NCBI RefSeq assembly: GCF_003860125.1
Contig: NZ_RQYL01000010.1
Location: 1 to 64,000, forward strand
Reading direction: 5' to 3'
Length of the DNA stretch: 64,000 nucleotides
From: Fretibacterium sp. OH1220_COT-178
GTDB lineage: Bacteria > Synergistota > Synergistia > Synergistales > Aminobacteriaceae
The notes under the pieces are model-generated. The model had not been told where the DNA came from, made no database searches, and was given only the letters and a program-made list of their open reading frames with translations. This document shows, piece by piece, positions 1-64,000 of the stretch. The translations under genes were made by a program, and so were the position numbers. Each line of letters opens with the position of its first letter. The first letter of the stretch is position 1.

Positions 1-137
1 GCGATTTCAAACACTTGAATGTCTTTCATAATGTCTCTACTATACCACTTCTGACAATTTCGAACTCATCCTTACCCACACAGAATAACGAGGAACCAAA
101 CTTTGTCTATCGAACTGGACGTATGACGATGACCGCG
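1..137 (+). promoter_or_regulatory. Putative CRISPR leader
   Basis: This gene-free stretch precedes the first repeat. It is more AT-rich than the rest of the window and contains a plausible promoter, TTGAAT at 15-20 and TACTAT at 38-43 with 17-nt spacing, pointing into the array. The repeat at the far end of the array is degenerate, which by the usual rule puts the leader on this side. The window edge cuts it, so its full length and any cas genes beyond it are unknown. Confidence 0.5.
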
Positions 138-565
138 CTTTGAAACCTTCCTTTGAGGGATGGAAACCGTTTCAGAGTCGTCGAACGGCAGGAGCCTTTG
201 TGCTTTGAAACCTTCCTTTGAGGGATGGAAACTCAATGACTGAGGCGTGCTGTATTCGCGAGTGCATCCTTTGAAACCTTCCTTTGAGGGATGGAAACTC
301 GATGGCAAGCGCAAAGAATGGCAGGCGCTGAAGGACTTTGAAACCTTCCTTTGAGGGATGGAAACTCTTCAGGTCCGCGTGCCCCAGCAATTCCCTGACG
401 GTCTTTGAAACCTTCCTTTGAGGGATGGAAACGAAAGGGACATTTTTTGTTGTGCAATGAACGCACCGCCTTTGAAACCTTCCTTTGAGGGATGGAAACA
501 GGAGCATATCGTCAAACCGCAGGGAAAGCCTGCATCTTTGAAACCTTCCTTTGAGGGATGGAAAC
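138..565 (+). CRISPR. CRISPR array, leader-proximal part (7 repeats)
   Basis: Seven identical 30-nt repeats start at 138, 203, 269, 336, 403, 470 and 536. Each begins CTTTGAAACC and ends GGATGGAAAC. Spacers are 35-37 nt. The repeat closely resembles the 30-nt repeats of Thermotoga-type arrays, which also end in ATGGAAAC; such repeats are processed by Cas6 and occur with type I-B and type III systems. An 8-nt ATGGAAAC handle would fit rightward transcription. The spacer after the seventh repeat is split by an insertion sequence, and the array resumes at 1893. No cas gene lies in the window, so the type cannot be fixed. Confidence 0.97.
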
Positions 566-704
566 GTGCTGGACGGCGCTTTATGGTTTAGCGCTGTATA
601 GTGGCCCCCAAATAGCGAACCACGTGTAGTGTTAGAGACAGGTAAGGTCAGGATTGAAGGAAGGAGGAGAAAAAAGGAGAATAGACCTGCGAGGTGGTTC
701 TGCC

Positions 705-992
705 GTGAAAAACAAAGGGAATCGGTACAGTTCAAAATTGAAGGCCGAAGTTGCCCTGAGAGCCTGTCGCGAGGATCGGACGCTGGCGGAGCTCTCCTCG
801 GAGTACGGGGTCTCCGCCATGCAGATTAGCCGCTGGAAGAAGACCCTGCTGGAACGGGCCGGAGAGCTTTTCGAGAGCAAGTCCCCCCTGGACATTGAAA
901 AGGTCACGGATCCTCTGTACAAGGAGATTGGCCGTCTGAAGATGGATGTAGAGTGGCTTAAAAAAAAACGGGGAGGAATTGAACGCCGCTGA
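705..992 (+). CDS. IS3-family transposase OrfA (helix-turn-helix)
   Basis: OrfA is about 95 residues from the GTG at 705, which has a GAGGTGG ribosome site just upstream; an in-frame TTG at 654 is a weaker alternative. The product is a helix-turn-helix protein (residues about 8-40, with ALRACREDRTLAELSSEYGV then ISRWKK) followed by a short leucine-rich segment that ends in LKKK. OrfA binds the inverted repeats and joins OrfB to form the active transposase. A run of nine A residues spans 960-968 near the 3' end, where IS3 elements usually frameshift. OrfB lies in the frame reached by +1 or -2, not the usual -1. Confidence 0.85.
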   Translation: MKNKGNRYSSKLKAEVALRACREDRTLAELSSEYGVSAMQISRWKKTLLERAGELFESKSPLDIEKVTDPLYKEIGRLKMDVEWLKKKRGGIERR

Positions 993-1827
993 GAGACGCA
1001 GTTTCATAGACCCCTCCGATCCAGAGTTCAGCCTGAGACGCCAGTGCAGCCTTTTGGGCTTGAGCCGTTCCGGGTATTACCAATCGCTTTTACCGAGTCT
1101 GGAGAGTGATGCCAACGAAGAACTGATGAAGCGAATAGATCAGCAGTACACCCGAACGCCATTTTACGGGAGCCGCAGGATGACGCTTTGCCTTCAGGGG
1201 CAGGGTTACAGGGTGAACCGGAAGCGCATCGTGCGTCTGATGAGGAAGATGGGACTGGAAGGTCAGTCTCCGGGGCCGTCGACCAGCAAAGCTCAACCGG
1301 GTCACAAGGTCTATCCCTACCTGCTTCGAGGATTTGAGGTCACCTCGGTGAATCAGGTTTGGAGCACGGATATCACATATATTCCGCTACGGCAAGGTTT
1401 CATGTATTTGTCCGCCGTTATGGATTGGTATAGTCGCTATGTGCTGTCATGGGAGCTTTCGAACACGCTTTGTATCGGTTTTTGTATGAGAGCCCTGGAA
1501 AGGGCATTGAGACGCGGCAAGCCCGAGATCTTCAACACGGATCAGGGAAGTCAGTTCACGAGCAAGGAATTTACGTCAAGGCTTGAGAGTCAGTCGATTC
1601 GGATCAGCATGGACGGTCGTGGACGCGCCTTGGACAATATTTTCGTGGAGCGCCTGTGGAGGAGTCTGAAGTACGAATGCATTTATCTGAATGCGTATGA
1701 AAACGTGCCTGAATTGCTGGAAGGGCTGAGGTGTTGGTTCAGGTTTTATAACGAGGAGCGGCCTCATACGTCCTTGCCGGGAAAGGCAACGCCCCTCATG
1801 ATATATGAAAAGCGCCTCATTTCTTGA
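979..1827 (+). CDS. IS3-family transposase OrfB (DDE catalytic domain)
   Basis: OrfB is a 282-residue rve-type integrase core. The catalytic triad is intact: D131 in STDITYI, D188 in FNTDQGSQFTS, and E224 in FVERLWRSLK. The second Asp and the Glu are separated by 35 residues, as in active DD(35)E enzymes. The N-terminal part (about residues 18-95) is the HTH_21-type region common to these proteins. The frame opens at a TTG overlapping the end of orfA by 14 nt, with GGGGAGG immediately upstream. It may be made by coupled re-initiation or as an OrfAB fusion. Nothing in the sequence is broken, so the element may still be mobile. Confidence 0.92.
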   Translation: MNAAERRSFIDPSDPEFSLRRQCSLLGLSRSGYYQSLLPSLESDANEELMKRIDQQYTRTPFYGSRRMTLCLQGQGYRVNRKRIVRLMRKMGLEGQSPGPSTSKAQPGHKVYPYLLRGFEVTSVNQVWSTDITYIPLRQGFMYLSAVMDWYSRYVLSWELSNTLCIGFCMRALERALRRGKPEIFNTDQGSQFTSKEFTSRLESQSIRISMDGRGRALDNIFVERLWRSLKYECIYLNAYENVPELLEGLRCWFRFYNEERPHTSLPGKATPLMIYEKRLIS

Positions 1828-1892
1828 TTTTTGACCTTAACTCTTCTTCGATATTTTTTGGTCCTTGACATGGGGGCCACTTTACTGTGTGC

Positions 1893-2458
1893 CTTTGAAA
1901 CCTTCCTTTGAGGGATGGAAACGGATACGCGGAGGATTGCGGAAGCTGAAGCGGCTGCGCTTTGAAACCTTCCTTTGAGGGATGGAAACGGGGTTGTTCG
2001 GAGACCAGTGGGGCGAGATGGCGGAACCTTTGAAACCTTCCTTTGAGGGATGGAAACACGGGATACGGTACACCTGGAGCGAGATCATGGAAATCTTTGA
2101 AACCTTCCTTTGAGGGATGGAAACGCAAGGACCGGTTGGCTCCGATGATCCGGGACACTCCCTTTGAAACCTTCCTTTGAGGGATGGAAACGGGTTGCCC
2201 CCCTGAAAGACGCTCGCTACGCAGTTCACCTTTGAAACCTTCCTTTGAGGGATGGAAACTGGGCCACCGTGTAGAGTTCGCCCCTGACGACCTGCCTTTG
2301 AAACCTTCCTTTGAGGGATGGAAACTCTTGGTGCAGATCACCTCACCGATCCCCGGAACCGCTTTGAAACCTTCCTTTGAGGGATGGAAACCAAAAACCT
2401 GTTTCTCTACACGAAGATGCAGAACGTCCTTTGAAACCTTCCTTTGAGGAGTGGAAAC
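1893..2458 (+). CRISPR. CRISPR array, leader-distal part (9 repeats)
   Basis: The array continues after the insertion sequence with repeats at 1893, 1960, 2028, 2095, 2162, 2230, 2296, 2362 and 2429, separated by 36-38-nt spacers. Eight are identical to those before the insertion. The last (2429-2458) differs near its 3' end, reading GAGGAGTGGAAAC where the others read GAGGGATGGAAAC. A decayed final repeat marks the oldest, trailer end. With the first part the array has 16 repeats and 15 spacers. Several spacers are GC-rich with open frames, as expected of phage coding DNA, but no source was identified. Confidence 0.97.
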
Positions 2459-2501
2459 AGCACTACGTGGAGCGGTTAAACAGCGGATTCGCGAGTTTTG
2501 T

Positions 2502-2529
2502 ACCTCCCATCGAGATGCAAGCGGGAGGT
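2502..2529 (+). terminator. Weak stem-loop after the CRISPR array
   Basis: ACCTCCC (2502-2508) pairs with GGGAGGT (2523-2529) across a 14-nt loop and is followed by a T-containing tract. It could end the array transcript, but the loop is large and the T tail poor. Confidence 0.3.
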
Positions 2530-2579
2530 CCGCCACTTTTCTTGACGCCCTTGAACACACGGTTTGATACGCGGCTTTG

Positions 2580-2588
2580 TGCTATACT
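2580..2588 (+). promoter_or_regulatory. Extended -10 promoter for miaA-ispH-rpsA
   Basis: TGCTATACT is an extended -10 element 43 nt before the miaA ATG; no good -35 lies at 16-18 nt. The same TGCTATACT appears on the minus strand before tRNA-His, so it looks like a recurring promoter form in this genome. Confidence 0.5.
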
Positions 2589-2631
2589 CGGGGCATTCTT
2601 TTTGTCTTTTGCGTCCAAAGGGGCTTGAGGT

Positions 2632-3633
2632 ATGGATTTTTCGAGGTGCAGGGAAGCTGTGGATATTTTTCCGGTCGGGACTCGGCGTCCCGTCGTAGCG
2701 CTGATCGGACCTACGGCCATCGGCAAGACTGCGCTGAGCCTCGATCTTGCCGAGAGACTGGGGGCCGAGGTCATCTCGGTGGATTCCCGTCAGGTCTATC
2801 GCTATATGGACGTGGGGACCGATAAAATCGCCGTCTCCAAGCGCCGCAGAATTCCGCATCACGCCGTGGACGTCGTGGACCCCGATGAGGTGTTCACGGT
2901 GGCGGATTTTGTTTCTCTCGCCCTCCAAGCAGTGTCTCGGATAGGGGCACGCGGCCGGGTGCCCCTCTTCGTGGGCGGTACCCCCTTCTACTACAACGCC
3001 CTTTTTCATGCCGCCCTGAACGCTTCGCTTCCTCACGATCCCGAAGTACGCCGGCGCTACGAGGAGTTGGCCTCTCTGGAAGGGGCCGGGGCACTCCACG
3101 GCCGTCTTGCCGAGGTCGATGCGGCTACTGCGGGGCGGCTGCATCCCAACGACGTCCGCCGTGTCGTGCGTGCGCTGGAGCTCTGGACATTGACCGGGAC
3201 GCCTCCCTCCCGGCTTTATGATGAGGGGAAGAAAAAGGACTCGGGACTGGACGTGCTCTATATCGGCCTGAACCGTCCGAGGCCTGAGCTGTTCGAGAGG
3301 ATCGCCCTTCGCGTCCGGCAGCAATTCGCCTCGGGCTATCCCGAGGAGGTCACGTGGTTGATCGAGCATGGTTTTGATGAACGCTTCCCCTCCATGCAGG
3401 GCTTCGGGTATCGGGAACTGGCGGCCTGGTATCGCGGCAAACTGACCCTCGACGCGGCGCTTGAAGGGGATATCAGCCGAACCCGCGCATTTTGTCGCCG
3501 ACAGATGACCTGGTTCGGTAAATTTAGGCCTGCCTTGTGGTATGATACATCCACTCTCTCCGCTTCAGATTTGGAGGGGCGGGTCGTGGAGGCGGCGCTG
3601 CGCCATCTCGAGGGGGCTCGCGGCGCCGAGTGA
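2632..3633 (+). CDS. miaA: tRNA dimethylallyltransferase
   Basis: MiaA transfers a dimethylallyl group from dimethylallyl diphosphate to N6 of A37 in tRNAs that read UNN codons. The 333-residue product has the P-loop GPTAIGKT at residues 26-33 and the family motif DSRQVYR at about 51-57, followed by the mobile tRNA-binding insertion and a C-terminal RQMTWF segment. Length is normal (300-340). The ATG at 2632 follows a GAGG site. It is the first gene of a probable miaA-ispH-rpsA operon. Pairing with ispH is apt, since IspH makes the isoprenoid substrate MiaA uses. Confidence 0.95.
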   Translation: MDFSRCREAVDIFPVGTRRPVVALIGPTAIGKTALSLDLAERLGAEVISVDSRQVYRYMDVGTDKIAVSKRRRIPHHAVDVVDPDEVFTVADFVSLALQAVSRIGARGRVPLFVGGTPFYYNALFHAALNASLPHDPEVRRRYEELASLEGAGALHGRLAEVDAATAGRLHPNDVRRVVRALELWTLTGTPPSRLYDEGKKKDSGLDVLYIGLNRPRPELFERIALRVRQQFASGYPEEVTWLIEHGFDERFPSMQGFGYRELAAWYRGKLTLDAALEGDISRTRAFCRRQMTWFGKFRPALWYDTSTLSASDLEGRVVEAALRHLEGARGAE

Positions 3634-3661
3634 AAGGTCTGTCCGCAAGGGTTGATTTGAC

Positions 3662-4504
3662 TTGAAGCAGATAGTGATGGCCGAACGCGCCGGATTTTGC
3701 TTTGGTGTGAAGCGGGCCGTGGACGCAATTCTGGAGGCTCTGACGGGAAACCCCGAGCGGGAGGTCTGGACGATCGGGATGCCGATCCACAACCCTCAGG
3801 AAGTTGCTCGTCTCAAGAACATGGGGTTGAGGGTGGCCGAGGAGGTCTCAGAGGTTCCCCCCGGGGTGAAGGTGCTGATCCGGGCCCACGGGGAGTCCCG
3901 GGCGGTACTCAGGGAGCTGCGGGAAAAAAATGTCTGTGTCATCGATACGACCTGTCCCTTCGTCCGTAGGGCACAGGATCTGGCGAATTCTCTGTCGGAC
4001 GAGGGCTATCACATCGTTCTGCTGGGGGACCGGAACCATCCGGAAATTCGCTCGATCATGGGCTATGTTGACGGAGGGCTTGATGTTGTTGTAGACGAGG
4101 CCGAGGCGATGCTTCTTCCCAAGAGGGGGCGTGTGGCGTTGATCTCCCAGACGACCCAGCAGGAGGAACGCCTGGCCGCGGTGGCCGCCATTCTGGTGCG
4201 CCGGGCCGGAGAGTTGCGCGTCTGCAATACGATTTGCCGTGCTACGATGGAGCGGCAGGATGCGGTGCGTGCGCTGGTGGGCCGCGTCGATGGGGTGGTC
4301 CTGATCGGCGGCCGGGAGAGCGCCAACACGGGAAAGCTGAGAAACATCGCTGAGATGAGCGGCTTGGACGTCCTTTGGATAGAGAGCACCGAGGAGCTCG
4401 ACAGGGGGTGGTTCGAGGGCCGGGAAAGGATTGGTATTGCTGCCGGGGCCAGTACGCCCGAGTGGCTTATCACAGAAATAAGCAACAAAATTGCGAGAAT
4501 GTAG
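3662..4504 (+). CDS. ispH: 4-Hydroxy-3-methylbut-2-enyl diphosphate reductase
   Basis: IspH is the last enzyme of the MEP isoprenoid pathway and uses a 4Fe-4S cluster to make IPP and DMAPP. The 280-residue protein shows the three cluster cysteines at C13 (GFCFG), C98 (DTTCP) and C192 (NTICRAT), and the substrate-binding histidines in IHNP, RAHGE and NHPEI. The start is taken as TTG 3662, because the family begins a few residues before GFCFG; ATG 3677 is possible. It sits 28 nt after miaA and 15 nt before rpsA. In some clostridia ispH and the S1 gene are fused; here they are separate. Confidence 0.95.
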   Translation: MKQIVMAERAGFCFGVKRAVDAILEALTGNPEREVWTIGMPIHNPQEVARLKNMGLRVAEEVSEVPPGVKVLIRAHGESRAVLRELREKNVCVIDTTCPFVRRAQDLANSLSDEGYHIVLLGDRNHPEIRSIMGYVDGGLDVVVDEAEAMLLPKRGRVALISQTTQQEERLAAVAAILVRRAGELRVCNTICRATMERQDAVRALVGRVDGVVLIGGRESANTGKLRNIAEMSGLDVLWIESTEELDRGWFEGRERIGIAAGASTPEWLITEISNKIARM

Positions 4505-4519
4505 GCAGTCAAGGGGGCT

Positions 4520-6052
4520 ATGGGTATGGATCAGATGATGGATAAGGATATGGATCAGGTTTTGCAGGGCGAAGGACAGGAGTCTGCCGCTCAGGAAACG
4601 ATGGAGAGCATGATGGAGCAGTACGACATCTCCGGGCTTCGCAAGGGTGATGTCCGGACCGGTACCGTGATCGCGGAGACGGAGAACGGTTGGCTGGTCG
4701 ATGTCGGCTACAAGTGCGAGGGCTACCTTCCCGGCAAGGAATGGACGCACCGCATTTTGGTGGGGGATGCGGAGAAACCCCAGAAGGGGGATGACATCGA
4801 AGTTCAGGTCATCAATCTTCGGGAGGGCGAGGAGGCGCAGCTCCTGCTCAGCCGCTGGCGGCACGAGTTCGACCGTCGCTGGGCCGAATTTGAAGATTTG
4901 CTTGCTCAGAACGAGATCCTTCAGGTCAAGGGGCTCCGCAAGGTCAAGGGCGGCCTGATGGTCGACTGCAATGGCCTTGAGGGCTTTATCCCCATTTCCC
5001 ACCTCTCCGCCGACGGCAGAGGGGTCAATCTGGGGAATTTCGTTGAGCAGGTTTTTGACGTTAAATTGCTTGAAAAGGATCGCAGAAAGCACCGCATCGT
5101 GTTCTCGCGCAAGTCCCTTGTCGAGAAGGAGGCTGCGGAGCTCCGGGCCAAGTTCTACGAGGAGGTCCACGAGGGCGACGTTATCGAGGGAGAGGTCAGC
5201 AGCCTGACCGACTTCGGGATCTTTGTCAACGTCGGTGCCGTCGACGGTCTGGTCCACATGAGCGAGATCACCTGGAAGCGCAACGTACGTATCCGGGATA
5301 CCTTCAAAAAGGGCGACAAGGTCACCGTCAAAGTCATCGGGATCGACAAGGAGAACGACCGTATTTCCCTGAGTATCAAGCAGGTGGAGGGGAACCCCTG
5401 GCTGACGGTGGGAGAGCGCATTCATAAGGATGACGTGATGACCGGCGTCGTGACGAACGTCACCGATTTCGGCGCTTTCGTCGAGCTGGAGCCCGGGATC
5501 GAGGGGCTCGTGCATATCGGCGACATCAGCTGGGCCCGCATCCGTCACCCCAAGGAGGTCTTCCGCAAGGGACAGGAGGTCCGCATCCTGGTGCTGGATG
5601 TGGATACCGAGAAACGCCGAATCAGCTTGGGCTACAAACAGCTGAACGATCCCTGGAAGGACATCGATCAGCGTTACGTCAAGGGCGCCGATATCACGGT
5701 CAAGGTGGTTCGCTTGGCGGACTTTGGAGCCTTTGTCGAGGTCGAGGAGGGGGTCGAGGCCCTCATCCACATCTCCCAGCTCAGCACCAAGCGTGTGGAA
5801 AAGCCCGGCGATGTTTTGCAGGAGAAGCAGGAGGTTCTGGCCCGAGTCATCGAGGTCAATCCCGAGCAGCGCAGGATGCGCCTTTCCATCAGCGCGCTTG
5901 AGGAGCAGGAGCAGCCTGTCCGCCGCAGCGAGGAGCCCCGCAAGCGCGAGGAGCACCGGGAGGACCGGCAGCAGAAGAATGTGCTCGACGAGGTTCCGCA
6001 GTACAATCCCTTTGCGGATGCCTTCAAGAACCAGGAGTTCTCCGACAACTAA
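4520..6052 (+). CDS. rpsA: 30S ribosomal protein S1 (five S1 domains)
   Basis: S1 binds mRNA at the ribosome and helps initiate translation. The 510-residue protein has five recognisable S1/OB domains, starting near residues 40, 125, 210, 295 and 385. The third to fifth carry the typical DFGxFV core (TDFGIFVNV, TDFGAFVEL, ADFGAFVEV). The N-terminus is Met- and Glu-rich, and the C-terminal 45 residues are charged and probably disordered. Proteobacterial S1 has six domains, while shorter forms are usual elsewhere. The ATG follows AGGGGGCT, and a very strong palindromic terminator lies 13 nt after the stop. Confidence 0.93.
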   Translation: MGMDQMMDKDMDQVLQGEGQESAAQETMESMMEQYDISGLRKGDVRTGTVIAETENGWLVDVGYKCEGYLPGKEWTHRILVGDAEKPQKGDDIEVQVINLREGEEAQLLLSRWRHEFDRRWAEFEDLLAQNEILQVKGLRKVKGGLMVDCNGLEGFIPISHLSADGRGVNLGNFVEQVFDVKLLEKDRRKHRIVFSRKSLVEKEAAELRAKFYEEVHEGDVIEGEVSSLTDFGIFVNVGAVDGLVHMSEITWKRNVRIRDTFKKGDKVTVKVIGIDKENDRISLSIKQVEGNPWLTVGERIHKDDVMTGVVTNVTDFGAFVELEPGIEGLVHIGDISWARIRHPKEVFRKGQEVRILVLDVDTEKRRISLGYKQLNDPWKDIDQRYVKGADITVKVVRLADFGAFVEVEEGVEALIHISQLSTKRVEKPGDVLQEKQEVLARVIEVNPEQRRMRLSISALEEQEQPVRRSEEPRKREEHREDRQQKNVLDEVPQYNPFADAFKNQEFSDN

Positions 6053-6064
6053 ACCCGGATTGGG

Positions 6065-6118
6065 AGTACCCCAAAAAGGAGGGAGCGGCCGAGGCCGCTC
6101 CCTCCTTTTTGGGGTACT
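6065..6118. terminator. 26-bp perfect palindrome, bidirectional terminator
   Basis: Two 26-nt arms, 6065-6090 and 6093-6118, are exact reverse complements with only GA between them. AAAAA and TTTTT lie inside the arms, so either strand gives a GC-rich hairpin followed by U residues. It separates the convergent rpsA (+) and glgC (-) genes. Confidence 0.9.
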
Positions 6119-6169
6119 GCGTTCTTGGGCGACTGTAAAAGCCGAAGACGTGCCCTTGGGAATTGCGGA

Positions 6170-7501
6170 TCAGCTGAAGGTACTCCAGGAGAAGCTGTCC
6201 ATGCCCTTTTCGTCGCTCTCTTTCTGGTAGAGGATACGGGGCATTCCCAGGGTCACCAATCCGGAATGAGGGTCGACGAAGTAATTGCGGGCATCCTCCT
6301 CCGGGTCCTCGCCGATGACTGTATTGTCCGGAATATAATTGTGCGAGTCGATAATTGCCCTTTTGATGCGGCAATTTCTGCCGATGACCACGCCTTGGCC
6401 GACGATGCTCTCCTCGATGACGCTGCCGGATTGGATAACGCAATTTCGGGACAGGACGGAGCCGGAGACCGTTGCCCCCAGAATACGGCTGCCCTCGGCG
6501 GCCAGCACACGGTTGACCGTGCAGTCGTGTCCGCTGGACGGGTAAGAGTAGGAGGGGGGGTCGGCGAAGGACACGGTGCGGATCGGCCAGAGAGGGTTGT
6601 AGAGCGTCATCTCGGAGGCGGGGCTCAGCAGTTCCATGTGCGCCTGCCAGTAGGCCTTGAGAGTCCCCACGTCGCGCCAATAAGGCTTGTCCATGCGCCA
6701 TTGGTGCAACTGCTCGATCTGCGCCGTGGAATGGGGCAGGACGTTGGTGGAGAAGTCGTAGGCGTAGACGCGGGCGTTCTGGGCCACGAGGTTCGGGATG
6801 ATGTCGCGGCCGAAGTCGTGGCTCGTCGGCTGCTGCGAATCGTCGATAAGCGAGTCCTCAAGAATGTCCCGTTCGAAGATGTAATTTCCCATGGAGACGT
6901 AGCTGAACCCCGGCTTGTCGGGAATTTCCGGTGGAATGGCAGGCTTTTCGAGAAACTCGATGATGCGTCCCGTGGCGTCGGTCCTGATGCAGCCGAACTG
7001 GCTGGCCTCGAAGACGGGGACGACATTGGCGGCGAGGGTCACGTCCGCCTTCTGCTCGATGTGCCAGGCCAGCATCTGTTCGACGTCCATCTTGTAGATG
7101 TGGTCGGCGGCGAAAATGCAGACCCGATCCGCCTTGAAGAGGGAGACGAGGTGCATGTTCTGGAACACGGCATCGGCCGTGCCCTGAAACCAGTGCTCGC
7201 CCCGCCACATTTGGGCGGGGACCAGGGTGACGAAGAAATCGCGCCCCCTCAGGGCTCCGCCGAATTGCCAGCCCCGTTCGATGTGCTCGTTCAGGGATTG
7301 GCTTTTGAACTGGACCAGGACGTAGACGGCAAAAATCCCGCTGTTGATCAGGTTTGAGAGGGCAAAGTCGATGATGCGGTACTTGGCGGCGAAATAAACG
7401 GCCGGCTTCGCCCTGTAGCGCGTCAGCGGCATCAGCCTTTCCCCTTTTCCGCCTGCAAGGACGATCCCCAGCACTCTTCCGTACTTTCCTCCATGCATCA
7501 T
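6170..7501 (-). CDS. glgC: Glucose-1-phosphate adenylyltransferase
   Basis: GlgC makes ADP-glucose from ATP and glucose-1-phosphate, the committed step of glycogen synthesis. The 443-residue protein starts with the nucleotide-binding signature LAGGKGERLMPLT (about residues 15-27), followed by RAKPAVYF, and ends in a left-handed beta-helix domain rich in hexapeptide repeats (for example ATVSGSVLSRNCVIQSGSVI). The ATG at 7501 has GGAGAGG upstream. It is the last gene of the glgP-glgA-glgC operon, 184 nt after glgA. Regulation by glycolytic intermediates is usual for the family but cannot be read from sequence. Confidence 0.95.
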   Translation of the reverse strand: MMHGGKYGRVLGIVLAGGKGERLMPLTRYRAKPAVYFAAKYRIIDFALSNLINSGIFAVYVLVQFKSQSLNEHIERGWQFGGALRGRDFFVTLVPAQMWRGEHWFQGTADAVFQNMHLVSLFKADRVCIFAADHIYKMDVEQMLAWHIEQKADVTLAANVVPVFEASQFGCIRTDATGRIIEFLEKPAIPPEIPDKPGFSYVSMGNYIFERDILEDSLIDDSQQPTSHDFGRDIIPNLVAQNARVYAYDFSTNVLPHSTAQIEQLHQWRMDKPYWRDVGTLKAYWQAHMELLSPASEMTLYNPLWPIRTVSFADPPSYSYPSSGHDCTVNRVLAAEGSRILGATVSGSVLSRNCVIQSGSVIEESIVGQGVVIGRNCRIKRAIIDSHNYIPDNTVIGEDPEEDARNYFVDPHSGLVTLGMPRILYQKESDEKGMDSFSWSTFS

Positions 7502-7598
7502 AATCTACCTCTCCTTCCGAGGGAAGATTTCCCTGCCGCATTGCTTACGTAGCTTTCGCCCCACGTGGGAACTTCTCTGCAAAATGTGCGTCCTTATG

Positions 7599-7622
7599 CC
7601 GCCCGTCCCGAAGGGGAGGCGG
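7599..7622 (-). other. Stem-loop between glgA and glgC
   Basis: CCGCC (7599-7603) pairs with GGCGG (7618-7622), with an inner TCCC/GGGA helix and a two-base bulge. It lies in the 184-nt gap and could tune the relative levels of glgA and glgC. There is no T tail, so it is not a convincing terminator. Confidence 0.3.
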
Positions 7623-7685
7623 TGTGTGGGAGGGCGGAGATGCGAAGCGGGAGCCCCACGGCGGGTGCCCGTACCCCAGGTAGGG

Positions 7686-9143
7686 CTAAAGCAGCGTTTT
7701 CCGATAGAGGGCTTTGTAGAGCAGGGCGGACTTGCTCCAGGTAAAATCCTCCTGCATCGCACGAACGCGGATTCTGTCCCAGTCCTCGGCGTCTCGGAAG
7801 CGGGCCGTCGCCCTTTGCAGGGCCCAGAGCATGCCGACGGTGTCGCAGGTCTGGAAGGTGAATCCGTTTCCCCCCTCGGGCGAGTCGACATCCGTCACCG
7901 TATCCTTGAGGCCTCCGACCTCGCGGACGACCGGTATGGTGCCGTACCTCATGGCGATCATCTGCGACAGCCCGCAGGGCTCGAATACCGATGGCATCAG
8001 GAAAATATCTCCTCCTGCGTAGAGGAGGTGGGAAAGGGGCTCGTCGTAGCCCTGGAAGAATCGGAAGATATCGGGATGACGCTCGTTTGCCTGCCGGAGC
8101 GCGTTCTCGATCCAGCCGTGCCCGCTGCCCAAAAAGACGAATTTCGCTCCAAGCGTGGGAAGGGTCTCGAGTGCGGACAGGATAAGCGTGAAGCCCTTCT
8201 GCTCCACGAGCCGGGATACGCAGACCACCACGGGCTCCTGCGATTGCGGGGCGAAGCCGGCCCTATTCAGCAGTTCCTCGCGTGCCCGGGCCTTGCCCTT
8301 GAGGTTTTTGGCCGAGAACCTCTCGGGGAGGTGCCGGTCCGTGTCCGGATTCCAGTAGTCCGTGTCGATTCCGTTGAGAATGCCGGACAGCTTGTGGCGC
8401 TGTTTGTAGATGACCCCGGAGAGCTCTTGTGTGGATTCGTAGGTCTGAATCTCCTGGGCGTAGCGCGGCGACACGGTCGTCACCGCGTTGGCGGCGACAA
8501 TGGCCCCCTTCAGCAGGTTGACCTGACCGTAGAACTCCATGGCCTCCATGTTGAAGCTCCAGGGTTCGAGCCCGGAGGCCTCCATGAAGGGTTCCCGCTC
8601 GAGAATCCCCTGGTGGGCGACGTTGTGAAGTGTGATGATGCTTCTGCCCCCGACGTGCCGATAATGACGGTGCCAGGCCAGAGCGCAGGGCAGAAAGGCG
8701 CTGGTCCAGTCGTGGCAGTGGTAGAGATCGGGCTTCCACTTGAGGATCCGATGGAGCTCCAGGGCCTGCATGCAGAATATGGCGAAGGGGGACGCGGTCC
8801 GGGAGTCGAGATGCCAGGGGTACATGTCCCCCATGTAATCCTCCGACCTCAAAAAATAGACGGGAACGTCCTCCACCTCGGTCTTGACGACCTCGGCGTC
8901 CCGGATCCTCCAATCGTGGGCGGCACAAACCCGCTCCGGCAAAACGGTCGTCTTGAGGCCGGAGGCGAAGACTCGGTCCAACACCCCCGGCCACGCGGGA
9001 GTTACGACGCGAACGTCCACCCCCGCCCGCCGCAGAGCCTTGGGCAGGGAGCCGGCGACGTCGCCCAGGCCGCCGACCTTGGAGAAGGGGGCGTACTCCG
9101 TCGAGACGAAGAGCACCCTGATCGTGGTGCCGGTCTCGCCCAT
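7686..9143 (-). CDS. glgA: Glycogen synthase (ADP-glucose, GT5)
   Basis: GlgA elongates alpha-1,4-glucan from ADP-glucose in the cytoplasm. The 485-residue protein has the GT5 N-terminal signature STEYAPFSKVGGLGDV (about residues 14-29), where K-V-G-G-L binds ADP-glucose, and the C-terminal GT-B domain motifs VVCVSRLVEQKG and MPSVFEPCGLSQMIAM with the catalytic Glu. Length is normal (about 480). The ATG at 9143 lies 4 nt after the glgP stop, so the two are surely cotranscribed. Confidence 0.95.
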   Translation of the reverse strand: MGETGTTIRVLFVSTEYAPFSKVGGLGDVAGSLPKALRRAGVDVRVVTPAWPGVLDRVFASGLKTTVLPERVCAAHDWRIRDAEVVKTEVEDVPVYFLRSEDYMGDMYPWHLDSRTASPFAIFCMQALELHRILKWKPDLYHCHDWTSAFLPCALAWHRHYRHVGGRSIITLHNVAHQGILEREPFMEASGLEPWSFNMEAMEFYGQVNLLKGAIVAANAVTTVSPRYAQEIQTYESTQELSGVIYKQRHKLSGILNGIDTDYWNPDTDRHLPERFSAKNLKGKARAREELLNRAGFAPQSQEPVVVCVSRLVEQKGFTLILSALETLPTLGAKFVFLGSGHGWIENALRQANERHPDIFRFFQGYDEPLSHLLYAGGDIFLMPSVFEPCGLSQMIAMRYGTIPVVREVGGLKDTVTDVDSPEGGNGFTFQTCDTVGMLWALQRATARFRDAEDWDRIRVRAMQEDFTWSKSALLYKALYRKTLL

Positions 9144-9147
9144 GTCC

Positions 9148-10893
9148 TCACATCCCTCTGAAATCGATGGAGTAGGCTTTGGATGCGTACTCGCGCACCA
9201 CCCGATGCGTGTTGAAGAAACTGGCGTTCAGCGCGATGGTGTGCCGCATCATGTCCACCCACTTGTCGTGATTCTCGTAATAGGTGGGGATGATCTTCCG
9301 CTCCAGTTTGTTGTAGAGGTCGATGGCGTCGAGCGATTCATCGTAGTGCTCGAAAGGGGTCTCTCCGTTCGGTTCGGGGCCGATGGACCAGCCCGTTACG
9401 TCCTCGATCCAACCCTCGATCCACCATCCGTCAAGCACGGAAAAATTCATGATCCCGTTCATGGTGCATTTCATCCCACTCGTGCCGCTGGCCTCGCGCG
9501 GGCGTATGGGGGTATTGAGCCAGAGATCGACGCCCTGGGTGAGCAGGGAGGCAATCTCCATGTTGTAGTTGTCGATGAAGACGATGGGAATGGACTCCTC
9601 CAGGTCGCGCGCCACCTTGCGGATTTTCTGGAGCAGCGCCTTCCCTCCGTTGTCGCTGGGATGGGACTTCCCGGCGAAGATGAACTGCACTTTGTTCCCC
9701 CCGGCCACCTCCATGAACCGCTTGAGGTCGGAGAAGAGCAGGTCGGCCCTCTTGTAGGTGGCGGCACGGCGCGCAAAGCCCAACGTGAGCACCTCGGGGT
9801 CCAGCTGTTTGCCGGTCGTCTCCAGGACCCGTGCGAACAGACGCAGCTTGGAGGCCTGGTGTGCGGCCCAGAGGTCCTGCTTGGGGATCGTCAGGGCCTG
9901 GACCAGGCGGCCGGGGTCCTGCTCCCAGCCGGGAATATGACGGTTGTAGAGCTTCCGCATTCCGGAGCTGACCCAGGTCGTGGGGTGGATTCCGTTGGTG
10001 ACCCAGTCCACGGTCTCCATTCGGAACATGGCGTTGCTCACCTCGGCGTGCTTTTTTGCGACGCCGTTGACGTAGCGGCTGTACTTCAATCCCAGCTCGG
10101 TCATGGAGACCCCGGGGACATCGGGCATCATGCGCCTGAGCGTGCTCAGCGCCTCCGCGGGAAAGACCCTGTCGATCAGGCCGAACTCGAAATAATCGTG
10201 TCCCGCCGGGACCGGCGTGTGCGTCGTGAACACGACCTGCTCGCGAATCTTGTCGGGATCGTAATAGCCCTGTTCGCGCATGAGTTCGAGGGTGAGGAAT
10301 CCCGCGTGTCCCTCGTTGAGATGGAAGGTCTCGATGTTCATGTATCCCAGGTCCCGCAGCATACGCAGCCCGCCGACCCCCAGGATGAACTCCTGACACA
10401 GGCGGTAGCAGTTGTCCCCTCCGTAGAGATACCAGCAGAGCTTGCGGTCGTCGGGGTGGTTGGGTTCGAAGTCGGTGTCCAGAAAGTAGACGGGCAGAGG
10501 GTAGCCGGTCGCTCCGATGATCTCGTAGACCCAAACGCCCACCTGAATCTCTCTCCCCTGCAGGTTGATCAGGACGCGGTTTGGCAACAGGGTCAGTTCA
10601 TGGGAGGGGTTCCACTGTACGGGCTTCTCCTTCTGCCAGTCGTCGGCATTGAACTCCTGAACGAAGTAGCCCTTGCGATAGAGCAGCGTGACCCCCGCCA
10701 TGGGGACGCCGAGATCGGCCGCACTTTTCAGGATGTCTCCTGCAAGGACCCCCAGGCCCCCCGAATAGGTGGGGATGGACTCCTTCAGTCCCACCTCCAT
10801 GGAAAAATAGGCCAGCGGCCTGAAGGCCGGATCGTTCTCCATCAGGCTTCTGAGGGAATAGCCGAGGTCGCTGCGATGCAGTCGTTGTATCAT
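9148..10893 (-). CDS. glgP: Alpha-glucan phosphorylase, short GT35 form
   Basis: This enzyme releases glucose-1-phosphate from glycogen or maltodextrin using pyridoxal phosphate. The 581-residue sequence contains YFSMEVGL and YSGGLGVLAGD near residues 29-52, HLNEGHAGF in the middle, and the PLP-lysine region EASGTSGMKCTMNG towards the C-terminus. It is much shorter than the 800-residue E. coli enzyme, as in the Thermotoga/Thermus-type subfamily. The ATG at 10893 follows AAAGGAG. It is the first gene of glgP-glgA-glgC, with its own promoter at 10954-10983. Confidence 0.92.
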   Translation of the reverse strand: MIQRLHRSDLGYSLRSLMENDPAFRPLAYFSMEVGLKESIPTYSGGLGVLAGDILKSAADLGVPMAGVTLLYRKGYFVQEFNADDWQKEKPVQWNPSHELTLLPNRVLINLQGREIQVGVWVYEIIGATGYPLPVYFLDTDFEPNHPDDRKLCWYLYGGDNCYRLCQEFILGVGGLRMLRDLGYMNIETFHLNEGHAGFLTLELMREQGYYDPDKIREQVVFTTHTPVPAGHDYFEFGLIDRVFPAEALSTLRRMMPDVPGVSMTELGLKYSRYVNGVAKKHAEVSNAMFRMETVDWVTNGIHPTTWVSSGMRKLYNRHIPGWEQDPGRLVQALTIPKQDLWAAHQASKLRLFARVLETTGKQLDPEVLTLGFARRAATYKRADLLFSDLKRFMEVAGGNKVQFIFAGKSHPSDNGGKALLQKIRKVARDLEESIPIVFIDNYNMEIASLLTQGVDLWLNTPIRPREASGTSGMKCTMNGIMNFSVLDGWWIEGWIEDVTGWSIGPEPNGETPFEHYDESLDAIDLYNKLERKIIPTYYENHDKWVDMMRHTIALNASFFNTHRVVREYASKAYSIDFRGM

Positions 10894-10953
10894 CTTACGT
10901 GTTGCTCCTTTCCGGGTACGGGTGCGGCCCGTCGGCCATGCTCTTCGTACTGA

Positions 10954-10983
10954 ATTATCTCATAAATATGCTTTTCGGGACAA
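10954..10983 (-). promoter_or_regulatory. Promoter of glgP-glgA-glgC
   Basis: Read on the minus strand, TTGTCC (10983-10978) and GATAAT (10959-10954) are separated by 18 nt, about 60 nt before the glgP start. The gap is clearly AT-richer than the flanking genes. Confidence 0.6.
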
Positions 10984-11010
10984 CCTGCGTGGAATCTCCG
11001 CGGCTTGGGA

Positions 11011-12501
11011 TCATGCCCTGCCGTAGAGATCGGTCAGCGTGCGGATGCGGGCCGCGAGGCGCTCGTCGGCCTGAGCGGGCGTCAGGCGCCACGTCCAGTT
11101 GCCGGTGGGGGTCGAAGGGACGTTGATTCGCCCGGACGAGTTCAGCTCCAGGTGGTCCTGCATCGGCACCACGGCGGTCTCCGCGACGGAGGCCATGGCC
11201 ATGCGGACCATGTCCCGCGCGACGGTCTGCCGATTCGCCTCGTGCCCGAGGTAGAGGGACAAATTGGCGAGCTCCCGGGACGAGGCGTCCTCCTCGAACC
11301 AGCCCAAGGAGGTGTTGTTGTCGTGCGTCCCCGTGTACACGACGTTGACCGGCGTGTGGTTGTGGGGGGCGTAGGGGTTTCCGGCGGGGTCGCCGAAGGC
11401 GAAGTGCAGGACCAGCATGCCCGGAAGCCCCATGTCCCGACGCAAGGCCTCGATGTCGGGCGTGAGCACGCCCAGGTTCTCCGCCAGGAAGGGCAGCGTC
11501 GGAAAGTTCCTTTTCAGTTCGGCGAAAAAGCGTTCGTAGGGCACGCTTCGCCAGCAGCCGATCTCGGCGGTCTTCGCGTCCGCGGGCAGGGACCAGTAGC
11601 CGACAAGCCCTCTGAAGTGGTCGATGCGCACGCGGTCGAACAGGGTCAGGAGGTGCCTCAGGCGTTCCATCCACCATCGAAAGTCCGATTCGAGCATGGC
11701 ATCCCAGTTGTAGAGAGGGTTGCCCCAAAGTTGTCCCGTTGCGCTGAAGTAGTCCGGCGGCACCCCCGCCACGGAGGTGGGGGCGAGCGTCTCGTCCAGC
11801 TCGAAAAGATGGGGGTGCAGCCACACATCGGCGCAGTCCCGGGTGACGTAGACGGGGACGTCCCCGACCAGTTCGATGTTCAGGTCCGCAAGGCGGGAAC
11901 GGAGCTCGGCCATCTGGGAGGCGAAGAGGTATTGGACGAAGCGGTGGAATTCGATCTCGTCGCCCATTTCGACCCAGGCACGATGAAGTGCCTCGTGGTG
12001 CCGAAACTTCAGATCTTCGGGCCATTCGTACCAAGGCTGACCGCCCCGGCATCCCTTGAGGGCGGCGAAGAAGCTGTAGCCCTCCAGCCAGTGGCGATTG
12101 TCCGAAAAGAAACTTTCGTACTCCGACCGGGTCCCCGCGCGCTTGAAATTCGCCCACGCCTTGCGCAGCAGGGTATCCTTGAAATCGCGCACGCGGTCGT
12201 AGTCCACTCGGGCGGCCTCGAAAACGGGGGCCTCGCCCAGATCCTCCCTGCTGAGCAGGCCCGATGACGCCAGTGCATCCGGGCTGATGAGCAAGGGGTT
12301 CCCCGCAAAGGCGGAGGTGGGGCTGTAGGGTGAGTTCCCGCAGCCTCCGTCAATGGCGGTCAGGGGGAGAACCTGCCAGACCGCCTGCCCCGCGTCCCTG
12401 AGAAATTCGGCAAAAGCGAAGGCCTCGGGGCCCAGATCCCCTATCCCGTACCGCGAGGGCAGGGAGGTGACGGGGAGCAGTATGCCGCTCTTTCTTCTCA
12501 C
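11011..12501 (-). CDS. malQ: 4-Alpha-glucanotransferase (amylomaltase)
   Basis: MalQ (GH77) shuffles maltodextrin chains, producing glucose and longer glucans that phosphorylase can use. From the GTG at 12501, which has GGGAGG 9 nt upstream, the protein has 496 residues. It opens with SGILLPVTSLPSRYGIGDLG and contains RVRIDHFRGLVGYW (nucleophile Asp), AENLG (acid/base Glu) and YTGTHDNNT. An upstream in-frame start at 12567 adds 22 Arg-rich residues and lacks a ribosome site. The gene lies upstream of glgP, separated by 117 nt and a promoter, and belongs to the same glucan metabolism block. Confidence 0.94.
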   Translation of the reverse strand: MRRKSGILLPVTSLPSRYGIGDLGPEAFAFAEFLRDAGQAVWQVLPLTAIDGGCGNSPYSPTSAFAGNPLLISPDALASSGLLSREDLGEAPVFEAARVDYDRVRDFKDTLLRKAWANFKRAGTRSEYESFFSDNRHWLEGYSFFAALKGCRGGQPWYEWPEDLKFRHHEALHRAWVEMGDEIEFHRFVQYLFASQMAELRSRLADLNIELVGDVPVYVTRDCADVWLHPHLFELDETLAPTSVAGVPPDYFSATGQLWGNPLYNWDAMLESDFRWWMERLRHLLTLFDRVRIDHFRGLVGYWSLPADAKTAEIGCWRSVPYERFFAELKRNFPTLPFLAENLGVLTPDIEALRRDMGLPGMLVLHFAFGDPAGNPYAPHNHTPVNVVYTGTHDNNTSLGWFEEDASSRELANLSLYLGHEANRQTVARDMVRMAMASVAETAVVPMQDHLELNSSGRINVPSTPTGNWTWRLTPAQADERLAARIRTLTDLYGRA

Positions 12502-12549
12502 TCCGGAGAACCTCCCTTGGCCCCGTAGAGGGCGTTGGTTCGTTTGGGG

Positions 12550-12571
12550 CTCCGTGCGGCGCCGCACGGAG
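12550..12571. terminator. 11-bp perfect palindrome between amidohydrolase and malQ
   Basis: CTCCGTGCGGC is followed directly by its exact complement. This is a strong GC stem in the gap after the amidohydrolase gene. There is little T tail on the minus strand, so it may only attenuate or protect an mRNA end. Confidence 0.45.
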
Positions 12572-12603
12572 ATTTCGGCGTCCTCATGGGCGATGCCGGT
12601 CCG

Positions 12604-14220
12604 CTACGCGAGCGCTTCCGAGGCGTGGGTAACGCGGCCCCCGCACAGGGTCATGGCGATGCCGATATCGGCCAGGTCGCTCGCGGGCACCATGAAGGGA
12701 TCCTGTTCCAGGACCACGAGGTCCGCGTCGCGTCCCGGGAGGATCTCCCCGCGGCGCTTCTCGTTGTGTCCGTTCCAGGCCCCGTTCCACGTGTAGGTAC
12801 CGATGGCCTCGGCCACGGAAAGGCGCTCCTCCGGGACCCAGCCCGCCGCCTCAAAGCCCGGCGCGGCGCGGGTCACGGCCGCATGGATTCCCCGCATCGG
12901 GCGGAGGGACTCGATAGGCGCGTCGGAGCCGGAGGAGAGCACGATGCCCTTGCGCAGCATCGTGTGCCAACGGTAGCTCCGCTCGGCGCGCGCCCTGCCC
13001 AGCCGCTCCACGGCCATGGCGTGGTCGGACGGGACGAAACACGGCTGAACGGCCGCGCCCAGACGAAGCCGCTTCATCCGCTCGAGTTGCTGGTCGTCCG
13101 CGATCTGGGCGTGGACGATCAAGTGGCGTGCCGACAGAGGACGCTGTTCCGCAGCACGTTCGAAGGCGTCCAGACACATCTCGAGGGCCCCGTCTCCGAT
13201 GGCGTGAATCGCGATCTGCATCCCCGCGAGGTGGGCGGTGAGGACCAGGTCGTTCAGCTCGTCCCGATCGAACAACGCCAGGCCCCTTTCGCCGGCGGCA
13301 TCCGTGTAGTCGTCCTTGAGAAAAGCGGTGCGTCCGCCCAGGGATCCGTCGCAGAGCAGCTTCAGGGGGCCGATCTGGCACAGAGGTACCCCGTCTCCGG
13401 AACGCCAGCCCTCGGACAAAAAGTCCAGCAACAGCTGCTTGTCGGAGAGAAGAAGCTGGCGGCGGACCCGGAAGGGGAGGTCGCCGCTTCGGGCTGCCTC
13501 CATGAAGAACTCCTGAGATCGTCGGAAATCGAAGCCAAACATCGAGAGATCGTCGGAATGAATCTCGGTCAGACCGTAACTTGCGGCTTGTGGCCCGTAG
13601 AGGCGGAGCAGGCGGAACAGCTCCCCGTCATCCAATCCCGGGATGCAGCGGGCGATCAGGTCGAGAGCGTCCTCCTTGAGGATGCCGTTGGGCTCCCCGT
13701 CGTCGCCGATCTCGATCACCCCGGCCTCCACACGGGTGTTGCGCGTGATGCCCGCGGCCCTCAACGCGGCCGAATTGACGACGGCGATGTGGCCGCAGAT
13801 CCGCCTCAGATAGACGGGGGTGTCGGGGATGACGGAATCGAGGTCGTGCTTCGTGGGCATGATGTTGTCCATGAGGGTGTGGTTCCAGCCGTGCCCCTGA
13901 TACCAGCCGCCGACGGGGCTGGGGTGTTGCCGGGCGAAGGACCGAAGCGCCTCTCGAAGCTCGAGCGCGGAGCGGCAGCCTCCCAGCCGGATCGCCTCTC
14001 GGGACTGTGCCCACGCCAGGAAGTGTGCGTGAGAATCGCTGAACCCCGGAAAGACGGAGCGTCCCTGGAGATCGATGATTTTCGTGTCGCAATGAAGCCC
14101 GATAGTCGAAGTCGCTCCGACCGATGCGATGCGGCCGGCCTCTATCAGCAGCGCCTCCGCAGGTCCTGCGGGGCTGTGGATTCTTCCATTGATCAATGCC
14201 GTCTGTTCTGCCTGTGGCAT
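12604..14220 (-). CDS. YtcJ-type metal-dependent amidohydrolase
   Basis: This 538-residue protein belongs to the Amidohydrolase_3 (YtcJ-like) group. It has the beta-sandwich N-terminus (LINGRIHSP, IIDLQGRSVFPGF) and then the metal motif DSHAHF at about residues 61-66. The barrel includes a later HAIGDGA and a C-terminal GSDAPIESLRPM with the last metal Asp. These enzymes hydrolyse amide or ester bonds, and the substrates of most are unknown. It precedes malQ on the same strand by about 100 nt, but nothing suggests a role in glucan metabolism. The start ATG overlaps no neighbour, and a TATAAT box lies at 14283-14288. Confidence 0.85.
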   Translation of the reverse strand: MPQAEQTALINGRIHSPAGPAEALLIEAGRIASVGATSTIGLHCDTKIIDLQGRSVFPGFSDSHAHFLAWAQSREAIRLGGCRSALELREALRSFARQHPSPVGGWYQGHGWNHTLMDNIMPTKHDLDSVIPDTPVYLRRICGHIAVVNSAALRAAGITRNTRVEAGVIEIGDDGEPNGILKEDALDLIARCIPGLDDGELFRLLRLYGPQAASYGLTEIHSDDLSMFGFDFRRSQEFFMEAARSGDLPFRVRRQLLLSDKQLLLDFLSEGWRSGDGVPLCQIGPLKLLCDGSLGGRTAFLKDDYTDAAGERGLALFDRDELNDLVLTAHLAGMQIAIHAIGDGALEMCLDAFERAAEQRPLSARHLIVHAQIADDQQLERMKRLRLGAAVQPCFVPSDHAMAVERLGRARAERSYRWHTMLRKGIVLSSGSDAPIESLRPMRGIHAAVTRAAPGFEAAGWVPEERLSVAEAIGTYTWNGAWNGHNEKRRGEILPGRDADLVVLEQDPFMVPASDLADIGIAMTLCGGRVTHASEALA

Positions 14221-14606
14221 CCGCGCTCAGCCTCCTTGATCTCGTCCGTGTGGGGGACAGACCCCTTCATGAGCTCAAATCAATTATAGCGTAAACGGGC
14301 TTTGCGTCGGAGCACTCTTATCCGTTCGAGGGGCTCGGCCCGGATTCCATTGCCGGGGCGGATAATCCCGCCCCGCTTTCCGGGTACGGCCCCGGAGGAG
14401 AAGCGATGGCGGATTTGAGGGCGTTTTTCGTTTCTTTTTTCGGTTATTCGTGGTAATATTACAAACTATCCCCGCGCAATCGCGGGGATAGTTGTATGAG
14501 GAACAACGGCGCCGGAGTTCGTGCTTCGGAGGTCGGGGCATTTCGGTCCGGGGTCGTATGCGGACGGACAAATCTTCAGAGGTGGAATCACCAGGGGGCG
14601 GATTTG
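14221..14606. promoter_or_regulatory. Divergent promoter region, amidohydrolase / ileS
   Basis: This 386-nt stretch has no gene. On the minus strand a perfect TATAAT (14288-14283) serves the amidohydrolase. On the plus strand TGGTAATAT (14451-14459) is an extended -10 for ileS with a poor -35. No T-box signature (AGGGTGGNACCGCG or specifier stem) is visible in the 140-nt ileS leader. Confidence 0.55.
14464..14493 (+). other. 13-bp hairpin at the predicted 5' end of the ileS mRNA
   Basis: AACTATCCCCGCG (14464-14476) pairs perfectly with 14481-14493 across a CAAT loop. It begins about 5 nt after the -10 box, so it would form the very 5' end of the transcript. A 5'-terminal hairpin commonly protects mRNA from decay. 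It has no U tail and is not a terminator for ileS. Confidence 0.6.
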
Positions 14607-17411
14607 ATGTGCAAGGATTGCAAGGACTATAAGGATACGTTGAATCTTCCCGTCACGAACTTCCCCATGAGGGCCAACCTGGCGAAGCGGGAGCCCGATT
14701 TTTTGAAGTTCTGGCGGGAGAACGACACGTACCATAAGGCCGTGGAGGCCAGAAAGGGCTCGGGCGAGCGTTTTGTCCTGCACGACGGGCCGCCCTACGC
14801 CAACGGCAACATTCATATCGGCACCGCCTTCAACAAAATCCTGAAGGATTTCATTCCCAAGTTCAAGACGATGACGGGCCGCTATGCGCCCTACGTTCCG
14901 GGATGGGACACGCACGGCCTGCCCATCGAGCTGCGGGCGCTGAAGGACGCGGAGCTCTCCCAGGAGGGCCTGGACCCCGTGGAGCTCCGCAGGAAGTGCA
15001 CGGAGACGGCGTGGCACTACCTGGACGTCCAGCGCGAGGAGTTCAAGCGGCTGGGCGTCTTCGGGGAGTGGGAAAAGCCCTACGTCACCCTCGATCCCGG
15101 CTTCGAGGCTCTGGAGCTGAACGCCTTCGCCGACATGGTGGAGAGGGATCTGATCTATCGGGGGCGCAAGCCCGTCTACTGGTGCATCGACTGTCAGACG
15201 GCCCTGGCGACGGCCGAGATCGAGTACTGGGACGAATCCTCGCCCTCCGTCTATGTGGCCTACCCCATGCCCAAGGCGGCCGAGAAGTTTCCCCGGCTTG
15301 CGGGCCGGGACGTCAACGTCGTCATCTGGACGACGACGCCCTGGACGCTCGCCGCGAGCATGGCCGTGGCTCTGCATCCGCAGTACGAGTACGGTTTTTA
15401 CGACTGCGGGGACAAGGTTTACCTCCTCGCCGTCGGCCTGAAGGATGCGGTCTTCGCCGCGACGGGGCTGAAGGGCGGCGAACTGCTGTTCTCGGTCAAG
15501 GGGGCGGAGCTGGAGAACCTTCCGGCCGTCCATCCCTTCTACGACGATCGGAACGTCCCGCTCGTCCTGGCGGACTACGTCATGCTGGACTCCGGTACGG
15601 GCTGCGTCCACACGGCGCCGGGGCACGGCGTTGAGGACTACGAGACCGGCGTCCGCTGCGGCATCGACATCTACAATCCGGTGGACGATGCGGGGGTCTA
15701 CCTGAAGGACACCCCGCTCCTCGGCGGCCTGTCCATCGAGGAGGGGGGCAAAAGGGCTCTGGCCATGATCGAGGAGCGCGGCCGCCTTCTGGGCAGCGGA
15801 TCGATCATGCACAGCTATCCTCATTGCTGGCGCTGCAAGAAACCGGTGATCTTCCGCGCGACCGACCAGTGGTTCATCGCCGTCTCCAAATTCAGGGACA
15901 AGGCGCTCGAGGTGATCGACGGCGAGGTCCGGTGGATCCCCGACTGGGGCCGCGACCGCATCTACAACATGGTGCGCGACCGGTCGGACTGGTGCATCAG
16001 CCGCCAGAGGATCTGGGGGGTGCCCGTCCCCGCGCTCAAGTGCCGGGACTGCGGGGAGCACAGCCTGACTCCCGACCGCATCAGAACCTTTGCCGAGCGT
16101 GTGGGGGAGAGTCCCGAGGGCTCCTCCATCTGGTGGAGCCGGACGATGGACGAGCTCTTCGGCGACCGTGCCGTGTGCGATGCCTGCGGTTCCCGCAACG
16201 TGGAGCCGGACGGCAATATCCTGGACGTGTGGTTCGACTCCGGCGTGACGCACATGGCCGTGCTGAACGACCGTTTCGGGCTCAGCTGGCCGACGGAGAT
16301 GTACCTCGAGGGCAGCGACCAGCACCGCGGGTGGTTCCAGTCCTCGCTCCTGACTGCCGTTGCCGTGAAGGAACATGCGCCCTACCGGAACGTCCTGACC
16401 CACGGCTTCATCCTGGACGGCGAGGGACGCAAGATGTCCAAATCGCTGGGGAACGTCGTGCTGCCCCAGGAGGTCGTGGACAAGTACGGGGCGGACATCC
16501 TGCGTCTGTGGGTGGCCTCCACCGATTATCGCAACGATGTCCGCATCTCCGAGACCATCATGAAGTCCCTGTCGGAGACGTACCGGCGCATCCGCAACAC
16601 GGCCCGCTTTCTGCTGGGCAACCTGCACGGATTCGATCCCCGCAAGGACGCTCTGCCCTACGACAGGCTCCTCTCGATGGACCGCTGGATTCTGGACCGT
16701 CTGCACCGCGTGATCGGAAAGACGTTCGAGGCCTTCGAGGAGTACGAGTTCCACATTCCGACGAGCGCCATCCATTCGCTGTGCGTCAACGAACTGAGTG
16801 CGTTCTATCTGGACGTCAGCAAGGATCGGCTTTACGTGGAGGGGCAGAACTCCCTGACGCGCCGCAGCGCTCAGACGGCGATGTGGGAGGTCCTCTCGGC
16901 CCTCACGCGGATGCTGGCTCCGATCCTGAGCTTTACTGCCGAGGAGATCTGGCAGGAGATGCGCACCATCGATGCCTCGCTGCCCGAGAGCGTGTTCCTG
17001 GCGGATTTCCCGGTGGCGGATGCCTCCCGCGTCGACGATGCGCTGGCCGCCCTCTGGGAGGAGGCCCTGAAGCTTCGCGGGGCGGTGAGCCGGATGCTCG
17101 AGGGGCTGCGCGCCGCGAAGACCATCGGCACCTCCCTGGAGGCCACCGTTCAGGTCAAGCGCTCGGAGTCGGTGGAGCGGGTCGCCTCTGCGTTCAGCGG
17201 TCAGGAGCTGGCGGACCTCGTCATCGTCTCCCGGTTCGAGTGGGTGGATTCGCCGAACCTCGGCACCCCCTTCAAGGACGAGGAAACGGGGCTGGAGATG
17301 GCTGCGGCCTTCACCTCCGGAGTCAAGTGCCCGCGGTGTTGGAAATACTCGGAAAGTACGGTCGAGGATGGCCTCTGTCCTCGCTGCGCCGAGGTCCTTC
17401 GGGACGCGTAG
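14607..17411 (+). CDS. ileS: Isoleucyl-tRNA synthetase
   Basis: IleRS charges tRNA-Ile and edits misactivated valine. From ATG 14607 (GGGGG upstream) the protein has 934 residues. It shows the class I signature GNIHIGTA at 67-74, the CP1 editing domain with the WTTTPWTL and [12 protein letters not shown] motifs, KMSKS in [12 protein letters not shown] near residue 613, and a C-terminal zinc finger CPRCWKYSE...CPRCAEVL. The upstream in-frame extension to 14496 crosses the 5' hairpin and is not credible. The zinc-finger C-terminus marks the standard bacterial type. A terminator follows at 17438. Confidence 0.96.
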
Positions 17412-17437
17412 ACGCGTCGTCTCCTTTTCGTCGATCG

Positions 17438-17467
17438 GGCTCCCCTTAAAAAAAGGGGGGCCTTTTT
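17438..17467 (+). terminator. Intrinsic terminator between ileS and the RluA-family gene
   Basis: GGCTCCCCTT (17438-17447) pairs with AAGGGGGGCC (17453-17462) across AAAAA and is followed by TTTTT. It ends only 13 nt before the next ATG, so the next gene is translated from read-through or from a promoter hidden in ileS. Confidence 0.8.
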
Positions 17468-17480
17468 GCAGGAGGCTGCG

Positions 17481-18437
17481 ATGGACGTTACAGCGGAGCT
17501 TCGAGGGACGAACATTGTCGAGGGGACGGATGTTCCCGAGGGGGTCGAGGAGAGGCTCGTGGCGGAGGCTTCGGGCGAAAGGCTGGACGTTTTCCTCGCG
17601 CGCCGGTTGGGCATTACGCGCTCCTTCGCCCAGAGGCTGGTGCGGGAGGGACGTGCCCGGTGCGAGGGGCGGAAGCTGAAACCCTCCTTCAGGGTTGCCG
17701 AGGGAATGGCCTACGGCGTGGAGCTGCCCCCCCCGGAGACGCTGGAGATCGAGCCGGAACCGGTCGAATTTCGGGTCGTCCACGAGGACGAGGACCTTCT
17801 GGTGGTGGACAAGCCGGCGGGGCTCGTAGTGCATCCGGCGCCGGGCCACTGGCGCGGTACGCTCGTCCATGGGCTGATGTGGCGCTATCCGGACATGGGG
17901 CCCTTCAACAACGTGCGACGTCCGGGGATCGTGCACCGGCTGGACGCGACGACCTCCGGGCTCATGGTGGTGGCGCGCCGTCAGGACGCGATGGAGAGGC
18001 TTCAGTCGGGTTTCCGTGAGCGCTCCGTGGAGAAGACGTACCTGGCCCTGGTCCATGGCACTCTCGAACGTACCGAGGGGACGCTCTCCGGGCCGATCGG
18101 TCGCGACCCCGTCAACCGCTTGCGAATGGCGGTGGTCGAGGGTGGACGTCCCGCCCTCACGGGCTACCGCGTCCTCTGGAGCCACGGGGGGGTCTCGCTG
18201 GTGCGTTGCGCGCTCTTCACGGGACGGACGCACCAGATTCGGGTGCATCTCTCGGCCCTGGGACACCCCCTGGTGGGGGACGGGCTCTATGGGGCCCCGG
18301 GGGAGCCGGAGTTCGCACGAGTCTTTCTGCACTCCTGGAGGCTGGCCTTCGAGCATCCGAGGACGGGCGTTCCGATGACGTTTCGGTCCTGCCTGCCCGG
18401 GGAGCTGCGCGGGTGCCTGCGGAAAGCGATTCGATGA
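17481..18437 (+). CDS. RluA-family pseudouridine synthase (RluD-like)
   Basis: This enzyme isomerises uridine to pseudouridine in rRNA. The 318-residue protein has an N-terminal S4 RNA-binding domain (about residues 30-85, ERLDVFLARRLGITRSFAQR) and the catalytic domain with GIVHRLDATTSGLMV, where the Asp of HRLD is the nucleophile, then GRTHQIRVHLSALGHPLVGD. The S4 fusion and length fit RluD/YlyB-type proteins. The start is ATG 17481, preceded by GGAGG at 5 nt. The gene sits behind ileS and directly after an intrinsic terminator. The exact rRNA target cannot be told from sequence. Confidence 0.92.
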   Translation: MDVTAELRGTNIVEGTDVPEGVEERLVAEASGERLDVFLARRLGITRSFAQRLVREGRARCEGRKLKPSFRVAEGMAYGVELPPPETLEIEPEPVEFRVVHEDEDLLVVDKPAGLVVHPAPGHWRGTLVHGLMWRYPDMGPFNNVRRPGIVHRLDATTSGLMVVARRQDAMERLQSGFRERSVEKTYLALVHGTLERTEGTLSGPIGRDPVNRLRMAVVEGGRPALTGYRVLWSHGGVSLVRCALFTGRTHQIRVHLSALGHPLVGDGLYGAPGEPEFARVFLHSWRLAFEHPRTGVPMTFRSCLPGELRGCLRKAIR

Positions 18438-18457
18438 GGCCAGCGTCTCCTGATGCA

Positions 18458-18483
18458 AAAACCCCGCCTCGAGGCGGGGTTTT
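18458..18483. terminator. Bidirectional terminator, RluA-family gene / tRNAs
   Basis: AAAACCCCGCCTC is followed by its exact complement, giving a GC stem flanked by A and T runs on both strands. It ends the pseudouridine synthase transcript from the left and the tRNA-Gly transcript from the right. Confidence 0.9.
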
Positions 18484-18514
18484 CAATTTGACCGGCTCCG
18501 GCCGGATTGAACTC

Positions 18515-18590
18515 TGGAGCGGACAACGGGATTCGAACCCGCGACCCTCAGCTTGGGAAGCTGATGCTCTACCAACTGAGCTATATCCGC
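18515..18590 (-). tRNA. tRNA-Gly (anticodon CCC)
   Basis: The complement folds into a full cloverleaf. The acceptor stem GCGGATA pairs with TGTCCGC, the D-arm is GCTC...GAGC, the anticodon loop TTCCCAA gives CCC, and the T-loop is TTCGAAT. The discriminator base is U and CCA is encoded (18515-18517). This tRNA reads GGG codons. Its promoter is at 18609-18637. Confidence 0.95.
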
Positions 18591-18608
18591 GCTACTGCCA
18601 CGGGGGGA

Positions 18609-18637
18609 ATTATAGCCTAAAAACTTTTTTCTGGCAA
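18609..18637 (-). promoter_or_regulatory. Promoter of tRNA-Gly
   Basis: On the minus strand TTGCCA (18637-18632) and a perfect TATAAT (18614-18609) are separated by 17 nt, about 19 nt before the tRNA start. The same TTGCCA/TATAAT pair recurs before rubredoxin. Confidence 0.75.
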
Positions 18638-18680
18638 GCGCGGCTTGGTCTGCCGCAGCGGAAACTGGTGAAAGGAGATC

Positions 18681-18756
18681 TGGGGCGGCCGACAGGAATC
18701 GAACCTATACCTTACGGATCCACAATCCGCCGCTCTGCCGTTGAGCTACGGCCGCC
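18681..18756 (-). tRNA. tRNA-His (anticodon GTG)
   Basis: The complement folds as a cloverleaf with acceptor GCGGCCG pairing CGGCCGC, anticodon loop TTGTGGA (GTG) and T-loop TTCGATT. The extra G at position -1 (complement of 18756) faces the C73 discriminator, the identity feature of histidine tRNA. CCA is encoded at 18681-18683. An extended -10, TGCTATACT, lies upstream at 18775-18767. Confidence 0.95.
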
Positions 18757-18766
18757 GTACGGCAAC

Positions 18767-18775
18767 AGTATAGCA
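18767..18775 (-). promoter_or_regulatory. Extended -10 promoter of tRNA-His
   Basis: TGCTATACT on the minus strand ends 11 nt before the tRNA. It is identical to the element before miaA. No good -35 is present. Confidence 0.5.
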
Positions 18776-18816
18776 CGGTGAAGTGACGCCCGCGCCGCTG
18801 CAGTGAAGCTGAAATC

Positions 18817-20313
18817 TCAGGCCCCCGAGCTTTTTCGGTACATCAGGGCCTCCGCCAGATGCGGCGTCCGGATGGCGGGGTCGCCTGCGAGGTCGGCGAT
18901 GGTACGGGCCACCTTCAGTACCCGGCTGATCCCGCGGCCCGAGAGCTTCAGCCTGCCCGCCATTCCGGAGAGGTAGCTCCGGGATTCTTCGGAAAGCGTC
19001 AGATGGCGCCGGACCAGCTTCTCGGGCAACTCGGCGTTGCAGGAGAGACCGAAGGGGGCCCAACGCCGTTGCTGCTCCTCCCGCGCGCGCACGACGCGCG
19101 CGCGGATGGCCGCGCTGGACTCGGCCTCCCCGGAGAAGGAGAGCAGCTCCTCGGGCGTCAGGCGCGGGACGGCGATCTGCAGGTCGATGCGGTCGAGGAT
19201 GGGGCCGGAGAGCTTGCGACGGTAGCGGTCCAGCTCCGTCGCGGAGCAGACGCATTTCTCCACAGGGTCGCCCGCAAAGCCGCAGGCGCAGGGGTTCGCG
19301 GCGAGGATCAACAGGACCCGCGAGGGGTAGGAGACGGTCCCGGCCGCGCGGCTGACGACGATCTGACCATCCTCGAGGGGGGCTCGGAGGCTCTCCGTGA
19401 GGTCGCGCCGAAACTCGGTAAATTCGTCCAAAAACAGAACCCCTCGATGGGCGAGCGAGACCTCTCCCGGCCTCAAAGAACTGCCTCCCCCGCAGACGGA
19501 GACGGTGCTCGCGCTGAAGTGAACCGTCCGGAACGGGCGCTGTCGGCCCGGCTCCACCGGCATCCCCAGCGTGCTCCGGACGAGCAGCGTCTCGACCAGC
19601 TCCTCGTCGGTCAGAGGCGGCAGAATGCCGTTGATGGCCCGGGCGATCAGGGTCTTTCCGCTCCCGGGCGAGCCGATCAGCAGCAGATTGTGGTGTCCGG
19701 CAGCGGCTATTTCCGCCGCGCGGCGCGCGGCCGCCTGCCCCTTGACGTCGGCAAAGTCGGGGTCCGCGGCAAAGGAGGCGTGGGGCACGGCGGCGTGCGG
19801 CACCGACGTGGGGGCGGCCTCCCCGCGCAGCACCGCCGTCAGCTCCCCCAACGTCTCCGCGCAGTAGGCCCGGATGCCGCGGACCAGCGCCACCTCCTCC
19901 GCGTTCTCGCGCGGGACGTAGAGCGGCAGGCCCATTTTTCGTGCAAGAAATGCGGCGGGAACGGCCCCACGGACGCGCCTCAGACGTCCGTCCAGCGCCA
20001 GCTCGCCCATGTAGAGGGCGGGCTCCGTGGATTGCAGCGCCCCTGCGGCACGCATCATGCACAGGGCGATGGGCAGGTCCAGCAAAGCGCCCTCCTTGGG
20101 GATGTCCGCGGGGGCCAGATTAACCGAGACCCGCCCCTTGAGCCCCAGTCCCAGGGCCCGCAGTGCGGCCCGGACCCGCTCCTTGGACTCGCGCACCGCC
20201 ACGTCCGGGAGCCCGACGATGGTGATGGCGAACAGGCCGCCCGCCATCTCGACCTCGACCTCTACGGGCACGGCCTCCATTCCCTTCAGGGTGACGCCCA
20301 GCGTGGCGTTCAT
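18817..20313 (-). CDS. comM: ComM/YifB-family AAA+ ATPase (Mg-chelatase-like)
   Basis: ComM is a hexameric helicase that promotes branch migration during natural transformation. The 498-residue protein has the N-terminal ChlI/Lon-protease-like domain starting NATLGVTLKGMEAVPVEVEV, a Walker A GSPGSGKT near residue 215, Walker B LFLDEF, and a C-terminal Mg_chelatase_C domain. The start is the ATG at 20313. It overlaps the TGA of the upstream toxin gene as ATGA, so translation is coupled. The first 50 bp (20264-20313) are duplicated exactly at 21875-21924 next to yraN, its probable original neighbour. The gene body is intact. A longer in-frame reading to 20622 is the shadow of the toxin gene. 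Confidence 0.93.
   Translation of the reverse strand: MNATLGVTLKGMEAVPVEVEVEMAGGLFAITIVGLPDVAVRESKERVRAALRALGLGLKGRVSVNLAPADIPKEGALLDLPIALCMMRAAGALQSTEPALYMGELALDGRLRRVRGAVPAAFLARKMGLPLYVPRENAEEVALVRGIRAYCAETLGELTAVLRGEAAPTSVPHAAVPHASFAADPDFADVKGQAAARRAAEIAAAGHHNLLLIGSPGSGKTLIARAINGILPPLTDEELVETLLVRSTLGMPVEPGRQRPFRTVHFSASTVSVCGGGSSLRPGEVSLAHRGVLFLDEFTEFRRDLTESLRAPLEDGQIVVSRAAGTVSYPSRVLLILAANPCACGFAGDPVEKCVCSATELDRYRRKLSGPILDRIDLQIAVPRLTPEELLSFSGEAESSAAIRARVVRAREEQQRRWAPFGLSCNAELPEKLVRRHLTLSEESRSYLSGMAGRLKLSGRGISRVLKVARTIADLAGDPAIRTPHLAEALMYRKSSGA
20264..20313 (-). repeat. 50-bp direct repeat, comM-proximal copy
   Basis: This block is the first 50 bp of comM including its ATG. It is identical, base for base, to 21875-21924. 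Flanking bases differ on both sides, so the repeat is exactly 50 bp. Together the copies bracket the two-gene toxin module. Confidence 0.97.
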
Positions 20314-20813
20314 CGGGAGGTCTCCTCTCCGTCGTCCGAGGACGTTTTTTTCAGCTTGAACGATTCTCCTCGACGCGTATCGATGGCATCGATGATCCTC
20401 AGCTTGAGTTCCTCGTTGTCGAGTTCCTCGTAGATCGTGTTGACGACGATCGCGTGCAGCAGCTCCTTGTCGATCGAACCAGCCGCTACATGCCAGCAGA
20501 CATTCTCCATTTTCGCGATGAACCGCTTGGCGCAATAGACGTATCCGTTCAGCAGAAGCATGTGAGTACACAAAGCGATGGCAAATCGCTTGTTGCCGTC
20601 CAGAAAGAAATGGTCTCGGCACAGAGAAAAAAACAGGTGCGTCAACTTCTTCTCGAAGGTCGGGTAGTACCCGTCGTCCTGAATAAAGGCCAGGACGCTC
20701 CGGAATCGAGCCTTCCCATCGCCGATGAACCCGCAGGCGCCCCCGCCGCTTACGGCGATGGTCTTGGCATAAACCGACAAAGCATCCTGGAGCGTAGGGT
20801 ACAGGATACCCAT
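20310..20813 (-). CDS. Doc-family (death-on-curing) toxin
   Basis: This 167-residue protein has the Fic-fold core motif HFFLDGNKR at residues 68-76. The K in NKR, where Fic AMP-transferases have a glycine, is the Doc signature; phage P1 Doc uses this site to phosphorylate EF-Tu and halt translation. The N-terminal part (TLQDALSVYAKTI, GDGKARFRSVLAFI) and the helix FEKKLTHLFFSLCRD before the motif also match the family. Doc is usually about 125 residues; here a C-terminal 40-residue charged tail is added. The ATG directly abuts the stop of the helix-turn-helix partner (TAAATG). Its TGA overlaps the comM ATG. Confidence 0.88.
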   Translation of the reverse strand: MGILYPTLQDALSVYAKTIAVSGGGACGFIGDGKARFRSVLAFIQDDGYYPTFEKKLTHLFFSLCRDHFFLDGNKRFAIALCTHMLLLNGYVYCAKRFIAKMENVCWHVAAGSIDKELLHAIVVNTIYEELDNEELKLRIIDAIDTRRGESFKLKKTSSDDGEETSR

Positions 20814-21839
20814 TTAGCCCCGATCCCTCAGGCGTTTCAGCACATCCTGCGCGTCTTCGATGCGCTCCGCCAATTCCTTGCTCTTTTCCCCCAGAAAGCG
20901 CTCGAAGTCCTCGACCGGCAGGGCGCGGATGTATTCGGAGATGTTCTCGTGCAAGGCGTCACGAAACGCCAGATCGCGGCTGGCCATCTTCATTCGGGCT
21001 TTTTCGATCAGAGGTTTCCAGTGCGGAAGGGCGGCCAGTTCGTCAAAAACAGAGTCCACCTCCCAGGGCTCCAGCTTTCTCCCCAGTGCCGCGCTGCGAT
21101 TTGCCAGCTCAGAGGCCAGTCCGCTTTCAAAAGCCGTGATCAGATCGAGTACCTCGGAATAAAAAGTATGGCGGGTTCGATCTTTCTGGGCAAGCCTCAA
21201 GATTTTTCGATACTCCTGGTTCCTTTCCCTGAAGATGGCGAGGTAGATTTTGTTGGTATAATTGGCGTACTTGAAGTTGCCCCCGCTTACAAAATCCCTG
21301 AGTGCATCCGTGAACTGCCTGTGGTAATCCTCATCCTGATAAAGCGAAAAGATGAAGTCCTCATCCCTTTGATTGATGTATTTCGTCGAACCGCCGCACC
21401 GCAGGTTGATGGTGTCGATCACGATATCCAGGATCATCTGACGCATCAGGCGAGCACGATTGCCCTCCACCACCAGCATCGCGAGGTTCAGGAAGGCGCG
21501 GAAATCGAAGATGCCCAGCTGAGGGCTCCTGAGAATGTTCCCGACATCCATTTCGGGAACATGCGTTTGAGAAAGTATTTTTTTCAGTGATTGCAAGATC
21601 TCGCCCCGCAAAACCACATACCCGTTTCGAACCAGTTCCTCGTTGTGGCTTTCAAGATAGCGCTCCACGGTCCGGGGTGCTATCTCCAGGAAGGAGGCGA
21701 CTTGCTCCTTCAGAAAGACGTACCGGCCCTGAAACAAAATGCCCCGGAGCCCGACGGCTTTTTCAATCTCTCCCATCGCAACAGCGTTATTCAAAATATT
21801 ACTGCGATCGAGGTGAGATTCCGTTAGGTTTCGACTCAT
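20814..21839 (-). CDS. Helix-turn-helix protein paired with the Doc toxin (candidate antitoxin)
   Basis: I do not recognise the family. The 341-residue product, from ATG 21839 with AGGAGG 10 nt upstream, has a probable helix-turn-helix at residues 43-68 (FLKEQVASFLEIAPRTVERY). A mixed helical region follows (SPQLGIFDFRAFLNLAMLVV, then GGSTKYINQRDEDFIFSLYQ), and the C-terminus is charged and helical. It stops one base before the toxin ATG, so the two are translated together and this is the natural antitoxin or regulator candidate. It is far larger than Phd, the classic Doc antitoxin (about 73 residues). Base composition is clearly AT-richer than its neighbours, which indicates transfer. Confidence 0.7.
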   Translation of the reverse strand: MSRNLTESHLDRSNILNNAVAMGEIEKAVGLRGILFQGRYVFLKEQVASFLEIAPRTVERYLESHNEELVRNGYVVLRGEILQSLKKILSQTHVPEMDVGNILRSPQLGIFDFRAFLNLAMLVVEGNRARLMRQMILDIVIDTINLRCGGSTKYINQRDEDFIFSLYQDEDYHRQFTDALRDFVSGGNFKYANYTNKIYLAIFRERNQEYRKILRLAQKDRTRHTFYSEVLDLITAFESGLASELANRSAALGRKLEPWEVDSVFDELAALPHWKPLIEKARMKMASRDLAFRDALHENISEYIRALPVEDFERFLGEKSKELAERIEDAQDVLKRLRDRG

Positions 21840-21924
21840 TCCCTTCCCACCTCCTGACAATCCGCATACTTATAACGGGCACGGCCTCCATTCCCTTCAG
21901 GGTGACGCCCAGCGTGGCGTTCAT
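21799..21924 (-). pseudogene. Duplicated 5' fragment of comM
   Basis: The ATG at 21924 opens a 41-codon frame. The first 16 codons are identical to comM (NATLGVTLKGMEAVPV); it then runs into unrelated codons and stops at 21799. The ATG overlaps the yraN stop (TCATGA), so this is the original yraN-comM junction, now cut off from the comM body. Ribosomes coming from yraN could translate this fragment and then reach the helix-turn-helix gene, whose start lies inside it. Confidence 0.75.
21875..21924 (-). repeat. 50-bp direct repeat, yraN-proximal copy
   Basis: Identical to 20264-20313. The distance between the copies is 1611 bp, which is the size of the inserted unit counting one copy. A TATAAG box (21874-21869, minus strand) starts right at its inner edge and may drive the toxin module. 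Confidence 0.97.
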
Positions 21925-22307
21925 GAGGGCACGTCCATACCCGCCGTGATGTCGCGGACGTGCTCCAGGCGCCAGTCCTTCTCCCGGGCGTCGCGGTCCG
22001 CCGTCACCCCGATCAGGTCTATACGCCATGGGCCGTTCCAGCCGATCCGTTCCATATGGGCCCGCCCCGCGTTGACGAGCGTCCGCAGTTTCCTGGGGCC
22101 GACGGAGTCCAAAGGAGACTGGACCTCGCCGAGCGTGCGGTAGCGTACCTCCGCGATCACCAACTCCTTCCGGTCGTCCTTCGCGACGATGTCCAGCTCC
22201 CCGTAGGGGTTGGCGACGTTGCGATCCAGGACCCTCCAGCCCAGGGATTTCAGGTAAGATTCGGCCAGGTCCTCGGCACGCCGCCCCAGTTCCAGGTGGC
22301 GCGTCAT
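21921..22307 (-). CDS. yraN: YraN/UPF0102 family nuclease-like protein
   Basis: This 128-residue protein has the restriction-endonuclease-like fold of UPF0102. It shows GRRAEDLAESYLKSLGW (residues 8-24), the core GELDIVAKD and a V-I-A-E-V-R strand, giving the E-x(n)-D-x(n)-E-V-R pattern; many members have K instead of R. Its role is unproven, though some genomes link it to DNA uptake or processing, consistent with comM downstream. The start is ATG 22307, overlapping the ylqH stop as ATGA. Its own TGA overlaps the ATG of the duplicated comM fragment. Confidence 0.88.
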   Translation of the reverse strand: MTRHLELGRRAEDLAESYLKSLGWRVLDRNVANPYGELDIVAKDDRKELVIAEVRYRTLGEVQSPLDSVGPRKLRTLVNAGRAHMERIGWNGPWRIDLIGVTADRDAREKDWRLEHVRDITAGMDVPS

Positions 22308-22576
22308 GTCCGTTCCCCCTTGTCGAGGCGATAGACCCATGCCAGTACTCGGGCCACGACCTGATAAAGTTCGGCCGGGATCTCCTCTCCCAGCTCCAGG
22401 GAGAGAAGGGCGGAGACCAGCGCCGCGTCCTCGACGACCGGGACCTCCGCCTCCCGGGCCAGCTCCAGAATCCTGTGGGCGACAAACCCCTCGCCCTTCG
22501 CGACTACAGTCGGGGCGTCCATCGCCTCCCGGTCGTACTGAACGGCAACGGCCTTGTCCCGTTTTCGGGCGTTCAT
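22304..22576 (-). CDS. ylqH: FlhB-like C-terminal domain protein
   Basis: This 90-residue protein corresponds to the cytoplasmic C-terminal domain of FlhB/YscU without the membrane part. It shows AVAVQYDREAMDAPTVVAKG and then ILELAREAEVPVVEDAALVSALL. The NPTH self-cleavage site of true FlhB is absent; the equivalent place reads DREAMDAP. B. subtilis ylqH has the same form and the same position after ylqG. Its function is unknown. The start ATG shares a base with the ylqG stop. Confidence 0.85.
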   Translation of the reverse strand: MNARKRDKAVAVQYDREAMDAPTVVAKGEGFVAHRILELAREAEVPVVEDAALVSALLSLELGEEIPAELYQVVARVLAWVYRLDKGERT

Positions 22577-23664
22577 CAGACGGTCAAGTCCAATCCGCGT
22601 CCGGACAGGAGTTGGTCGCGGAGTCCCTCGACGGCGGTGCGGGAGATTCCGATGTATTCGACGGGCAGGGCGGTTCCTTCCAGCTCACGGCGGATGGAGC
22701 CGCGTTGCTGCCGCAGAAGCTCGCAGGTCTCGGTGCGCTCCGCGTGCAGATTGAGGTTGCAGGCCCGGCCATCGCTCTCTACGGTGCCGCCGATGAAGCC
22801 CAGTCCCGAGCCGTCGACGCCAAAGCCGACCTGCCAGTAGCGCCGGCCGTTTGCCTGACGGGCCCGCCCCACGAAAACGCGCGCGGTGAGGTCCTGGGCA
22901 TCCTCCGGGACGGGCCAGAAGGGGGCACTCAGCAACAGGGGGTTGATCTCCTCCTGCGGCGAGCGCATCAAAAGGGAGTGCGCACGAAGGAAACGGGCGA
23001 TCTCGCCCTCCCCCTCCTTCATGGCACGCAGGATCTCGACGGGATTCTCCCCCTTGCGGGCACGCTCCCGAAGCTCCCTGCGGATGCGGTTCCACAGCAC
23101 CGTCGCCGCGGGGCCGTCAAGGGCCGCATATTCCGACAGAAGGCCGACGTTCTCGGCCGTCATGGGGGCTCCCCGGGCCCAGAGCTCGATCAGGGGGAAA
23201 AGTTGTCTCGGCGAGGCCCCCATACGGCGCCAGGCCTCTCGGATCGTTGACAACACCTCATCCGAGAGGGGCAGACCGCGCGACAAGAGCACCGTGGCCA
23301 GCTCACGGTCGGAGGCGGGAACCCGAGACAACAGGGAGAGCTCTTCCGCGTAGAGCCTCAGGACGGGAATGCCGTCGGCCGAGGCATCCCATACGGCACG
23401 AAAATGCTCCCCGGCGATCAGGGGCAGGGTCGCCCTCGCCGAAAGGTTCAGAGCCGTCCGTCCGCCCTGAGCCTCGATGCGGACGGTATAGCTGCCGTCG
23501 GCATTTCTGTCGAGCACCTGTCCCTCCACCACGGTTCCCGTAGGGATGGCGCCGGGCGGTGAAGCCGGGGCGGGCCTCGCCGCCTGAGCGGGGGCCGTAC
23601 CGACCTGCCCGGCCCCCGTCTGGTTGGGGCCGATCTGTACGTTGAGGTTGGAGATTGGGGGCAT
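22576..23664 (-). CDS. ylqG: FliK-like protein (YlqG type)
   Basis: This 362-residue protein has a Pro/Ala-rich N-terminus (residues 1-45) and a middle alpha-helical part. The C-terminal domain (about 265-345, VGFGVDGSGLGFIGGTVESD...LHAERTETCELLRQQR) resembles the hook-length control domain of FliK. It is the counterpart of B. subtilis ylqG and is followed by the FlhB-like gene, the normal partner of FliK in export switching. No other flagellar gene is in the window, so a flagellar role is uncertain. Confidence 0.75.
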   Translation of the reverse strand: MPPISNLNVQIGPNQTGAGQVGTAPAQAARPAPASPPGAIPTGTVVEGQVLDRNADGSYTVRIEAQGGRTALNLSARATLPLIAGEHFRAVWDASADGIPVLRLYAEELSLLSRVPASDRELATVLLSRGLPLSDEVLSTIREAWRRMGASPRQLFPLIELWARGAPMTAENVGLLSEYAALDGPAATVLWNRIRRELRERARKGENPVEILRAMKEGEGEIARFLRAHSLLMRSPQEEINPLLLSAPFWPVPEDAQDLTARVFVGRARQANGRRYWQVGFGVDGSGLGFIGGTVESDGRACNLNLHAERTETCELLRQQRGSIRRELEGTALPVEYIGISRTAVEGLRDQLLSGRGLDLTV

Positions 23665-23668
23665 GTGC

Positions 23669-24385
23669 CTATCCCTCCGTGTCGGTTCGAGTGACGGGTG
23701 TGAAGCCCTTGCAGAAAGAACGCCGGTGTATGGGAGAGGGGCCGAGCCGAGCCACCGTCTCGCGGTGCTCGGCGGTCGGGTATCCCTTGTTTCGGGCGAA
23801 GCCGTAAGTCGGATAAAGAGTGCCCAGGGCGGTCATGGCTCTGTCCCGCAGGACCTTCGCGACGATGGATGCCGCCGACACCACTGGGACGAGGGCATCC
23901 GCGGAGGTCAGGAGCCACTGTCGAAGGGGCAGCCCCGGAACGGCCAGGAGCCCGTCGACCACCACACAGAGCGGATCGCCCCACAGCAAGGAGCGCAATC
24001 GGAGGACGCTGCGCCCCATGGCCCAGAGCGAGGCCCGGGAAATGTTCTCCCGATCGATGCGCGCCACGCTTGCGGCCTGGGCGCGCCAAAGCACGCCGAG
24101 TTCCGCCATCGCCTCCCAAATGCGCTCCCTTCCCCGGGCCGTCATTTTTTTTGAGTCCCGCAGCCCCAAGGCCAGAAGGGACTTTTCCTGTTCCTGGGTC
24201 ATAAAGACGGCGGCTGCGACGACGGGACCCGCCAGAGGTCCGCGCCCGGCCTCGTCCGTCCCTACGATCACGCCGTTCCCCGAGTCCCGGAGCGCGCGCA
24301 ATCGTTTCATGACCTCGCCGGGTTCGAGACGGACGGAGGACAGCAGCTCCCCGGCAGCGGACTGTTCCCGGCTCCGCAGGATCAT
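23669..24385 (-). CDS. rnhB: Ribonuclease HII
   Basis: RNase HII removes ribonucleotides from DNA and RNA primers. The start is ATG 24385 (238 residues); the frame extends further up but only as a shadow of ylqF. The acidic catalytic residues are D44 and E45 in VGTDEAGRGPLAGPV, the later VVVDG Asp, and the VSAASIVAKVLRD segment with its Asp. The order ylqF-rnhB-ylqG-ylqH matches B. subtilis. Confidence 0.94.
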   Translation of the reverse strand: MILRSREQSAAGELLSSVRLEPGEVMKRLRALRDSGNGVIVGTDEAGRGPLAGPVVAAAVFMTQEQEKSLLALGLRDSKKMTARGRERIWEAMAELGVLWRAQAASVARIDRENISRASLWAMGRSVLRLRSLLWGDPLCVVVDGLLAVPGLPLRQWLLTSADALVPVVSAASIVAKVLRDRAMTALGTLYPTYGFARNKGYPTAEHRETVARLGPSPIHRRSFCKGFTPVTRTDTEG

Positions 24386-24393
24386 CGGCGCCC

Positions 24394-25236
24394 CTAGGAC
24401 GAGGGGGAGGTATCCCCCCACAGAGGGTCGCCCGGCAGCTCGAGGGTGACCGCCCCCAGCTTTCCGGACGAAAAGGCATCCAGGAGTCGGCGTCCGGAAA
24501 GCTCCCGGTCGACCGCTCCTCCCGCGACGAGGCAACCCAGCCGACGTCCCAGGCGCTCCAGGGTCCATTCCTCGGGCTCGTCCCGTTCCTCGATCTCCCA
24601 CTTTTTGAGGAGGGGACCGAAGAGTCCGCGTGCCCTCAGGAAGCGGATGAAGTCCAGAGCCGCGGCCTCAAAGCCGCCCAGCACCTCCGCCTTGGCACAG
24701 CCCAGCCAGGAGAGCATGCGGTGTACACCCGGCTCCGCATGAGGGTCCAATATGCCGGGCGAATCCACGATCAACAGATCGCCGCTGCGGTACCAGCTGA
24801 CCTCCCGCGTCAGGCCGGGAATCCCGCCGACGCGCGCCTGTGCCTTTCCCACCAGAGCGTTCAGGAGCATCGATTTGCCGACGTTGGGTATACCCATAAC
24901 GGCCATCCGCAACTCCCGATGCCCCGGCTTGCGGGCCGAAAGGGCCTTGCGGAGGCCCGTCGGCCTCTCCTTGCGAAGGTCGAGAGCCCAGACCTCCCGC
25001 CCGCGCTCCAGTTCCCGAATCCAGAGCCGGGTCCGCTCGGGGGCCGCCAGATCCTTCTTGGCGAGAACCAGCATCACCGGTTTTGTCCGCGCAAAGGAGG
25101 AGACGAGTGGGGCGGATGTAGAAAAAGGCGCGCGAGCATCGCGCACCTCTACAATCAAATCCAGCTTCTCCAGAAGCTCGGCCAGCTTGCGTCCCCCGCG
25201 GGCCATGTGCCCGGGGTACCAGACGGTCCGTCCCAC
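24394..25236 (-). CDS. rbgA: Ribosome biogenesis GTPase YlqF (RbgA)
   Basis: RbgA assists late assembly of the 50S subunit. The 280-residue protein is a circularly permuted GTPase: G4 (AKKD, residues 59-62) precedes G1 (GIPNVGKS, 115-122), and G3 (DSPG) follows at about 158. The N-terminus TVWYPGHMARGGRKL is typical of the family. The GTG start at 25236 lies one base from the lepB stop. Confidence 0.94.
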   Translation of the reverse strand: MGRTVWYPGHMARGGRKLAELLEKLDLIVEVRDARAPFSTSAPLVSSFARTKPVMLVLAKKDLAAPERTRLWIRELERGREVWALDLRKERPTGLRKALSARKPGHRELRMAVMGIPNVGKSMLLNALVGKAQARVGGIPGLTREVSWYRSGDLLIVDSPGILDPHAEPGVHRMLSWLGCAKAEVLGGFEAAALDFIRFLRARGLFGPLLKKWEIEERDEPEEWTLERLGRRLGCLVAGGAVDRELSGRRLLDAFSSGKLGAVTLELPGDPLWGDTSPSS

Positions 25237-25237
25237 G

Positions 25238-25783
25238 TCAGCGCGGAAACCCGATTCGGGACAGGGGCCAGTAGCGGAAGAAGACCGGACCGTGGATGTC
25301 GGAAGCAGGGACGAAGCCCCAGAAACGACCGTCCTGAGAATTGGGCCGGTTGTCGCCCATGGCGAAATAGCTGTCGGGCGGCACCGTGAAGGGACTCTCG
25401 GGAAATATCCGGCTGGGACGGAGGGTGTAGTGGTCCCGATTCTTGACGTACGGCTCGTCGATGGGAGAACCGTTGACGTAGACGACCCCTTCTTGAATGT
25501 CCACGGTGTCGCCCGGGACGGCGACGATGCGCTTGACGAAATCCCGGCTGCGGTCCTCCGGGTATCGAAAGACGTAGATCGTTCCCCGCGAGGGCTCGAA
25601 GAACCAGTTCCAGAACTTCGCCACCAGAACCCGATCGCCCACCTCCAGTGTGGGAATCATGGAACCGCTGGGGATCCAAAAGGCCTGCACGATGAAAGTA
25701 CGTATGACCATTGCGAGGGCAAACGCCCAGACTATGGTTTCGATAGTCTCTCTCCACCAGGGTTTTACCACTTCAGAAGCCAA
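25238..25783 (-). CDS. lepB: Signal peptidase I
   Basis: LepB cleaves signal peptides at the outer face of the inner membrane. From TTG 25783, with GGGGGA upstream, the protein has 181 residues. One membrane segment spans about 14-35, the catalytic serine is S41 in PSGSMIPTL, the lysine is K84 in FVKRIVAVPGD, and box E is GDNRPNSQDGR. An apparent start at 25927 is ruled out because the promoter (25830-25858) lies inside that extension. It heads the lepB-ylqF-rnhB-ylqG-ylqH-yraN operon. Confidence 0.93.
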   Translation of the reverse strand: MASEVVKPWWRETIETIVWAFALAMVIRTFIVQAFWIPSGSMIPTLEVGDRVLVAKFWNWFFEPSRGTIYVFRYPEDRSRDFVKRIVAVPGDTVDIQEGVVYVNGSPIDEPYVKNRDHYTLRPSRIFPESPFTVPPDSYFAMGDNRPNSQDGRFWGFVPASDIHGPVFFRYWPLSRIGFPR

Positions 25784-25829
25784 CTCTATACGTCCCCCGT
25801 TCCCGACTCTGTCATGCTCAACGTACGTA

Positions 25830-25858
25830 ACTATAACGCGAATGCCTGTTTCAATCAA
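25830..25858 (-). promoter_or_regulatory. Promoter of the lepB operon
   Basis: On the minus strand TTGATT (25858-25853) and TATAGT (25835-25830) have 17-nt spacing, about 47 nt before the TTG start. Confidence 0.7.
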
Positions 25859-26099
25859 GAGAGGAGGCCCCGCCCAATTTTGTGGGACAAAAACGGCGTC
25901 TGACAGGGAGCGGCCGTGGAGCGGCATCCAATTTGAGCGGTCGCCAGCTAAGAAAAACTGCGGATTTTTATCTCGTTCCGCCGGTGCGCTCGTTCGTCCC
26001 GGTCCGTTTTGGCGAGTGGGGACGGGGCCAGGGGAACCCCGCGGCTTGCGCTGCCTGGTCTGCCGTTGTCAAAGGCAGAGGCGGAGGTTCGCATTCGAA

Positions 26100-26128
26100 T
26101 TGACAATTCCTGTTTTTTAACCTATTCT
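26100..26128 (+). promoter_or_regulatory. Promoter of the molybdenum operon
   Basis: Consensus TTGACA (26100-26105) and TATTCT (26123-26128) are 17 nt apart. The predicted start near 26135 leaves a leader of about 68 nt, too short for a Moco riboswitch. The rest of the 25859-26099 gap shows nothing convincing. Confidence 0.75.
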
Positions 26129-26202
26129 TCATGGAGATTTATCGAGTTGTTTTTTAAAGTAAGATGATTGTCTTTGTCATGAATGACGGTCGGAGAATGG
26201 CC

Positions 26203-27144
26203 ATGAAGGATGCCTATGGGCGCAGGATCGATTACCTGCGGCTTTCCGTGACGGATTTGTGCAACTATCGCTGCATCTACTGTATGCCGGATTCGGGTGT
26301 TCCCAAAAGGGATCACTCGGAGATCCTGTCGGTGGAGGAGCTTGTGGATGCGGCCGCCCAGGCGGTCCGGTGCGGGGTTCGGAAGGTGCGTGTCACGGGC
26401 GGCGAGCCGCTGGTCCGGCGCGGCATTCTGGACATTTGCCGGGGCGTTGCCTCGCTTGACGTGGAGGAGCTCTGCCTGACCACGAACGGCTCTCTTCTGA
26501 GCGGATACGCGCAGGCGCTCCGGGATGCCGGGGTCAACCGGCTCAATATCAGCCTCGATACGCTGAGGCCGGAGCGGTTCGTGCGCCTTACCCGGCGCGG
26601 TTCTCTGTCCGATGTGATGGAGGGGGTCGAGGCCGCGTCTCGCGCGGGATTCGATCGCCTCAAGTTCAACGTGGTGCTGATGGGAGGCGTCAACGACGAC
26701 GAGATCGCCGATTTTGTCGCCCTGACCCGGGATCGGCCTGTCGAGGTGCGTTTTATCGAGCTGATGCCGGTGGGGGAGTGCGCCGGGTGGGACCGTTCCC
26801 GGTTCGTCGGGGCGCAGAGGGTCCTCGAGGTCTGTCCGGGGCTGATTCCAATGAGGAGGGATGGTGTGGCGGATCGTTACCGCGTTCCGGGATACGCGGG
26901 AACGGTGGGGCTGATCCGGCCCCTCAGCCACAAGTTCTGTGGGGATTGCAACCGCATCCGGATCACGGCGGACGGCAAGTTGAAGCCATGCCTCCACTCC
27001 GGGACGGAAATCCCGTTGAAGGGGTTGAGGGGCGAGGCTCTGTACCGGGCCATCCGGGAGGGAATCCTGCAGAAGCCCATGCAGCACGAGATGGAGCGCC
27101 TGGGCAGCCGGAGTGCACGCACCATGAACAGGATCGGGGGTTGA
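26203..27144 (+). CDS. moaA: GTP 3',8-cyclase (molybdenum cofactor step 1)
   Basis: MoaA is the radical-SAM enzyme that starts molybdopterin synthesis from GTP. From ATG 26203 (GGAG at 7 nt) it has 313 residues. The N-terminal cluster cysteines are C20, C24 and C27 in CNYRCIYC, a C-terminal cluster lies in CGDCNRIR...LKPCL, and the protein ends in the required Gly-Gly. The family normally starts close to YGRRIDYLRLSVTD, which favours 26203 over the upstream ATG at 26164. It is the first gene of the Mo cluster. Confidence 0.95.
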   Translation: MKDAYGRRIDYLRLSVTDLCNYRCIYCMPDSGVPKRDHSEILSVEELVDAAAQAVRCGVRKVRVTGGEPLVRRGILDICRGVASLDVEELCLTTNGSLLSGYAQALRDAGVNRLNISLDTLRPERFVRLTRRGSLSDVMEGVEAASRAGFDRLKFNVVLMGGVNDDEIADFVALTRDRPVEVRFIELMPVGECAGWDRSRFVGAQRVLEVCPGLIPMRRDGVADRYRVPGYAGTVGLIRPLSHKFCGDCNRIRITADGKLKPCLHSGTEIPLKGLRGEALYRAIREGILQKPMQHEMERLGSRSARTMNRIGG

Positions 27145-27145
27145 C

Positions 27146-27652
27146 ATGAACGCACTGACGCACTTCAACGACGAAGGACGGGCGCGGATGGTGGACGTCT
27201 CGGAGAAGGAGAGGGCCGATCGCGTCGCCTGCGCCGCCGGGGTCGTGCTCATGAACGAGGATACGCTGCGGCGGATCGAGGAGGGACGGATCGGGAAGGG
27301 GGATGTGCTGGCCGTGGCCCAGGTCGCGGGGGTCATGGCCGCCAAGCGGACGTCAGACCTGATCCCGATGTGCCATCCCCTCATGCTGACGGGGGTCGAC
27401 ATCGCGTTCCGCCCCTTCAGGTCCGACGGCCGTTGTGGCGTCGAGATCGCCTGTACGGTGCGCTGCCGGGAGCGGACGGGGGTGGAGATGGAGGCCCTGA
27501 CAGGGGTGTCCGTCGCGGCCCTGACGATCTACGACATGTGCAAGGCTGTGCAGAGGGACATCCGCATTGACGGGATCCGTCTTTTGACGAAGTCCGGGGG
27601 CCGCAGCGGGGACTATCGGGCGGAGGAGGGAGCGGGGCCATGCCTCGTGTGA
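27146..27652 (+). CDS. moaC: Cyclic pyranopterin monophosphate synthase
   Basis: MoaC converts the MoaA product to cyclic pyranopterin monophosphate. The 168-residue protein carries the family segments MVDVSEKE, AAKRTSDLIPMCHPL (active-site Lys and His) and GVEMEALTGVSVAALTIYDM with the catalytic KAVQRD lysine. It starts one base after moaA and overlaps the MOSC gene by 13 nt, so the three are translated together. Confidence 0.95.
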   Translation: MNALTHFNDEGRARMVDVSEKERADRVACAAGVVLMNEDTLRRIEEGRIGKGDVLAVAQVAGVMAAKRTSDLIPMCHPLMLTGVDIAFRPFRSDGRCGVEIACTVRCRERTGVEMEALTGVSVAALTIYDMCKAVQRDIRIDGIRLLTKSGGRSGDYRAEEGAGPCLV

Positions 27653-28107
27653 CGAGCGTCAATATCAGCGTGGCCAAGGGAACCCGCAAGAACGAGGTTC
27701 CGTCTATACGTCTGATTCGGGATCACGGCATAGAGGGCGACGCCCATGCGGGAAACTGGCACCGCCAGATCAGCATGTTGGCGGAGGAGAGCGTCGACAC
27801 CATGCGCGCCGAGTGCGCCTTTCCCTTGACGGCCGGGGCCTTCGCGGAGAACATCAACACCGAGGGGATCGACCTGAAATCGCTTCCCGTCGGCACGCGG
27901 CTTCGGGTGGGAGAGGCCGAGGTGGAGGTCTCCCAGATCGGCAAGCAGTGCCATAACGACGGCTGTGCCATACAGAGGTCGGCGGGCCGTTGCGTCATGC
28001 CCACCGAGGGAATTTTTGTCGTCGTGGTCCGGGGCGGGGTCGTCCGGAAGGGGGACCCGGTCGAAATTCTGAGTGGTGGGGTGGAGGTCGGAGATGGAAC
28101 GGATTGA
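27640..28107 (+). CDS. MOSC-domain protein
   Basis: This 155-residue stand-alone MOSC domain shows the core GIEGDAHAGNWHRQISMLAEES and a conserved cysteine in QIGKQCHNDGCAIQ. MOSC domains bind sulfur or molybdopterin-type groups and occur in Mo-cofactor sulfurases; stand-alone proteins of this type often sit in Mo clusters. It overlaps moaC upstream and the MoeA-like gene downstream by about 14 nt. A role in maturing the cofactor is inferred from context. Confidence 0.88.
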   Translation: MPRVTSVNISVAKGTRKNEVPSIRLIRDHGIEGDAHAGNWHRQISMLAEESVDTMRAECAFPLTAGAFAENINTEGIDLKSLPVGTRLRVGEAEVEVSQIGKQCHNDGCAIQRSAGRCVMPTEGIFVVVVRGGVVRKGDPVEILSGGVEVGDGTD

Positions 28108-29089
28108 GGTTCGTGATGCCGTGGGGCAGGTGCTCTGCCACGACGTCACGAGGATCGTGAAGGGGGACAACGCCACCAAGACCGCCGGATTCAAGGGCGC
28201 TCGGTTTCGAAAGGGGCACGTGATTCGGGAGGAGGATATCCCCGTGCTGCTCTCGATGGGCAAGGAGCACGTCTACGTCTGGGAGCTGGGCGAGGGGATG
28301 ATGCACGAGGACGACGCGGCGCAGCGCCTGTGCGCCCTCTGTCGGAACGCGCACATGCGTCCCACGGAGGTTCGCGAGGGGAAGATCGAGCTGGTGGCGG
28401 AGATCGACGGGCTGTTCCGGGTGGACGCGGAGCGTCTTCGTGCGGTCAACGGGGTGGGCGAGATGATGATCGCGACCCGGCGCGGCAACGCCCACGTCTC
28501 GGCGGGCGACCGACTGGCCGGGATGCGCGCGATCCCCCTGGTGATCGAGGAGCGCAAGCTGGAGGAGGCCCGCCGTGCTGCGGGGCCCGAGCCGCTGTTG
28601 GAGCTTCTGCCCTACCGGCTGAGGCGTGTGGGTATCGTCACCACGGGGAGCGAGGTCTACCACGGAAGAATCGTGGACACCTTCACGCCCGTGATCGAGG
28701 AAAAACTGGAGCGTTACGGGATGGGGAAGGTGTTCCATCGCGTGGTGGACGACGGCCTGGAGAACATCGCCGCGGCGGTCCGTGCGGCGCGGGACGAGGG
28801 CGTCGACCTCGTCCTCTGCACGGGGGGGATGAGCGTGGATCCGGACGACAACACCCCCGGAGCCATCAAGGCCTCGGGGGCCGAGATCGTCAGCTACGGT
28901 GCGCCGGTGCTTCCGGGTGCGATGCTGCTGATGGGATACTTCACAGACGGCGTCCCCGTCATGGGCCTGCCGGGCTGCGTGATGTACGCCAGGACAACGG
29001 CCTTCGACCTCGTACTGCCTCTGGTGGCGGCAGGGGTGCGGGTGACGCGCGAACATATCGCCTCCTTGGGCGAGGGCGGCTTGATGTAG
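28094..29089 (+). CDS. Short MoeA-like molybdopterin-binding protein
   Basis: This 331-residue protein has a C-terminal MoCF_biosynth domain: RVGIVTTGSEVYHGRIVDTF near residues 177-196, LVLCTGGMSVDPDD near 236, and GLPGCVMYARTTAFD. The N-terminal half (AVGQVLCHDVTRIVKG, KGHVIREEDIPVLLSMGKEH) follows the outer part of MoeA but lacks the inner RAMDGYA-type domain of the 400-residue enzyme. It may insert molybdate or only bind molybdopterin. ATG 28094 has GGAGGTCGGAG upstream and overlaps the MOSC gene. Confidence 0.82.
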   Translation: MERIEVRDAVGQVLCHDVTRIVKGDNATKTAGFKGARFRKGHVIREEDIPVLLSMGKEHVYVWELGEGMMHEDDAAQRLCALCRNAHMRPTEVREGKIELVAEIDGLFRVDAERLRAVNGVGEMMIATRRGNAHVSAGDRLAGMRAIPLVIEERKLEEARRAAGPEPLLELLPYRLRRVGIVTTGSEVYHGRIVDTFTPVIEEKLERYGMGKVFHRVVDDGLENIAAAVRAARDEGVDLVLCTGGMSVDPDDNTPGAIKASGAEIVSYGAPVLPGAMLLMGYFTDGVPVMGLPGCVMYARTTAFDLVLPLVAAGVRVTREHIASLGEGGLM

Positions 29090-29168
29090 CCCTCGAGTCG
29101 TGCTGAGCGAGGCTTGACCCTCGATGTGTGGAATGTTGTCGATGTCGATCTTTGAGGAGGTCTTGGAG

Positions 29169-29960
29169 ATGAAGGAATTTGCCGTTTTCGCTGCGTTGGT
29201 GTTGTCCGCGTTTTGCGTCGCCGGCCGGGCCACGGCTGCGGAGCCTAAGGAGTTGGTGGTGTTCGGAGCGGCCTCCATGACGGAGACCCTCACCAGGATC
29301 ACCGACCTCTATAAGAAGGCGGAACCCGATGTGAAGCTGACGTTCAACTTCGATTCGTCCGGCACCCTCAAGAGCCAGATCGAGGAGGGGGCCGTCTGCG
29401 ACGTCTTCGTCTCCGCGTCCCAGAAGCAGATGAACCAGCTGGATATCGCGTCCGAAAAAAACGAGAAGAAGCTGGACTTCGTCCTCGAGGGGACGCGTGT
29501 CAACCTGCTGGAGAACCGGGTGGTGCTGGTCGTCCCCGAGGGAAATCCCGCCAAGGTGACGCAGTTCAAGGATGTCGGGACGGACGCGGTGCGTCTGGTC
29601 GCCCTGGGGAACGACGACGTGCCCGTGGGGCAGTACTCGCGCGAGATCTTCACCAACATGGGCCTTTGGGACGGGATGCAGAAGAAGGTCACCTTCGGAA
29701 GCAACGTCAAGGAGGTTGCCGTTCAGGTCCAGGAGGGGGCGGTGGACTGCGGCGTCGTCTATGCGACGGATGCGGCTTCTGCGGGGCTGACCGTGGTCGC
29801 CTTGGCCCCCGAGGGGACGCTCAAGACGCCGGTCGTCTACCCGGCGGCGGTCGTTAAGGCCGGAAAACACCCGGAGGATGCGAAGAAATTCTTGGCGTTC
29901 CTGCGGACGCCGGAGTGTGCCGAGGTCTTCGAGGCCGTGGGCTTCACTGTAGTCCGCTGA
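29169..29960 (+). CDS. modA: Molybdate ABC transporter, substrate-binding protein
   Basis: ModA captures molybdate (or tungstate) outside the membrane. The 263-residue precursor has a signal peptide (residues 1-24, FAVFAALVLSAFCVAGRATA) and the mature motifs LVVFGAASMTETL, NFDSSGTLKSQIEEGA and DVFVSASQKQM. These are the oxyanion-binding loops. The start is ATG 29169 after GAGGAGG; upstream codons are unlikely. It is the first of modA-modB-modC. Mo and W cannot be told apart here. Confidence 0.93.
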   Translation: MKEFAVFAALVLSAFCVAGRATAAEPKELVVFGAASMTETLTRITDLYKKAEPDVKLTFNFDSSGTLKSQIEEGAVCDVFVSASQKQMNQLDIASEKNEKKLDFVLEGTRVNLLENRVVLVVPEGNPAKVTQFKDVGTDAVRLVALGNDDVPVGQYSREIFTNMGLWDGMQKKVTFGSNVKEVAVQVQEGAVDCGVVYATDAASAGLTVVALAPEGTLKTPVVYPAAVVKAGKHPEDAKKFLAFLRTPECAEVFEAVGFTVVR

Positions 29961-30045
29961 GGCGGACAGGCGTAGCGACGGAATTCGGCTGCGGGCGGAC
30001 TGCGCGTTCGCCCGCTCTTCGCGGTCGGGCTTCGGGAGGATCGCC

Positions 30046-30714
30046 TTGGACTGGTTCCCGCTCTACAACTCGCTTCGCATCGCCGCGATATCGACGGTGC
30101 TCTCGTTCTTTCTGGGCATTGCCGCGGCGTATCACATCGCCCGCCTGCCCCGGTCCCTGAAAGGGGTTCTGGACGTCGTCCTGACCCTTCCTCTGGTGTT
30201 GCCGCCCACGGTTGTCGGGTATCTGCTGCTGTGCCTCCTGGGGCCGCGCCGTCCCCTCGGTTCGTGGATGCTGGAGCACTTCGCGCTCCGCCTGGTGATG
30301 AACTGGTGGTCGGCCGTTTTCGCCACGACGGTCGTGGCCTTTCCCCTGATGTACCGCACCGCGCGGGGCGCCTTCGAGTCCTTCGATGCCTCCCTGGCCC
30401 AGGCGGGACGTACCCTCGGCCTTTCCGACACCGTCATCTTCTGGCGCATCCGCATGCCCTGCTGCAGGCAGGGGCTTCTGGCCGGGATGGTGCTTTCCTT
30501 CGCCCGTGCACTCGGCGAGTACGGGGCCACCAGCATGATCGCCGGCTACACCCCGGGGCGGACCGCCACGATCTCCACGACCGTCTATCAGCTCTGGCGG
30601 ACGAACAACGATGCCCTGGCTCTCCGGTGGGTCTGGGTCAACATCGGCATCTCCTTCGCGGTGCTCATGGCGGTGAACCTCCTGGAACGGCGGCGGGAGA
30701 GGGGCGCTTGGTAG
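30046..30714 (+). CDS. modB: Molybdate ABC transporter, permease
   Basis: ModB is the membrane channel of the importer. The 222-residue protein has about five membrane segments, beginning at 9-30, and the EAA coupling loop RTLGLSDTVIFWRIRMPCC at about 124-142, followed by GEYGATSMIAG. LPLVLPPTVVGYLLL is typical of ModB. The start is TTG 30046 with GGGAGGA 5 nt upstream. It lies 85 nt after modA. Confidence 0.93.
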   Translation: MDWFPLYNSLRIAAISTVLSFFLGIAAAYHIARLPRSLKGVLDVVLTLPLVLPPTVVGYLLLCLLGPRRPLGSWMLEHFALRLVMNWWSAVFATTVVAFPLMYRTARGAFESFDASLAQAGRTLGLSDTVIFWRIRMPCCRQGLLAGMVLSFARALGEYGATSMIAGYTPGRTATISTTVYQLWRTNNDALALRWVWVNIGISFAVLMAVNLLERRRERGAW

Positions 30715-30818
30715 ACGTGCTCCACCCTCGTCTCGTTTTTTTGCCGCGCGTCCGAAGGTTTAGCTGCGAAGGCCGGCAGAAATCCGACGGCGTTGCCTTA
30801 CGGGAGGATCCTTAGAGA

Positions 30819-31874
30819 ATGACCCTGTCCGTGTCCATAAAGAAGCATTACGGGAAATTTCGTCTGAACGCCTGCTTCGAGGCGGATAGCGAGGCGCTGG
30901 CGCTGCTCGGCGCGTCGGGGTGCGGCAAGAGCCTGACGCTGCGGTGTATTGCGGGCATTGAACGTCCGGACGAGGGCCGCATCGTCCTGGACGGCCGGGT
31001 GCTGTTCGACAGCCGGGCGCGGATCGACCTGCCCCCGCAGAAACGCAGGGTGGGCTATCTGTTCCAGCAGTATGCCCTCTTTCCCAACATGACCGCATTG
31101 CAGAACATCGCCATCGGTGCCCGCGTTCCCGAGGGGAGAAAACGCCGGGATATCGCGATGGAATTCGTCGAGAGGCTCCGGCTCAAGGGGCTGGAGCACA
31201 AACGCCCCTCCCAGCTCTCGGGAGGACAGCAGCAGCGCGTGGCCCTGGCGCGCATCCTGGCCTCGGAACCCCAGGCGATCCTTTTGGACGAGCCCTTTTC
31301 GGCGCTCGACAGCTACCTGAAATGGCAGCTGGAGCTGGAGCTCGCCGACACGCTCTCGGGCTTTTCCGGGACACTGCTGTGGGTCTCGCACGACCGTGCG
31401 GAGGTACTCCGCAACTGCGACAGGGTCTGCGTGATGGAGAACGGGGAGATCGATCCCCCCGTCTCCGTGGCGGAGTTCCTGGACGGGCCCCGGACGCTGC
31501 GGGCGGCGCAGTTGTCCGGCTGCAAGAACTTCGCCCCTGCGGAGATGACGGGCGATCCCTCGGTGCTCCGCGTTCCCGACTGGGGAGCCACCCTGCGGTG
31601 TGCCGGTCCCGTCGGGGAGGAAACGCGGTTTATCGGCGTTCACGCGCACCGGCTGCGGCCGGCGGAGGCGGAGGACCGCAACCGCGTGGTCTGCCGCGTG
31701 GTGCGGACATCCGCGGATCTGAACCGCACGACGCTGGTCCTCCTGCCCGAGGAGGGGAGGGAGGATGCCCCACCACTGCGGATGGAGACGCCCGGGAGAG
31801 GACACCCCCTGCCGAAGGTCGGCGAGAGGCTTGTGGTGTCGGTTCGCCCGGAGGACGTGTTGCCGCTCCGTTAG
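30819..31874 (+). CDS. modC: Molybdate ABC transporter, ATP-binding protein
   Basis: ModC powers the importer. The 351-residue protein has Walker A GASGCGKS (31-38), the Q-loop YLFQQYALFP, the signature LSGGQQQRVALARIL, Walker B AILLDEPFSALD and the switch SHDRAE. The C-terminal 120 residues form a Mop/TOBE-like regulatory region (VHAHRLRPAE...VSVRPEDVLPLR). The ATG is 105 nt after modB. Confidence 0.93.
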   Translation: MTLSVSIKKHYGKFRLNACFEADSEALALLGASGCGKSLTLRCIAGIERPDEGRIVLDGRVLFDSRARIDLPPQKRRVGYLFQQYALFPNMTALQNIAIGARVPEGRKRRDIAMEFVERLRLKGLEHKRPSQLSGGQQQRVALARILASEPQAILLDEPFSALDSYLKWQLELELADTLSGFSGTLLWVSHDRAEVLRNCDRVCVMENGEIDPPVSVAEFLDGPRTLRAAQLSGCKNFAPAEMTGDPSVLRVPDWGATLRCAGPVGEETRFIGVHAHRLRPAEAEDRNRVVCRVVRTSADLNRTTLVLLPEEGREDAPPLRMETPGRGHPLPKVGERLVVSVRPEDVLPLR

Positions 31875-31904
31875 CGGGAGCGGAGAGAAGGGAGTCGATC
31901 GGGT

Positions 31905-32423
31905 GTGTTTACGGCTGCGGTGCTTACGGTGAGCGACCGCGGGGCGCGCGGTGAACGGCAGGACGCGAGCGGCCCGCGGATCGAGGCGATTCTGAAGGGG
32001 TGCGGTTACGAGGTCGTCCACAGGGAGGTCGTCCCCGACGAGACGGAGATGGTTGAAGAAGCGCTCGTCCGTCTCTGTGACGAACGGGATGTCGCCCTGC
32101 TTGTCACGACCGGCGGGACGGGATTCTCCCCGCGCGACGTGACGCCCGAGGCCACGGAACGGGTCTGTGAGCGGATGGCGCCGGGGATTCCTGAGGCCAT
32201 GCGTGCGGCCAGCATGAAAATAACGCCGAGGGGCATGCTCTCGCGCGGTGTGGCGGGGATCCGGGGCCGGACCCTGATCGTGAATCTCCCCGGCAGCCCC
32301 AAGGCTGCCGCGGAGAACCTGGAGGCCGTCGCTCAAACCCTCGGGCACGGGCTGGAGATGCTTCGGGGCGGTCCCGCCGACTGCGGTGCGCATTCAGGGG
32401 AAGGCTGCACACGCCAACCTTGA
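31905..32423 (+). CDS. Molybdopterin adenylyltransferase (MogA/MoaB family)
   Basis: This enzyme adenylates molybdopterin before metal insertion. The 172-residue protein is a single MoCF_biosynth domain with LTVSDRGARGERQDASGP at the start, LVTTGGTGFSPRDVTPEAT (molybdopterin-binding), and NLPGSPKAA. The start is a GTG with a GGGAG site. It closes the Mo cluster. MoaD, MoaE, MoeB and MobA are not in the window and must be elsewhere if the pathway is complete. Confidence 0.92.
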   Translation: MFTAAVLTVSDRGARGERQDASGPRIEAILKGCGYEVVHREVVPDETEMVEEALVRLCDERDVALLVTTGGTGFSPRDVTPEATERVCERMAPGIPEAMRAASMKITPRGMLSRGVAGIRGRTLIVNLPGSPKAAAENLEAVAQTLGHGLEMLRGGPADCGAHSGEGCTRQP

Positions 32424-32532
32424 TCGTATTTTATTTCATCGGCATTTCAGGTCACCAGTCTTTTGTTTAGCTGCTTATTTAAAATTAGCATATTAGGTAA
32501 ATATATCTAGGGATGATTAGGCATATCCTCCC

Positions 32533-32562
32533 ATACAGAATCCTCTGTATAGACGGTACAAT
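32533..32562 (+). promoter_or_regulatory. Promoter with an 18-bp dyad before the YtxH-like gene
   Basis: TACAAT (32557-32562) is a good -10. Just upstream, ATACAGA (32533-32539) and TCTGTAT (32544-32550) form a perfect dyad with an ATCC centre, covering the -35/spacer area. This is where a repressor or activator would bind. The surrounding 32424-32570 is strikingly AT-rich for this genome and otherwise empty. Confidence 0.5.
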
Positions 32563-32702
32563 ATTTAACCGAAGAAGGGGAAAGGTGGAGCTGGTTCGTT
32601 GGGGGATGATAAGGTGTGTATCGTCCAGGGTGTTTTTGCTTTGCCGGCTCCGATCTGTTGTGCCCGTTCCGTACCACCACTCTAAAGAGGGAGGACTACA
32701 CA

Positions 32703-32942
32703 ATGAAGTTGACCAGCTTTTTGTTCTTTGGCGCGGGGGTCGCCTTTGGCATCGGTGTCATGTATGCGGTCAAGAGCGACACCGGTAAGAGGATAGCCTT
32801 GGCCCTTGCGAGTAAGGGGTACGAGCTTAAGGGACGCCTCGCTTCCATGGCGGACGAGGTGAAGGATACTGTGGGCGACGTCGTTTCCGAAGCCCGTAAT
32901 GCTGTCAAGAAGCAGGATGCCCAGGCCTTCGGCGCTCAGTAA
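32703..32942 (+). CDS. YtxH-like small membrane protein
   Basis: This 79-residue protein has one N-terminal membrane segment (residues 3-21, LTSFLFFGAGVAFGIGVMY), a short KSDTGKRIA linker, then an amphipathic helix (ELKGRLASMADEVKDTVGDV...EARNAVKKQ). That is the layout of YtxH/gas-vesicle-like proteins, often induced by general stress. The ATG follows GAGGGAGGAC. It is monocistronic, with its own promoter and a strong hairpin behind it. Function unknown. Confidence 0.8.
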   Translation: MKLTSFLFFGAGVAFGIGVMYAVKSDTGKRIALALASKGYELKGRLASMADEVKDTVGDVVSEARNAVKKQDAQAFGAQ

Positions 32943-32965
32943 ATCAAGGACTTTTTAAACCGGAC

Positions 32966-33009
32966 CCAAACGAGAGGGCCTTTGCTCGAGCAAGGGCCCT
33001 CTCGTTTGG
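32966..33009. terminator. Long hairpin after the YtxH-like gene
   Basis: CCAAACGAGAGGGCC at 32966-32980 pairs with the complementary end at 32995-33009, and the centre TTGCTCGAGCAA is itself palindromic. The near-perfect 44-nt structure probably ends the small-gene transcript, though the T tail is poor. Confidence 0.7.
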
Positions 33010-33152
33010 TGTTACCGGGAAGATGAACGGTGCGGGCTCTGTGCGTTGCTTCATTTTTTTCTTCTTCCTGGGAATCTGCTGTTTGGATCTGAAATCTTTA
33101 TGGGCACAATCTCGTTTTACCGGCCGAGAACAGGAAGATGGAAAGTCTGTTT

Positions 33153-33161
33153 TGATATAAA
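33153..33161 (+). promoter_or_regulatory. Extended -10 promoter for the GH13 gene
   Basis: TGATATAAA lies in an AT-rich 257-nt gap, about 105 nt before the ATG. No good -35 is present. Nothing else is recognised in 33010-33266. Confidence 0.4.
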
Positions 33162-33266
33162 ATAAGATTGAGTCAAACCTAAACTGTCTTTTTATTGAAT
33201 ACGCGGCCATTGATGGACGTGTCATTCATTCGCTTTTTTCAGCATTTGTCCGGGGGAGGCGGAAAC

Positions 33267-35066
33267 ATGGCAAAACAAAAGAAAAACAGAAGCGGTATGG
33301 GCGCTGTTCCCTATGAGGGCGGGACCGCGTTTCGCGTCTGGGCGCCTCATGCGGAACAAGTTTGGGTCATGGGGGATTTCAACGGCTGGTCCAGGACAAA
33401 GGATGCCTTGAAAACGGAGAACAACGGATATTGGTATCTGGACGTGCCGGGGGCCCGCCCCGGGCAGGAGTACAAATACCTGATCAAAAACGGCGATAGG
33501 GAACTGGAACGTATCGACCCCTATGCCCGTCAAGTCACCAATTCGGTCGGCAACGGAGTCATTTACGACCACCAGCACTTTGACTGGCAGGGCGACGATT
33601 TTACCCCGCCGGCGCACAACGCACTTGTCATCTACGAAATGCACATAGGTTCCTTTTTCGCGGATGAGGAGGGAAAACCGGGGGATTTCGACAGCGTGCT
33701 CCTCAAGTTCGAACATCTGGTCAAGCTTGGGGTGAATGCGGTCCAGGTGATGCCGATAGCCGAATTCGCCGGGGACTATTCCTGGGGCTACAACCCGGCC
33801 CACATCTTTGCGGCGGAGAGCGCCTATGGTGGTCCGGACGGGTTCAAACGCTTTGTGCGCGAAGCCCACAAGCGGGGCATCGCCGTCATTCTGGATGTGG
33901 TCTACAATCACTTTGGACCGAGCGACCTGGATCTCTGGCAGTTCGATGGCTGGCAGGAGAACGACAAGGGGGGCATCTATTTCTACAACGACCATCGGTC
34001 GCAGACCCCATGGGGCGACACGCGCCCGGACTACGGCCGTGGCGAAGTCCGGCAGTTCATCCACGACAATGCCCTGATGTGGCTTGAGGACTACCGCGTG
34101 GACGGCTTGCGCTACGATATGACCCTCTATATCCGCAGCGTCCATGGTGACGGGGGGGAGGAAATTCCCGAGGGCTGGGGCCTGATGCAATACATCAACC
34201 GCACGGTTCGGGATCGTTTCCCCGGGCGGATTCTCATCGCGGAGGACCTGAACGACAACAGTGCGGTCACCGCCGATACGGAGCATGGAGGTGCGGGGTT
34301 CCACACCCAGTGGGATGCCCAATTTGTGCATCCCGTCCGCGCCATGGTCATTGCGGCGGAGGACGCACAGCGCTCCATGGAGGCGGTCGGCAGGGCCGTC
34401 GCATTTCGCTATGGGGAGGATGCCTTCAATCGGGTGATCTACAGCGAGTCTCACGACGAGGTTGCCAACGGCAAGGCCCGCGTCCCGCAGGAGATCAATC
34501 CCGAGGACCCCACGGGCTGGTATGCGCAGAAACGTTCCACCCTGGCCGCCGGACTGGTCTTTACTGCGCCGGGCATCCCCATGATCTTTCAGGGGCAGGA
34601 ATTCCTCCAGGGGGAGTGGTTTCGCGACGACGTCCCTCTGGATTGGGACTTGAAGGAGGAGTTTCACGGACTGGTCCGGCTTTATCGCGACTTGATCCTG
34701 CTCCGTCTCAATCGCCGGGAACACACGCGAGGGCTTTGCGGCCAGCATATACACATCACCCATCTCAACGAGGCGGAGAACGTTATCGCGTTCCAGCGGT
34801 GGGACGAGCATGGGGCGGGGGATGACGTCATGGTCGTGGTGAATTGCAGCGGCGCGGCCAAGGAAGACTACCTCCTCGGCTTCCCCGAGAAGGGCGTCTG
34901 GAAACTGCGCCTGAACACGGATGCCGGCATCTACAGCGACGATTTTTCCAATTGCGCCAGCCGGGACGTCGAGGCCCTGGAGGGGGAGCGCGACGGTTTG
35001 CCGGTACAGGCTCCGGTGACGATAGGCCCCTATTCCGTACTTATTTACAGCCAGGACAGGCAATAG
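33267..35066 (+). CDS. GH13 alpha-glucan branching enzyme-like protein
   Basis: This 599-residue cytoplasmic protein has an N-terminal CBM48-type domain (residues 12-95, AFRVWAPHAEQVWVMGDFNGW) followed by the GH13 barrel. The catalytic residues are the Asp of VDGLRYDM (nucleophile), the Glu of ILIAEDLN (acid/base), and HD in YSESHDEV. A C-terminal all-beta domain follows. The architecture fits 1,4-alpha-glucan branching enzyme or the related maltooligosyltrehalose trehalohydrolase. No other branching enzyme is seen near the glg genes, so GlgB is the likelier role, but this is inference. ATG 33267 follows GGGGGAGG. Confidence 0.8.
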   Translation: MAKQKKNRSGMGAVPYEGGTAFRVWAPHAEQVWVMGDFNGWSRTKDALKTENNGYWYLDVPGARPGQEYKYLIKNGDRELERIDPYARQVTNSVGNGVIYDHQHFDWQGDDFTPPAHNALVIYEMHIGSFFADEEGKPGDFDSVLLKFEHLVKLGVNAVQVMPIAEFAGDYSWGYNPAHIFAAESAYGGPDGFKRFVREAHKRGIAVILDVVYNHFGPSDLDLWQFDGWQENDKGGIYFYNDHRSQTPWGDTRPDYGRGEVRQFIHDNALMWLEDYRVDGLRYDMTLYIRSVHGDGGEEIPEGWGLMQYINRTVRDRFPGRILIAEDLNDNSAVTADTEHGGAGFHTQWDAQFVHPVRAMVIAAEDAQRSMEAVGRAVAFRYGEDAFNRVIYSESHDEVANGKARVPQEINPEDPTGWYAQKRSTLAAGLVFTAPGIPMIFQGQEFLQGEWFRDDVPLDWDLKEEFHGLVRLYRDLILLRLNRREHTRGLCGQHIHITHLNEAENVIAFQRWDEHGAGDDVMVVVNCSGAAKEDYLLGFPEKGVWKLRLNTDAGIYSDDFSNCASRDVEALEGERDGLPVQAPVTIGPYSVLIYSQDRQ

Positions 35067-35106
35067 ACGGGGCGGTTTTTATTTTGATCGCGGTGGCCGA
35101 GACTCT

Positions 35107-36036
35107 TTATTGCACTGCGCCCAGCAGGTGAAGCCACAGGGGTAAAGAGACCATGGAGAGCAGCACGGAGGCCGTCGTGCCCAGCGCACAGAAGTCGCTG
35201 TCCATGCCCATTTCCTGGGCAATGATGGTGGTGTTGACGGCCTCGGGCATTGCGGCCAGCAGCGTTCCGGCCTGAATAAAGATCGGAGGAAGCCCGAAGA
35301 AGGTCAGCACCGTATAGGTGACGATGGGATGGACGACCATTTTGAACAGCAGAAGCTTCCAGGTCGAGACAAGGGTACGGCCGGCGTTCCTCAACTCGAT
35401 TTTTGCCCCGAGCATCAGGAGGGCCAGCCCCGTTCCGATATCCGCGACCATTTTGAGGGACATGTCCAGCCATTGAGGCAGGCGGCTCAGGTCCAGCAGG
35501 ACGAGGAACAGAGCCAGGATGCAGGTCATGAAAAGAGGGTTCCTCAGCAGTTGGCGCCCCGTTTTTTTGAGGCTGTCGAACGAGAGTTCGCCGAAGAGGG
35601 CCAGCTGTCCGCTGCCGATCGACAGAAACTGCATGAAGGCCAGGGAAAAGGCAAGAAGCATGGAGCCCGCGGCAACGCCGGGCTCTCCCAGGGCAAGCCC
35701 CAGTATGGGCAGGCCGGCAAAGAAATGGTTGCCTCGGATGGACGTCAGGGAAAGGGTTGCGAAACGTTTGGGGGGCTCTCCTCGGCGGGCCAGGAGCCAG
35801 ACGGAGAGGACGGTGACGAGGTAGGGGGTACAGGCCGCCAGGGCGAAGGACCAGGGGTTCGGAATCCGGGTCTGGGCCCCCAGAATGCCTCGGAGCAGGA
35901 TGGCGGGCATGGCGAAGGCGTAGAGGAGGGCGTTGTTCTCCTTCAGGGTCTGAGGGGTGAAAAATTTCCTTTGGCGCAGAAACCATCCAAGGGCGATGAT
36001 CAGAAAAATGGGAAGGACGATCAAAACGGCTTGCAT
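35107..36036 (-). CDS. AEC-family transporter (auxin efflux carrier type)
   Basis: This 309-residue integral membrane protein has about ten hydrophobic segments, the first at 2-19 (AVLIVLPIFLIIALGWFL), with two related halves. NNALLYAFAMPAILLRG and ALLMLGAKIELRN are typical of the family. Members export small organic acids such as malate; the substrate here is unknown. The start is ATG 36036 with GGAG 10 nt upstream. The open frame continues upstream through the tandem palindromes, but that part has no ribosome site and is not coding. Confidence 0.88.
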   Translation of the reverse strand: MQAVLIVLPIFLIIALGWFLRQRKFFTPQTLKENNALLYAFAMPAILLRGILGAQTRIPNPWSFALAACTPYLVTVLSVWLLARRGEPPKRFATLSLTSIRGNHFFAGLPILGLALGEPGVAAGSMLLAFSLAFMQFLSIGSGQLALFGELSFDSLKKTGRQLLRNPLFMTCILALFLVLLDLSRLPQWLDMSLKMVADIGTGLALLMLGAKIELRNAGRTLVSTWKLLLFKMVVHPIVTYTVLTFFGLPPIFIQAGTLLAAMPEAVNTTIIAQEMGMDSDFCALGTTASVLLSMVSLPLWLHLLGAVQ

Positions 36037-36123
36037 TCCATTATCACTCCAAATGGCAACGAGTTTATGGGGCCGGGACGGACGGGCGACGCGCTTCTGG
36101 GGCCGTCCGGGAGGTTCGCGGGC

Positions 36124-36351
36124 ATCGCCGCAGCATTCGCAGGTTACACCTGCGAAGAGCTGGGCGCCTGCGCCTTCCTCTCGCGATATCCGCATCGCGA
36201 GAGGAAGATATCGATCGCCGCAGCATCCGCAGGTTACACCTGCGAAGAGCTGGGCGCCTGCGCCTTTCTCTCGCGATATCCGCATCGCGAGAGAAAGATA
36301 TCGATCGCCGCAGCATTCGCAGGTTACACCTGCGAAGAGCTGGGCGCCTGC
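36124..36351. repeat. 90-bp tandem palindromic repeats (2.5 copies)
   Basis: Copies start at 36124, 36214 and 36304, the last being a 48-bp partial. Each unit contains two hairpins. The first is TTCGCAGGT-TAC-ACCTGCGAA. The second has a perfect 14-bp stem (CTTCCTCTCGCGAT with its complement) around ATCCGC. The full copies differ at three positions. Two of them (unit positions 54 and 81) are partners in the 14-bp stem and change together from C-G to T-A. This resembles a REP/BIME-type element or a structured RNA. It lies between rubredoxin and the AEC gene. No copy occurs elsewhere in the window. Confidence 0.9.
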
Positions 36352-36357
36352 TAAAAT

Positions 36358-36389
36358 AAAAACGATTGACCGGCGGTCAATCGTTTTTT
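36358..36389. terminator. Terminator after rubredoxin
   Basis: AAAAACGATTGACC (36358-36371) pairs fully with 36375-36388 across a GGC loop, giving a U tract on either strand. On the minus strand it ends the rubredoxin transcript and isolates the tandem repeats and the AEC gene from it. Confidence 0.9.
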
Positions 36390-36413
36390 GTGCGCTTTTC
36401 CGGGAGGCCGTTT

Positions 36414-36572
36414 CTACTCCGGCTCGAACATGTCCTTCGTCACGGCGCAGACCGGGCAAACCCAATCGTCCGGAATATCCTCGAACGCGGTACCCGGAGC
36501 AATTCCAGAATCCGGGTCGCCCGTTTCGGGGTCGTAAACGTACCCGCAGACGGTACAGACATATTTCTTCAC
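36414..36572 (-). CDS. Rubredoxin
   Basis: This 52-residue iron protein carries a single Fe on four cysteines, C6 and C9 (CTVCGY) and C39 and C42 (CPVC). The fold residues [14 protein letters not shown] and [15 protein letters not shown] are canonical. Rubredoxins carry electrons in anaerobes, often to oxygen- or superoxide-reducing enzymes. The start is a GTG with GGGGAG 8 nt upstream. It is monocistronic, with promoter at 36638-36667 and terminator at 36358. Confidence 0.95.
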
Positions 36573-36637
36573 TATGAGATCTCCCCTTCCCTCTCTATTG
36601 TCGGCGAGAAAGTCGACTCTCTCCCCTTTAAGCACTT

Positions 36638-36667
36638 ATTATAACGCGATACGGGGCTTTGTGGCAA
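36638..36667 (-). promoter_or_regulatory. Promoter of rubredoxin
   Basis: On the minus strand TTGCCA (36667-36662) and TATAAT (36643-36638) have 18-nt spacing, about 65 nt before the GTG start. Confidence 0.7.
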
Positions 36668-36711
36668 ATTTCGTGGCCTTCTGTGCCGGAGATCGGGAGT
36701 CCATCGGTTGA

Positions 36712-36766
36712 TGGTACAATTGAAAAGTTCTGCGGGCTCGCGAGTCGACGCCGCGGAACTTTTGCT
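36712..36766 (+). promoter_or_regulatory. dnaX promoter followed by a 5' hairpin
   Basis: TGGTACAAT (36712-36720) is an extended -10. A 13-bp stem, AAAAGTTCTGCGG against CCGCGGAACTTTT with one G-T pair, follows directly over about 36722-36766, so the transcript would start with a hairpin. The SRP RNA gene sometimes found here was looked for and not seen. Confidence 0.5.
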
Positions 36767-36792
36767 CTTAAACGATATCGGGGGGCGAGGTT

Positions 36793-38592
36793 GTGGGTGT
36801 TTCACTGTATCGTCAATATCGTCCTCAGAGGTTTTCCGAGGTGTCCGGCCAGTCGGCGGCGACGGAGATCCTGACCCGTTCTCTGGCTGGATCTCGAGTC
36901 GGCCACGCCTATCTCTTCTCGGGACCCAGGGGCTGCGGCAAGACCACCGTCGCGCGCATATTGGCGAAGGCTTTGAACTGTCTTGCACCCGTGGCCGAGG
37001 AGCCGTGCTGCGAGTGCCGAAATTGTCAGGCGATCTCGGCGGGCGAGAGCCTGGATGTGGTGGAGATCGATGGAGCGTCGAACAACAGCGTCGACGAGGT
37101 CAGGGAGCTCAAGACTCACGTGGCCCTGGCCCCTTTTTCCTCGAAGTACAAGGTCTACATCGTAGACGAGGTTCATATGCTGTCCACAGCGGCCTTCAAC
37201 GCCCTGCTCAAGACACTGGAAGAGCCGCCCTCCTATGTGGTGTTCGTCCTCGCGACCACGGAACCCCATAAGGTGCCTGTAACAATCCGCTCGCGCTGTC
37301 AGCATATCCCGTTTCACAGCATCGGCACCCGCCAGATTTGCGATCGTCTCCTGAAGGTCGTGGAGTGGGAGGGGGCGGAGGCTCAGCCCGAGGCTCTGTG
37401 GGAGATCGCCCGCCAGGCCGATGGGGCCCTCCGGGATGCGCTCTCCATGCTGGAGCAGGTGGTCTGCAGGGGGGAGGGATGCGTCCGCCTGGAGGATGTC
37501 GAGGCGACCCTGGGCGGGGGAAGTCGTCCCGCTCTGGAGCGCTGGTTTTCGGGCCTCCGCAGGCACGAAGGGGCCTCCTTCACGGAGATGGAGCGGATGA
37601 TGGCCGAGGGGGCGTCGCCCCAGCGGATTTTGGAGGAACTCTTTGCCCTGGTGCGGAACCTGTGGCTTGTTGCCCGCTGGCCGGACCTTCTTGCTTCCCT
37701 GGACGTCTCGGAGCAGGAACGGGAATTCCTGAGGGCGGAATCCCCCCAGTGGACGGAAGCGGTCCTCAGGGCGCTGATGTCCCGTCTGGTGGAGCTGATC
37801 GGGCAGTCACGCACGGGGCTGCGCTCCGACGTTCTCATGGGGCTTTTGATGTTGGACGTCTCCCGGACGCTTGAGCCCGCTGCGGAAAGGGGCCTCCGTC
37901 CCGGCCCTCTCGAGCCGTCTCGGGGGAAAGCGAGGGCATCTTCGGCCCGCACCCCGCCGAGCGAGTCCAAAGAGGAGTTGGCGTCGGCGGAGGCGGCAAC
38001 TCCGGTCCCCGTTGTCGCGTCGGAGCGCGCTCTGGAGCCTGCGGCGCTTCGTGAGGAGGGGGGGGCGAACGCCTCGGCCCTGCCCGGAGCGGACTGGGTG
38101 CCCTTGGCGCAGGATGTCTGCGAGGATCTGCTGGCCGTCGCGCACGGCAGGGACTTCGTCCTGTACTGCGCGCTTTTGCATGGGGAGTTCCGGGAGTCGG
38201 AGGGGCGTTTGCTGCTGGGCGTTCCGTACCGCTACGTCTATGAGGTGCTCGCCCTGAGCCGTAATCGTTCGCTCCTTGCGGAACTTTTTGCCCGCTACGA
38301 GGGAGGCGTTTTTCTGCGCTGCGGGGAGCGCATGACCTCCTGCTCTCCGGCCTCCCGGGAGGAAAGGCCGGGCGATTCGGCCTCCGATTCCGGGGAGGAG
38401 GCCGAGCCCCCTCGAACCCCGCTCTCCGAGGCCGGGGAGGACCCTTCCGACGACGGGGGCGGATCCCTTCCCTTCGACGGACTGGTGCGGGAGGTATCCC
38501 GCTGGATGAACGGCGAGGTCGTCCTGGTGAAACGCGGGCTCGACGAGGCGGAGAACGGGACGATCCCTGACGAGGACAAGGACAACGAATGA
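36793..38592 (+). CDS. dnaX: DNA polymerase III subunits gamma/tau
   Basis: DnaX is the clamp-loader ATPase that organises the replisome. The 599-residue protein has Walker A SGPRGCGKTT (43-52), a zinc module with Cys at about 63, 72, 75 and 78, Walker B YIVDEVHML, sensor 1 LATTEPHKVP, and a Pro/Glu-rich tau-like C-terminus from about residue 365. No A-rich frameshift site is visible, so a separate gamma form is not expected from slippage. The start is GTG 36793 after GGGGGCGAGG. It is separated from dnaE by one base. Confidence 0.94.
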   Translation: MGVSLYRQYRPQRFSEVSGQSAATEILTRSLAGSRVGHAYLFSGPRGCGKTTVARILAKALNCLAPVAEEPCCECRNCQAISAGESLDVVEIDGASNNSVDEVRELKTHVALAPFSSKYKVYIVDEVHMLSTAAFNALLKTLEEPPSYVVFVLATTEPHKVPVTIRSRCQHIPFHSIGTRQICDRLLKVVEWEGAEAQPEALWEIARQADGALRDALSMLEQVVCRGEGCVRLEDVEATLGGGSRPALERWFSGLRRHEGASFTEMERMMAEGASPQRILEELFALVRNLWLVARWPDLLASLDVSEQEREFLRAESPQWTEAVLRALMSRLVELIGQSRTGLRSDVLMGLLMLDVSRTLEPAAERGLRPGPLEPSRGKARASSARTPPSESKEELASAEAATPVPVVASERALEPAALREEGGANASALPGADWVPLAQDVCEDLLAVAHGRDFVLYCALLHGEFRESEGRLLLGVPYRYVYEVLALSRNRSLLAELFARYEGGVFLRCGERMTSCSPASREERPGDSASDSGEEAEPPRTPLSEAGEDPSDDGGGSLPFDGLVREVSRWMNGEVVLVKRGLDEAENGTIPDEDKDNE

Positions 38593-38593
38593 T

Positions 38594-41500
38594 ATGACGA
38601 GACCTTTCGTTCATTTGCACGTGCATACGGAGTACAGCCTTCTGGACGGGGCCATCCGAACCAAGGATCTTGCCCGCAAGGTTTCGGGATGGGAGGTCCC
38701 CGCCGTCGCGATGACGGATCACGGAGCGATGTACGGCGCGGTGGAGTTTTACGAGAATTGCCGGGCCAACGGGGTGAAGCCCATCCTGGGGTGCGAGATC
38801 TATGTGGACCCCGATGGACACAGATCCCGGGAGAAAAAGGGGAAGAACAATCATTTGATCCTTCTTGCGGAGGACGACGAGGGATATCGCAACCTCATCA
38901 AACTGGTGTCGATCGCCAACACGGACGGTTTTTACTACAAGCCGAGAATCGATCACGACCTGCTGGCCCGGCACGCCAAGGGCCTGATCGCCTCGTCGGC
39001 CTGTCTTGCCGGAGAGATTCCCCAGCTGATCCTCGGCGGCAGGGAAACGGAGGCGGCCGATCGGGCTCTTCTGTACCGCGATATCATGGGCGAGGGCAAT
39101 TTCTTCCTGGAGATCATGTCGAACACGCTTCCCGAGCAGGCCCTCGTCAACAAGGCTCTGGTCCGGATCTCGCGGGAAACGGGAATTCCTCTGATCGCGA
39201 CGAGCGACGCGCATTACCTCGACGCCGAGGATTTCGGCTGGCACAAAATTCTGCTGCGCGTCAACACCCGGGCCGACGACACCGACGACGCTTTCGGCTT
39301 CAGCGCCAACGACTTCTATCTGAGGTCGCCGGAGGAGATGAACGCCTTCTTCGGAGCGGAGCTGCCGCAGGCGCTGGACAACACGGTGGCGATCGCCGAG
39401 CGCTGCCGCGTCGAGCTCGACCTGAAATCGGGATCGTACCAGCTGCCCAGCCTGGACCTCGCCGACGGCGTTACCCTGGAGACGCATCTCGAGGAGGAGG
39501 CCCGGGCCGGGCTGCGCAGCCGCCTGCGTGCGGAGACGCCTCCGGCGGAGTACTCGGAGCGTCTGGAGTACGAGCTGGGCGTAATCAACTCGATGGGGTT
39601 CGCGGCGTATTTCCTGATCGTGGCGGGCATCATTCAGGCGGCGAAGGACCGGTCCATCCCGATCGGGCCGGGACGGGGGTCGGCCGCGGGGTCCCTGGTG
39701 GCCTGGAGCCTTCGCATCACGGACCTCGATCCGCTGAAGTACCGCCTGCTGTTCGAGCGATTCCTGAACCCGGAACGGATCAGCATGCCCGATATCGACA
39801 CCGACGTCTCGGACAAGGGCCGGGACGAGGTCCTGAAGTACATCGTGGAGCGCTACGGCAGCGACCGGGTCTCCCAGATCATCACCTTCGGGCGAATGAA
39901 GAGCCGTCAGGCGGTCAAGGACGTCGGGCGGGCGACGGGGGTGGAGTACGCCCTGATGGATCGGGTGGCGAAGCTGATCCCCGCCGACGCGAAGAGCATC
40001 GGGGAGGCCCTGGAACGGACGCCGGAGCTTCGGCAGGCCGTTCAGGAGGAGCCCCGCATCCGAGAGGTCCTGGACGTCGCGGCGCACATCGAGGGGCTGG
40101 CCCGTCACGCCTCGCAGCACGCCGCCGGCGTCGTGATCACTCCCGTTCCCATGACGGACCTAGTGCCGATCCGTCGCATCAAACCCGCGACCTCGCTCGC
40201 CTCGGACGGCGGCCTCGACATCAGCCAGACCGTCACGCAGTTCACGATGGAGCCCATCGAGAAGCTGGGATTGGTCAAGATGGATTTCTTGGGGCTCAGC
40301 ACCCTGTCGATCATCGAGGAGGCTCTGGAGAACATCCGGCTCAACGGCAAGCCCGTACCGGACCTGGACAGGATTCCCATGGACGACCCGGCGGCCTACT
40401 CCCTGCTTCAGGAGGCCGACACGATGGGCATCTTCCAGTTGGAATCGTCGGGGATGCGGGCGATGCTCCGGAAACTGCGCATCGACTGTTTCGAGGACCT
40501 GATCGCCGCGCTGGCCATGTATCGTCCCGGTCCGCTGGAGAGCGGGATGGTGGACCAGTATATCGACTGCAAGCATGGAAGGGCCCGTCCGCACTATCCT
40601 CATCCGCTCCTGGAGGACGTGCTGCGGGAGACCTACGGGGTCATCCTGTACCAGGAACAGGTGATGCAGTGTGCCTCGGTCCTGGCGGGCTATACGCTGG
40701 GCGAGGCGGATCTCCTGCGGCGCGCGATGGGCAAGAAGAAGGTGGAGGTCATGCAGGAACAGAGGGCCAAGTTCCTGGACGGCGCCGCCCGCAAGGGCAT
40801 CGAGGCCAAGACGGCCGAGGGCATCTTCGACCTGATCGAGAAGTTCGCGGGCTACGGATTCAACAAGTCGCACAGCGCGGCGTATGCCGTGATCGCGTAC
40901 CATACCGCCTACCTCAAGGCAAACTACAAGGCGGAGTTCATGGCAGCCTACCTATCCAGTCAGATGAAGGCCAAGAAGGAGGTTCTGGCGCACTACGTGC
41001 GCGAGGTGCGTCGCGGCGGCCTGTCCGTATTGCCCCCGGACATCAACTCCTCAATGGAGAGCTTCACCGCGGTGGGCGATCTCATTCGTTTCGGCCTGGG
41101 GGCCGTGTCCCGGGTGGGGCACAACGCGGTCGACGCCATCGTTGCGGCTCGGAGAGAGGGGAAGTTCAAGTCCCTTTGGGATTTTGTCCGGCGCGTCGAT
41201 CTGCACGTCGTCAACCGGGCGACGATCGAAAATCTGGTGAAGGCGGGTGCCTTCGATGAAATACTGCCGAACCGCAGGCGCCTCGTCGAGGTCCTGGCCG
41301 AGTTCGTGCAGGGGGCCCAGAGGCTGGAGGCGGGGGGGAGCCAGCTCTCGCTCTTCGATCTGGCGGAGGACGACCCCGCCGGCGAGGAGGGCCCCGACAT
41401 TCCGGAGGTCGAGGACTACGCGCTTTACGACAGGCTGGACTACGAGAAGGAGGTCACGGGGCTCTACATCTCGGGCCATCCCTTCGACGGCTGCGAGGAG

Positions 41501-42052
41501 GCGATCGGCAGGTTCACCAACTGCTCCATCGCGGACCTGCCCTATTGGCAGGGGCGGACGGCCCCGAAGGTGGGGGGGATCCTCCTCTCCGTGACGGAGA
41601 AGACGACCAAGAAGGGGGCGGCCATGGGCCAGATGCTTCTGGAGGATTCCAACAGCAGCATCGAGATGGTGGCCTTCCCCAGAACCTGGGAGGCCGTCAA
41701 GCCCCAGGCCCGATTGGGGGTGCCCTGCGTGGTCGAGGGCAGGATGGGGGACAGGGAGCCCAAGAACTTTATCGTCGAGAGGCTGACACCGCTCTCGGAG
41801 GCCGGGGATTCGGGGATCGTCCGTATTCGTCTGAGGTTGAATCTCGTCCCCCGGGAGTTGAACGTCCGGGATTTCGCGAAGGCCCTGAGGGATTGTCGAG
41901 GCGCCTCCCCCGTCCTGCTCGAGTTTCTGGACGACAGGGACTCCTGTGTCGTCTATCTGAACGATTTCAGGGTCGATCCCTCCGTACCGTCGCGCCTCGA
42001 GACCCGGCTCTCCGAGATCGTTCCCTTGGAGGCCTTGGAGGTCGTCTGCTGA
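38594..42052 (+). CDS. dnaE: DNA polymerase III alpha subunit
   Basis: DnaE is the replicative polymerase. The 1152-residue protein starts with the PHP domain (FVHLHVHTEYSLLDGA, then AMTDHGAMYG). The palm aspartates lie in PDIDTD at 399-404, where most DnaE have PDFDID; the next is in the second palm motif. A helix-hairpin-helix region and a C-terminal OB domain follow (VGGILLSVTEKTTKKG near 990). Clamp- and tau-binding segments are expected at the end. It is cotranscribed with dnaX, an uncommon but sensible pairing. Confidence 0.95.
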   Translation: MTRPFVHLHVHTEYSLLDGAIRTKDLARKVSGWEVPAVAMTDHGAMYGAVEFYENCRANGVKPILGCEIYVDPDGHRSREKKGKNNHLILLAEDDEGYRNLIKLVSIANTDGFYYKPRIDHDLLARHAKGLIASSACLAGEIPQLILGGRETEAADRALLYRDIMGEGNFFLEIMSNTLPEQALVNKALVRISRETGIPLIATSDAHYLDAEDFGWHKILLRVNTRADDTDDAFGFSANDFYLRSPEEMNAFFGAELPQALDNTVAIAERCRVELDLKSGSYQLPSLDLADGVTLETHLEEEARAGLRSRLRAETPPAEYSERLEYELGVINSMGFAAYFLIVAGIIQAAKDRSIPIGPGRGSAAGSLVAWSLRITDLDPLKYRLLFERFLNPERISMPDIDTDVSDKGRDEVLKYIVERYGSDRVSQIITFGRMKSRQAVKDVGRATGVEYALMDRVAKLIPADAKSIGEALERTPELRQAVQEEPRIREVLDVAAHIEGLARHASQHAAGVVITPVPMTDLVPIRRIKPATSLASDGGLDISQTVTQFTMEPIEKLGLVKMDFLGLSTLSIIEEALENIRLNGKPVPDLDRIPMDDPAAYSLLQEADTMGIFQLESSGMRAMLRKLRIDCFEDLIAALAMYRPGPLESGMVDQYIDCKHGRARPHYPHPLLEDVLRETYGVILYQEQVMQCASVLAGYTLGEADLLRRAMGKKKVEVMQEQRAKFLDGAARKGIEAKTAEGIFDLIEKFAGYGFNKSHSAAYAVIAYHTAYLKANYKAEFMAAYLSSQMKAKKEVLAHYVREVRRGGLSVLPPDINSSMESFTAVGDLIRFGLGAVSRVGHNAVDAIVAARREGKFKSLWDFVRRVDLHVVNRATIENLVKAGAFDEILPNRRRLVEVLAEFVQGAQRLEAGGSQLSLFDLAEDDPAGEEGPDIPEVEDYALYDRLDYEKEVTGLYISGHPFDGCEEAIGRFTNCSIADLPYWQGRTAPKVGGILLSVTEKTTKKGAAMGQMLLEDSNSSIEMVAFPRTWEAVKPQARLGVPCVVEGRMGDREPKNFIVERLTPLSEAGDSGIVRIRLRLNLVPRELNVRDFAKALRDCRGASPVLLEFLDDRDSCVVYLNDFRVDPSVPSRLETRLSEIVPLEALEVVC

Positions 42053-42180
42053 CGGGTTTTCTCCGGGCGATCGAGAGGAACCCCTGAGGGGAAGGATTGT
42101 GCGGAACCGACGGCTTCGTATGGCCGTTGTCCCCATGGCGTATCTGGAAAGGTTACAATACGTTCCGAGGTGATTAGGAC

Positions 42181-43935
42181 ATGTTCGTGAAGATCGTTTG
42201 CACGATAGGGCCGGCCAGCGAGAATTACGGGACCCTCAAGGCGATGGCCAGGGCGGGGATGAACGTCGCGCGCCTCAACTTCAGCCATGGCGACTACGAG
42301 GGGCACGAGAGGAAACTGGGCCTGATCCGGCGCGTCGAGCGGGATATGGGTTCGCCGATCGCCGTTCTGCTGGATACGAAGGGCGCGGAGATCCGCACCG
42401 GGCAGATGGAGAACGGGGAGGTTGTGCTGGCCAGGGACAGCACGGTGATCCTCACCGGAGCGGGCGAATCCTTTACTGGGACCTCCGAGCGCATCCACAT
42501 CAACTACCCCCTGCTCGCACAGGAGGTCGCCCCCGGTCAAAGCCTCTATATCGACGACGGGACCCTGCACCTGGAGGTCGAACGGGTGGAGGGAGAGGAT
42601 GTCCTGTGCCGCGTCGTCGTCGGCGGCCCCCTGAGGAACACGAAGGGGGTCAACATCCCCGGGGCTACCCTGTCGCTTCCGGCGCTCTCGGAGAAGGACA
42701 AGGAGGACATCGCCTGGGGCATCCAGCACGGCATGGAGTACCTGGCCGTCTCCTTCATCAAGACACGAGGGGACGTCCTCGAAGTGCGCAGGCTGATCGA
42801 GAGCCACGGGGGCGCGATGAAGATCATCGCCAAGATCGAGACCCATCAGGCCGTCCAGAACCTGGCGGAGATCGTCGAGGTGGTGGACGGCATGATGATC
42901 GCCCGAGGCGACCTGGGGGTGGAGATCCCCACGGAGGATGTCCCGCTCGTCCAAAAGCACATCATCGAGATGTGTCGCTCGCGCGGCAAGGTCGTGATCG
43001 TGGCGACGCAGATGCTGGATTCGATGATCCGAAACCCGCGTCCCACCCGTGCTGAGGCCAGCGACGTTGCCAATGCCGTCCTGGACGGTACGGATGCCGT
43101 CATGCTGTCGGGGGAGACGGCGTCGGGGGCCTATCCGGTGGAGGCCGTGAGCACGATGCGGCGCATTGTCGACCGGGCGGAGGAGGAGCTGGGGATATGG
43201 TGCCTGCCCTGCCGCGAGCGCAGCTCGGTGTTCGGTGTCCCGGATGCGGTGAGCGACGCGGCCGTGCTGATATCCAAGCAAGTGTCGGCCTCGGCCATCC
43301 TCTCGCTGACCAAAAGCGGCTCCACGGCCAGGATGATCAGCAAGCATCGTCCTTACTGCCCGATTCTCGGGGTGACTCCCTCCCAGCAGACGTGGCGTGA
43401 GCTTGCGCTGTGGTGGGGGGTGCAGCCCGTTCGCCTGGCGGAGCTCTCGGACGTGAACGTCGCGGCCCGGGAGGCGATCAACGCCTGCGTCTCCGGAGGG
43501 TACGTTCCGGAGGGCGAGCTCGTCGTCATTACGGCGGGCATTCCTCTGGGACAGCCGGGATCCACGAATATGGTCGAGGTGCTTACGACGGGCAAGATTT
43601 TGCTCTCCGGAACGCCTTTGGTACGGAGGAACGCCACGGGCAAGGTCTGCCTCGCACGGACGCCCCAGACGGCCCTGGAGAAAGGGCATGAGGGGTGCAT
43701 CCTTGTCGTTCGCCAGATCGAGGAGGCGCATCGTCCCGTCATGGAGAAGGCGGCGGCGGTACTCGTAGAGAGCGGGGCGCTGGTGGCCGAGGGCAACGCC
43801 ATGGCCCTGGACTACGATCTGCCCTGCGTCATCGGCGTTGCGGATCTCTTCTCAACCCTTTCGGACGACGATATCGTAACCGTCGACGGAATGCGGGGAC
43901 TGATTTATGCCGGAGACGTCAAGCTTGTCGTCTGA
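42181..43935 (+). CDS. pyk: Pyruvate kinase with C-terminal PEP-utiliser domain
   Basis: Pyruvate kinase makes ATP and pyruvate from phosphoenolpyruvate. The 584-residue protein has KIVCTIGPAS at the start, ARLNFSHGD, DTKGAEIRTG, IIAKIET (catalytic Lys), MIARGDLGVEIP and VATQMLDSMI. After residue about 475 it carries an extra PEP-utilising swivel domain (EGNAMALDYDLPCVIGVAD), as in Bacillus and clostridial enzymes. A TACAAT box lies at 42154-42159. It is 44 nt upstream of cdaA. Confidence 0.95.
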   Translation: MFVKIVCTIGPASENYGTLKAMARAGMNVARLNFSHGDYEGHERKLGLIRRVERDMGSPIAVLLDTKGAEIRTGQMENGEVVLARDSTVILTGAGESFTGTSERIHINYPLLAQEVAPGQSLYIDDGTLHLEVERVEGEDVLCRVVVGGPLRNTKGVNIPGATLSLPALSEKDKEDIAWGIQHGMEYLAVSFIKTRGDVLEVRRLIESHGGAMKIIAKIETHQAVQNLAEIVEVVDGMMIARGDLGVEIPTEDVPLVQKHIIEMCRSRGKVVIVATQMLDSMIRNPRPTRAEASDVANAVLDGTDAVMLSGETASGAYPVEAVSTMRRIVDRAEEELGIWCLPCRERSSVFGVPDAVSDAAVLISKQVSASAILSLTKSGSTARMISKHRPYCPILGVTPSQQTWRELALWWGVQPVRLAELSDVNVAAREAINACVSGGYVPEGELVVITAGIPLGQPGSTNMVEVLTTGKILLSGTPLVRRNATGKVCLARTPQTALEKGHEGCILVVRQIEEAHRPVMEKAAAVLVESGALVAEGNAMALDYDLPCVIGVADLFSTLSDDDIVTVDGMRGLIYAGDVKLVV

Positions 43936-43979
43936 GGGGCCAAGCCGAACCCCAGGGCCGAGGCGAAGTGGAGTGCGCC

Positions 43980-44798
43980 ATGTGGGCTGACGTGAGAACC
44001 TTTTTCGATATCTTCATCGTCTCTCTGGTCATCTATCGCATTCTGGTGCTGATGGTCGGAACGCGGGCGATTCAGCTGCTGAAGGGGGTGCTGATGCTTC
44101 TCCTCTTCTATCTGCTGGCCTCGATGCTTCAGCTCCGGCTCGTCTCCTGGCTGTTGGGCAAGGGGCTTTGGGCTCTGAGTTTCGCCATTCCCATCGTCTT
44201 TCAGCCGGAACTTCGAAAGATGCTGGAGGAGATCGGGCGCGGGAACCTGTGGCGTCACAAAATCCCTCTGGACGAGGCGAAGAACCTCAGCCGTCAGGTT
44301 GCAGGGGCGCTGAACTACATGAAGATCAACCAGATCGGGGCCCTCCTGGCCCTGCAGCAGGAGACCGGGCTGGGGGAGTACTGGCGCACGGCCGTCCATC
44401 TGGGGGCGGAGGTGTCTCAGGAGCTCCTCATATCGATATTTTGGAAGGACAATCCCCTGCACGACGGGGCCCTGATCATGGACAGGGAGAATCTGATTGC
44501 GGCCGGCTGCTATTTGCCCTTGGCCGATGCGCCGGAGATCTCCCGATGGTACGGAACTCGTCATCGTGCGGCTTTGGGGCTCTCCGAGGTCTCCGACGCG
44601 TTGGTTCTGATCGTCTCCGAGGAGCGTGGGGAGGTGTCCCTGGCCTTCAAGGGGCACCTTTCGAAAAATTTGAAGGAGCCTCAGTTGGAGAAGTTGCTGC
44701 TGCACTATTTCTCGGGACGGGAGGCCGTGCGCAGGACCTGGAGAGACCGCTTCCAGCGACTGGTACAATTGTTCTGGGAGTCCCCGGCGCAGCTCTGA
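43980..44798 (+). CDS. cdaA: Diadenylate cyclase CdaA
   Basis: CdaA makes c-di-AMP from two ATP at the membrane. From ATG 43980 it has 272 residues. Three membrane segments lie within residues 8-75, followed by the DAC domain with the catalytic DGA (162-164 in HDGALIM) and RHR (194-196 in GTRHRAALG). Upstream in-frame codons belong to the pyk shadow. The gene heads the conserved cdaA-cdaR-glmM order, which ties c-di-AMP to cell-wall precursor synthesis. Confidence 0.94.
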   Translation: MWADVRTFFDIFIVSLVIYRILVLMVGTRAIQLLKGVLMLLLFYLLASMLQLRLVSWLLGKGLWALSFAIPIVFQPELRKMLEEIGRGNLWRHKIPLDEAKNLSRQVAGALNYMKINQIGALLALQQETGLGEYWRTAVHLGAEVSQELLISIFWKDNPLHDGALIMDRENLIAAGCYLPLADAPEISRWYGTRHRAALGLSEVSDALVLIVSEERGEVSLAFKGHLSKNLKEPQLEKLLLHYFSGREAVRRTWRDRFQRLVQLFWESPAQL

Positions 44799-44856
44799 GA
44801 AATGCCGGGGCGGGCGCGTTGGACGCGCCTCCCTGAGAGAGGGATGACTTAATTTC

Positions 44857-46098
44857 ATGATCTCATCGAAGAATTTTGACGAAATCCTGACGTCCCCTTG
44901 GAGCCTTTGGGCCATCTCCGTCACGGCCGCGCTGTTGATGTGGTTCTACGTCATGGAATCGGATGAAAGCGGCTATGTGACGAGGCGTTTTTCGTGTCCG
45001 CTGGAGTATGAATCCCTCGACGCCCAGGCGACGCTGCGCAACAAGGTCTCCGAGGTCGATGTGGAGATTCGGGGACTGGAAGAGGTCCTGGCCCGTTTCG
45101 ATTACGATTCCGTCTCCTGCGTCGTGGACCTCAGAAACCTGTCTCCGGGCAAGAAGTACACGCAGGACGTGAGGGTGAACCTGCCTCCCAACGTATCGCT
45201 GGTCTCCTGCACCCCGTCGCAGGTCGTCGTCGACCTGCTGCGCCAGGTCGTGCGCCTCATGCCCGTCGAGGTCGTCCTGCCCCAGGACATCCCCGACGGA
45301 CAGTATCTGGAGGGGGTGGAGATCGTCCCGAAGGAGATCGCCATCCGCGGGGGGGAGAAGGATATCTCCAAGATCGGAGCGATCCAGATTCAACCGACCG
45401 TTCAGGAACTGCAGTCGGGCAAGGAGCTGCTCCTGCCCGTGAAGCTCTCGCAGTCCGAGCCTTTCGACGAGGAGGTCGCTCTGGAGCCCTCTCAAGTCCG
45501 GATGCGTGCCTCGTTGGTGCGCGGGCTGCCGAAGAAGAAGGTGCCCGTCAATCTGCGTCTGAGCGGTAAGCCCTCCTCGGACTACGAGCTCAAGGCCGTG
45601 GTGACGGACCCCTCCGAGGTGTACCTCGAGGGGCCGGCTTCCAGGCTGTCGCAAATTTCCTCGGTCGAGACCGAGACGGTCGATATCTCCTGGCTATCGG
45701 CCGATCAGATGCTGGTCGTGCCCCTGAAAGCGCCCAACGTGAAGGGGGTGTCCATCCTGAACGTCAAGTCGGTCCGTTTGTCGGTTCATCTGGAGCCCGC
45801 CAAGGCGACCACCCAGTTTTCCAACATCCCTGTCGCCATAAGGGCGGGGTCGGGCGAATCGGAGTGGGCCGCGGCCCCTTCGGTCGTCGTCGTGACGGTC
45901 GAGGGACTGCCCTCCAGAATAGCCGATATACGGCCCGAGGATGTCGGGCTCCAGGCTTATGTGGATCTCTCCAATATTTTTGTGGACTCCGCGGCTCTGC
46001 CGGTCAGGGTGGAGATCGCCTCGGAGGATCTGAAAGTGGTAAAAATTGAACCTCCCACCGTGACTGTGAGCACGGCGGAGGGCTCGGTGGGACGGTGA
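44857..46098 (+). CDS. cdaR: YbbR-domain regulator of CdaA
   Basis: CdaR is an extracytoplasmic membrane-anchored protein that tunes CdaA. The 413-residue sequence has one N-terminal membrane segment (about 14-33, SPWSLWAISVTAALLMWFYV) and four YbbR repeats of about 85 residues, each with a pattern like VEVEIRGLEEVL then PSEVYLEGP. It sits 58 nt after cdaA and 7 nt before glmM. Confidence 0.92.
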   Translation: MISSKNFDEILTSPWSLWAISVTAALLMWFYVMESDESGYVTRRFSCPLEYESLDAQATLRNKVSEVDVEIRGLEEVLARFDYDSVSCVVDLRNLSPGKKYTQDVRVNLPPNVSLVSCTPSQVVVDLLRQVVRLMPVEVVLPQDIPDGQYLEGVEIVPKEIAIRGGEKDISKIGAIQIQPTVQELQSGKELLLPVKLSQSEPFDEEVALEPSQVRMRASLVRGLPKKKVPVNLRLSGKPSSDYELKAVVTDPSEVYLEGPASRLSQISSVETETVDISWLSADQMLVVPLKAPNVKGVSILNVKSVRLSVHLEPAKATTQFSNIPVAIRAGSGESEWAAAPSVVVVTVEGLPSRIADIRPEDVGLQAYVDLSNIFVDSAALPVRVEIASEDLKVVKIEPPTVTVSTAEGSVGR

Positions 46099-46105
46099 AG
46101 GCGTC

Positions 46106-47455
46106 ATGAGGAACAAAAGAGTTCTGTTTGGGACGGATGGGGTCCGGGATGTCGCGAACCGCGGCGGGATGACTCCGGAGATGGCCCTGCGCCTGGGGAG
46201 GGCGTTCATCCTGTTCCTTGCGGAACGGGGAGTGCCGCGTCCCCGAATCGTTCTGGGGCGGGATACCCGACGCTCCGGTATGATGTTGGAAGGAGCCTTG
46301 TCGGCGGGGATGACCTCCGCCGGAGCCGAGGTCCTCTCCGTAGGAATCATCCCCACCCCCGGGGTCAGCTACGCGGTGCAGCACCTGGCGGCGGATGCGG
46401 GGGCGGTGATCAGCGCCTCTCATAACCCTGCGGAGTACAACGGTATCAAATTTCTCGATCGGGACGGCTGCAAACTTTCCGACGAGTCGGAGCTGAGCAT
46501 CGAGGAGTATTTGGGCGACAATCTGACGGACGACTGGCGTCCGACCGGAGCTTCCATAGGAGAGATCCGCCAGATGCCCCACCTCGTGCACAGCTATGCG
46601 GAGCACTTGGCCTCCCTTCTGTCCTACAAGGACAACCTTCCTTCCAGGGTCGTGTTCGACTGCGCGCACGGAGCTGCCGGAGCGGTCATGCCGGCCCTTC
46701 TGGAACGGCTCGGGGTCAAGTGGTCCCTCATCGGGGCGGACCCGGATGGGCTCAACATCAACGAGGGGGTCGGGGTCATCCATATGCGCCACCTCGGCAA
46801 TTACGTCAATGAGTTCTGCTGCGACCTGGGCTTTGCGTTCGATGGGGATGCGGACAGGGTTCTGATGGTGGACTCGAAGGGCAGGCCTATAGACGGCGAT
46901 ATCGCGATCTGGGTGCTGGCCCGCTGGCTTTCTGCCCGGGAGATGCTGGGGAATGGGGTCGTCGTGACGGTGATGAGCAACATGGCGCTCGAGGAGCACC
47001 TGAACAACGAGCAGATTCCGGTCTTTCGCTGTCCCGTGGGGGACCGCTACGTCCTGGAGACCATGAGGCGCCGTCAGGCCAGGCTCGGGGGCGAACAGTC
47101 CGGCCACATCATCGCCGACGCCTTCACCCGTACCGGGGACGGTCTGTGCACGGCGCTCGTCCTCCTGAATGCCCTGAGGGAGCTTGACGAGGACGTCGAT
47201 ACCTTGGTGGACCGCTTTGGCCGCTACCCACAGAAGCTCTCGAACCTGGTCCTGAGCCCGAAGTGCGTCTTGGATATGGAGCGCGTGGATGCGATCGCCG
47301 AGGAGGCCCAGCAGGGCATCAGGGGACGCGGGCGCGTGCTCGTGAGGCCCTCCGGGACCGAACCCCTGCTGCGCATCCTGGTCGAGGCCAAGGAGGAGCC
47401 CCTCGTCGATGAAATCTCCGCGCAGCTCATGGAACAGCTGAAGGCCTATTGCTGA
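46106..47455 (+). CDS. glmM: Phosphoglucosamine mutase
   Basis: GlmM converts glucosamine-6-P to glucosamine-1-P for peptidoglycan. The 449-residue protein has the phosphoserine loop VISASHNP (active Ser 105), the metal loop AFDGDADRVLMVD, the sugar loop GGEQSGH and the phosphate loop VRPSGTEPLLRILVEA. It starts LFGTDGVRDVAN as is usual. Third gene of the c-di-AMP operon; CdaA activity is inhibited by GlmM in other bacteria. Confidence 0.95.
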   Translation: MRNKRVLFGTDGVRDVANRGGMTPEMALRLGRAFILFLAERGVPRPRIVLGRDTRRSGMMLEGALSAGMTSAGAEVLSVGIIPTPGVSYAVQHLAADAGAVISASHNPAEYNGIKFLDRDGCKLSDESELSIEEYLGDNLTDDWRPTGASIGEIRQMPHLVHSYAEHLASLLSYKDNLPSRVVFDCAHGAAGAVMPALLERLGVKWSLIGADPDGLNINEGVGVIHMRHLGNYVNEFCCDLGFAFDGDADRVLMVDSKGRPIDGDIAIWVLARWLSAREMLGNGVVVTVMSNMALEEHLNNEQIPVFRCPVGDRYVLETMRRRQARLGGEQSGHIIADAFTRTGDGLCTALVLLNALRELDEDVDTLVDRFGRYPQKLSNLVLSPKCVLDMERVDAIAEEAQQGIRGRGRVLVRPSGTEPLLRILVEAKEEPLVDEISAQLMEQLKAYC

Positions 47456-47530
47456 GGAATTCGGGGCTGTCCCTGCGGGGGGAGCGGCGCTGAGCGCTGT
47501 TTTGAGGTAAGAAAGCGAGAACGAGATCTT

Positions 47531-48403
47531 ATGAAACGTCAGTCGAAAGTAACGAAATGCCTGTTTCCCGTCGCCGGGCTGGGCACTCGTTTTTTGCCGG
47601 TGACCAAGGAGCTCGCCAAGGAGATGCTGCCCCTGGTGAACCGTCCGATCATCTCTTATGGCGTCGAGGAGGCTCTGGCCTCCGGGTGCTCGGATATCAT
47701 CATGATCACGGGACGGGCCAAGCGTTCGATAGAGGACTACTTCGACCGGTCCTTCGAGTTGGAGCACCTGCTGAAGGCACGGGGAAAGGATGAGCTTCAC
47801 GACCGGATGGTGGCGATCTCGAACCTGGCGGAGATCCTCTACGTCCGTCAGAGGGAACCCCTGGGGCTGGGGCATGCCGTGCTCTGCGGGGAGCCCTTCT
47901 GCCGTGGGGAGTACTTCGGCGTCGTCCTGCCGGACGACGTGTTTCTGGGCGAACAACCGATCATGTCGCAGCTGATCGACGTCCATGATCGGCTGGGGGG
48001 GACGGTGATCGCGCTCGAGCGCGTGGCGCGCGAGGACGTCTCCCGCTACGGCATCGTCCGGTCGGAGCCGCTCGAGGGGGATATCCACCGCATCCTGGAC
48101 ATGGTGGAGAAGCCCTCCGAAGAGGAGGCGCCCAGCGACTATGCCATCATGGGACGTTATGTGCTCTCCCCGTCCATTTTTCCTCTGTTGGCGGAGGGGC
48201 AGCTGGGGGCGGGAGGGGAGATTCAGCTCACCGACGCGCTTCGGCGTCTGGCTGCCGTGGAACCGGTCTGGGGGGTCGTCTATCGGGGGCGACGGTTCGA
48301 CTGCGGAACCCAGAGGGGATGGCTTGCGGCCAACGTTCAGCTGGCCCTGGAGGATCCGGAGCTGCGTGACGTCGTCCTGAACGCTGTGAAGGCGGCACTG
48401 TGA
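47531..48403 (+). CDS. galU: UTP-glucose-1-phosphate uridylyltransferase
   Basis: GalU makes UDP-glucose for surface polysaccharides. The 290-residue protein has the nucleotide-binding segment FPVAGLGTRFLPVTKELAKEM, then REPLGLGHAVLCG, VVLPDDVFL, VEKPSEEEAPS and YRGRRFDCGT, all diagnostic for GalU rather than GlgC or RfbA. It follows glmM by 75 nt and may share its transcript. Confidence 0.94.
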   Translation: MKRQSKVTKCLFPVAGLGTRFLPVTKELAKEMLPLVNRPIISYGVEEALASGCSDIIMITGRAKRSIEDYFDRSFELEHLLKARGKDELHDRMVAISNLAEILYVRQREPLGLGHAVLCGEPFCRGEYFGVVLPDDVFLGEQPIMSQLIDVHDRLGGTVIALERVAREDVSRYGIVRSEPLEGDIHRILDMVEKPSEEEAPSDYAIMGRYVLSPSIFPLLAEGQLGAGGEIQLTDALRRLAAVEPVWGVVYRGRRFDCGTQRGWLAANVQLALEDPELRDVVLNAVKAAL

Positions 48404-48468
48404 GGGGGAGCGGACTTTCCTCTCGCGAACGCGTTGCAAACGAGGTTGCAAACGAGAACGAATCGCAT

Positions 48469-48513
48469 GCGGCGGGCTTACGTCCCTTCAAAGGGGATGT
48501 GTAAGCCCGCCGC
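48469..48513. terminator. Hairpin between convergent galU and gyrB
   Basis: GCGGCGGGCTTAC (48469-48481) pairs perfectly with 48501-48513 and an inner TCCC/GGGG helix adds to it. Just before it GTTGCAAACGAG occurs twice in tandem (48433-48456). There is no T run, but the position between two 3' ends supports a terminator. Confidence 0.7.
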
Positions 48514-48545
48514 GTTGCAATCCATCTCGCCTTGGCGGTTCCCGA

Positions 48546-50672
<2,127 letters not shown>

Positions 50673-50674
50673 TT

Positions 50675-50680
50675 ATTATA
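50675..50680 (-). promoter_or_regulatory. Possible gyrB promoter (-10)
   Basis: A perfect TATAAT on the minus strand lies about 210 nt before gyrB in the AT-rich gap 50600-50700. No clear -35 accompanies it, and the assignment is tentative. Confidence 0.3.
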
Positions 50681-50729
50681 CCGTATTCGTCAGGGGTAAA
50701 AATTCCGAAGGGAAAGGTGCGTTCGAATC

Positions 50730-51632
50730 TTGAAGGTCCTGTCCGAACAAAGCATGCGCGTCAAGAATTTTCTGCTCTCCCTGCCCGGCCTCCTGCGCCG
50801 GGAGTGGAGGGCCGTCCTGGCGGTTCTGACGGCGAACGTCGTCTTCGCCTTCGCGGTCAGCTATTTCACCCTGCCCTACCGCTTTCCCGATCTCGGAATA
50901 TCCGGTCTCGCCGTGCTCTCCAACTACGTGTTCGGCATATCGCCCAGCTGGATCATCTTTATCGGCAACGTGCTGCTGATCTTCTGGGGACGGAGGAGCC
51001 TGAACCTGCGTTTTTTGGTGCTGACCTTCTCCTCCATCGTCATCTTTTCGCTGTTCATCCCGATATTTCGGGACATCCCCCTGAACCTTCCGAGGGACAA
51101 GTTCATGGCCACGGTCATCACGGGGCTTCTGAAGGGCGTCGCCATCGGCATGCTCTTCAACATCGGAGGGTCCAGCGGCGGGCTCGACATCGTCGCGATG
51201 GTCCTGCGCCGGCGTCATGGAATAGAGGTGGGGCGTTTTTTCATCTTCGTCAACTTCTTCATCCTCGCGCTCTCGGTGGGGGTGGTGGGGCTGGAGCCCG
51301 TGGTCTATGGAGCCGTCGGCCTCTATGTCTTCGGCATCACTCTGGACAGTGTGACGCGCAGCTTCGACAAACGCAAACAGGCCTTCATCATCACGAACGT
51401 TCCGGACGAGGTCTGCCGATTCATCACCGCGAAGGGCAAGGGGGTGACGCGCCTCGAGGGGCACGGAGCCTACACGGGGCAGCCTCGTCCCGTACTGATC
51501 TCCCTGCTGGAGCCTCGGCAGGTGGTTCAGCTCAAGGCGTTTCTCAAGGAGAAGGACCCCAGGGCCTTCGTCTCCATCTGCGATGCGACCGAGGTGCTGG
51601 GACAGGGATTCAAGAGCTGGAAATCGCTTTAG
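50730..51632 (+). CDS. YitT-family membrane protein
   Basis: This 300-residue protein has five to six membrane segments (first at about 29-50, AVLAVLTANVVFAFAVSYF) of the DUF161 type, including GLLKGVAIGMLFNIGGSSGGLDIVAMVL. A C-terminal DUF2179 domain follows (QAFIITNVPDEVCRFI...GKGVTRLEGHGAYTG). The function of this widespread family is not established. The start is a TTG at 50730; ATG 50754 is an alternative and neither has a strong ribosome site. Confidence 0.87.
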   Translation: MKVLSEQSMRVKNFLLSLPGLLRREWRAVLAVLTANVVFAFAVSYFTLPYRFPDLGISGLAVLSNYVFGISPSWIIFIGNVLLIFWGRRSLNLRFLVLTFSSIVIFSLFIPIFRDIPLNLPRDKFMATVITGLLKGVAIGMLFNIGGSSGGLDIVAMVLRRRHGIEVGRFFIFVNFFILALSVGVVGLEPVVYGAVGLYVFGITLDSVTRSFDKRKQAFIITNVPDEVCRFITAKGKGVTRLEGHGAYTGQPRPVLISLLEPRQVVQLKAFLKEKDPRAFVSICDATEVLGQGFKSWKSL

Positions 51633-51771
51633 GGGGCGGGCCGGAACGGTTGGTGCAGGGACGGTGGGCGGCGGCGCTTGCGCTATAATGACGTGAGCGT
51701 CTGGATTGGCGGAGAAAGACAACGGAAAACGCTCCCGCTTCCGAAGGGGCGTTGTCAGAGGTGAATTCTGA

Positions 51772-54612
<2,841 letters not shown>

Positions 54613-54646
54613 GGACCTCGCCGCCATCGAAGGGAGAGAGTTGCGG

Positions 54647-56491
54647 ATGAGTCTGGGAATGAAGCTTTTTTCGAGAAGGCTCTTTTTCTCCGGGGCGGTG
54701 CTCGGCATTCTTCTCCTGCTTCCAACGGTGGTTGGGGCGGAGGCGCCCGGGTACGACCTCCCGCAGATGCGGCGGGTGAATCCCGATTTTTCGACCTATC
54801 CCGACGCTCGGGGCATCGTCTGGCTCAAGCGGATAGCCTATGAACCGGCCTCGGCCGGAGGCCTGCTGCGGACTCACCTCTGGGTGCTGCTGGGCCGCAG
54901 CGGGCTGGATCCGCGATGGCTGAACTGGGAGATCCCCGAGCCCCCGGGAGGAACCACCAGGATGCTGGAGGCGAGTGTCCACGCCTTCGACTCCGGGCGT
55001 AAGGTCGCGGATGTGGCTCCGATCGAGCGGGTCCAGGGCGGTGTTACGATGCACTCCGTTCGCTTCGGCGAACTTCCGGAGCCCTTCGTCCTGGTCCTGT
55101 CCTGGCAGGACGAGCTTCCTTCGGGACTCTCCTTGGAGGACATGGTCCGGACTCGGGAAGATCTCCCCCTGTGGGAGTCCGTCGTGGAAGTCGTGGTTCC
55201 CGACGGGCGTCCCTTCTTTCATCGTTCCCTTCCGGATGTTCGTCCCGAGGTCCGGAAGGACGCGGGAGGTTCACGGTACGTCTGGCGCGCCCTGAACACG
55301 CCCTCCTCGCTTTCGGGACGGCTGCGCGCCGTCTCCGGAGGCGGGGTGGCCTTCGGTATGCGTCATGGGGCGGAGGCTGTAGCCAGGATGATGCGGCACA
55401 GGGCCTCCGCGGCCGTTCCGTCGGCTCCGCCCGCGGCTCTCGAGGGCTTCCGAAAGGGGACGGAGGCAGGAACGTCCGCTCTGCTCTCCTGGCTTTATGG
55501 ACAACCCGAGGCCGTCTTGCCCTCGGAGGGCCTTCGGGATCTGCCCTCGGAGGGGCCGTGGACGCGGGAGGAGAAGCTGCTGCTGGCTCACGCATGGCTT
55601 CGTGAGCGGGGCCTGAGCCCGCTCCTGCATTGGAGGCTGCCCTTCGAGCCCGACGGCGACACCCCCGTTTCTCCCGGGCTGCTGAGGGAAGCGGTTTTGG
55701 AGATCCCCCCTTTCAAGGGTTCCAAGTTCAAGGAAAGCTTTTTCTGCGATATGGAGGATGCCCCCAGAATCGGACGGACCTCCCCCCTGCTGATGGGGGA
55801 GAGGGTTTTCCGGGCGGCCGAGGACGGACGAATGGCGAGTCGAAAAATCCCCGAGTCGAAGGCGGCCGAAAACCGCCTGCGTGCGCTGCTCGATCTCAGG
55901 CTGGCCCCCGATGGCGCCCTGAGCGGCAGGGTGCGTCTCCAGGCGCGCGGGACTTGGCGCTCCATGCTGTTTCGCGACGAAGGGGCTGGAGAGGTCCACC
56001 TGAGGCATCCTCTTTCCCTTCTGTTTCCCAATATCAAGGGGTACCGGGATCTTCGATTCCGGGAATCCAGGGGGGAGACCGAGCTCTCCTTCGAACTCGG
56101 CGGGATGTCGGGCATTCTGGGGATGCAGGGCAAAAACCTGTTGGCGATTCCCCCGGCCTTTGTGCCCGAGGCACTGACCTCCCTGACGGATGGCCCCGTT
56201 CCCTTCGATCTGGCCTTTCCGTTTCTCCTGGAGCAGCGGCTGACCCTTCTGTTGCCTCAAGGGACAGCGAAGGTGATCCTGTCCGCCGATTCCGAACGGG
56301 CCTCCAGAAAGGTCCACTACAGCGACAGTTGCAAACTGACGAAATTGAAGAAACTTACGGCGGAGGCCCGGATTCAGGTCTCGGCGACGAGGATGGCCGA
56401 GGACGATGCATCCGCATTGAAGGCGGCGGTCGAGTTTTGGAGAAACTTTTCGACTCGGCCCGTTCCCGTTCAGATGAGGAACGGGAAGTAG
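54647..56491 (+). CDS. Secreted protein, DUF3857/transglutaminase-like layout
   Basis: I do not recognise a close family. The 614-residue precursor starts at ATG 54647 (AGGGAGAG upstream) with a signal peptide (residues 8-31, LFSRRLFFSGAVLGILLLLP). About residues 60-200 form a beta-rich domain like DUF3857. A middle part (KLLLAHAWLRERGLSPLLHW, then RIGRTSPLLMGERVF) resembles a transglutaminase-like fold, but without the usual GDCKD cysteine motif. The C-terminal beta domain begins near LRLAPDGALSGRVRLQARG. A scaffold or binding role seems likelier than catalysis. It sits between secA and argS. Confidence 0.6.
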   Translation: MSLGMKLFSRRLFFSGAVLGILLLLPTVVGAEAPGYDLPQMRRVNPDFSTYPDARGIVWLKRIAYEPASAGGLLRTHLWVLLGRSGLDPRWLNWEIPEPPGGTTRMLEASVHAFDSGRKVADVAPIERVQGGVTMHSVRFGELPEPFVLVLSWQDELPSGLSLEDMVRTREDLPLWESVVEVVVPDGRPFFHRSLPDVRPEVRKDAGGSRYVWRALNTPSSLSGRLRAVSGGGVAFGMRHGAEAVARMMRHRASAAVPSAPPAALEGFRKGTEAGTSALLSWLYGQPEAVLPSEGLRDLPSEGPWTREEKLLLAHAWLRERGLSPLLHWRLPFEPDGDTPVSPGLLREAVLEIPPFKGSKFKESFFCDMEDAPRIGRTSPLLMGERVFRAAEDGRMASRKIPESKAAENRLRALLDLRLAPDGALSGRVRLQARGTWRSMLFRDEGAGEVHLRHPLSLLFPNIKGYRDLRFRESRGETELSFELGGMSGILGMQGKNLLAIPPAFVPEALTSLTDGPVPFDLAFPFLLEQRLTLLLPQGTAKVILSADSERASRKVHYSDSCKLTKLKKLTAEARIQVSATRMAEDDASALKAAVEFWRNFSTRPVPVQMRNGK

Positions 56492-56555
56492 GGAAGAGTC
56501 CTTCGGCTGGGCTCGGGAGGGCGAGACGCTCTATGTTTGGGGAGGTTGTTTGGGA

Positions 56556-58271
56556 ATGTCGGACAATGTGTTGAGGACTTCGGCCGTTTCCTATCCGAAG
56601 GAGGCCCTCGTTCGGGCGGTCCGCTCCGTCGCGGAGAAGATGGGGAAGAACGTCCCGGAGGGGATGGCGTTCGAGCTGGAGCGCCCCAGGCACGAGGGAC
56701 AGGGCGACCGGGCCGCCAGTGCCGCCATGCAGCTGGCCAAGGTCTTCGGCGTCGCTCCGCGGGAGCTCGCGGGCCGGATCGTCGAACGTCTTCAGGAGGA
56801 CGAAAGCGGGTTTATCGAGAGGCTGGAGGTCGCCGGGCCGGGATTCGTCAACTTTTTCCTGTCCAGGAAGTGGTTTGCCGCCGTTGCCGAGGAGGTCCTC
56901 TCGCGTGGGGAGCGCTACGGAGCGCTGGATCTGGGGGAGGGGCGCAGGGTCCAGGTGGAGTTCGTCAGCGCCAATCCGACGGGTCCCCTGCACATCGGCC
57001 ACGGGCGCGGCGCCGCCGTAGGGGATGTCGTCGCCAATATCCTCGCCTTCACGGGCTGGAACGTCGAGAGGGAATACTATATCAACGATGCGGGACTTCA
57101 GATGGAGATGCTGGGACGGTCCACACAGGCCCGATACTTCGAGCTTCTGGGACGCCCCGAGACGGTCCCCTTCCCTGAGAACGGCTACCGGGGGGCGTAC
57201 ATCGTCGATCTGGCCCGGGCGGTTCTCGATTCGGAGGGAGAGCGGTTCCTTGCGGAGACTCCCGCGGACAGCCTGCCCTGGTTCAAGCGATATGCGGGTG
57301 GGGTGATCCTCGGCCAGATCGAGGAGGATCTGCGGAACTTCGGGGTGAGCTTCGACGTCTGGTTCTCCGAGGCCTCCCTCTATGAGCGGGACTTGGTGCG
57401 CCTGGCGATGGAGGACCTTAAAAAGCGCGACTACGCCTTCGAGTCGGAGGGGGCCCTCTGGTTCAAGACGACGGATTTCGAGGACGACAAGGATCGCGTT
57501 CTGATCCGAAACAATGGGGCTCCCACCTATTTCGCGTCGGACATCGCCTACCATCGCGACAAATTCGTGACCCGGGGGTTCGATCGGGTCATCGACGTGT
57601 GGGGGGCGGATCATCACGGCTACATTCCGAGGATCAAGGCGGGGGTGGGGGCGATCGGCAAAAGCCCCGATGACCTCGACGTGCTGCTGATCCAGCTGGT
57701 CAACCTGATGCGGGACGGTCAGCCCGTGGCGATGTCGACCCGCTCGGGGGAGTTCGTCACACTCAAGGAGGTCCTGGAGGAGGTCGGCGTCGACGCGACA
57801 CGCTTCTTCTTCCTGATGCGCCGGAGCGACAGTCAGCTGGATTTCGACCTGGATCTCGCCAAGAGGCAGAGCAGCGACAATCCCGTCTATTACGTGCAGT
57901 ACGCCCATGCCCGGATCTGCAGCATCGTCCGGGAGTGGGAGGCTCGGGGCGGCAGGGCGGACCGGCTCCGCGCGAAGGGGGCCTCCGTACCGGAGGAGCT
58001 GTTCGAGGACGGAGCGGCGCGCGCCTTGGCGGACTGTCTGGCGCTTTTCCCGAGGGAGGTGGAGAACGCGTCGCGGGATCTGGCCCCACAGATGCTGACG
58101 GGTTATGCGGGGCTGCTCGCCGGCGCCTTCCATTCCTTCTACAACACCAACCGGATTCTGGGTGAGCCCGAGGATGTGGAGCTCGGCCGTCTGAGGGTAG
58201 CGGAGGCCGTGCGCGTCGTTTTGCATACCTGCCTGGGCCTTCTGGGCGTGAGCGCCCCCGAGCGGATGTGA
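56556..58271 (+). CDS. argS: Arginyl-tRNA synthetase
   Basis: ArgRS charges tRNA-Arg. The 571-residue protein has the N-terminal Add1 domain, the class I signature NPTGPLHIGHGRGAAVGD, the ADHHGYIPRIKAG segment, MSTRSGEFVTL in place of KMSKS (usual in ArgRS), and the DALR anticodon-binding domain with PVYYVQYAHARICS. The start is ATG 56556, two codons inside a TTG-opened frame, with GGGGAGG upstream. It is followed within 2 nt by the DivIC-like gene. Confidence 0.95.
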   Translation: MSDNVLRTSAVSYPKEALVRAVRSVAEKMGKNVPEGMAFELERPRHEGQGDRAASAAMQLAKVFGVAPRELAGRIVERLQEDESGFIERLEVAGPGFVNFFLSRKWFAAVAEEVLSRGERYGALDLGEGRRVQVEFVSANPTGPLHIGHGRGAAVGDVVANILAFTGWNVEREYYINDAGLQMEMLGRSTQARYFELLGRPETVPFPENGYRGAYIVDLARAVLDSEGERFLAETPADSLPWFKRYAGGVILGQIEEDLRNFGVSFDVWFSEASLYERDLVRLAMEDLKKRDYAFESEGALWFKTTDFEDDKDRVLIRNNGAPTYFASDIAYHRDKFVTRGFDRVIDVWGADHHGYIPRIKAGVGAIGKSPDDLDVLLIQLVNLMRDGQPVAMSTRSGEFVTLKEVLEEVGVDATRFFFLMRRSDSQLDFDLDLAKRQSSDNPVYYVQYAHARICSIVREWEARGGRADRLRAKGASVPEELFEDGAARALADCLALFPREVENASRDLAPQMLTGYAGLLAGAFHSFYNTNRILGEPEDVELGRLRVAEAVRVVLHTCLGLLGVSAPERM

Positions 58272-58272
58272 C

Positions 58273-58572
58273 ATGCCTCCCCTGAGGCGGATCGTCGTTG
58301 CAGCGTTCGTCCTCCTCGTCCTTTTTATTATTGGAACGCACTATTTTTTCGAGGCCCGCAGGATTGCCCAGCTCAAAGCTGCGGTCGAGGAGCGGGAGGC
58401 GCTTCTTCGGCAAAAACAGGAGAGCGTGCGGGATTACCGGGAGAAGGTGGTTTTTTACAGCTCCCAGGAGGGCATCGAGCACATGGCCCGGGAACACTAC
58501 AACCTCGTTTTTCCCAACGAGCGCGTCATCCTTATCCGGAGCGACGACGCCGGGCCGGGGGGCGTGCCCTGA
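58273..58572 (+). CDS. DivIC/FtsB-family septum formation protein
   Basis: This 99-residue bitopic protein has a short cytoplasmic start, one membrane segment (6-24, RIVVAAFVLLVLFIIGTHYF), a coiled coil (about 29-58, ARRIAQLKAAVEEREALLRQ), then the conserved C-terminal segment with EGIEHMAREHYNLVFPNE. That is the layout of FtsB/DivIC, which links FtsL and FtsQ/DivIB in the divisome. It starts one base after argS. Confidence 0.88.
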   Translation: MPPLRRIVVAAFVLLVLFIIGTHYFFEARRIAQLKAAVEEREALLRQKQESVRDYREKVVFYSSQEGIEHMAREHYNLVFPNERVILIRSDDAGPGGVP

Positions 58573-58604
58573 GTTTTCCGGATAGGATCGGCCCGGAACG
58601 ATCC

Positions 58605-58633
58605 TTGCCCTTTGGCTGCTTCCGCGGTATAAT
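58605..58633 (+). promoter_or_regulatory. Promoter of rpsF-ssb-rpsR
   Basis: TTGCCC (58605-58610) and TATAAT (58628-58633) are 17 nt apart, about 70 nt before rpsF. The leader contains a stem around CCTCTTT...AAAGAGG (about 58654-58675), where an S6:S18 autoregulatory structure could lie. The core of that motif was not confirmed. Confidence 0.75.
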
Positions 58634-58704
58634 TCCCAAGTTTATATGGCCCTGCCTCTTTCGTCGAAAAGAGGCCATCAGACCAAGGGGAGGAGGTGAA
58701 AGAC

Positions 58705-58986
58705 GTGCGACATTACGAGATGCTGACCATCCTGAGCGCCGAGATCGAGGAGCCCAAGGAGGAGGTCGAAAAGATTCAAGAGGTCGTACGCAGTCTGGGA
58801 GGAGAGGTGACCCAGACGGATGTATGGGGCAAGAAGCGTCTTGCCTATCCCATCCAGAAGAAGGCCGAGGGCGTTTATGTGCTCTTCACCTTCGATCTCG
58901 AGCCCGCTCAGACGTTCGAGCTCAAGCGCGTGCTGGGATTGCGTCCGAACATCTACCGCCAGATGATCATCCTGCTGGATGACTAG
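58705..58986 (+). CDS. rpsF: 30S ribosomal protein S6
   Basis: S6 pairs with S18 in the small-subunit platform. The 93-residue protein has RHYEMLTILSAE at the start and RLAYPIQKKAEGVYVLFTF, both diagnostic. GTG 58705 lies 6 nt after AGGAGGTG; an upstream in-frame GTG at 58696 overlaps that site and is unlikely. First gene of the classical rpsF-ssb-rpsR operon. Confidence 0.95.
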   Translation: MRHYEMLTILSAEIEEPKEEVEKIQEVVRSLGGEVTQTDVWGKKRLAYPIQKKAEGVYVLFTFDLEPAQTFELKRVLGLRPNIYRQMIILLDD

Positions 58987-59000
58987 TTGAGGGCGGAGCG

Positions 59001-59513
59001 ATGGCGAGAGGGTTCAATAAGGTCGTCCTGATGGGAAACCTGGCCCGCGATCCCGAGGTCCGTTACACGGTCGAGAAACGGGCGTGGGCGAGGTTTACCG
59101 TTGCCGTCGGCTACAGTTGGAAAAACAAGAACGGGGAGTACCAGGATGCCGCGGATTTCATTCCCGTGGTCGCTTGGGGGCCCCTGGCGGACCGTTGCGG
59201 CCGTTACCTGAAGAAGGGAAGCGGCGTCATGGTGGAGGGAAGGTTGCGGGTGCGCAGTTACGAGGCCCGTGACGGATCCGGAAAGAAGTACACCACCGAG
59301 GTCGAGGCCACCGAGGTCATCTTCGTGGGAGGCCGTAAGAGCTCGGATGAGGACGCCTTCAGCGCTCAGTCCTCGAGGCCCGCGCATGGATTTTCCGACG
59401 ACGGGGATTTTGGGAAGAGCATCCACGAAAAGGGCTTCAGCGACGACTTTCCGATGGATTTTTCCGAGATGGAGAGGGACGATAAGGATTCGGAGGCCGA
59501 AATCCCCTTTTAG
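59001..59513 (+). CDS. ssb: Single-stranded DNA-binding protein
   Basis: SSB coats single-stranded DNA in replication and repair. The 170-residue protein has the OB fold (residues 1-108, [20 protein letters not shown], then [16 protein letters not shown]), an acidic flexible tail, and the C-terminal tip SEAEIPF, a version of the DDDIPF partner-binding peptide. It lies 14 nt after rpsF. Confidence 0.95.
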
Positions 59514-59593
59514 GGGAAAATCGGTCCTTTGTTTTGGTGGGCTTCGATTCGGTGAGGAAACCGAAGCGGCCCTGGAGTAAGGAGGATTTGACA

Positions 59594-59875
59594 GTGAGCG
59601 GAGAGAACAGACCGGCTCCCACGGCCACCGAAAGACCTCGCGGGGGTATGCGCAGGGGAGGCCCCAGGCGCCGCCCGAAGTTTTGTTTCTATTGCGTGGA
59701 GAAGCAGGAGAAGGTCGATTACAAGGATGTCGAGAAACTGCGCAAGTACATCAGCGAGCGCGGGAAGATCATTCCCCGCCGCGTAACCGGCAACTGCGCC
59801 AAGCATCAGCGGCTTTTGACGGAGGCTATCAAGAGAGCCCGTTATATGGCTTTGCTGCCCTATACGCTGGACTGA
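59594..59875 (+). CDS. rpsR: 30S ribosomal protein S18
   Basis: The 93-residue protein has a basic N-terminal tail and the S18 core: [34 protein letters not shown] and [26 protein letters not shown] 59594 follows AAGGAGG. The paired cysteines in FCFYC and the one in NCAKH suggest the zinc-binding (C+) form. Confidence 0.95.
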
Positions 59876-59963
59876 TTGTCGCTCTTTGCGCCCCGTACGT
59901 TTTTTGTCCCCCATCGTGGGGACGCCGGGCCGTGCGGGTGTTGCGAACAGTCGCAAATGCCAG

Positions 59964-59994
59964 GGGAGAAGCCGCTCAGGGCCTCTCCCTTTTT
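59964..59994 (+). terminator. Terminator of the rpsF operon
   Basis: GGGAGA...TCTCCC with an inner GCC/GGC helix is followed by TTTTT. It ends 18 nt before the next ATG. A further stem, GTCCCC/GGGGAC, lies at about 59909-59926. Confidence 0.75.
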
Positions 59995-60012
59995 GTCTGA
60001 CCGGGAGGAATC

Positions 60013-60987
60013 ATGGCGGAACCCGAAAAACTGTCCCCAAACGATACCGGAGCCTCCTTCATCCGGGTGCTCCTCTTCGCCGCCCTCGCTGTTTTGCTCT
60101 TCTCCTCGGGCACTTTCCTGCCCATCCTGGGGTTCTGGGGGCTGCTGATGACGCCTCTGCCCCTGGCGCTCCTCGGCATGAGGCAGGGGCTTCGCCGGCA
60201 GACGGTGGGAACGGCCCTGGCGGCGGGCGCCGTCCTGTTGCTTTTCGATCCCCTGTCGGCTTTTTATTTCCTGGTGAGTCAGGGGCCGCTCTCCTTCGCA
60301 CTCTCGCTTGCCCCGCGGAGAGGGCGCAGCGGGGGGGAGTCCCTGCTTCTCTGCTCCATGGTCTCGATTGCCTCGAAATTGGTGCTCCTTGGGGTCTTTC
60401 TTGCCCTGACGGGACGCAATCCTCTTATGCCGGACCCCGAGCAGCTCCGTCAGATTTTCTCCCACCTCTACGACGAGGTGGCTTTGGAGGGGGACCAGCT
60501 CCAGGCCCTCAGGGAGGCCGTCGAAGGGATGATGGCGCTTTTCCCCTACATGATGCCCTCCCTTCTGTTGCTCTCCTCGGCCCTGGACGCCTTTCTCAAC
60601 TACAGGCTGGGCGAGTTCTTCCAGAGAGGACGGGCGAGCGCGCCCCCCGCCCTTCCTCCCTTTCCGGAATGGCGGTTTTCCAGAACGTTGCTTCCGGCGA
60701 TGTTCCTGGCCTTTTTTATGGAGCTGGCCATCACGGACTGGACGGCGGGGGCGATGTTCGCGATGAATTTGAAGCTCGTGCTGAACGTCTTTTTTTTCGT
60801 GCAGGGGCTGTCGTTGCTTTGGTGGTGGCTGCTGCGCCGCCGGGTGGGGCTTTTGGGGCGCTTTGCCGTCCTGGTTCTTCTCGTCGTGCCGTTTGTGTGG
60901 CTTTGGCTGGTCTTCCTGGGCATGGGGGACATGATTTTCGACCTGAGACGCCGCGGAAGAGGAACGAGCGGATCGGGGCGCGGTTGA
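60013..60987 (+). CDS. DUF2232 (YybS-like) membrane protein
   Basis: This 324-residue protein has about eight membrane segments, the first at 16-36 (FIRVLLFAALAVLLFSSGTF), and a basic C-terminus. It corresponds to the YybS/DUF2232 family found upstream of rplI and dnaB in Bacillus and relatives; here the gdpP (yybT) gene usually between them is missing. Its biochemical role is unknown. The ATG follows GGGAGGA. Confidence 0.82.
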   Translation: MAEPEKLSPNDTGASFIRVLLFAALAVLLFSSGTFLPILGFWGLLMTPLPLALLGMRQGLRRQTVGTALAAGAVLLLFDPLSAFYFLVSQGPLSFALSLAPRRGRSGGESLLLCSMVSIASKLVLLGVFLALTGRNPLMPDPEQLRQIFSHLYDEVALEGDQLQALREAVEGMMALFPYMMPSLLLLSSALDAFLNYRLGEFFQRGRASAPPALPPFPEWRFSRTLLPAMFLAFFMELAITDWTAGAMFAMNLKLVLNVFFFVQGLSLLWWWLLRRRVGLLGRFAVLVLLVVPFVWLWLVFLGMGDMIFDLRRRGRGTSGSGRG

Positions 60988-61020
60988 GGTTTTCCTGGAA
61001 ATGGAAAGGGGAGTCGTCCG

Positions 61021-61473
61021 ATGCAAGTTATTTTGAAGGCGGATGTGAACAAAATAGGCCGTGCGGGCGAGCTGCTGACCGTCAGCGACGGGTACGCCCG
61101 GAACTTCCTGTTCCCCCGCGGGCTGGCCGAGGAGGCCACGGCGGGGAAGGTCGCGGACCTGAAGGAGCGTCAGAAGCACCAGAAGGCGAAGGAGGAAAGG
61201 CTGCGCCAGGAGGCGGAGCAGGCCCGTCAGGCGATTCAGGGCAAGACCGTCCGTATCGAGGCCACTGCGGGGGAGAACGGGAAGCTCTTCGGGAGCGTGA
61301 CCGCCGCGCAGATCGCCGAGGCCCTTGAAGCTCAGCACGGCCTCAAGGTGGACAAGCGCGACATCAAGACGGCCGATGCCGTGAAACAGCCCGGCAACCA
61401 TCCCTTTACCCTGAAGCTGTACCCCGGGGTGGTCGCGGAGATGGTCCTGTCCGTGGCGGTCCGTGGCGCCTGA
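61021..61473 (+). CDS. rplI: 50S ribosomal protein L9
   Basis: L9 is a two-domain rRNA-binding protein joined by a long helix. The 150-residue sequence has MQVILKADVNKIGRAGELLT and VSDGYARNFLFPRGLA at the N-terminus, the charged helix DLKERQKHQKAKEERLRQEA, and the C-terminal FGSVTAAQIAEAL domain. It precedes dnaB as in many bacteria. Confidence 0.95.
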   Translation: MQVILKADVNKIGRAGELLTVSDGYARNFLFPRGLAEEATAGKVADLKERQKHQKAKEERLRQEAEQARQAIQGKTVRIEATAGENGKLFGSVTAAQIAEALEAQHGLKVDKRDIKTADAVKQPGNHPFTLKLYPGVVAEMVLSVAVRGA

Positions 61474-61527
61474 CCCGCGGCGGGAGAAGCGTAGAAACCA
61501 ACAAGAGGAAGGGGATTGCACCCTGTC

Positions 61528-62865
61528 ATGCAGCTCTATGATCGCGTGCCCCCCCAGAACCTGGGGGCCGAACGTGCCGTTCTGGGGGCTTGTCTCCTGG
61601 AACACGAGGCGCTGGGTATCGCTCTTGAGACCCTGAGGGCCGAGGATTTTTACGACCTGAACCACAGGACGGCCTTCGAGGTGATGAGCGGCATGTACGC
61701 TGCCAATCGCCCGGTGGACCTCGTGACCTTCGGGGAGGAGCTGCTCAAGCGGGGCGTGTTCGAGAAGCTGGGGGGGCAGCCCTTCTTCGCCTCCCTCGTC
61801 GCCGAGGTGCCCACCACGGCCAACGTCGGCTATCACGCCGATATCGTCCGGGAAAAATCGGTCAAGCGACGGCTCATCGAGGCCGGGAGCAAGATCGTCA
61901 GCCTGGGGTACTCCAGCGATCTGGAGAGCGCCATGATCATGGACGAGGCGGAGCGCGCCGTCTTCGAGGTCTCCCAGAACAACAACCGGGTGGATTTCCG
62001 GCCCGTCCGGGACATCCTGGGGAGCACCTTCCAGAAGATCGAGCAGCGCTACCAGCAGAGCGGCTCGGACGTCAGCGGGTTCGACTCGGGCTTTACGGAC
62101 CTGGACCGGCTGACGGGCGGTTTTCAGCCCGGAAGCCTGAACATCATCGCCGCCCGGCCCTCCATGGGAAAGACGGCGTTTGCCCTCAACATCGCGCAGT
62201 TCGGGGGCGGCGGGCGCAACGCGGCCGTCCTGATCTTCAGCCTGGAGATGTCCGCCGAGCAGCTGGTGCAGCGTATGCTGGGCTCGCAGGCGCAGGTGGA
62301 CATCCAGGCCATGAACACGGGGACCATGGGCAAGAGCGATTGGGACGAGCTGCAGAACGCAGCCGGGATCCTGACGCGGAGGCCCATCTTCATCGACGAC
62401 AGCTCCATGCTGACGACCATGGACTTCCGCGCCCGATGCAGGCGCTTCAAGGCCCGGCACGAGAGCCTGGGGCTGATCGTCGTGGATTACCTTCAGCTCA
62501 TGAGCTTTGGCGGCCGACAGACGGACAATCGGCAGCAGGAGGTCGCGGAGATCTCGAGGATGCTCAAGGGGGTGGCGCGCGAGCTGGACTGTCCCGTGCT
62601 CGCCCTCTCGCAGCTCTCGCGCGAGACGGAGAAACGGCCGGACAAGAAGCCCATGCTGTCGGACCTCCGGGACTCCGGCGCCATCGAGCAGGACGCGGAT
62701 ACCGTCATGTTCCTCTACAGGCCGGACTACTACGAGGAGTCCAAGCCCGACTTGGACAGCGAGGCCTTCCTGAGCCTGGCCAAGAACCGCAACGGTCCTA
62801 CGGACATCGTACATTTGGTGTTTCGAAGGCAGATCACCCGTTTCTTCAACGCGATGCAGCATTGA
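61528..62865 (+). CDS. dnaB: Replicative DNA helicase
   Basis: DnaB unwinds DNA at the fork. From ATG 61528 it has 445 residues; an in-frame TTG at 61516 is the alternative. It has the N-terminal domain (NLGAERAVLGACLLE), Walker A ARPSMGKTAFALNI near residue 210, Walker B LIVVDYLQLM, and DLRDSGAIEQDADTVMFLYR with the arginine finger region. There is no intein. It follows rplI by 54 nt. Confidence 0.95.
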   Translation: MQLYDRVPPQNLGAERAVLGACLLEHEALGIALETLRAEDFYDLNHRTAFEVMSGMYAANRPVDLVTFGEELLKRGVFEKLGGQPFFASLVAEVPTTANVGYHADIVREKSVKRRLIEAGSKIVSLGYSSDLESAMIMDEAERAVFEVSQNNNRVDFRPVRDILGSTFQKIEQRYQQSGSDVSGFDSGFTDLDRLTGGFQPGSLNIIAARPSMGKTAFALNIAQFGGGGRNAAVLIFSLEMSAEQLVQRMLGSQAQVDIQAMNTGTMGKSDWDELQNAAGILTRRPIFIDDSSMLTTMDFRARCRRFKARHESLGLIVVDYLQLMSFGGRQTDNRQQEVAEISRMLKGVARELDCPVLALSQLSRETEKRPDKKPMLSDLRDSGAIEQDADTVMFLYRPDYYEESKPDLDSEAFLSLAKNRNGPTDIVHLVFRRQITRFFNAMQH

Positions 62866-63029
62866 CCCATGGGATCCTTTGTCCGAGGGGCAGGGGGGCA
62901 CGGAGGAGTCTCGGTTTTGCGCAGTCCGCCTCGTGACGGGGCTGCTGGGGCGGGATAAACTTTGGACATGTTCGATTTCCTATTCCCCGAACCCTTCGGG
63001 GCAAAAAACGACGAAACGCGGGCGGCCGC

Positions 63030-63068
63030 ATGCCCGACTGCCGTGGATGCGGCCGGGAGGGGAGCGCT
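63030..63068 (+). other. Hairpin and in-frame ATG upstream of uvrC
   Basis: CGGCCGCAT (63023-63031) can pair with ATGCGGCCG near 63047-63055. The ATG inside it (63030) is in frame with uvrC and would add 13 residues including CRGCG, but it has no ribosome site. The rest of the 62866-63068 gap holds one more stem, CCCCGAA/TTCGGGG, and no gene. Confidence 0.4.
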
Positions 63069-64000
63069 TTGACCTCTCCCCACATTGCCGCCCTACTGAA
63101 GGGCCTTCCCGAGAAGCCGGGCGTCTACATCATGCGGGACGCCGAGGGGACCGTGCTCTACGTGGGCAAGGCCATCAGGCTCCGCCGCCGCGTGTCGTCG
63201 TACTTCCGGCACTCGGGCTTCGCCTCGCCGCGCCTGCGCAAGCTGGTCTCCCTCGTGCGGGACATCTCCGTGATCCGCACCGAGAGCGAGGCGGAGGCCC
63301 TTATCGTCGAGGCCAAGCTGATCCGCCGCTACTCGCCCTTCTTCAACGTCGACCTCAAGATGAGCGACCGCTACCCCTACATCCGCATCACGAACGAGAC
63401 CTTCCCTCGCCTGGAGATCACGCGCCGAAAGGACGACGACGGCTCCGTCTACCTGGGTCCCTTCGTCAGTGCGGGGAACATCCGGACCCTGCTGCGGCTG
63501 GCGGAGCGCTACTTCCCTCTGCGCGTCTGCCGGGGCGAGGTGCGTCCCGACCCGGAGCGGCGCCCCTGCCTGGAGTACAGCCTAGGGCGTTCCATGGGGG
63601 CCTGCGCGGCGCTCTGCACGGAGTCGGAGTACCGCGAGCGGGTGAACGACATCATTCTGCTGCTCCAGGGCAGCACCGCGGAACTGGTCGAACGGCTGCG
63701 GCGCAGGATGGACGCGGCCGCGAAGCGAATGGCCTTCGAGGAGGCCGCGCGGTATCGCGACACCATCCGCGCGCTGTGGAAGATCTCGCGCCAGCGCGTC
63801 TCCTCGGCGCTGCAGGAGGACCTTGACGGCGAGACCTGGCAGGTGCTCACCCGGATGCAGGAGCTCTTCGGGCTCAGGACCATCCCGTGGCGGATGGACG
63901 CCTTCGACATCTCCCACATGTCCGGGCACGAGACCTACGGGTGCTGCGTCGTCTTCGAGCAGGGGCGTCCCAACCCCTCCCTGTACCGGCGCTTCAAGAT
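63069..64000 (+). CDS. uvrC: Excinuclease ABC subunit C (5' part)
   Basis: UvrC makes both cuts in nucleotide excision repair. The 310 residues in the window cover the GIY-YIG domain (LPEKPGVYIMRDAEGTVLYV then GKAIRLRRRVSSYF), RYPYIRITNE, the Cys-rich C(10+)C region (PCLEYSLGRSMGACAALC) and the UVR helix (AAKRMAFEEAARYRDTIRAL). The beginning of the C-terminal nuclease domain (AFDISHMSG) is also present. The gene runs off the window. TTG 63069 with GGGAGGGG upstream is preferred over ATG 63030. Confidence 0.93.
   Translation, partial: MTSPHIAALLKGLPEKPGVYIMRDAEGTVLYVGKAIRLRRRVSSYFRHSGFASPRLRKLVSLVRDISVIRTESEAEALIVEAKLIRRYSPFFNVDLKMSDRYPYIRITNETFPRLEITRRKDDDGSVYLGPFVSAGNIRTLLRLAERYFPLRVCRGEVRPDPERRPCLEYSLGRSMGACAALCTESEYRERVNDIILLLQGSTAELVERLRRRMDAAAKRMAFEEAARYRDTIRALWKISRQRVSSALQEDLDGETWQVLTRMQELFGLRTIPWRMDAFDISHMSGHETYGCCVVFEQGRPNPSLYRRFK

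Follow-up and report, generated by a model that had tools for sequence, protein, structure and literature searches.

The tandem array at positions 36124-36351 of the window, by which we mean the whole 64,000-nucleotide stretch of DNA that was analysed, is situated between two host genes encoded on the minus strand. Read along this strand, a rubredoxin gene (36414..36572; Pfam PF00301, E 5e-26) is followed by a terminator-like hairpin (36358..36388, minus strand; inverted repeat I5) that has an equivalent in array-free relatives, then by the array, which begins directly behind the T-run of the hairpin, and finally by a transporter gene of the AEC/Mem_trans family (35107..36036; Pfam PF03547, E 1.9e-28). 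Reading frames remain open through the array on both strands, with lengths of 341 and 206 amino acids on the plus strand and 452 and 83 amino acids on the minus strand. The suspicion of an earlier, sequence-only reading that such frames could mislead gene callers was justified: the 452-amino acid minus-strand frame extends the AEC transporter falsely at its N-terminus, an error into which the long open frames of the array would lead annotators. The effect of the array on the host is probably minor, that of a structured spacer ahead of the transporter gene. The window also contains two CRISPR-like arrays, at 137-583 and 1892-2476, which are about 1.3 kb apart and share the 30-nt repeat CTTTGAAACCTTCCTTTGAGGGATGGAAAC.

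TRF delineates the array as 2.5 copies (2.53 of a 90-bp unit) with a period of 90 and a 97% match, and three sites distinguish the two full copies (36124-36213 and 36214-36303), in agreement with the sequence-only reading. Two of these differences are paired partners within the stem of the perfect 14-bp inverted repeats (36174-36207 and 36264-36297), where C-G has changed to T-A on both sides (CTTCCTCTCGCGAT/ATCGCGAGAGGAAG vs CTTTCTCTCGCGAT/ATCGCGAGAGAAAG); the compensatory exchange proposed for this hairpin is thus genuine. The third difference affects the short hairpin of the second copy, where it gives a C.A mismatch on the plus strand and, on the minus strand, a G.T pair. The 9-bp hairpin that had been ascribed to each copy does exist, but it is no more than the apical part of a more extended, bulged stem, P1, and in copy 2 it attains nine pairs only when the minus-strand G.T pair is counted. 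The natural reading strand of the array is the minus strand, on which P1 is followed by a second hairpin, P2, with the perfect 14-bp stem, and the copies are arranged head-to-tail. P1 of copy 1 occupies 36299..36353 and starts with TAGCAG at 36353 (matches to the covariance models introduced below: R1, 36257-36356, 95.8 bits; R2, 36299-36356, 63.6 bits), and its P2 occupies 36264..36297 (inverted repeat I7). Copy 2 consists of P1 at 36209..36262 (R1 match G000:C10:36167-36266; R2 match 36212-36260) and P2 at 36174..36207 (inverted repeat I6), which carries the two-sided change relative to copy 1, whereas in the partial copy 3 P2 is missing and P1 lies at 36124..36172 (R1 match 36115-36176, 47 bits). 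Folding is far stronger than in shuffled sequences, both for the array on the plus strand (z = -9.8) and for the minus-strand leader (z = -10.0).

In six relatives (G011, G044, G016, G018, G020 and G003) the rubredoxin and AEC genes are likewise adjacent, and the terminator and a short leader lie between them without any element. Since these syntenic relatives lack the array, the simplest reading is that it was inserted in the lineage leading to this genome. No close DNA copy of the 90-bp unit was found elsewhere in the genome or in 40 relatives, which is what a local duplication with chance covariation would predict, and the sequence-only reading had conceded that the array might be nothing else if further copies did not exist and the region were silent. 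They do exist: a weaker resemblance on another contig led to more units with the same architecture and different letters, and two covariance models, R1, built from an alignment of nine units, and R2, restricted to P1, revealed many dispersed copies. In this genome (G000) R1 yields 43 matches at E<=1, of which 30 fall below 1e-5, spread over more than 20 contigs, and R2 detects about 29 P1 cores; R1 matches were also obtained in eight more genomes of the family. With the same architecture at so many other sites and, as detailed below, covariation far beyond that of controls, an explanation by local duplication and chance is scarcely credible.

The family extends well beyond the immediate relatives. 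The R2 core was detected in 31 of 188 Synergistota genomes, representing 18 of 63 genera, and a scan of 85k species with a core pattern returned 68 stretches, nearly all of them from Synergistota. Outside this phylum, the pattern matched in several contigs of Sedimentibacter hydroxybenzoicus, in two further assemblies of Firmicutes type and, probably by chance, in a Pirellulaceae genome (L114), where the sequence does not appear to pair. At the sensitivity used, the element was absent from viral contigs, and phage and plasmid records gave no real match. In some loci such as L071, inverted partial copies stand beside forward ones. The end of contig C5 (L046) and the start of contig C12 (L047) of G000 both terminate within tandem copies of the same element, which suggests that the two contigs adjoin in the chromosome. 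At about position 3,050 of contig C46 of the same genome (L031/L049) a stretch of about 31 bp from the start of a gene (GGGGGAAATGCAGAATGAAAGGTGATCCTTT) is repeated on the flanks of an element, and genome G047 contains nine equal-scoring cores (L201-L208) whose surroundings are reminiscent of a larger element bounded by CCTAAATCCGCA...TGCGGATTTAGG.

The hallmark of the family is P1, in which three fixed extrahelical positions are combined with a variable tip (TWAGC, bulged A, GRC-GRCC...). In its outer part TWAGC pairs with GCTWA, followed by a bulged A that is invariant (23 of 23 sequences) and by GR paired with TC; further inward, a base is bulged out on the 3' side, and two blocks of four pairs, separated by another bulge, lead to a small internal loop and the tip. 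P2, of about 14 pairs, follows on the 3' side in the Fretibacterium-like lineage and is replaced by different tails in other lineages, so that the exact ends of the element are undefined family-wide; its size is 45-60 nt for the core and about 95 nt with P2. Two-sided changes are found in 22 of 30 pairs, and 93.3% of cells pair as opposed to 34-45% in slid controls, a level reached in none of 500 shuffles. Within the P1 stem, 99.1% of cells are paired across 23 sequences, with two-sided changes in 7 of 15 pairs. As the sequences and structures that entered R1 and R2 were picked by eye, a cleaner test is provided by 61 distinct cores, most of them outside model building, in which the first four inner positions are paired in 83.6% of cells as opposed to 53.8% in shuffles (0 of 2000, in shuffles that ignore relatedness). 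Pairwise identity drops from 80% in the outer core to 51% in the tip, and the tip still pairs. The folded form is under strong selection, as the sequence-only reading had surmised from a single pair.

On the element strand of Fretibacterium-like copies G.T pairs exceed A.C by 26 to 2, which suggests that the folded strand is the minus strand here; we attach little weight to this asymmetry because it is mainly confined to two columns and vanishes in the 61-core set (3 to 4). The same excess speaks for a functional RNA motif, which would work at the level of the transcript as a leader or 3' end structure, for instance by making mRNA 3' ends more stable or by damping read-through, its spread being secondary. 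Moreover, an open frame of 100 codons or more that runs into the element from upstream is closed by its 5' TAA or TAG in 9 of 30 copies, which places several copies at gene ends on the coding strand, even if the high G+C content of the genome means that some of these frames may not be real. Other copies, like the array in the window, reside in leaders or behind terminators. Beside the copies, neither a gene nor a pathway was noticed to recur, and no Rfam match above the gathering score was obtained. On balance we regard an RNA motif as unlikely.

The mode of insertion can be approached through two paralogous sites in one genome (L152 and L154), which differ by a copy nested within a copy. The nested copy shows no recognisable target duplication, and the case can alternatively be read as two tandem duplications. 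Over its full 5.3 kb, the L152 contig (BNVG01000126.1) forms a perfect inverted repeat centred on 158 bp, which probably arose as an artefact of amplification or assembly; the notion of a segment flanked by inverted elements was rejected on the grounds that the entire contig is a 2.6-kb perfect palindrome. A very small MITE mobilised by a DDE transposase and inserted at TA would account for the TWAGC/GCTWA ends, which put TA on both sides of P1, with TA-AGC...GCT-TA representing the target duplication, and it would sit well with the core in G047 that appears to lie inside a larger element with inverted ends. Against this, the piece inserted in the nested case, a single instance, runs past GCTTA to CATCA and leaves no TA duplication, and the conserved asymmetric bulges render the two ends unlike each other, which is unusual for terminal inverted repeats. 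A DDE-type MITE is in our view decidedly improbable.

We consider it probable that a single member of a dispersed, extragenic palindromic family of REP-like type has expanded locally into the 2.5-copy array, and that the members of this family, present in many Synergistota, have spread as mobile palindromes recognised by their fold. The best reading of the family as a whole is accordingly that of new REP-like, non-autonomous and fold-dependent mobile palindromes. In such a scheme the single strand of the element would fold, and a putative enzyme acting in trans would recognise the folded form via the conserved bulged base of P1, while pairing would be the sole requirement imposed on the tip; after insertion, tandem copies could arise by unequal recombination or replication slippage over the 90-bp unit. 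Present-day activity is doubtful because the copies are highly diverged. Searches of element-bearing genomes for Y1_Tnp and for the integron integrase did not reveal a mobilising enzyme. Every Y1 transposase match found is free of elements to a distance of about 1.5 kb, and the loci of 15 Y1_Tnp matches contain no core. Y1_Tnp was not found in G003 and G011 (98% complete, with 14 and 25 copies of the element, respectively) or in seven further element-bearing genomes, several of the nine being incomplete. In G000, no R2 match was found around the Y1_Tnp genes, which speaks against the ends shared with a TnpA-bearing element by which an IS200/IS605-derived MITE would be recognised. The association with a RAYT that the sequence-only reading had envisaged is therefore not supported. 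A speculative and rather unlikely extension is that the single-strand-hairpin palindromes of Synergistota and Sedimentibacter would spread without any Y1/HUH transposase, by virtue of an unrecognised enzyme that reads the bulged P1 stem while the tip drifts under pairing only.

Several known systems invite comparison. The BOX elements of pneumococcus are built from hairpin modules that occur in tandem in variable numbers; the Synergistota element resembles them in its modular tandem hairpins and differs in sequence and architecture. The attC sites of integrons also fold as single strands and have extrahelical bases, a variable tip and an unpaired spacer, but the R-box GTT is not conserved in the Synergistota elements, which are dispersed instead of being lined up in cassette arrays. 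An integron origin fails on the absence of the integrase (TIGR02249), which scored over the cut-off in none of 10 element-bearing genomes. CGTC-tagged REPs are REP-like palindromes with stems of 8-9 bp and without a dedicated transposase (PMC3733652), a combination of traits that the element shares as regards the palindrome and the missing transposase; CGTC occurs in many P2 stems, but paired, and not as an unpaired tag beside an 8-9 bp stem. REP-like elements have been catalogued for other phyla, and the catalogue of CGTC REPs makes no mention of Synergistota, which is not among the phyla it lists (PMC3733652). A search of a paper library for REP or RAYT in Synergistetes likewise returned nothing.

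The closest known kind are the REP and BIME elements of the RAYT-associated GTAG superfamily. An unpaired GTAG tag at the element end is absent, since in almost every one of 23 copies the TWAGC end forms pairs with GCTWA, and for want of a GTAG or CGTC tag and of a Y1 transposase in several element-bearing genomes we do not file the family as RAYT-mobilised REPs. The element is furthermore longer than REPs, has three fixed single-base bulges, and with about 29 cores in G000 stays below the more than 100 copies usual for REPs. The suggestion of a REP/BIME-like nature was nonetheless largely right, supported as it is by dispersed, covarying copies, even though the unpaired GTAG tag is absent and the RAYT link is not supported. 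A fold-selected family without tag or RAYT offers a clean case for how palindromic repeats spread, and the covariance models make further copies findable. Like REPs and BIMEs, the elements are short, extragenic, imperfect palindromes in many copies, often positioned just behind genes, and some form mosaics with inverted copies: alternating palindromes reminiscent of BIMEs are seen in loci such as L071, while the array in the window is head-to-tail. Both also possess a conserved irregularity in the stem, and in the REPs of E. coli it is a bulge that is required for the activity of their transposase (PMC8266576).
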